A stretch of DNA of 20,318 nucleotides, taken from NCBI GenBank assembly GCA_946408315.1, contig CAMJRV010000008.1, forward strand, positions 1 through 20,318, read 5' to 3'. Positions within the stretch are counted from its first letter, which is position 1; each line of letters opens with the position of its first letter. Origin of the DNA: an uncultured Bacillota bacterium (GTDB lineage Bacteria > Bacillota > Clostridia > Peptostreptococcales > Anaerovoracaceae). This document shows, piece by piece, positions 1-20,318 of the stretch. A program made the position numbers and the translations under genes. The notes under the pieces are model-generated. The model searched no databases, was not told the DNA's origin, and saw only the letters and a list, made by a program, of their open reading frames with translations.

Positions 1-363
1 GTCGTGGACTCCGACCCGGTTGCATATTTCCAGAAGCAACGAGAAGGTGAACTGAGCGACGGAATCCGTGGAATAGGCGGGGATATTGGCAACCGGAATT
101 CCGCGGGAAGCGGTGTATTCCAGATCCACCATGTTGATCCCCGTCGCGAGAATCCCGATCCAGGCCAGCTTGGGACACTGGCTAAGCACTTCGGCTGTCA
201 GCACGCATTTGCTCGTCATGACGACTTCCGCGTCTCCGATTCGGGGAGCGATCAGCTCCGGCGGTGTTCTTTCATACACCGTCAGCTCTCCGTACCGCTC
301 CAGCCGTGACCAGCTCAAATCGCCGGGATTGATCGTGTAGCCGTCCAATATGACAACTTTCAT
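1..363 (-). CDS. D-2-hydroxyacid dehydrogenase, N-terminal part (cut by window edge)
   Basis: The gene reads leftward from an ATG at 363 and stays open for 121 codons to the window edge, so the C-terminal part is missing. The start is supported by GGAGGCAG at 374-367. The translation begins MKVVILDGYTINPGDLSW and contains GILATGINMVD, GIPVANIPAYSTDSVAQ and a following helix. These are typical of the N-terminal substrate-binding domain of NAD-dependent D-2-hydroxyacid dehydrogenases of the glycerate dehydrogenase (HprA) type. That family interconverts 2-keto acids and D-2-hydroxy acids such as hydroxypyruvate and D-glycerate. The NAD-binding GxGxxG and the catalytic Arg, Glu and His would lie beyond the edge and cannot be checked. 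It is transcribed divergently from the isomerase gene and shares its promoter region. The family is confident; the substrate is not known. Confidence 0.85.
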   Translation of the reverse strand, partial: MKVVILDGYTINPGDLSWSRLERYGELTVYERTPPELIAPRIGDAEVVMTSKCVLTAEVLSQCPKLAWIGILATGINMVDLEYTASRGIPVANIPAYSTDSVAQFTFSLLLEICNRVGVHD

Positions 364-408
364 ATACTGCCTCCTGATAGGAAATTTCGTGCTTTGATGG
401 AATTTGCG

Positions 409-430
409 TGATATAATAATCATTATATCA
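409..430. promoter_or_regulatory. Palindromic divergent promoter (extended -10 on both strands)
   Basis: TGATATAAT at 409-417 and its exact reverse complement ATTATATCA at 422-430 form 9-bp arms around AATC. Each arm reads as a TGN-extended, perfect -10 hexamer (TATAAT) for its own strand: 412-417 for the isomerase unit and 427-422 for the hydroxyacid dehydrogenase. No good -35 is visible for either, as expected for extended -10 promoters. The same palindrome could also be an operator. Start sites would overlap in the centre, leaving leaders of about 45 to 50 nt each way. Confidence 0.6.
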
Positions 431-468
431 AACCATTCTGTCCTAATACAAGTAGCGGAGGAAACTCA

Positions 469-1545
469 ATGGAGGTTTTAAATATTGCGCCGGTAAGATT
501 TGAAGAAGGCAAAATGCTGGTTCTGGACCAGACCCAGCTTCCCGGGAATACGGTTTATCTGGAAATGCAGACCAAGGAGGACGTCTGGGACGCCATCTAC
601 AAGCTGAAGGTCCGGGGTGCGCCTGCCATCGGTGTGGCGGCCGGTTACGGTCTGTACGTCAGCGTCAGAGAGGTTGATGCAGCCGACTATCAGGATTTTT
701 ACAGACAGTTTATGGAGGTCAAGAACTACCTCGCATCGTCCCGGCCGACGGCGGTGAACCTTTTCTGGGCCTTGGATCGGATGGAGGCTTGTGTCAGGCG
801 CTTTGAGGGCCGAGCCGGAGATCCATGGAAGGAACTTCAGGGAGAGATCAAGGTGGCTTTGCTCGCCGAGGCAGAGCAAATCCGCATCGAGGATGAACGC
901 GCCTGCCGCTCTATGGGAGAGTACGGTCTGACTCTTTTGAAGCCCGGTATGGGCATCCTGACTCACTGCAATGCGGGTACGATCGCCACCGCCAAGTATG
1001 GAACGTGTCTCGCCCCCCTTTATATCGGTCATGAACAGGGATATGACTTCAAGGTCTTTGCCGATGAGACGAGGCCGCTGCTTCAGGGCGCGAGGCTTAC
1101 TGCCTGGGAATTGAATCAGGCCGGAATCGACACGACCCTGATCTGCGATAACATGGCGTCCATCGTCATGAAAAACGGCTGGATCGACGCGGTGGTTGTC
1201 GGCTGTGACCGGATGGCGAGAAACGGCGACGGAGCCAATAAGATCGGAACGTCGGGAGTCGCGATCCTCGCTCATGAATACGGAATCCCCTTCTATATGT
1301 TTGTTCCGACCTCTACCATAGACCGGAATACGAAGACGGGAGACGACATCCACATTGAACTGAGGGCGGGGGAGGAGATCTACAAGCTCTGGTATGAAAA
1401 GGATATGGCTCCTGAGGGCGTCAAGACCTACAATCCCGCTTTTGACGTGACTCCAGCCAAATATATTACCGCCGTCGTTACGGAAAAGGGAATCTTATAT
1501 CCCCCGTATGAAGAGAGCATCCGAAAGATATTTGAAGAAGAATAA
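469..1545 (+). CDS. mtnA: MtnA-like aldose-1-phosphate isomerase (S-methyl-5-thioribose-1-phosphate isomerase family)
   Basis: A 358-residue protein of the eIF2B-alpha-like MtnA family, which converts an aldose 1-phosphate to the ketose 1-phosphate. The classic substrate is 5-methylthioribose 1-phosphate in methionine salvage; related enzymes act on 5-deoxyribose 1-phosphate. Visible signatures are KVRGAPAIG at 47-55, LTHCNAGTIATAKYGT with the catalytic Cys at about 167, and VVGCDRMARNGDGANKIGT with the catalytic Asp at about 247. Length matches the family (about 350). ATG at 469 follows GGAGGAAA at 457-464. The next gene starts 2 nt after the stop, so the two are coupled. No methylthioribose kinase or other salvage gene is in view, so the exact substrate is open. 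The family call is strong; the gene symbol describes the family more than a proven role. Confidence 0.88.
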   Translation: MEVLNIAPVRFEEGKMLVLDQTQLPGNTVYLEMQTKEDVWDAIYKLKVRGAPAIGVAAGYGLYVSVREVDAADYQDFYRQFMEVKNYLASSRPTAVNLFWALDRMEACVRRFEGRAGDPWKELQGEIKVALLAEAEQIRIEDERACRSMGEYGLTLLKPGMGILTHCNAGTIATAKYGTCLAPLYIGHEQGYDFKVFADETRPLLQGARLTAWELNQAGIDTTLICDNMASIVMKNGWIDAVVVGCDRMARNGDGANKIGTSGVAILAHEYGIPFYMFVPTSTIDRNTKTGDDIHIELRAGEEIYKLWYEKDMAPEGVKTYNPAFDVTPAKYITAVVTEKGILYPPYEESIRKIFEEE

Positions 1546-1547
1546 TT

Positions 1548-2486
1548 ATGGAAGAAAATATAAATGAAAAGATGAATGAGAAACCGGCCGCGGCGGATGC
1601 TGCGGCCATATCTCCGAAAAAAATTTATCTTCTGATGGTGTGCGCCGCCCTGTTTTGGGCCGGTGCTTTCATCGCAGGAAAGTATACCGTGCCGTATATC
1701 CCGGTCTTTACGCTGACATTTTTGAGATTTTTCTATGCGACTGTTATCCTGTATTTCGTGATGAAGAAGAGGTCGGTGGATTTCAGGCTGGAAAGAAAAA
1801 AACTGCCGGTCTATCTCTTCACCGGGACTGTCGGGATGTTCGGCTACCACGTCTTATTTTTTACGGCGCTGCGGTATACGACGGCCATCAACTCTTCGAT
1901 TATAGCGGCCACGAACCCGATGGTAACCACGGTGCTGGCCCTTCTTTTCCTGAGAAACAGACTGGGAGGAAAGCGGGGCGCCGGAATCCTCCTATCCTTT
2001 GTCGGCGTGGTTTTGACGATCACCGGAGCGGACCTCGATGTGCTGCGCAGGTTTACCTTTAATGCGGGAGATCTGCTGATGCTGGCCGCCGTTGCGTCCT
2101 GGGCCGTCTACAGTGTTTACAGCAAGAGCAGAGGAAAGGAAATCGCTCCGATCGTTCTGACCTATTACAGCTTTCTTGTCTGCACGATCCTGCTGATTCC
2201 CTTCGTTCTATACGAAAGGCCGTGGGAATTCCTGTCCGGCGTTCCCGGTACCGCCCATCTGGCAGTGCTGTATATGAGCGTTTTTCCGTCGGTGATCGGT
2301 TACCTTGTTCAGCAGACGGCAATCCGTGAGATCGGGCCGGAAAAAGCGTCTGTCTTTATCAACCTTGTCCCGGTATTTTCCATCCTCCTTGCGGTATTGA
2401 TCCTCGGCGAGGCTCTGGAACCGGTCAAGCTTCTGACTGCTGCCCTGATTATTGCAGGGGTGCTGATCTGCCAGAGAAGCGATTGA
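1548..2486 (+). CDS. EamA/DMT-family membrane transporter
   Basis: A 312-residue, strongly hydrophobic protein with a polar N-terminal tail of about 25 residues, then about ten predicted membrane segments in two repeated halves. This is the layout of the drug/metabolite transporter (EamA, 10-TMS) family. Recognisable family features are the first-helix text ALFWAGAFIAGKY, the ALRYTTAINSSIIAATNPMVTT-like stretch around residues 105-127, and the end-of-repeat helix near PVFSILLAVLILGE followed by a last helix ending ALIIAGVLICQRSD. Members export amino acids, nucleosides or other small metabolites; the substrate cannot be read from sequence. The start lies 2 nt past the isomerase stop with only a weak purine-rich site (GAAGAAG), suggesting translational coupling. 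It probably moves a metabolite linked to the isomerase or the divergent hydroxyacid dehydrogenase (inference). Confidence 0.85.
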   Translation: MEENINEKMNEKPAAADAAAISPKKIYLLMVCAALFWAGAFIAGKYTVPYIPVFTLTFLRFFYATVILYFVMKKRSVDFRLERKKLPVYLFTGTVGMFGYHVLFFTALRYTTAINSSIIAATNPMVTTVLALLFLRNRLGGKRGAGILLSFVGVVLTITGADLDVLRRFTFNAGDLLMLAAVASWAVYSVYSKSRGKEIAPIVLTYYSFLVCTILLIPFVLYERPWEFLSGVPGTAHLAVLYMSVFPSVIGYLVQQTAIREIGPEKASVFINLVPVFSILLAVLILGEALEPVKLLTAALIIAGVLICQRSD

Positions 2487-2537
2487 CGGAAAAACCCGTT
2501 CTAAAATGAAGCAAATGAAACGTGTTGGAATTATCTG

Positions 2538-2573
2538 TTGCTTGTGCGGCAAATGAGTGGTATATTAGTATAC
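2538..2573 (+). promoter_or_regulatory. Promoter of the GntR gene with overlapping operator (site A)
   Basis: TTGCTT at 2538-2543 and TATATT at 2561-2566 are separated by exactly 17 nt, a credible sigma-A-type promoter. The -10 lies inside TATATTAGTATAC (2561-2573), and GTATA/TATAC at 2560-2564 and 2569-2573 form an inverted repeat. TAGTATACAA (2566-2575) is close to the TTGTATACAA half of known GntR/FadR-type operators. The same 13-mer recurs at 5104 and, with one change, at 8765. Its position over the -10 of the repressor gene suggests autoregulation. Confidence 0.65.
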
Positions 2574-2621
2574 AAACAAGGATTTATATTGAAGATTATG
2601 GTGGAAATGGGGTCATATAAC

Positions 2622-3302
2622 ATGAAACAACTTAGCAGCAGGCAGAGGAATGCAAATAAACTCAGCGTATACAATACTCTGAAAAATGCAATTCAGTTCC
2701 TGGAGCTAAAGCCTGGAACGCAAATCGTAGAAGCGGATTTAAGCGCGGAGCTTGGCGTGAGCAGAACACCGATCCGCGAGGCTTTGATGCGATTGTCGGA
2801 TGAACTGCTTGTAGAGATCTACCCCCAGAGGGGAACTTATGTTTCTAAAATCGACCTTTCTCTATCCAAAGAGATGGCCTATATGAGACATGTTCTTGAG
2901 ACGGAGATTTTTTCAAAATTGTGTGAAGAAAAGGCGGACATTCAGGATGCTGTGGAGGATAAGCTCTATTTGATGAGTCTTGCCCTAAAGAGACAGGACC
3001 CTATCGAATTTATCAGAAATGATGCAGAATTTCACCGGGCAATCTTTGCCCATGCAGGCCATGAAATGATATGGAATACCATTTCCAATACGAGGGCGCA
3101 TTATGTGAGAACCCTTGTACTGGATATGAGTCTGCCCAACAGCCTGCGGAAGTCTTACCAGGCGCACAAGAAGATCGTGCAGTGCATCCAAAACGGGGAC
3201 AAGGACGGTCTCCTCGAATTGATGGAAGATCATCACGACTATAAGCTTACTCCAATGGATGAAAAGATTAAAGCGGCGTATCCTGACTATTTTAAAGACT
3301 GA
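2622..3302 (+). CDS. GntR-family transcriptional regulator, FadR/FCD subfamily
   Basis: From ATG 2622 the protein has 226 residues, normal for FadR/FCD regulators. An N-terminal winged helix (about 12-78) contains the family hallmark ELGVSRTPIREALMRLSDE and ends GTYVSKID. The C-terminal FCD ligand domain (about 85-220) shows the conserved acidic and histidine positions in DAEFHRAIFAHAGH, QAHKKIVQCI and MEDHHDYK that bind metal in many members. The frame is open up to a TTG at 2538, but that would place the promoter inside the gene; ATG 2622 follows GGAAATGGGG and starts just before the DNA-binding domain (ATG 2598 is an alternative). FCD regulators usually repress sugar-acid, amino-acid or organic-acid catabolism and release DNA on binding a pathway compound. 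The repeated operator-like motif at its own promoter and the two catabolic promoters makes it the likely local regulator. Confidence 0.92.
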   Translation: MKQLSSRQRNANKLSVYNTLKNAIQFLELKPGTQIVEADLSAELGVSRTPIREALMRLSDELLVEIYPQRGTYVSKIDLSLSKEMAYMRHVLETEIFSKLCEEKADIQDAVEDKLYLMSLALKRQDPIEFIRNDAEFHRAIFAHAGHEMIWNTISNTRAHYVRTLVLDMSLPNSLRKSYQAHKKIVQCIQNGDKDGLLELMEDHHDYKLTPMDEKIKAAYPDYFKD

Positions 3303-3325
3303 ATACGGTGAGGATTGAAAGAATC

Positions 3326-3352
3326 GAGCGTGAGAGATCATGCTCTTTTTTT
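3326..3352 (+). terminator. Rho-independent terminator after the GntR gene
   Basis: GAGCGTGA (3326-3333), a GAGA loop and TCATGCTC (3338-3345) form an 8-bp stem with one G-U pair, directly followed by seven T (3346-3352). It starts 23 nt after the regulator stop. No convincing promoter lies between it and the next gene, so it may act as a partial terminator that lowers expression of the two SDR genes relative to the regulator. Confidence 0.8.
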
Positions 3353-3383
3353 CTTCGATGAAGGAGAGAGAAGGGAGATGGCA

Positions 3384-4112
3384 ATGCTATTGGAGAACAA
3401 AATAGCCCTGATTACCGGGGCCAGCCGCGGAATAGGCCGGGCGACCACATTTGCATTGGCAGATGAGGGTGCGCTGGTTGTACTCCTCGGCAGAAAGGAA
3501 GAGACGTTGCGGCAGGTTGCGTCTGAAATCGGATCAAGGGGTGGCAGTGCGGACGTAGCGGTCTGCGATCTCAATGACGAAGAGCAGATCCGAAATGCGG
3601 CGGGGCACATCCTGCAGAACCATGGCCGCGTTGACATTCTGATCAACAATGCGGCAATCGTAACAGAGATGCCCTTCCTTGAAATGCCCCTCGAGATGTT
3701 TGACGAACAAATGCACGTCGATTTTCGCGCGCCGGTGCTCATGATCCGGGAGCTTCTTCCCTCCATGATAACAAACGGCAGCGGTGCTATCGTGAATGTC
3801 GCGGCAGCCGTTGGAGAGCGCGGAGGTCCTGGGTCCTTTGCATATGCCGCTGCCAAGGCTGCGCTCATCAACCTCACCCGTTCTGTCGGGGAAGAGGTAA
3901 AAAGCCTGGGTGTTCGCATCAACTGTGTGTGCCCGGGGCCGGTGGACACGGAACTGTTTCGCACTTCTGCGAACCGTGAGTATGAGATCAAGAGGGGCGG
4001 GGACATCATGAAGCCGGAAACCGTGGCGAACACGATTCTGTATCTTGCCTCTGATCTGTCTCGGGGCATGAGCTGTCAGACCGTCACCGTCCGCGGCGCA
4101 AATCGCTGGTAA
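3384..4112 (+). CDS. SDR-family protein lacking the catalytic serine
   Basis: A 242-residue short-chain dehydrogenase/reductase. It has the N-terminal cofactor motif TGASRGIG and the NNAA variant of the NNAG structural motif. YAAAK at 154-158 keeps the catalytic Tyr and Lys. The position 13 residues before that Tyr, normally the catalytic Ser, is Ala141 (codon GCA at 3804-3806, in NVAAAVGERG). The next gene, its close paralogue, has Ser there. The start is ATG 3384 with AGAAGGGAG six nt upstream; ATG 3378 is possible with AAGGAG further away. The C-terminus ends VTVRGANRW, almost as in the paralogue. Without the serine the protein may be a weak or altered oxidoreductase, or a non-catalytic partner of the paralogue (inference). 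The family is certain, the activity uncertain. It is co-transcribed with the next gene, 23 nt away. Confidence 0.88.
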   Translation: MLLENKIALITGASRGIGRATTFALADEGALVVLLGRKEETLRQVASEIGSRGGSADVAVCDLNDEEQIRNAAGHILQNHGRVDILINNAAIVTEMPFLEMPLEMFDEQMHVDFRAPVLMIRELLPSMITNGSGAIVNVAAAVGERGGPGSFAYAAAKAALINLTRSVGEEVKSLGVRINCVCPGPVDTELFRTSANREYEIKRGGDIMKPETVANTILYLASDLSRGMSCQTVTVRGANRW

Positions 4113-4135
4113 CACAGAGAAAGGACAGGAGAAGA

Positions 4136-4882
4136 ATGCTTAACGCAAAGGAAAAGTTAGTACAGGATAAGATCGTTGTCGTAACCGGCGCCAACCGGGG
4201 GCTGGGCAAGGCGATCGCGGAGGTTTTCGCGTGGGAGGGCGCCGTCGTGCTGCTTCTGGGACGCAGCCGGGATGCGCTCCTTGAAGTGGAGGAGGAGCTC
4301 CGGACGAAAGGCGGCAGAGCGGATCACTGTGTATGTGACCTGTCGACAGATGAACATATATACGCTGCCGTGGACGAAATCCTCAAGAAGTACGGTCGTA
4401 TTGACGTTCTTGTAAACAACGCCGGGATCGAGACGGATCTTCCGTTCATCAAAATGCCGATGGAGCTTTTCGACGAGATGATGCGGTTCAATTTCCGTCA
4501 GCTTGCTGTTATGACGAAGGCGGTTCTGCCTGCTATGATGGAGCGCAAATACGGAAGCATCGTAAACATCGCCTCTGCGGCAGGGGAGCGGGGTCTCCCG
4601 GAAAGTACGGCGTATTCCGCCTCCAAGGCGGCGGTCATCAACTTCTCGCAAACGCTGGCAGAGGAACTGAGGCCGTATCACATCCGGGTAAACTGCCTGA
4701 ATCCTGGGCTGCTGGATACCGAACTCTTCTGGCAGTCAGCCACGAAGGATTACCTCCTGGAGAAATGCGGCGATATAATAAGCCTTGAAACGCTGGGATA
4801 TTCGGCGGTATTCCTCGCCTCCGACCTGTCTGATGGGCTGACTTGTCAGTCGGTTACCGTTCGTGGGATCAGCCGCTGGTGA
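4136..4882 (+). CDS. SDR-family NAD(P)-dependent oxidoreductase
   Basis: A 248-residue classical SDR. Cofactor motif TGANRGLG lies near the N-terminus, NNAG (in VLVNNAGIETD) follows, Ser147 is present in NIASAAGERG, and Tyr160/Lys164 in YSASK complete the catalytic set. ATG 4136 has AGGAGA about six nt upstream. It is clearly paralogous to the upstream SDR: shared wording includes LLLGR/VLLGR, MPxExFDE, AAGERG/AAVGERG, and the C-terminal CQSVTVRGISRW. Family members oxidise sugar or polyol hydroxyls or reduce ketones; an exact substrate cannot be read. It is likely to work on the same pathway as the downstream dehydrogenases. A long inverted-repeat element begins 19 nt after the stop. Confidence 0.9.
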   Translation: MLNAKEKLVQDKIVVVTGANRGLGKAIAEVFAWEGAVVLLLGRSRDALLEVEEELRTKGGRADHCVCDLSTDEHIYAAVDEILKKYGRIDVLVNNAGIETDLPFIKMPMELFDEMMRFNFRQLAVMTKAVLPAMMERKYGSIVNIASAAGERGLPESTAYSASKAAVINFSQTLAEELRPYHIRVNCLNPGLLDTELFWQSATKDYLLEKCGDIISLETLGYSAVFLASDLSDGLTCQSVTVRGISRW

Positions 4883-4901
4883 GGCGGAAACGGAAAACCT
4901 G

Positions 4902-5049
4902 TTACCATACACAGCCGCCGTACTGCGGTATTCTCACGGGAGCCTCCCTCGCTTGTATGCTGCGCGGACGCTCCGCATGAGCTCGGTATAAGGTTTCAGG
5001 TCTCCTTTTGAGAATACCGCAGTACGGCGTTATTGGTTGTGCATGGTAA
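4902..5049. repeat. 148-bp element with terminal inverted repeats and a long internal stem
   Basis: The ends TTACCATACACA (4902-4913) and TGTGCATGGTAA (5038-5049) are 12-nt inverted repeats with one mismatch. Inside, 4916-4936 and 5009-5029 are perfect 21-nt inverted repeats (left arm reads from CGCCGTACTGCGG to TATTCTCA). The 72-nt centre holds smaller hairpins, GGGAG/CTCCC and GCGGA/TCCGC. There is no coding potential. The layout fits a miniature inverted-repeat or hairpin-type intergenic element; it could also stop or stabilise the SDR transcript, although no T-tract follows. No target-site duplication was recognised. Confidence 0.6.
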
Positions 5050-5085
5050 TAGAAATCGTAATCCTAAAATTTATTTGGAAACAGG

Positions 5086-5116
5086 TTGACATTCCCCTAC
5101 TAATATATTAGTATAC
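5086..5116 (+). promoter_or_regulatory. Promoter of catabolic unit 1 with operator site B
   Basis: A perfect -35 (TTGACA, 5086-5091) is followed after 17 nt by TAGTAT (5109-5114) as the -10. The motif CTAATATATTAGTATAC (5100-5116) spans the -10. TACTAATATATTAGTA (5098-5113) is a perfect 16-bp palindrome, and the adjoining GTATAC (5111-5116) is also self-complementary. The 13-mer TATATTAGTATAC is identical to the one over the -10 of the GntR gene. Repressor binding here would block RNA polymerase. Confidence 0.7.
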
Positions 5117-5201
5117 TTATATATTTATATATCTGCTCGCGCCAGGGTTTTCCTGTTTGCGAAGCTGAAAAGAGATCTGAGATGGAGGAGGAGAGGTTCA
5201 A

Positions 5202-5990
5202 ATGCTTATCAAATTAGGACAGATAAAAAGCGGGTACAACGAGATAACCAACATGGAGACAAAGGCCCAGAACATGTTAATGGATGTTGGGATACAGAAG
5301 ATAGCGGCAGGGCAGGCGGTTACTTTTCAAGACAGTGAAAAGGAAACGGCGTTCCTGCTGATGGACGGCGAAGTCTTATTTCAATGGGAGAATCAGTCGA
5401 AATCTGCGGCAAGAGTCTCGTTGTTCGATGAGAGCCCTTCGGCGCTTCATGTATCAAAGAACATGCAGGTAAAGATAGAGGCGATAAAAGACGCGGAGGT
5501 TCTGGTCCAGAAGACGACCAATCCCGGCGCGTTTGAAGCGAAGTTTTATGACCGGGAAGACTGCGTCAGCGAAATTTTAGGAGAAAACGTATGGAATGAC
5601 ATGGCTCGCCGGGTGATCCGGACGGTCTTTGATTATACCAATGCGCCCTACTCCAACATGGTTCTCGGAGAAGTCGTTAATTTCCCCGGAAAGTGGTCCA
5701 GTTACATTCCCCACGGACATGACCAGCCGGAGGTTTATGTTTACAGATTTGACAAGGAGAGCGGGTTTGGCGCGGGATTTATCGGAGATGACGTATATAA
5801 GATAGAGAACAACAGCGCCTTATGTATTCCGGGAGGACCGACCCATCCTCAGGTAACGGCTCCGGGCTATCCGATGTATTACTGCTGGATGATCCGGCAC
5901 CTGGAGAATAATCCCTGGGTCGGCAGAACCAATGACAGCAGGTATGAATGGCTTTTGGAAAAGGACGTAAAAATATGGCCGGAAAAATAA
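5202..5990 (+). CDS. IolB/KduI-family isomerase (5-deoxy-glucuronate isomerase-like)
   Basis: A 262-residue cupin-type protein of the IolB/KduI family. IolB isomerises 5-deoxyglucuronate in myo-inositol breakdown; KduI acts on a keto-uronate. The C-terminal cupin carries the expected metal site: His171, His173 and Glu177 in YIPHGHDQPEVYVYRF, and His215 in PTHPQVTAPGYPMYY. The wording VYVYRF and the His-containing loop before PGYPMYY are typical of IolB. ATG 5202 has GGAGGAGGAG eight nt upstream. It is the first gene of a three-gene unit behind operator site B. No other inositol genes (iolC, iolD, iolE) are in view, so the substrate may be a different open-chain uronate or amino derivative. 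The family is confident; the reaction is inferred. Confidence 0.85.
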   Translation: MLIKLGQIKSGYNEITNMETKAQNMLMDVGIQKIAAGQAVTFQDSEKETAFLLMDGEVLFQWENQSKSAARVSLFDESPSALHVSKNMQVKIEAIKDAEVLVQKTTNPGAFEAKFYDREDCVSEILGENVWNDMARRVIRTVFDYTNAPYSNMVLGEVVNFPGKWSSYIPHGHDQPEVYVYRFDKESGFGAGFIGDDVYKIENNSALCIPGGPTHPQVTAPGYPMYYCWMIRHLENNPWVGRTNDSRYEWLLEKDVKIWPEK

Positions 5991-6037
5991 AGATTTGAAA
6001 AAGTTAAATTGGAATATGGAATGCGGAAAGGAGCAGA

Positions 6038-7453
6038 ATGATGGAAAAGAAGAAGCCTTATGAGAAATTATTGAACTGCGTTGCCTCGTCGGAAGAGATT
6101 ACATCCGGAAACAGAGAGGGATTGGCGGACTTTTTAAACTATGAGCATCCCGGAGATGTTTTATTCACCAAATGGAAGTGCCCGCCGGTCATTGAAGAGG
6201 GAAAGGGTAACAAGATCTGGGATGTTGACGGAAAAGAATACATAGACTGCATTTGCGGCATGTCTACCATGAATATCGGACACGGAGATCCAAGAATCGC
6301 AAAGGTCCTGTCGGATCAATATCTGAAGCTTGGCCACTGGTTTGATTTTCCCACGCCGGAAAGACTTGAGCTGGTAAAACGGCTGACGGAAATTACCCCC
6401 GGAGATTACAAGAAAAAGGTAAGGCTTACCTTAAGCGGCTCCGACGCTGTTGAAAATGCCATACGCGCAGCCCGCAGCCATACCGGGAAAACCCATATCA
6501 TTTCATTTTATGGGGCTTATCATGGACAGAATACCGCCACGATGGGCATCACCGGCGCCGGCTCCATGCATCGCTGGTACAACCCTGTTCCGCCGGCCGA
6601 CCACTGCGTAGAACATTTCCCTTATGCATATTGCTACCGCTGTCCTTACGGAAAAGAATACGGCACTTGCGATATGCAGTGCGTAAAGTCGATCGACATG
6701 CTCATGAGCTCCGGCCAAACGAGTCTGGGCAACCCCATGGCCGGCGTCAACAATGTCGCCGCCCTCATCGTCGAGCCGGCTCAGAGTTCCGCAGGATATA
6801 TCGTTCCTCCGAAAGAATTTCTTGTGGGATTGAGAGAACTGGCTGACAAATACGGCTTCCTGCTCATCTTTGACGAGATTCAGACCGGAATGGGAAGAAC
6901 CGGCAAAATGTTTGCCTGTGAGCACGCCGGCGTCGCTCCTGATATTACGCTGATCGGAAAAGCCATCGGAGGAGGCTTCCCTATGGGAGCTGTCGTGGCC
7001 CGGGCTGAGGTATTTGATGATCTGGCGCCTGGCTATGTGGTGACAACCTATGCGGGCGGGGCTCTGGGCTGCGCCGTATCCAATAAGGTCCTCGATATTT
7101 TTGAAGAGGATGACCTGATCGGAAATTGCGCCAGGGTTGGGGAATATCTCGCCTCTGTCGTAGCCGGATTCAAGGAAAAGCATCCGATCATCGGCACATA
7201 TTCGCTGCAGGGCGTATACCTTGGAATCGAATTGGTCTCCGATCAGAAAACGAAAGAACCGGCGATCAAAGCGACGGCGGAACTGGTGGAAAACATGCGC
7301 AGAGCCGGACTTCTGGCGCAGCTCAACGGCTATTACAATAACAGGATTTCTTTCATCCCGCCGTTAACAATTAAAAATTCTGATGTTGACGAGATCTTTG
7401 CCATTCTTGATCCGCTGGTGACTGAGATAGAAGCAAAATACGGCGTCAAATAG
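6038..7453 (+). CDS. Class III pyridoxal-phosphate aminotransferase
   Basis: A 471-residue fold-type I aminotransferase of class III. Visible marks are SGSDAVENAIRAAR with the cofactor phosphate site, FYGAYHGQ, the cofactor-contacting Asp279 in LLIFDEIQTGMGRTG, and the Schiff-base Lys308 in LIGKAIGGGFPMGA. Class III members move amino groups from the far end of compounds such as GABA, ornithine, beta-alanine or amino sugars to pyruvate or 2-oxoglutarate. A loop with four cysteines lies at 199-215 (CYRC, then C211 and C215). SD GAAAGGAG precedes ATG 6038 and ATG 6041, and spacing favours 6041 slightly. It sits between the IolB-like and MocA-like genes. Alanine dehydrogenase at the far end of the region suggests pyruvate/alanine as the amino-group partner (inference). 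The substrate is unknown. Confidence 0.92.
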   Translation: MMEKKKPYEKLLNCVASSEEITSGNREGLADFLNYEHPGDVLFTKWKCPPVIEEGKGNKIWDVDGKEYIDCICGMSTMNIGHGDPRIAKVLSDQYLKLGHWFDFPTPERLELVKRLTEITPGDYKKKVRLTLSGSDAVENAIRAARSHTGKTHIISFYGAYHGQNTATMGITGAGSMHRWYNPVPPADHCVEHFPYAYCYRCPYGKEYGTCDMQCVKSIDMLMSSGQTSLGNPMAGVNNVAALIVEPAQSSAGYIVPPKEFLVGLRELADKYGFLLIFDEIQTGMGRTGKMFACEHAGVAPDITLIGKAIGGGFPMGAVVARAEVFDDLAPGYVVTTYAGGALGCAVSNKVLDIFEEDDLIGNCARVGEYLASVVAGFKEKHPIIGTYSLQGVYLGIELVSDQKTKEPAIKATAELVENMRRAGLLAQLNGYYNNRISFIPPLTIKNSDVDEIFAILDPLVTEIEAKYGVK

Positions 7454-7468
7454 ACAGACAAAATAACC

Positions 7469-7512
7469 GGCAGGCGGCCAGGTGGACTTCTCCTCCATTT
7501 GGCTTGCCTGCC
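7469..7512 (+). other. Imperfect hairpin between aminotransferase and MocA-like genes
   Basis: GGCAGGC (7469-7475) pairs with GCCTGCC (7506-7512). Inside, CCA..TGGA pairs with TCCA..TGG around CTTCTCC, giving a long interrupted stem. No T-run follows. It may be a transcript-stability or processing element inside the operon. Confidence 0.45.
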
Positions 7513-7560
7513 ATTGTTAGCATTGAAACCCGCAAATGTGATGGAAATAAGGTGATTTCA

Positions 7561-8697
7561 TTGAGAAGAATTAAAGCAGGGATTATTGGAATGGGTTTTG
7601 TCGGACCAATTCAAATGGAGGCGGTAAGACGGCTGAATTTTGTAGACATCGCGATCGCCGGAAGCAGTGACGTCAGGGCAAAAGAGGCTGCTGACAAATA
7701 CTGTGTCCGGAAATATTATGGAGACTGGCAGGGCTTGGTAAGAGATCCGGAAATAGAAGTGGTACATATCTGCACCCCTAACGATCTGCATTATCCCATT
7801 GCCAAATTGGCATTATCGCAGGGAAAGCATGTCGTATGCGACAAACCTTTAACTTTGGACCAGAAACAATCCGCGGAGCTTGTAGAATTGGCGGAAAAGG
7901 CGAGGGCAGTGAATGCGGTTACCTTTAACACCTCTTTTTATCCAATGATTCAGCAAGCCAGGCTTATGGCAGAAAGTGGAGCAATCGGAAAGATCAATTA
8001 TTTACAAGGTTACTACCTTCAGGATTGGATGCTTTACGACTATGATTACAATTGGCGTGTAGAAGCCCAGTATCAGGGAGCTTCAAGAGTCGTGGGTGAT
8101 ATAGGGGTGCACTGCCTATATATGCTGCAACTAATCACAGGGCAGAAAATTTCCGAAGTATATTCAGATTTCAATAGATTTATCGAAAAGAGAAAAAAAC
8201 CATTGGAGAAAGTTGCAACCTATGGAGACAACAAGAATATGGCCTATGAAGAAATAACCGTTGATACGGAGGATCAGGCGACCTTGCTGTTAAAATTCGA
8301 GAATGGAACAAGAGGCGTCTTTGTAGGCGGTCAGTGCTTTGCCGGGAGAAAAAACCGATTGGGGTGGGAAATTTACGGCTCTGAACAAAGTCTGTCCTGG
8401 AATGGCGAGGAACCCAATCAGCTCTGGATTGGAAACAGGTTAAAGAGCAATGAAGTAATACTGAAGGACTTTAACCTGATCGATAAAAGGATTGACGGTT
8501 TCTGTGATTTTGCCGGAGGCCTCCAGGAAGGCTATGCTGAATCATGGAAGAATATGATGAAGACAATCTATGCTGCGATTTTAGAGGGAAAGCATAATGA
8601 CAGTTATCCTTCCTTTAAAGATGGCTTGCAGATTCAGAAAGTTGTTGATGCAGCGGTTGAAAGCGACAGAGTGAAGCAGTGGGTGAAGGTTCAATAA
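7561..8697 (+). CDS. Gfo/Idh/MocA-family NAD(P)-dependent oxidoreductase
   Basis: From a TTG start at 7561 the protein has 378 residues. This start is chosen because AAGGTGAT ends five nt upstream, matching the anti-Shine-Dalgarno, and the protein then begins MRRIKAGIIGMGFVG, the usual distance from the Rossmann fold. The frame is open up to a TTG at 7504, but that lies inside a hairpin with no binding site. The Rossmann motif GIIGMGFVG, CDKP with Lys95 (the EKP-type motif) and GDIGVH with His184 define the Gfo/Idh/MocA family. The usual Asp four residues after that His is replaced (HCLYML). Family members oxidise a hydroxyl on sugars, inositols or amino-inositols such as the rhizopine MocA substrate. 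Last gene of unit 1. The substrate is unknown. Confidence 0.9.
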   Translation: MRRIKAGIIGMGFVGPIQMEAVRRLNFVDIAIAGSSDVRAKEAADKYCVRKYYGDWQGLVRDPEIEVVHICTPNDLHYPIAKLALSQGKHVVCDKPLTLDQKQSAELVELAEKARAVNAVTFNTSFYPMIQQARLMAESGAIGKINYLQGYYLQDWMLYDYDYNWRVEAQYQGASRVVGDIGVHCLYMLQLITGQKISEVYSDFNRFIEKRKKPLEKVATYGDNKNMAYEEITVDTEDQATLLLKFENGTRGVFVGGQCFAGRKNRLGWEIYGSEQSLSWNGEEPNQLWIGNRLKSNEVILKDFNLIDKRIDGFCDFAGGLQEGYAESWKNMMKTIYAAILEGKHNDSYPSFKDGLQIQKVVDAAVESDRVKQWVKVQ

Positions 8698-8746
8698 AAT
8701 TAGTCTGAATTATCAAATAAAATACATGCGCAGATGGCAAATTCAC

Positions 8747-8777
8747 TTGACATAGATATTCTAATATATTAATATAC
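8747..8777 (+). promoter_or_regulatory. Promoter of catabolic unit 2 with operator site C
   Basis: TTGACA at 8747-8752, 17 nt, then TAATAT (8770-8775) form a strong promoter. CTAATATATTAATATAC (8761-8777) starts eight nt after the -35, exactly as at site B, and differs from it at one base. Together the two promoters share TTGACA-N8-CTAATATATTARTATAC, although the eight spacer bases differ. This promoter should drive the long unit from the zinc dehydrogenase through the transporter, mutase and alanine dehydrogenase genes, subject to the same GntR repressor. Confidence 0.72.
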
Positions 8778-8842
8778 ATATAAAGATGATGTGCTGATTG
8801 CACAGTGACCTGACGGGTTTCCCATGAATGGAGGATAATGAA

Positions 8843-9868
8843 ATGTCGAGAAAAGAAACGATGACAGCAGCCGTATTTGAAAGAAAAGGCGTATTGACCG
8901 TAAAAGAAATCCCTCTTCCCAAGATCAAAACACCGGAAGATGTTCTTATTAAGGTAAAAGCGGTAAGCATCTGCGGAACCGACGTCAGAGCGCTGACGGA
9001 TCCGCCGGCATTTTTATTCACGGAAGGCATCGTAGTCGGTCATGAATTTAACGGGATCGTGGAAGCGATCGGAGAAAATGTAACCAATGTGAAGGTAGGC
9101 GACAGTGTAGTCGTCCATCCGAACAACTGGTGCGGAAAATGCTATTTTTGCAGAACCGGCAAAATCAATCTGTGTGAAAGCTTTACTCATATCGGGGACA
9201 AGGTTGACGGAGCGATGGCAGAATACGCCTGCGTGCCGGAAAAGCTGGTCTATAAAATCAACGCGGAGATTCCTCCGTATATCGCCTGCCTCACAGAGCC
9301 TTTGGCCTGTGTCCTGAATCCGACGATGGACGTCCGCGTCCACCCCGGTGAGAGCGTCGTCGTTTTAGGCGCCGGACCGATCGGATTGATCTTCATGATG
9401 CTGTATAAAGCGGCGGGAGCCAAGGTGATCATGTCCGACCTGTCGGAGCATCGGAGAGCCTTCGCACTGAAGCTGGGAGCGGACCTTGTCTTTGATCCGA
9501 GCGATGAGGGCATGGTTGCGAAAATCAGAAAAGAGACCGAAGTAGGAGCCAACATCGTCGTAGACGCTGTGGGTCTGCTGATGGAGCAGGCGGTCCAACT
9601 GGTCAGAAAAGGCGGCGACGTGATCCTGTTCGGGATCAACGAGGCTGCAAAGGTGCAATTGCATCAGGCTCCCATCGTCTTTAACGAAATCAATATACAC
9701 GGAAAGTTTATTACAAAGGGGACCTTCCCCAGTGCCATAAAAATCATAGAAAACAATATCATTCCCATTGAAAAGCTGGTAACCCATCGCCTGCCGATTC
9801 AGGAAATCAAGACAGGCCTGGAATTGATGAAGAGCGGCGAAGGCTGCAAAGTAATCATCGAGATGTAA
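8843..9868 (+). CDS. Zinc-dependent medium-chain alcohol/polyol dehydrogenase (threonine/sorbitol dehydrogenase-like)
   Basis: A 341-residue MDR-superfamily zinc dehydrogenase. Catalytic zinc ligands are Cys44 in SICGTD, His67/Glu68 in GHEF and a Glu in TEPLACVLN. Structural zinc is bound by Cys97, Cys100, Cys103 and Cys111 (CGKCYFCRTGKINLC). The Rossmann motif is VLGAGPIGLIF. ATG 8843 is chosen over ATG 8828 because GGAGG (8830-8834) lies eight nt before 8843 but overlaps the earlier start codon. The family oxidises secondary alcohols of polyols, sugars or threonine with NAD(P). It is the first gene behind operator site C and sits 18 nt from the next SDR gene. A role as sugar, cyclitol or sugar-acid dehydrogenase is inferred from the attached transporter. 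Confidence 0.92.
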   Translation: MSRKETMTAAVFERKGVLTVKEIPLPKIKTPEDVLIKVKAVSICGTDVRALTDPPAFLFTEGIVVGHEFNGIVEAIGENVTNVKVGDSVVVHPNNWCGKCYFCRTGKINLCESFTHIGDKVDGAMAEYACVPEKLVYKINAEIPPYIACLTEPLACVLNPTMDVRVHPGESVVVLGAGPIGLIFMMLYKAAGAKVIMSDLSEHRRAFALKLGADLVFDPSDEGMVAKIRKETEVGANIVVDAVGLLMEQAVQLVRKGGDVILFGINEAAKVQLHQAPIVFNEINIHGKFITKGTFPSAIKIIENNIIPIEKLVTHRLPIQEIKTGLELMKSGEGCKVIIEM

Positions 9869-9886
9869 GAAAGGGAGGAAGATCGG

Positions 9887-10663
9887 ATGGATTTGAACGG
9901 TAAGTCTGCAATCGTAACAGGAGGCGGTCAGGGAATCGGAAGAGGCATTGCTTTGGCCCTTGCAAAGCACGGCGCCGACGTGATGATCTGCGACCTGAAT
10001 ATGGAGGCCGCGGCCAGTGTTGCCAAAGAAGTGGAAGACCTTGGAAGAAAGGCCCTGCCGTTTCAGATGGACGTCACCAGTGAGGATGATGCCGGACGGA
10101 TGGCGGAAGAAGCGTATCAATTCTTTGGAAAGATCGATTTGCTTTACAATAACGCCGGAACGATCAGCATGAGCCTGATCGAAGATCTGGACGCAAAGGC
10201 CTGGGATCAAATTTTTGCGGTAAATTGCAAAGGCGTATTTCTATGCACGAAGGCGGTCATCCCCTACATGAAAAAGCAGGGCGGAGGAAGGATCATCAAC
10301 ACCGCTTCCCAGGCGGGAAAGACGGGACTGTCCCTGTTGACCCACTATTGCGCGACGAAGGCGGCGGTGATCTTGTTTACGAAAGGACTCGCTTTGGAAT
10401 TAGCCCCTCATAATATCCTGGTAAACTGCTTCTGCCCCGGCTCCGTAATGACGGACATGACGATAAGAGAATCGAAATGGGCGTCTGAAATGACCGGAGA
10501 AGATCCGGAAGACATTCTGAAAAAATGGGAAAGCGCAATTCCGCTGGGCAGATATGCCACACCGGATGACATCGCCAACGTAGCGGTTTTTCTCGCTTCG
10601 GAATACAGCAGCTATATGACCGGACAAGCGGTCAATGTGACCGGCGGACAGGAAATGCACTGA
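9887..10663 (+). CDS. SDR-family NAD-dependent oxidoreductase
   Basis: A 258-residue classical SDR with all expected elements: TGGGQGIG cofactor loop, Asp in VMICDLN at the end of the second strand (suggests NAD over NADP), NNAG, catalytic Ser141 in NTASQAG, Tyr154 and Lys158 in YCATK, and the C-terminal ASEYSSYMTGQAVNVTGGQEMH typical of sugar or polyol dehydrogenases. AAGGGAGGA lies about seven nt before ATG 9887. It is not especially close to the two SDRs near 3400-4880: they end VRGxxRW, this one ends NVTGGQEMH. It is probably a second dehydrogenation step in the pathway. The substrate is unknown. Confidence 0.92.
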   Translation: MDLNGKSAIVTGGGQGIGRGIALALAKHGADVMICDLNMEAAASVAKEVEDLGRKALPFQMDVTSEDDAGRMAEEAYQFFGKIDLLYNNAGTISMSLIEDLDAKAWDQIFAVNCKGVFLCTKAVIPYMKKQGGGRIINTASQAGKTGLSLLTHYCATKAAVILFTKGLALELAPHNILVNCFCPGSVMTDMTIRESKWASEMTGEDPEDILKKWESAIPLGRYATPDDIANVAVFLASEYSSYMTGQAVNVTGGQEMH

Positions 10664-10796
10664 GAATACTCGTCAGACTCGTATAGAAAGAAACGCCACA
10701 GAACAGAAGAAACGGCCACCACTTGATATTTAGTGCATATAGGATGCACTGAGTAATAAAAAAGAGGAGAAAAGAAGAAAAGAGGAGGACATGAAT
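10664..10796 (+). promoter_or_regulatory. Leader before the transporter genes: inverted repeat and polypurine tract
   Basis: AGTGCAT (10732-10738) and ATGCACT (10744-10750) are perfect 7-bp inverted repeats around ATAGG, next to a TTGATA at 10723-10728. No well-spaced -10 follows, so an independent promoter is doubtful. From 10758 to 10789 every base is a purine, with GAGGAG at 10764-10769 and AGGAGG at 10783-10788. The second is the ribosome site for the binding-protein gene. The repeat may be an operator or a small transcript hairpin. Confidence 0.45.
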
Positions 10797-11801
10797 ATGA
10801 AGTTCAAAAAAGGTATCGCGATGGTCTTGGCAGTCTTTTTAATGGTAACGTTGTTTGGATGCGGCGCGGCTGAAACCGGCAAGGAAGGCGACTCAGGAGA
10901 TAAAACAATCAAGGTCGGCGTTGCGAGCCAGTGGATGAAAGAACAGGTATACCGTGACGTACAGGTGGGCGCAGAAGCAAAAGCGAAAGAACTGGGAATG
11001 AACCTTGAATGGCAGACCTGTGACGGCAATGCGGAAAAAGAATTAGAAATCGTAAATAATTACATCACCAGGGACTTTGATGTCCTTATCATTGAGCCGG
11101 TCAATCCCGAGACGTCCACTCCGATGATGGAAGCAGCTCAGGCAGCCGGTATCCCGGTCATCAATCTGGAGGCTGAGGTAAAAGGCGGAGACGGAGCCGC
11201 CGTTCGGATCACATGTGACTTCGAGGCTATCGGAGCCGCCAATGCTCAGAGATTCATCGACAAGTGGGGTGCTGACAAGCCGGCAAACGTGGTCATCCTC
11301 GCGGGTACGAAGACGGATGACGTAGCCCAGGCGGTCACGAGAGGTTATCATGACGTGCTTGATAAGAACCCCCAGATTAAAATCGTTCAGGAAGAGTGGC
11401 ACAACAACTGGGACCGTCAACTGGCGATGAATACAATGCAGAACGTTCTGGCAAGAGGCGACAAAGTGGACGCTGTTTTCTCAAACAATGACGGAATGGG
11501 AATCGGCGCTGTGAGAGCGGCGGAAGAAGCCGGCGTAAAGGATCAGATCCTTTTCTTCTCCATGGATCACGATAAGGATGCCGTACAGGAAATGAAGGCC
11601 GGAACCAAGTATACGACCGTCGACAAATCGTCTCACGTATCGGGCGAAAGGCTGATGGAAGCAGCTTATGCCATTGCCACCGGCGCAGATGTTCCGTACG
11701 ACGAAGAAGTAAATGGCGTGAAAACCTGGTATACTCCGTTCAGATTTACATCATGGGAAGATCTGTCGGTTTCCAAGGAAGTTTATCCGGATATGTTCTA
11801 A
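10797..11801 (+). CDS. Sugar ABC transporter substrate-binding lipoprotein (RbsB-like)
   Basis: From ATG 10797 the protein has 334 residues. This start has AGGAGG eight nt upstream, while ATG 10791 would be only two nt away. A lipoprotein signal (positive N-end MKFKKG, hydrophobic core, lipobox LFGC with Cys22) is followed by a type I periplasmic-binding-protein fold of the ribose/galactose/xylose class (KTIKVGVASQWMKE, DVLIIEPVNPETSTPMMEAAQAAGIPVINLE, DAVFSNNDGMGIGAVRAAEEAG). It captures the pathway substrate outside the membrane. Binding proteins of this class take monosaccharides, polyols, inositols and some non-sugar ligands, so the ligand must be tested. It is followed by a strong hairpin and the ATPase and permease genes. 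Confidence 0.93.
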   Translation: MKFKKGIAMVLAVFLMVTLFGCGAAETGKEGDSGDKTIKVGVASQWMKEQVYRDVQVGAEAKAKELGMNLEWQTCDGNAEKELEIVNNYITRDFDVLIIEPVNPETSTPMMEAAQAAGIPVINLEAEVKGGDGAAVRITCDFEAIGAANAQRFIDKWGADKPANVVILAGTKTDDVAQAVTRGYHDVLDKNPQIKIVQEEWHNNWDRQLAMNTMQNVLARGDKVDAVFSNNDGMGIGAVRAAEEAGVKDQILFFSMDHDKDAVQEMKAGTKYTTVDKSSHVSGERLMEAAYAIATGADVPYDEEVNGVKTWYTPFRFTSWEDLSVSKEVYPDMF

Positions 11802-11836
11802 GTCATATGCTCTGATTCTAGAATTTCTGAAGGTGT

Positions 11837-11867
11837 AAGTTGCCTTGCGCAATGCGCAAGGCAACTT
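11837..11867 (+). other. Perfect 14-bp hairpin between binding-protein and ATPase genes
   Basis: Arms 11837-11850 (AAGTTGCCTTGCGC) and 11854-11867 are exact reverse complements around AAT. No T-tract follows. Strong hairpins here are common in importer operons, where they protect the upstream transcript or reduce read-through, so that the binding protein is made in excess of the membrane parts. Confidence 0.7.
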
Positions 11868-11921
11868 GCGATTCGGCTTACGTACAAAATAAGATGGCAA
11901 ATAATCTGGAAAGGAGAACGT

Positions 11922-13442
11922 ATGAATATCGTTGAATTTGACAGGATATCGATTCAATTCCCCGGCGTCATGGCTCTCAAAGAGGTTTCCTTCGATATGA
12001 AAAAGGGAGAAGTTATGGCTCTTTGCGGCGAAAATGGCGCGGGCAAGTCAACGCTGGCAAAGATATTGGCAGGAGTCTATCCCTATCACGATTATACGGG
12101 AGAAATCCGGTACAAGGGGAAAACCCTCAAGAACGCGCTGCCCATCGATGCAGAGAAAAACGGAATCTTTATGGTCCACCAGGAGCTGACCCTAATAAAA
12201 GAAATGACGGTTGCGGAAAACATATTTCTAAGCCATTTTCCAAAAAAATACGGCATGGTTGATTTCAAGGCGATGGAAGAGATGGCGAGGCAATATCTGG
12301 AGGAGCTGGGCTTACATATAGACCCGAACATGAAGATAAAGGACCTGACGGTTGCCATGCAGCAAATGGTGGAAATCGCAAAAGCCTTATCGGGGGAAAC
12401 GGAAATTATTATCTTTGACGAATCGACCAGCGCCTTGACAAACAATGAAGTACAAGCGCTGTTTCAGATCATAAGAGAGCTGAAAAGACGAGAAGTAACG
12501 GTCATCTTTGTCACCCACAAATTGGACGAGATTTTTGAAATCTGCGATACGGTGACGGTTCTTAAGGACGGCGAGCTGGTGAAGGCGGGTGTGAGAATCG
12601 ACAGCGTCGAAAAAGATGATGTGATCAAAATGATGATCGGCAGGGAGTTGAAGGAAATGTATCCCGAAAAACCTGCTCTGACGGAGAGCGGAGAAAAAGT
12701 ATTTGAGGTAAAGAACTGGACTTTCCTGAACCCTGAGAGAGCGGGCCATAAGTTGGTTGATGATTTCAGCTTTGAGATCAGGCGGAACGAGATCGTCGGC
12801 ATGTACGGTCTGGTAGGCGCCGGGAGAACGGAATTGGTCAATTCCATATTTGAAGGAGCGAGCAAGTATTGCAGCGGAGAAGTTTGCTTAAACGGAACGG
12901 CGGTCACGATACGGTCGTCCTGTGACGCGGTAAAATGCGGCATTTCATTGATTACCGAGGACAGAAAAAACTCAGGACTGTTTTTGAAGCTCAGTGTAAA
13001 TGACAATTTATCTACCGCTTCTCTGAACAGCCTGGCAAATATATTGGGCGTTATAAATGAGAAGGCGGAAGCGGAGCGAAATGAGCGGATGATCAAGGAT
13101 ATGGCCGTGAAATTAAGGTCCGGCGAGCAACTAATCGAAAGTCTGTCAGGCGGCAATCAGCAGAAGGTGATCATCGGAAAATGGCTGCTGACCGCTCCCA
13201 AGGTATTGATTTTGGATGAGCCTACAAAGGGAATTGACGTCGGGTCTAAATCGGAAATCTATAAAATGCTTCGCAAGCTGTCACAACAGGGGATTGCCAT
13301 TTTGATCGTCAGTTCTGAACTGCCGGAAATCATAGGCGTCTGCGATAAGGTGATCGTTGTTCGCGAAGGAAAGAATGTCGGAGAGTTTCGGGGCGATTGC
13401 TGCGAAGAGGAATTGTTGAATAAGGCCATGGGGAGGATGTAA
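11922..13442 (+). CDS. Sugar ABC transporter ATP-binding protein, tandem domains (RbsA/MglA/XylG type)
   Basis: A 506-residue protein with two ABC domains, the normal length for monosaccharide importers. Domain 1 has Walker A GENGAGKST at 36-44, a signature region LTVAMQQMVEIAKAL and Walker B IIIFDEST. Domain 2 has the degenerate Walker A GLVGAGRTEL, the intact signature LSGGNQQKV and Walker B VLILDEPTKGIDVG, as usual in this subfamily. ATG 11922 follows AAGGAG by five nt. It powers import through the permease encoded 2 nt downstream and is membrane-associated on the cytoplasmic side. The substrate is set by the binding protein, not by this subunit. Confidence 0.95.
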   Translation: MNIVEFDRISIQFPGVMALKEVSFDMKKGEVMALCGENGAGKSTLAKILAGVYPYHDYTGEIRYKGKTLKNALPIDAEKNGIFMVHQELTLIKEMTVAENIFLSHFPKKYGMVDFKAMEEMARQYLEELGLHIDPNMKIKDLTVAMQQMVEIAKALSGETEIIIFDESTSALTNNEVQALFQIIRELKRREVTVIFVTHKLDEIFEICDTVTVLKDGELVKAGVRIDSVEKDDVIKMMIGRELKEMYPEKPALTESGEKVFEVKNWTFLNPERAGHKLVDDFSFEIRRNEIVGMYGLVGAGRTELVNSIFEGASKYCSGEVCLNGTAVTIRSSCDAVKCGISLITEDRKNSGLFLKLSVNDNLSTASLNSLANILGVINEKAEAERNERMIKDMAVKLRSGEQLIESLSGGNQQKVIIGKWLLTAPKVLILDEPTKGIDVGSKSEIYKMLRKLSQQGIAILIVSSELPEIIGVCDKVIVVREGKNVGEFRGDCCEEELLNKAMGRM

Positions 13443-13444
13443 CA

Positions 13445-14554
13445 ATGGAAAAGTTACAACGAATAAAGAAAATTGATCTGACAAAATATACGTCGTTGGT
13501 CGGCCTGATTGGACTGATTATTGCATCTGCAATCCTGAGCCCGGCGTTTTTAAAACCTGTTAATATTTTAAATATTCTTCGCCAGATTGTCCCCAACGGG
13601 ATCGTGGCATGCGGCATGACCATGGTCATCCTGACGGGAGGGATCGACCTGTCCGCCGGAAGTCTGTTTGCCCTTGCGGGAGTTTCTGTGGCGCTGATGC
13701 TGCCGATCATGTCATGGCCGGCTGCGACCGTTTTGCTCCTCGTCCTTTCAATTGGGATGGGCGCTCTTATCGGACTTGCAATCACAAAGCTGAACGTTCC
13801 TCCCTTCATCATCACCCTGGCGGGACTGACGGCGTATCGTGGAATCGCCATGGCGATGACGGATGCGGCGAATATCTACATTGAGGATAAGAGCTTTGCT
13901 ACTGTGCTGGGTTCCGGACAGGTCCCCGCAACCTATGTCTACATCGGCTTAGCGGCCTTCCTGGTATTTTCCGTTTATAAATTCATAAAAGCGCTCCAGA
14001 CCCCGGGAACGAAAAAAGCGAAGGAGAGCGCAAAGCTGGCGCTGATCTGCTGTGGGGTCGGATATATGGGGTATCTGGTAAACAGCACCGGATTTCTGAA
14101 CGTACAGATCGTATACTACGTCATCGTGCTGGTAATCTCCATGTTCCTGCTGAACAAAACCGTCTGGGGAAGAGAGCTCTATGCCGTGGGCGGAAACTTC
14201 AAGGCGGCTAAAATGACGGGAATCAAGGCAGACCGGACCGTGATCAAGGCATACGTCTTCATGACGCTGCTGGGCGCCTTTGCCGGCATCCTCGTCGCTG
14301 CAAAGCTGCAGTCCGGCGTACCTGCCGTAGGAGTCGGCGCCGAATTCGACGCCATCACCGCTGTCGTTATCGGCGGCACGAGCCTGGCGGGCGGCGTGGG
14401 CAAGCTGCAGGGCACGATCATCGGCGTCCTTCTCATCGGCGTATTGAATAATCTGCTTTCCCTGCTCAACGTTCCGGTGGACTATCAGAATATACTGAAG
14501 GGTGTTATCATATTCTTAGCCGTTGTGATCGACACTAAGTTCAAAAAGAACTGA
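13445..14554 (+). CDS. Sugar ABC transporter permease (RbsC/XylH type)
   Basis: A 369-residue membrane protein of the branched-chain/monosaccharide permease family. Marks are the conserved LTGGIDLSAGSLFALAG loop, PPFIITLAGLTAYRG and the cytoplasmic coupling region AVGGNFKAAKMTGIKADR, followed by a hydrophobic C-terminal half with GGTSLAGGVGKLQGT. It is about 50 residues longer than typical RbsC because of a polar loop and extra helix around residues 180-205 (KALQTPGTKKAKESAK), resembling the longer xylose-type permeases. It starts 2 nt after the ATPase stop with GGGAGG inside the end of that gene. It forms the transmembrane channel of the importer. Confidence 0.93.
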   Translation: MEKLQRIKKIDLTKYTSLVGLIGLIIASAILSPAFLKPVNILNILRQIVPNGIVACGMTMVILTGGIDLSAGSLFALAGVSVALMLPIMSWPAATVLLLVLSIGMGALIGLAITKLNVPPFIITLAGLTAYRGIAMAMTDAANIYIEDKSFATVLGSGQVPATYVYIGLAAFLVFSVYKFIKALQTPGTKKAKESAKLALICCGVGYMGYLVNSTGFLNVQIVYYVIVLVISMFLLNKTVWGRELYAVGGNFKAAKMTGIKADRTVIKAYVFMTLLGAFAGILVAAKLQSGVPAVGVGAEFDAITAVVIGGTSLAGGVGKLQGTIIGVLLIGVLNNLLSLLNVPVDYQNILKGVIIFLAVVIDTKFKKN

Positions 14555-14589
14555 GCACAGCATTTCTGAATTTCACGGAGGTACAAAGA

Positions 14590-16356
14590 ATGAACGCTGA
14601 AAAACTTGAATATATCAGAGGGTTGAAGCCGAAGGCGCACCCGGACGGAAGAGAACTGCTGAAGGAAGGTATAGCAATCGGAGCGTCTTTTCAGGCGGGC
14701 CGGAGCCGGTTTATCCGGGAGAGTGAATATGATACCTTTCTTGACTATAAGAAAGCCTGCACCGCCGAGGGAAGAATCTACTTCAACATGCTCCTGGGTT
14801 TAGCCACCCTTGACGAGCAGGTGGAGGCCATCAAAAAGGTTCATGGATTTATTGAGCGGACCGGACTGGTGGTGGATGCGATCCAGACCATTCCCAGCGG
14901 CCTTGTGGCACTGCCGAGGGAATACAGGGAAAAGGCTCCTTCCACGACGAGCTACGTTACGGATGGCTATGAGGACTATGAAGTTCAGGTGGAAGCAGCG
15001 CCCATCGAGGTGACCTTTAACGACTATCACCTGGCTTCGCCGGACGGCCTGGAAACAACCATCTTTGCATTGAAGTCCGGCGCGGCGATCATCGGGGAAT
15101 TTTCCCAGTTCCTTTGGGGATATCCCGGTTTCGACGACGATGTCAAGCGCTTTTCGGACATGGTAAAAGCGCTGGGGATTATGGCCTCCAAGCGAGATGA
15201 AAAATTTATGGTAAAGACCTATCTGGACGATGGCTTTGCCGGATATTTTATCGACTGCGCGTCCTATGTGGGATATGCGATGCTGGAGCATTACATCTGT
15301 ACGAAATTGTGCGGCGCCAGGTACATCATCGCCTATGGCGGGCTCCTGAGCGAGAACGACACGAGAATGGGCATCGCGCTGGCGCTGCATGAATTGCTGT
15401 CTACGGAGGATCAGCCTGCGCTGTATTATATCAACAGCTCGACGAACCTCCAGTGGGACCACGATATACATGGAAACTACGGAATCAGTGTTTCGGAGCT
15501 GCTCTTTGAAATGATTGTGGAAAAGAAATATAAGATCGGTCTTGGCGTAAATCCCGTTTCCATCACGGAAAAGATCAAGGTCCCCACCCTTTCCGAGCTG
15601 TTTGATATTCTCTCTGCGGGGAAGCGTGCGGAAGAAATCGCGGATCAGTGGCTGCCCTATATGGACTTCAGCGGGCTTGAGCGGATGCGGGACGTTATGG
15701 TGGAGCAGGGAAGGCAGTTTTTTAATAATGTGCTGGCCGGTTTTTCTGAAGCGGGAATCGATATCGAGGATCCGCTGGAAATGATTCTGGCCCTGAAGAA
15801 CTTTAATCCCATCAAATTTGAACAGACCTTCCATTCCACGTCGTTTCAGACGGAACACGGAGAGGTCAGGCCCTTCTATCCTACGGAAATGGGAAGACAG
15901 ACCTTCAAGATGAAGGATGAAGTGATTGAGAATCTGAAAAAAACAGAGATGGAGGGAGCCTTAAAGGGGAAAAAAATAGTTGTCGCATCGGGGGACGCCC
16001 ATACCTACGGGTTGATTCTGGTGGAAGGCGTGTTGACGGAAATGGGAGCCGATGTGGTCAACGGCGGCGTTGATATGGACGCTGTGGATATGCTGGACCT
16101 GGCGGACGAGGAAGGGACGAGATTTATCGGGATCAGCTGCCATAACGGGCAGGCCCTCGATTATGGACGCCAGATCCTGCAATTGGCGCAGGAGAGAGAA
16201 AAAGACTATTGGATCTTCATGGGCGGAAAGTTGAACGCCATTTTGCCGGGAGATTCGGAACCGACGGAAATCGGTCACGTATTGGAAGAAATGGGCATCC
16301 ACGCAGAGAATGACATGGAGAAAACCGTGGCCCTAATCAGTACGGAGGCCAATTAG
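14590..16356 (+). CDS. Adenosylcobalamin-dependent mutase with fused B12-binding domain (glutamate mutase-like barrel)
   Basis: A 588-residue protein. Residues about 455-588 are a clear base-off/His-on cobalamin domain: Asp469-x-His471-x-x-Gly474 (DAHTYG) whose His ligates cobalt, GISCHNG around Ser516, and GG at 545-546 (FMGGKL). The first 450 residues look like a TIM barrel distantly similar to the glutamate mutase E subunit (GAAIIGEFSQFLWGYPG, AYGGLLSENDTRMGIALALHE, INSSTNLQWDHDIHG), but I cannot show conservation of its substrate residues. Mutases of this class catalyse radical carbon-skeleton rearrangements and often have the cobalamin domain as a separate subunit; here it is fused. SD GGAGGT lies seven nt before ATG 14590. 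It lies directly after the importer and before an ASKHA ATPase. The B12 domain is near certain; the barrel class is likely; the substrate is unknown. Confidence 0.82.
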   Translation: MNAEKLEYIRGLKPKAHPDGRELLKEGIAIGASFQAGRSRFIRESEYDTFLDYKKACTAEGRIYFNMLLGLATLDEQVEAIKKVHGFIERTGLVVDAIQTIPSGLVALPREYREKAPSTTSYVTDGYEDYEVQVEAAPIEVTFNDYHLASPDGLETTIFALKSGAAIIGEFSQFLWGYPGFDDDVKRFSDMVKALGIMASKRDEKFMVKTYLDDGFAGYFIDCASYVGYAMLEHYICTKLCGARYIIAYGGLLSENDTRMGIALALHELLSTEDQPALYYINSSTNLQWDHDIHGNYGISVSELLFEMIVEKKYKIGLGVNPVSITEKIKVPTLSELFDILSAGKRAEEIADQWLPYMDFSGLERMRDVMVEQGRQFFNNVLAGFSEAGIDIEDPLEMILALKNFNPIKFEQTFHSTSFQTEHGEVRPFYPTEMGRQTFKMKDEVIENLKKTEMEGALKGKKIVVASGDAHTYGLILVEGVLTEMGADVVNGGVDMDAVDMLDLADEEGTRFIGISCHNGQALDYGRQILQLAQEREKDYWIFMGGKLNAILPGDSEPTEIGHVLEEMGIHAENDMEKTVALISTEAN

Positions 16357-16385
16357 CCAGCGGCATCTGACGGAGAGGAAATACT

Positions 16386-18332
16386 ATGGCGCTTATCATG
16401 GGAATTGATACAGGAGGTACCTTTACTGACGGGGTGATCGTCGATCCGGCCGACAGGAGGGTCCTGTGCAAATCCAAGGTATTTACAGAGCCATCCGACT
16501 TGATGCGCAGCATCGGCGCGTGTATCGAAAGTCTGACCGCGGCAGAGGTGGAAAAGGTGGCTTTGGTCTGCCTGTCGACGACCCTCGCAACCAATGCGAT
16601 CGTGGAGGGAAGAAAAGGCAGAGTGGGTCTGCTCCTCATCGGAGGAGAACCGGAAGGCCGGCTGCCGGCGGATCTCTGCGTAAGGCTGCGGGGAAGGCTG
16701 GACATCAAGGGGGCGGAAAAAGAACGCCTTGATCGGGAGGAAATCTTACAGGCAATTGAAAGCCTGAAGCATCGCGTCGACGCCATGGCGATTTCCGGAT
16801 ACGCCAGCGTCCGAAATCCTGACCATGAGCTGCAAGTGAAGCAGCTGATCCGCGACAGGACGGCGCTGCCGGGGGTCTGCGCCCATGAGCTGACGTCGGA
16901 ATTGGGATATTACGACAGAACGGTTACTGTGGCATTGAATGCGGGTCTGATCCCGGTGATCAGCGAGTTGATTCATGCCGTAAAAAATGTGCTGCAAAAT
17001 AGAAAGATCAACGCCTCCATCATGATCGTCAAAGGGGATGGAAGCCTGATGCAGGAATCCTTTGCTCTGGACAGGCCCATCGACACCATTCTGTCGGGCC
17101 CGGCCGCCAGCGTGATTGGCGGTATCTTCCTGACCGATCAGAAAGAAGCGCTGGTTATCGACATGGGAGGAACGACGACGGATATCGCGCGGATAGCGGG
17201 AGGCGGCGTAAAAATCAGAAAGAGCGGAGCGAGGGTAGGCGGATGGTCGACCCGGACTCAGGCCGCCGACATCTGCACCTTTGGCATTGGCGGGAACAGC
17301 CGCCTGTACTTTTCCGCCCGGGGTGAGCTGCGAATCGGACCCCAGCGGGTACAGTCCCTCTGTGCCGCGGGAAGCCGGTATCCCTGGCTGAGCCGCGAGC
17401 TGGAGGAAGTGAGACGCCTGGAGGAGCTGAGGCATTTGGAAAAACGAAATGCCTGGATGCAGGCGGAGGAAGGCGAGCGTTTCCATGAGCCGGAGGAACA
17501 GGAAACAGACTGCTTTTCTCTCGGCGTGCGATGGGAGAAAGAAGATCTGAACGATCTGGAAAAACAAATCGTGGAAAGCCTGAAGGATGGCCCTCACAGC
17601 CTCTTCTTCCTTGTGCGAATGCTGGAAAAGGAGCCGGAAGAGCTGGGGTTGACCCATCTAGTCAGGAAAGGAATTCTTGACAGGATTGCAGTCACGCCCA
17701 CCGATCTCCTGCACGTATCGGGAAAATATAATATGTGGAACGCCGCCATCGCGCGGACTGCGCTGGAAATCGTTGCGGAAAGGCGCAGTACCTCTGTGGC
17801 GGAGCTTCTGGAAACTGCAGAGCGCGCGATGACAGATCGGCTGTGTGCCGCCTGCCGGGAGAGTGTGGACGGTTTTGAAAAAGGAAATACGGATTTTTTC
17901 CTGCGGACTCCCATGGTGGCGATTGGAGCGCCTGTCAGGGCATGGATGCCTGCGGTAGGAGATAAGCTTTACACCAAGCTTATCATCCCAGAACACTCCG
18001 AGGTGGCCAACGCCATCGGAGCGGCGGTGGGTCAGGTTATGGAGAGCGCAGAAGCGTTGATCAGACCCCGAAAAGAACCTGAGGGTTTTCTGCTTCACGC
18101 CCCCTGGGAATACAGGTATTTTGAAACCCTGGAAGAGGCCGTTGCATATACGGTTCCCGCAATCAGACGATACGTCGAGGATTTGGCGAGAGGTGCGGGA
18201 AGCGATGCGGTGGAGCTTGTTGAGAGCCATGAGCATATCTTTGCGGAGATTGATACCGGCGGCCGGAAAACGTACATTGAGACCAGGGTCCGGGCGGCGG
18301 CAATCGGCAGCCCAAAATGGAAAACGTTTTAA
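16386..18332 (+). CDS. HyuA/hydantoinase-oxoprolinase-type ASKHA ATPase, possible mutase reactivase
   Basis: A 648-residue protein of the hydantoinase A/oxoprolinase family. Phosphate-1 motif GIDTGGTFTDG is at 6-16, phosphate-2 motif DMGGTTTDI at 259-267 and the adenosine motif VANAIGAAVG at about 540-549. Between them, at about 388-442, is a segment resembling a winged helix (DLEKQIVESLKDGPHSLFFL, LVRKGILDRI), preceded by a charged, Glu-rich stretch (about 340-375). True hydantoinases and acetone carboxylases pair HyuA with a HyuB-like subunit; none is in view. ASKHA ATPases, including diol dehydratase and ethanolamine lyase reactivases and corrinoid activators, serve B12 enzymes. Being 29 nt downstream of the mutase gene, reactivation or cofactor exchange is the most economical role (inference). 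SD GGAGAGGA precedes ATG 16386. Confidence 0.82.
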   Translation: MALIMGIDTGGTFTDGVIVDPADRRVLCKSKVFTEPSDLMRSIGACIESLTAAEVEKVALVCLSTTLATNAIVEGRKGRVGLLLIGGEPEGRLPADLCVRLRGRLDIKGAEKERLDREEILQAIESLKHRVDAMAISGYASVRNPDHELQVKQLIRDRTALPGVCAHELTSELGYYDRTVTVALNAGLIPVISELIHAVKNVLQNRKINASIMIVKGDGSLMQESFALDRPIDTILSGPAASVIGGIFLTDQKEALVIDMGGTTTDIARIAGGGVKIRKSGARVGGWSTRTQAADICTFGIGGNSRLYFSARGELRIGPQRVQSLCAAGSRYPWLSRELEEVRRLEELRHLEKRNAWMQAEEGERFHEPEEQETDCFSLGVRWEKEDLNDLEKQIVESLKDGPHSLFFLVRMLEKEPEELGLTHLVRKGILDRIAVTPTDLLHVSGKYNMWNAAIARTALEIVAERRSTSVAELLETAERAMTDRLCAACRESVDGFEKGNTDFFLRTPMVAIGAPVRAWMPAVGDKLYTKLIIPEHSEVANAIGAAVGQVMESAEALIRPRKEPEGFLLHAPWEYRYFETLEEAVAYTVPAIRRYVEDLARGAGSDAVELVESHEHIFAEIDTGGRKTYIETRVRAAAIGSPKWKTF

Positions 18333-18379
18333 ATAAAATCAGATATTTTGAAAAAGAAAAATCGAGGAGGCAGATGAAA

Positions 18380-19429
18380 ATGGACAAATTACTGGAAACC
18401 ACGCAGAAATTCCCCATGACGAAGTATTGGAACGATTCTTGTTCCGTCAAGGAGCTCACCTACGCCATGGAAAGAGGTGCGGTGGGGGCGACCACAAACC
18501 CGGTAATCGTAAAAGGCGTGCTGGAGAAGGAGCTGGACAGCTATCGGGACTACATCGCACAGCTTGTAAAGGATCATCCCACCTCATCGGAGGATGAGAT
18601 CGCCTGGATGGTCATTGAGAAGATGGCGGTGGACGGAGCTAGGCTCCTGGAACCCCTCTTCGATTCAAAGACAGGAACGGGAAGGATTTCCATCCAGACC
18701 AATACGAAGTATTTCAACAATGCGGAAAAACTGGTGGATCAGGCTGTATACTTCAATACCCTTGCTCCCAATATGCAGATAAAAGCCCCTGCGACCTCGG
18801 CCGGAATCAAAGCCTTTGAAGAGATGACCTACCGGGGCGTCAGCATCAATGCCACCGTATCCTTTACGGCTACCCAGGCCATCGCTGTGGGCGAGGCTGT
18901 GGAGCGTGGCCTTGCCAGGAGGGAAGCGGAGGGCCTTGACAACTCTGAAATCAACCCCGTCTGCACGATTATGGTGGGCAGGCTTGACGATTGGCTGCGG
19001 GAAAGCGCTGAAAAGAAGGATATCTGCATCGATCCCTGCGCCCTGCATTACGCTGGAATTGCCTGCGTGAAGAAGGCGTACAAGGTGTATAAGGAAAGAG
19101 GCTGGAAGACGAAGCTGCTGTCGGCCGCCTACCGGACGCCACTCCAGTGGCTGGAGTTCATCGGGGGAGACATGATCATGACGATTCCCTACAAGAACCA
19201 GGTGCCCTTCAACGGTTCCGATTTTGAAATCAAAGCGAGAATGGACGACGAAGTGGACCCTTATTACATCAAGGAATTGAGAAAGCATCCGGATTTCGTA
19301 AAAGCTTATGACGAAATGAGCGTGGAGGAATTCGACACCTACGGCCCTGTGAACAAGACCTTGGATCAGTTCGCGGGAGGCTATGACGACCTCGTGAAGA
19401 TCATCAGGAAATTTATGATCAGATATTAG
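18380..19429 (+). CDS. Transaldolase-family protein with altered active site
   Basis: From ATG 18380 the protein has 349 residues. GAGGAGG (18364-18370) is nine nt upstream, better than ATG 18374; an upstream ATG at 18317 would overlap the ATPase gene. Transaldolase marks: ATTNPVIV near the N-terminus, Schiff-base Lys135 in MQIKAPATSAGIKAFEE, SINATVSFTATQA and MVGRLDDW. By alignment with E. coli TalB from memory, the Glu that takes part in catalysis (Glu96, in RISTEVDARLS) corresponds to Gln106 (RISIQTNTKYF). The enzyme should move or release a three-carbon dihydroxyacetone unit through a Lys imine, but the change suggests an altered substrate or an aldolase-like activity (inference). It lies between the ASKHA ATPase and alanine dehydrogenase genes. 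Confidence 0.87.
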   Translation: MDKLLETTQKFPMTKYWNDSCSVKELTYAMERGAVGATTNPVIVKGVLEKELDSYRDYIAQLVKDHPTSSEDEIAWMVIEKMAVDGARLLEPLFDSKTGTGRISIQTNTKYFNNAEKLVDQAVYFNTLAPNMQIKAPATSAGIKAFEEMTYRGVSINATVSFTATQAIAVGEAVERGLARREAEGLDNSEINPVCTIMVGRLDDWLRESAEKKDICIDPCALHYAGIACVKKAYKVYKERGWKTKLLSAAYRTPLQWLEFIGGDMIMTIPYKNQVPFNGSDFEIKARMDDEVDPYYIKELRKHPDFVKAYDEMSVEEFDTYGPVNKTLDQFAGGYDDLVKIIRKFMIRY

Positions 19430-19441
19430 AAGGAGGAAAAC

Positions 19442-20318
19442 ATGATTATCGGAGTACCAAAAGAAATCAAGAACAACGAAAACAGAGTAGGTATGACTCC
19501 CGGCGGAGCAAAATCCTATGTGAAAAAGGGCCATAAGGTCATCATCGAGACCCACGCAGGAGAAGGCAGCGGATTTTCCGACGAAGAATATAAGGCGGCA
19601 GGCTGCGAAATCTATGCGGACGTGAAAAAGCTCTTTGCCGACGCTGACATGATCGTCAAGGTCAAAGAGCCTCTTGAACCGGAATACGCGCTTTTCAAAG
19701 AAGGCCAGATTCTCTATACATACCTGCACCTGGCTCCGGCTCCCGAACTGACGGCCGCCATGCTGAAGGCCAAGGTCAAGGGCGTCGCCTTTGAAACGGT
19801 ACAGCTTCCAAGCAACGAGCTTCCTCTCCTGACTCCTATGAGCGAGGTTGCGGGAAGAATGTCGATCCAGGTAGGCGCAGCCCTGCTGCAGAAGTACAAC
19901 GGCGGTCTTGGCGTACTCCTGGGAGGAGTTCCTGGAACGGCACCCGGTGAAGTGGTTATCGTCGGCGGCGGAAAGGTCGGAACGAATGCGGCCAAGATGG
20001 CGGTAGGAATGGGAGCAAAGGTAACGGTTCTCGACATGAGCCTGCCGAGACTTGCGTATCTGGACGATATCTTCAACGGAAGAATTACAACCCTCGTTTC
20101 CAATGAACACAACCTGGAGGAAGCGGTGAAGAAAGCTGATCTCCTTGTGGGCAGCGTGCTGATCCCGGGAAAAGCCGCTCCGAAAGTGGTAAGCGAAGAG
20201 ATGGTAAAGAAGATGAAAGCGGGAGCTGTCATCGTGGACGTAGCCATCGACCAGGGCGGGTCCATCGCCACCATCGACAGAGTGACGACCCACGACAATC
20301 CTTCCTACGTAAAGCACG
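19442..20318 (+). CDS. ald: Alanine dehydrogenase, N-terminal four fifths (cut by window edge)
   Basis: The frame is open for 292 codons to the edge; the full family length is about 370. The start MIIGVPKEIKNNENRVGMTP is diagnostic of alanine dehydrogenase. Visible active-site parts are the Arg in ENRVGMTP, the Lys in IVKVKEPLEPEY, the His in YLHLAPAPELT, the NAD motif VVIVGGGKVGTNAAKMA and the catalytic Asp in VIVDVAIDQGG. The related NAD(P) transhydrogenase alpha subunit is less likely, given HLAPAPELT and the Ald-type GGVPGTAPG linker. The enzyme interconverts L-alanine and pyruvate plus ammonium with NAD in the cytoplasm. AGGAGG lies five nt before ATG 19442. As the last visible gene of unit 2 it probably regenerates pyruvate from alanine formed by the class III aminotransferase, or supplies alanine (inference). 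Confidence 0.95.
   Translation, partial: MIIGVPKEIKNNENRVGMTPGGAKSYVKKGHKVIIETHAGEGSGFSDEEYKAAGCEIYADVKKLFADADMIVKVKEPLEPEYALFKEGQILYTYLHLAPAPELTAAMLKAKVKGVAFETVQLPSNELPLLTPMSEVAGRMSIQVGAALLQKYNGGLGVLLGGVPGTAPGEVVIVGGGKVGTNAAKMAVGMGAKVTVLDMSLPRLAYLDDIFNGRITTLVSNEHNLEEAVKKADLLVGSVLIPGKAAPKVVSEEMVKKMKAGAVIVDVAIDQGGSIATIDRVTTHDNPSYVKH

Follow-up and report, generated by a model that had tools for sequence, protein, structure and literature searches.

The locus described here raises the question of what a protein with a B12-binding domain does directly behind a sugar importer, and whether the genes that surround it belong to one catabolic pathway. The window (the whole of contig C8, 20,318 bases, from a host genome that is 67% complete and split into 589 contigs) carries all its genes on the plus strand from position 5202 to the contig end, in the order KduI/IolB isomerase, class III PLP enzyme, GFO/IDH/MocA oxidoreductase, zinc alcohol dehydrogenase, short-chain dehydrogenase, sugar ABC importer (three genes), mutase, ASKHA ATPase, transaldolase and alanine dehydrogenase (Table 1). 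Between the importer ATPase gene and the contig end the intergenic gaps measure 2-47 bases, and up to 130 bases when counted from KduI. The gene content given in a preliminary description of this DNA was recovered: a monosaccharide-type importer (binding protein, ATPase and one permease, 10791..14554) lies directly before the mutase, the 588-residue reading frame holds an intact DxHxxG cobalamin domain, and a HyuA-like ATPase, a transaldolase and an alanine dehydrogenase follow it (matches to Hydant_A_N and Hydantoinase_A, PF00923 and TIGR00518, respectively). Upstream of this row lies a gene that probably encodes a GntR-type regulator and, at the contig start, an MtnA-type methylthioribose-1-phosphate isomerase (469-1545, above the NCBIfam cut-offs), which probably belongs to another operon.

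Table 1. Features of the window discussed in the text.
Feature	Position	Strand	Length	Remarks
GntR-type regulator (assumed)	2538..3302	+		no NCBIfam match at E <= 1e-40
KduI/IolB-type sugar isomerase	5202..5990	+	262 aa	
Class III PLP enzyme	6038..7453	+	471 aa	GabT/racemase-like in sequence
GFO/IDH/MocA oxidoreductase	7504..8697	+		
Zinc alcohol dehydrogenase	8828..9868	+		
Short-chain dehydrogenase	9887..10663	+		
Sugar-type ABC binding protein	10791..11801	+		
Sugar-type ABC importer ATPase	11922..13442	+		
Sugar-type ABC permease	13445..14554	+		
B12-dependent mutase-like protein	14590..16356	+	588 aa	barrel 1-450; B12 domain about 459-588; D469-x-H471-x-x-G474
HyuA-like ASKHA ATPase	16386..18332	+	648 aa	Hydant_A_N and Hydantoinase_A matches
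Transaldolase	18380..19429	+	349 aa	ORF from 18317 = 370 aa
Alanine dehydrogenase	19442..20317	+		TIGR00518 above cut-off; gene cut off by contig end

The mutase matches the B12-binding family PF02310 over residues 464-554 (39.0 bits against a cut-off of 32.1). At E <= 0.001 this is its sole Pfam match, the barrel giving none. The three motif residues D469, H471 and G474 are invariant in all 138 aligned relatives, as is E327 in the barrel. D145, D214, D222, E233 and R346 are further invariant residues, and R113 and R259 are nearly so. In its combination of a mutase-type barrel with a predicted base-off B12 domain carrying DxHxxG, the protein agrees with the AdoCbl-dependent mutase superfamily, and its predicted fold, within the families present in the fold lists, has glutamate mutase and lysine 5,6-aminomutase at the head, the nearest folds being 9-12% identical. 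The B12 domain would bind the cofactor, presumably adenosylcobalamin, via His471, while the barrel would hold the substrate. A local profile match, which is not significant (0.1% probability), places E327 on glutamate mutase E330, which according to two papers (PMC4413051, PMC3958899) touches the ribose of the adenosyl group; Glu327 may make the same contact here. No Rfam family, and hence none of the known cobalamin riboswitch types, scores above threshold in the window. A corrinoid adenosyltransferase gene (CobA/BtuR, PF02572) occurs about 6.7 kb from the mutase in another stretch (L022:2771-3298).

None of the characterised B12 mutase families that were tried accommodates this protein. Glutamate mutase was rejected through its epsilon subunit family PF06368, which matches neither the mutase nor anything in the host genome at E <= 1e-3, and through the S-type B12 domain model NF002612, which scores 28.5 bits against a cut-off of 110; an hhalign comparison of low power (Neff 1.4) with five glutamate mutase E sequences gave probabilities of 0.1-0.2%. 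Unlike glutamate mutase (GlmS/GlmE with GlmL), the protein is one fused chain, about 11% identical to it, and its neighbours are sugar and PLP enzymes. As to the PLP-dependent B12 aminomutases (9-13% identical), position +11 from His471, the spacing at which we presume the PLP-binding lysine to lie, is a leucine in 133 of the 138 relatives and a lysine in none, so that the PLP lysine is missing from the mutase. In known aminomutases such a lysine is found in the B12 domain (Lys144, Lys629; PMC3958899). An acyl-CoA mutase of the methylmalonyl-CoA type (9-12% identical) was discarded as well, the MM_CoA_mutase barrel family being absent and the B12-binding domain the only Pfam match. By the tests run, and judged from the sequence, the barrel thus appears to belong to no characterised mutase family, as the preliminary description had supposed. 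No description of the family was found in the literature on the mutase family or the host (subscription journals lie mostly outside the coverage), nor does the available part of the paper on Anoxybacterium hadale (PMC11362086) mention B12, sulfoquinovose or alanine dehydrogenase.

In order to place the window among related loci, 29 of 33 mutase stretches were entered in a neighbourhood count, with neighbouring genes grouped by BLAST linkage (>=25% identity over half the length). Four near-duplicates (L024, L046, L047 and L051, of L048, L049, L011 and L050) were omitted, and two stretches had been set aside earlier as the same contigs as others, judged by equal length (L021 = L026, L023 = L033); L001-L006 duplicate contigs of the host, L052 duplicates L017 and L054 duplicates L012, and the loci without a mutase come from searches for glutamate mutase (L034-L045) and transaldolase (L055-L069). 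Of the 29 stretches, five belong to the host; five are shorter than 7 kb, so that absences in them mean little. Eight stretches (the window, L011, L012, L013, L014, L015, L019 and L022), from hosts in the Bacillota and Planctomycetota, are orthologous, with mutases 64-66% identical to that of the window.

The preliminary description had treated mutase, ATPase, transaldolase and importer as one gene set, and this stands for the first two only: the ATPase lies near the mutase in 23 of the 29 stretches, which otherwise differ in content (some of the six without it are short), while sugar ABC genes occur in 7 and a transaldolase in 1. The last two, taken there to define the pathway, are not constant across the genomes. 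The constant pair is the mutase with the ATPase, and enzymes of amino-group transfer or release are frequent nearby: 16 of the 29 stretches have a class III PLP enzyme and 13 lack one (the count pools subfamilies with 22-27% identity to the window protein), and 10 have an alanine or glutamate dehydrogenase. An aldehyde dehydrogenase is found in 13, and KduI/IolB and GntR genes in 6 each. Among the eight orthologous stretches the picture is sharper, since mutase, ATPase and class III PLP enzyme (61-66% identical to that of the window) occur together in all eight, and KduI/IolB and GntR in six (the remaining two contigs span 6 and 11 kb); sugar ABC genes are found in three (the window, L014 and L019), a transaldolase in one, and an MFS_2 sugar-transport-type gene in L011. 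The class III PLP and KduI/IolB genes prove to be the better conserved partners of the mutase. The preliminary description had missed both, as well as the recurrence of amino acid dehydrogenases.

The family is sporadically distributed. At E <= 1e-100, and counting each query's own genome where sampled, matches were found in 6 of 393 genomes of the order and 2 of 398 of the phylum sample; the class sample gave 1 of 391 (the host only). Further matches came from the family of a Butyricicoccus faecihominis genome (5 of 87), a planctomycete order (2 of 18) and the genus of the L018/L022 genome (1 of 12), whereas in the genus of the host only the host itself, 1 of 9 genomes, has the mutase at E <= 1e-60. 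A scan of 84,980 species genomes with two peptide patterns found at least 14 mutase loci. Closer relatives of the window mutase, 75-97% identical, come from metagenomes. Some genomes hold several copies: the host has five, the further four being 35-53% identical to the window copy, and B. faecihominis DFI.6.109 has four. The company of these paralogs is varied. A 35% identical copy on host contig C88 (L010:74-8267) sits with its own ASKHA ATPase within an operon for lipoamide dehydrogenase, E1 alpha, E1 beta, a lipoyl protein and E2 (2-oxo acid/acetoin dehydrogenase-type); L018 and L050 both have a class II aldolase and sugar ABC genes, joined in L018 by glutamate dehydrogenase, aldehyde dehydrogenase and FGGY kinase and in L050 by a mannose-6-phosphate-isomerase-like protein and phosphofructokinase; L029 has malic enzyme and a LarAH6 malate racemase. 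Genes for a type II GAPDH, a phosphoglycerate kinase-like protein and a LarA-type malate racemase form a trio near the mutases of L012, L029 and L031, possibly a sign that a semialdehyde undergoes substrate-level phosphorylation. Additionally, an EamA-type transporter paired with a 90-aa protein (no Pfam match) lies beside paralogs in 7 of the 29 stretches (L007:1175-2518, L016, L026, L028, L032, L033 and L049), and a UvrA-like protein, truncated to about 765-846 aa, is encoded near paralogs in L050:7065-9503, L051:6226-8766 and L053:11226-13523; two of these three stretches are near-duplicates.

The ATPase is likely the reactivating chaperone of the mutase, in which it would swap damaged cobalamin at the expense of ATP; this role is suggested by its company. 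By family it is HyuA-like (Hydant_A_N 109.5 bits; Hydantoinase_A 103.3 bits, over 147 of 291 positions), falls below the cut-offs of the GlmL/MutL reactivase models (PF13941 21.0 bits against 27; NF040745 19.6 against 475) and is nearest to catalytic HyuA-type chains rather than to reactivases; it may nevertheless work like a GlmL/MutL reactivase. It differs from HyuA/oxoprolinase A and from the acetone or acetophenone carboxylase subunits in recurring with mutases and in that the window proteins scanned include no HyuB-type partner. The distances among the mutases correlate with those among the ATPases at r 0.50, among the PLP enzymes at r 0.73 and among the aldehyde dehydrogenases at r 0.67; since the last two values are higher, this comparison gives the ATPase no special place.

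The class III PLP enzyme has E. coli GabT and an archaeal-type broad-specificity racemase as its nearest relatives in the PDB. It does not fit a GABA aminotransferase: the GabT residues Arg141 and Glu211 are replaced by Gln and Ser in the window and likewise in the seven other orthologous loci.

The transaldolase is a clear member of TAL_FSA (PF00923, 134.2 bits, cut-off 27). Its true start is probably 18380 and not 18317, since most of the homologs listed are 348-349 aa long and align from there, and GAGGAGG precedes that ATG. With one occurrence among the 29 stretches, and others without a mutase, it was rejected as a core member. The host genome holds four copies, of which two are truncated at a contig end, and three other genomes of the genus have the transaldolase and no mutase. 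Two of the listed transaldolases lie on contigs of the same size (14,128 and 1,417,903) as those of listed mutases 81-83% identical to that of the window, so the link between the two enzymes may be real among near relatives. In the genus, a transaldolase and a KduI-type gene are adjacent in five mutase-free stretches (L065-L069), four of which (L066, L067, L068 and L069, from three genomes without a mutase) also carry sugar ABC genes. The window KduI is 59-69% identical to those of these mutase-free units and 37-42% identical to those beside the other orthologous mutases. Judging from the mutase-free stretches and these identities, the window seems to combine two units, transaldolase-KduI for a sugar and mutase-ATPase-PLP, which have a KduI-type isomerase in common.

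Sulfo-TAL sulfoglycolysis resembles the sugar unit in its sugar import, isomerase and transaldolase. The fifth stretch, on host contig C70 (L065:1-3184), adds to the likeness, as it starts inside a transaldolase and continues with KduI, a DkgA-like aldo/keto reductase and a TauE/SafE-type exporter, a row that is possibly a transaldolase sugar pathway with an exported end product. Nevertheless, the window isomerase is of the KduI/IolB type, no FucI-type SQ isomerase stands beside the transaldolase among the window proteins scanned, and the transaldolase is distant from the solved BmSF-TAL (E 3.5e-7). The canonical sulfo-TAL pathway was rejected, its known isomerase SqvD being a FucI homolog (PMC9594981); the literature search found no paper on a KduI-like isomerase in sulfo-TAL.

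Taking these results together, we consider it on balance probable that the mutase is an AdoCbl radical isomerase of an uncharacterised kind, reactivated by a dedicated ATPase and partnered by a class III PLP enzyme. The locus suggests that B12 radical chemistry here serves a sugar-related breakdown route, whose steps and their order we infer from the family membership of each enzyme. After import and oxidation, a sugar-like compound would be isomerised by the KduI/IolB-type enzyme and split by the transaldolase, yielding an aldehyde fragment; the PLP enzyme and alanine dehydrogenase would then move an amino group onto or off the left-over fragment, and the mutase would rearrange the amino or oxo compound. 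The substrate may be a small aminated or carbonyl intermediate made or consumed by the PLP enzyme, with alanine dehydrogenase (glutamate dehydrogenase elsewhere) closing the amino-group cycle; no single substrate is favoured, and our confidence in any one is low. A more specific version, in which the fragment derived from transaldolase or aldolase is aminated by the PLP enzyme, its skeleton rearranged by the mutase and the nitrogen removed again (the amine only enabling the radical migration), is a tentative idea that we think more doubtful than not.

Other readings of the mutase draw on the same neighbourhoods. The protein could work without PLP, in the manner of ethanolamine ammonia-lyase but built on a glutamate-mutase scaffold, and either carry out a 1,2-amino shift or eliminate ammonia; its substrate would be an amino alcohol, an amino sugar alcohol or an amino acid, with alanine or glutamate dehydrogenase (the 10 of 29 stretches above) handling the ammonia. 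The EutH-type permease adjoining the mutase in L025, the diaminopentanoate-dehydrogenase-like gene before it in L021/L026 and the ornithine-racemase-like gene nearby in L027 would fit this, but these neighbours sit by divergent paralogs and not by the orthologous loci, and the lysine of the known aminomutases, at the presumed spacing, is lacking throughout; we find this reading unlikely. That the mutase is an ordinary relative of glutamate mutase, acting on glutamate and methylaspartate in amino-acid fermentation with the sugar genes as chance neighbours, would agree with the nearest fold, with the weak methylaspartate mutase S match of the B12 domain and with the glutamate dehydrogenase directly upstream in L049 and L053; given the absence of PF06368 from the host, the low identity and the recurrence of sugar-type genes with the mutase, we regard it as very improbable. 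Marginally less credible still is a corrinoid methyltransferase in place of a radical enzyme, which the weak matches of the B12 domain to MtgC, MtbC and methionine synthase, and the methionine synthase chains in the fold lists, would favour.

A further alternative concerns the ATPase only and is compatible with a radical isomerase: it could act in metabolism, opening or activating a lactam or a compound of that kind, with no chaperone role. As the ATPase accompanies mutases in varied clusters, including the 2-oxo acid dehydrogenase operon, and no HyuB-type match exists among the window proteins scanned, we judge this distinctly unlikely.

If the radical isomerase acts as proposed, carbohydrate breakdown would here use B12 radical chemistry. 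To our knowledge, few carbon-skeleton reactions of adenosylcobalamin have been described, and a mutase family with five copies in one genome, beside varied enzymes of amino and sugar metabolism, would add to the known substrates of B12 enzymes. Its class III PLP and KduI partners reduce the range of compounds to consider as substrate of the mutase and, given the four copies in B. faecihominis DFI.6.109, tests may be possible in a cultured gut anaerobe.
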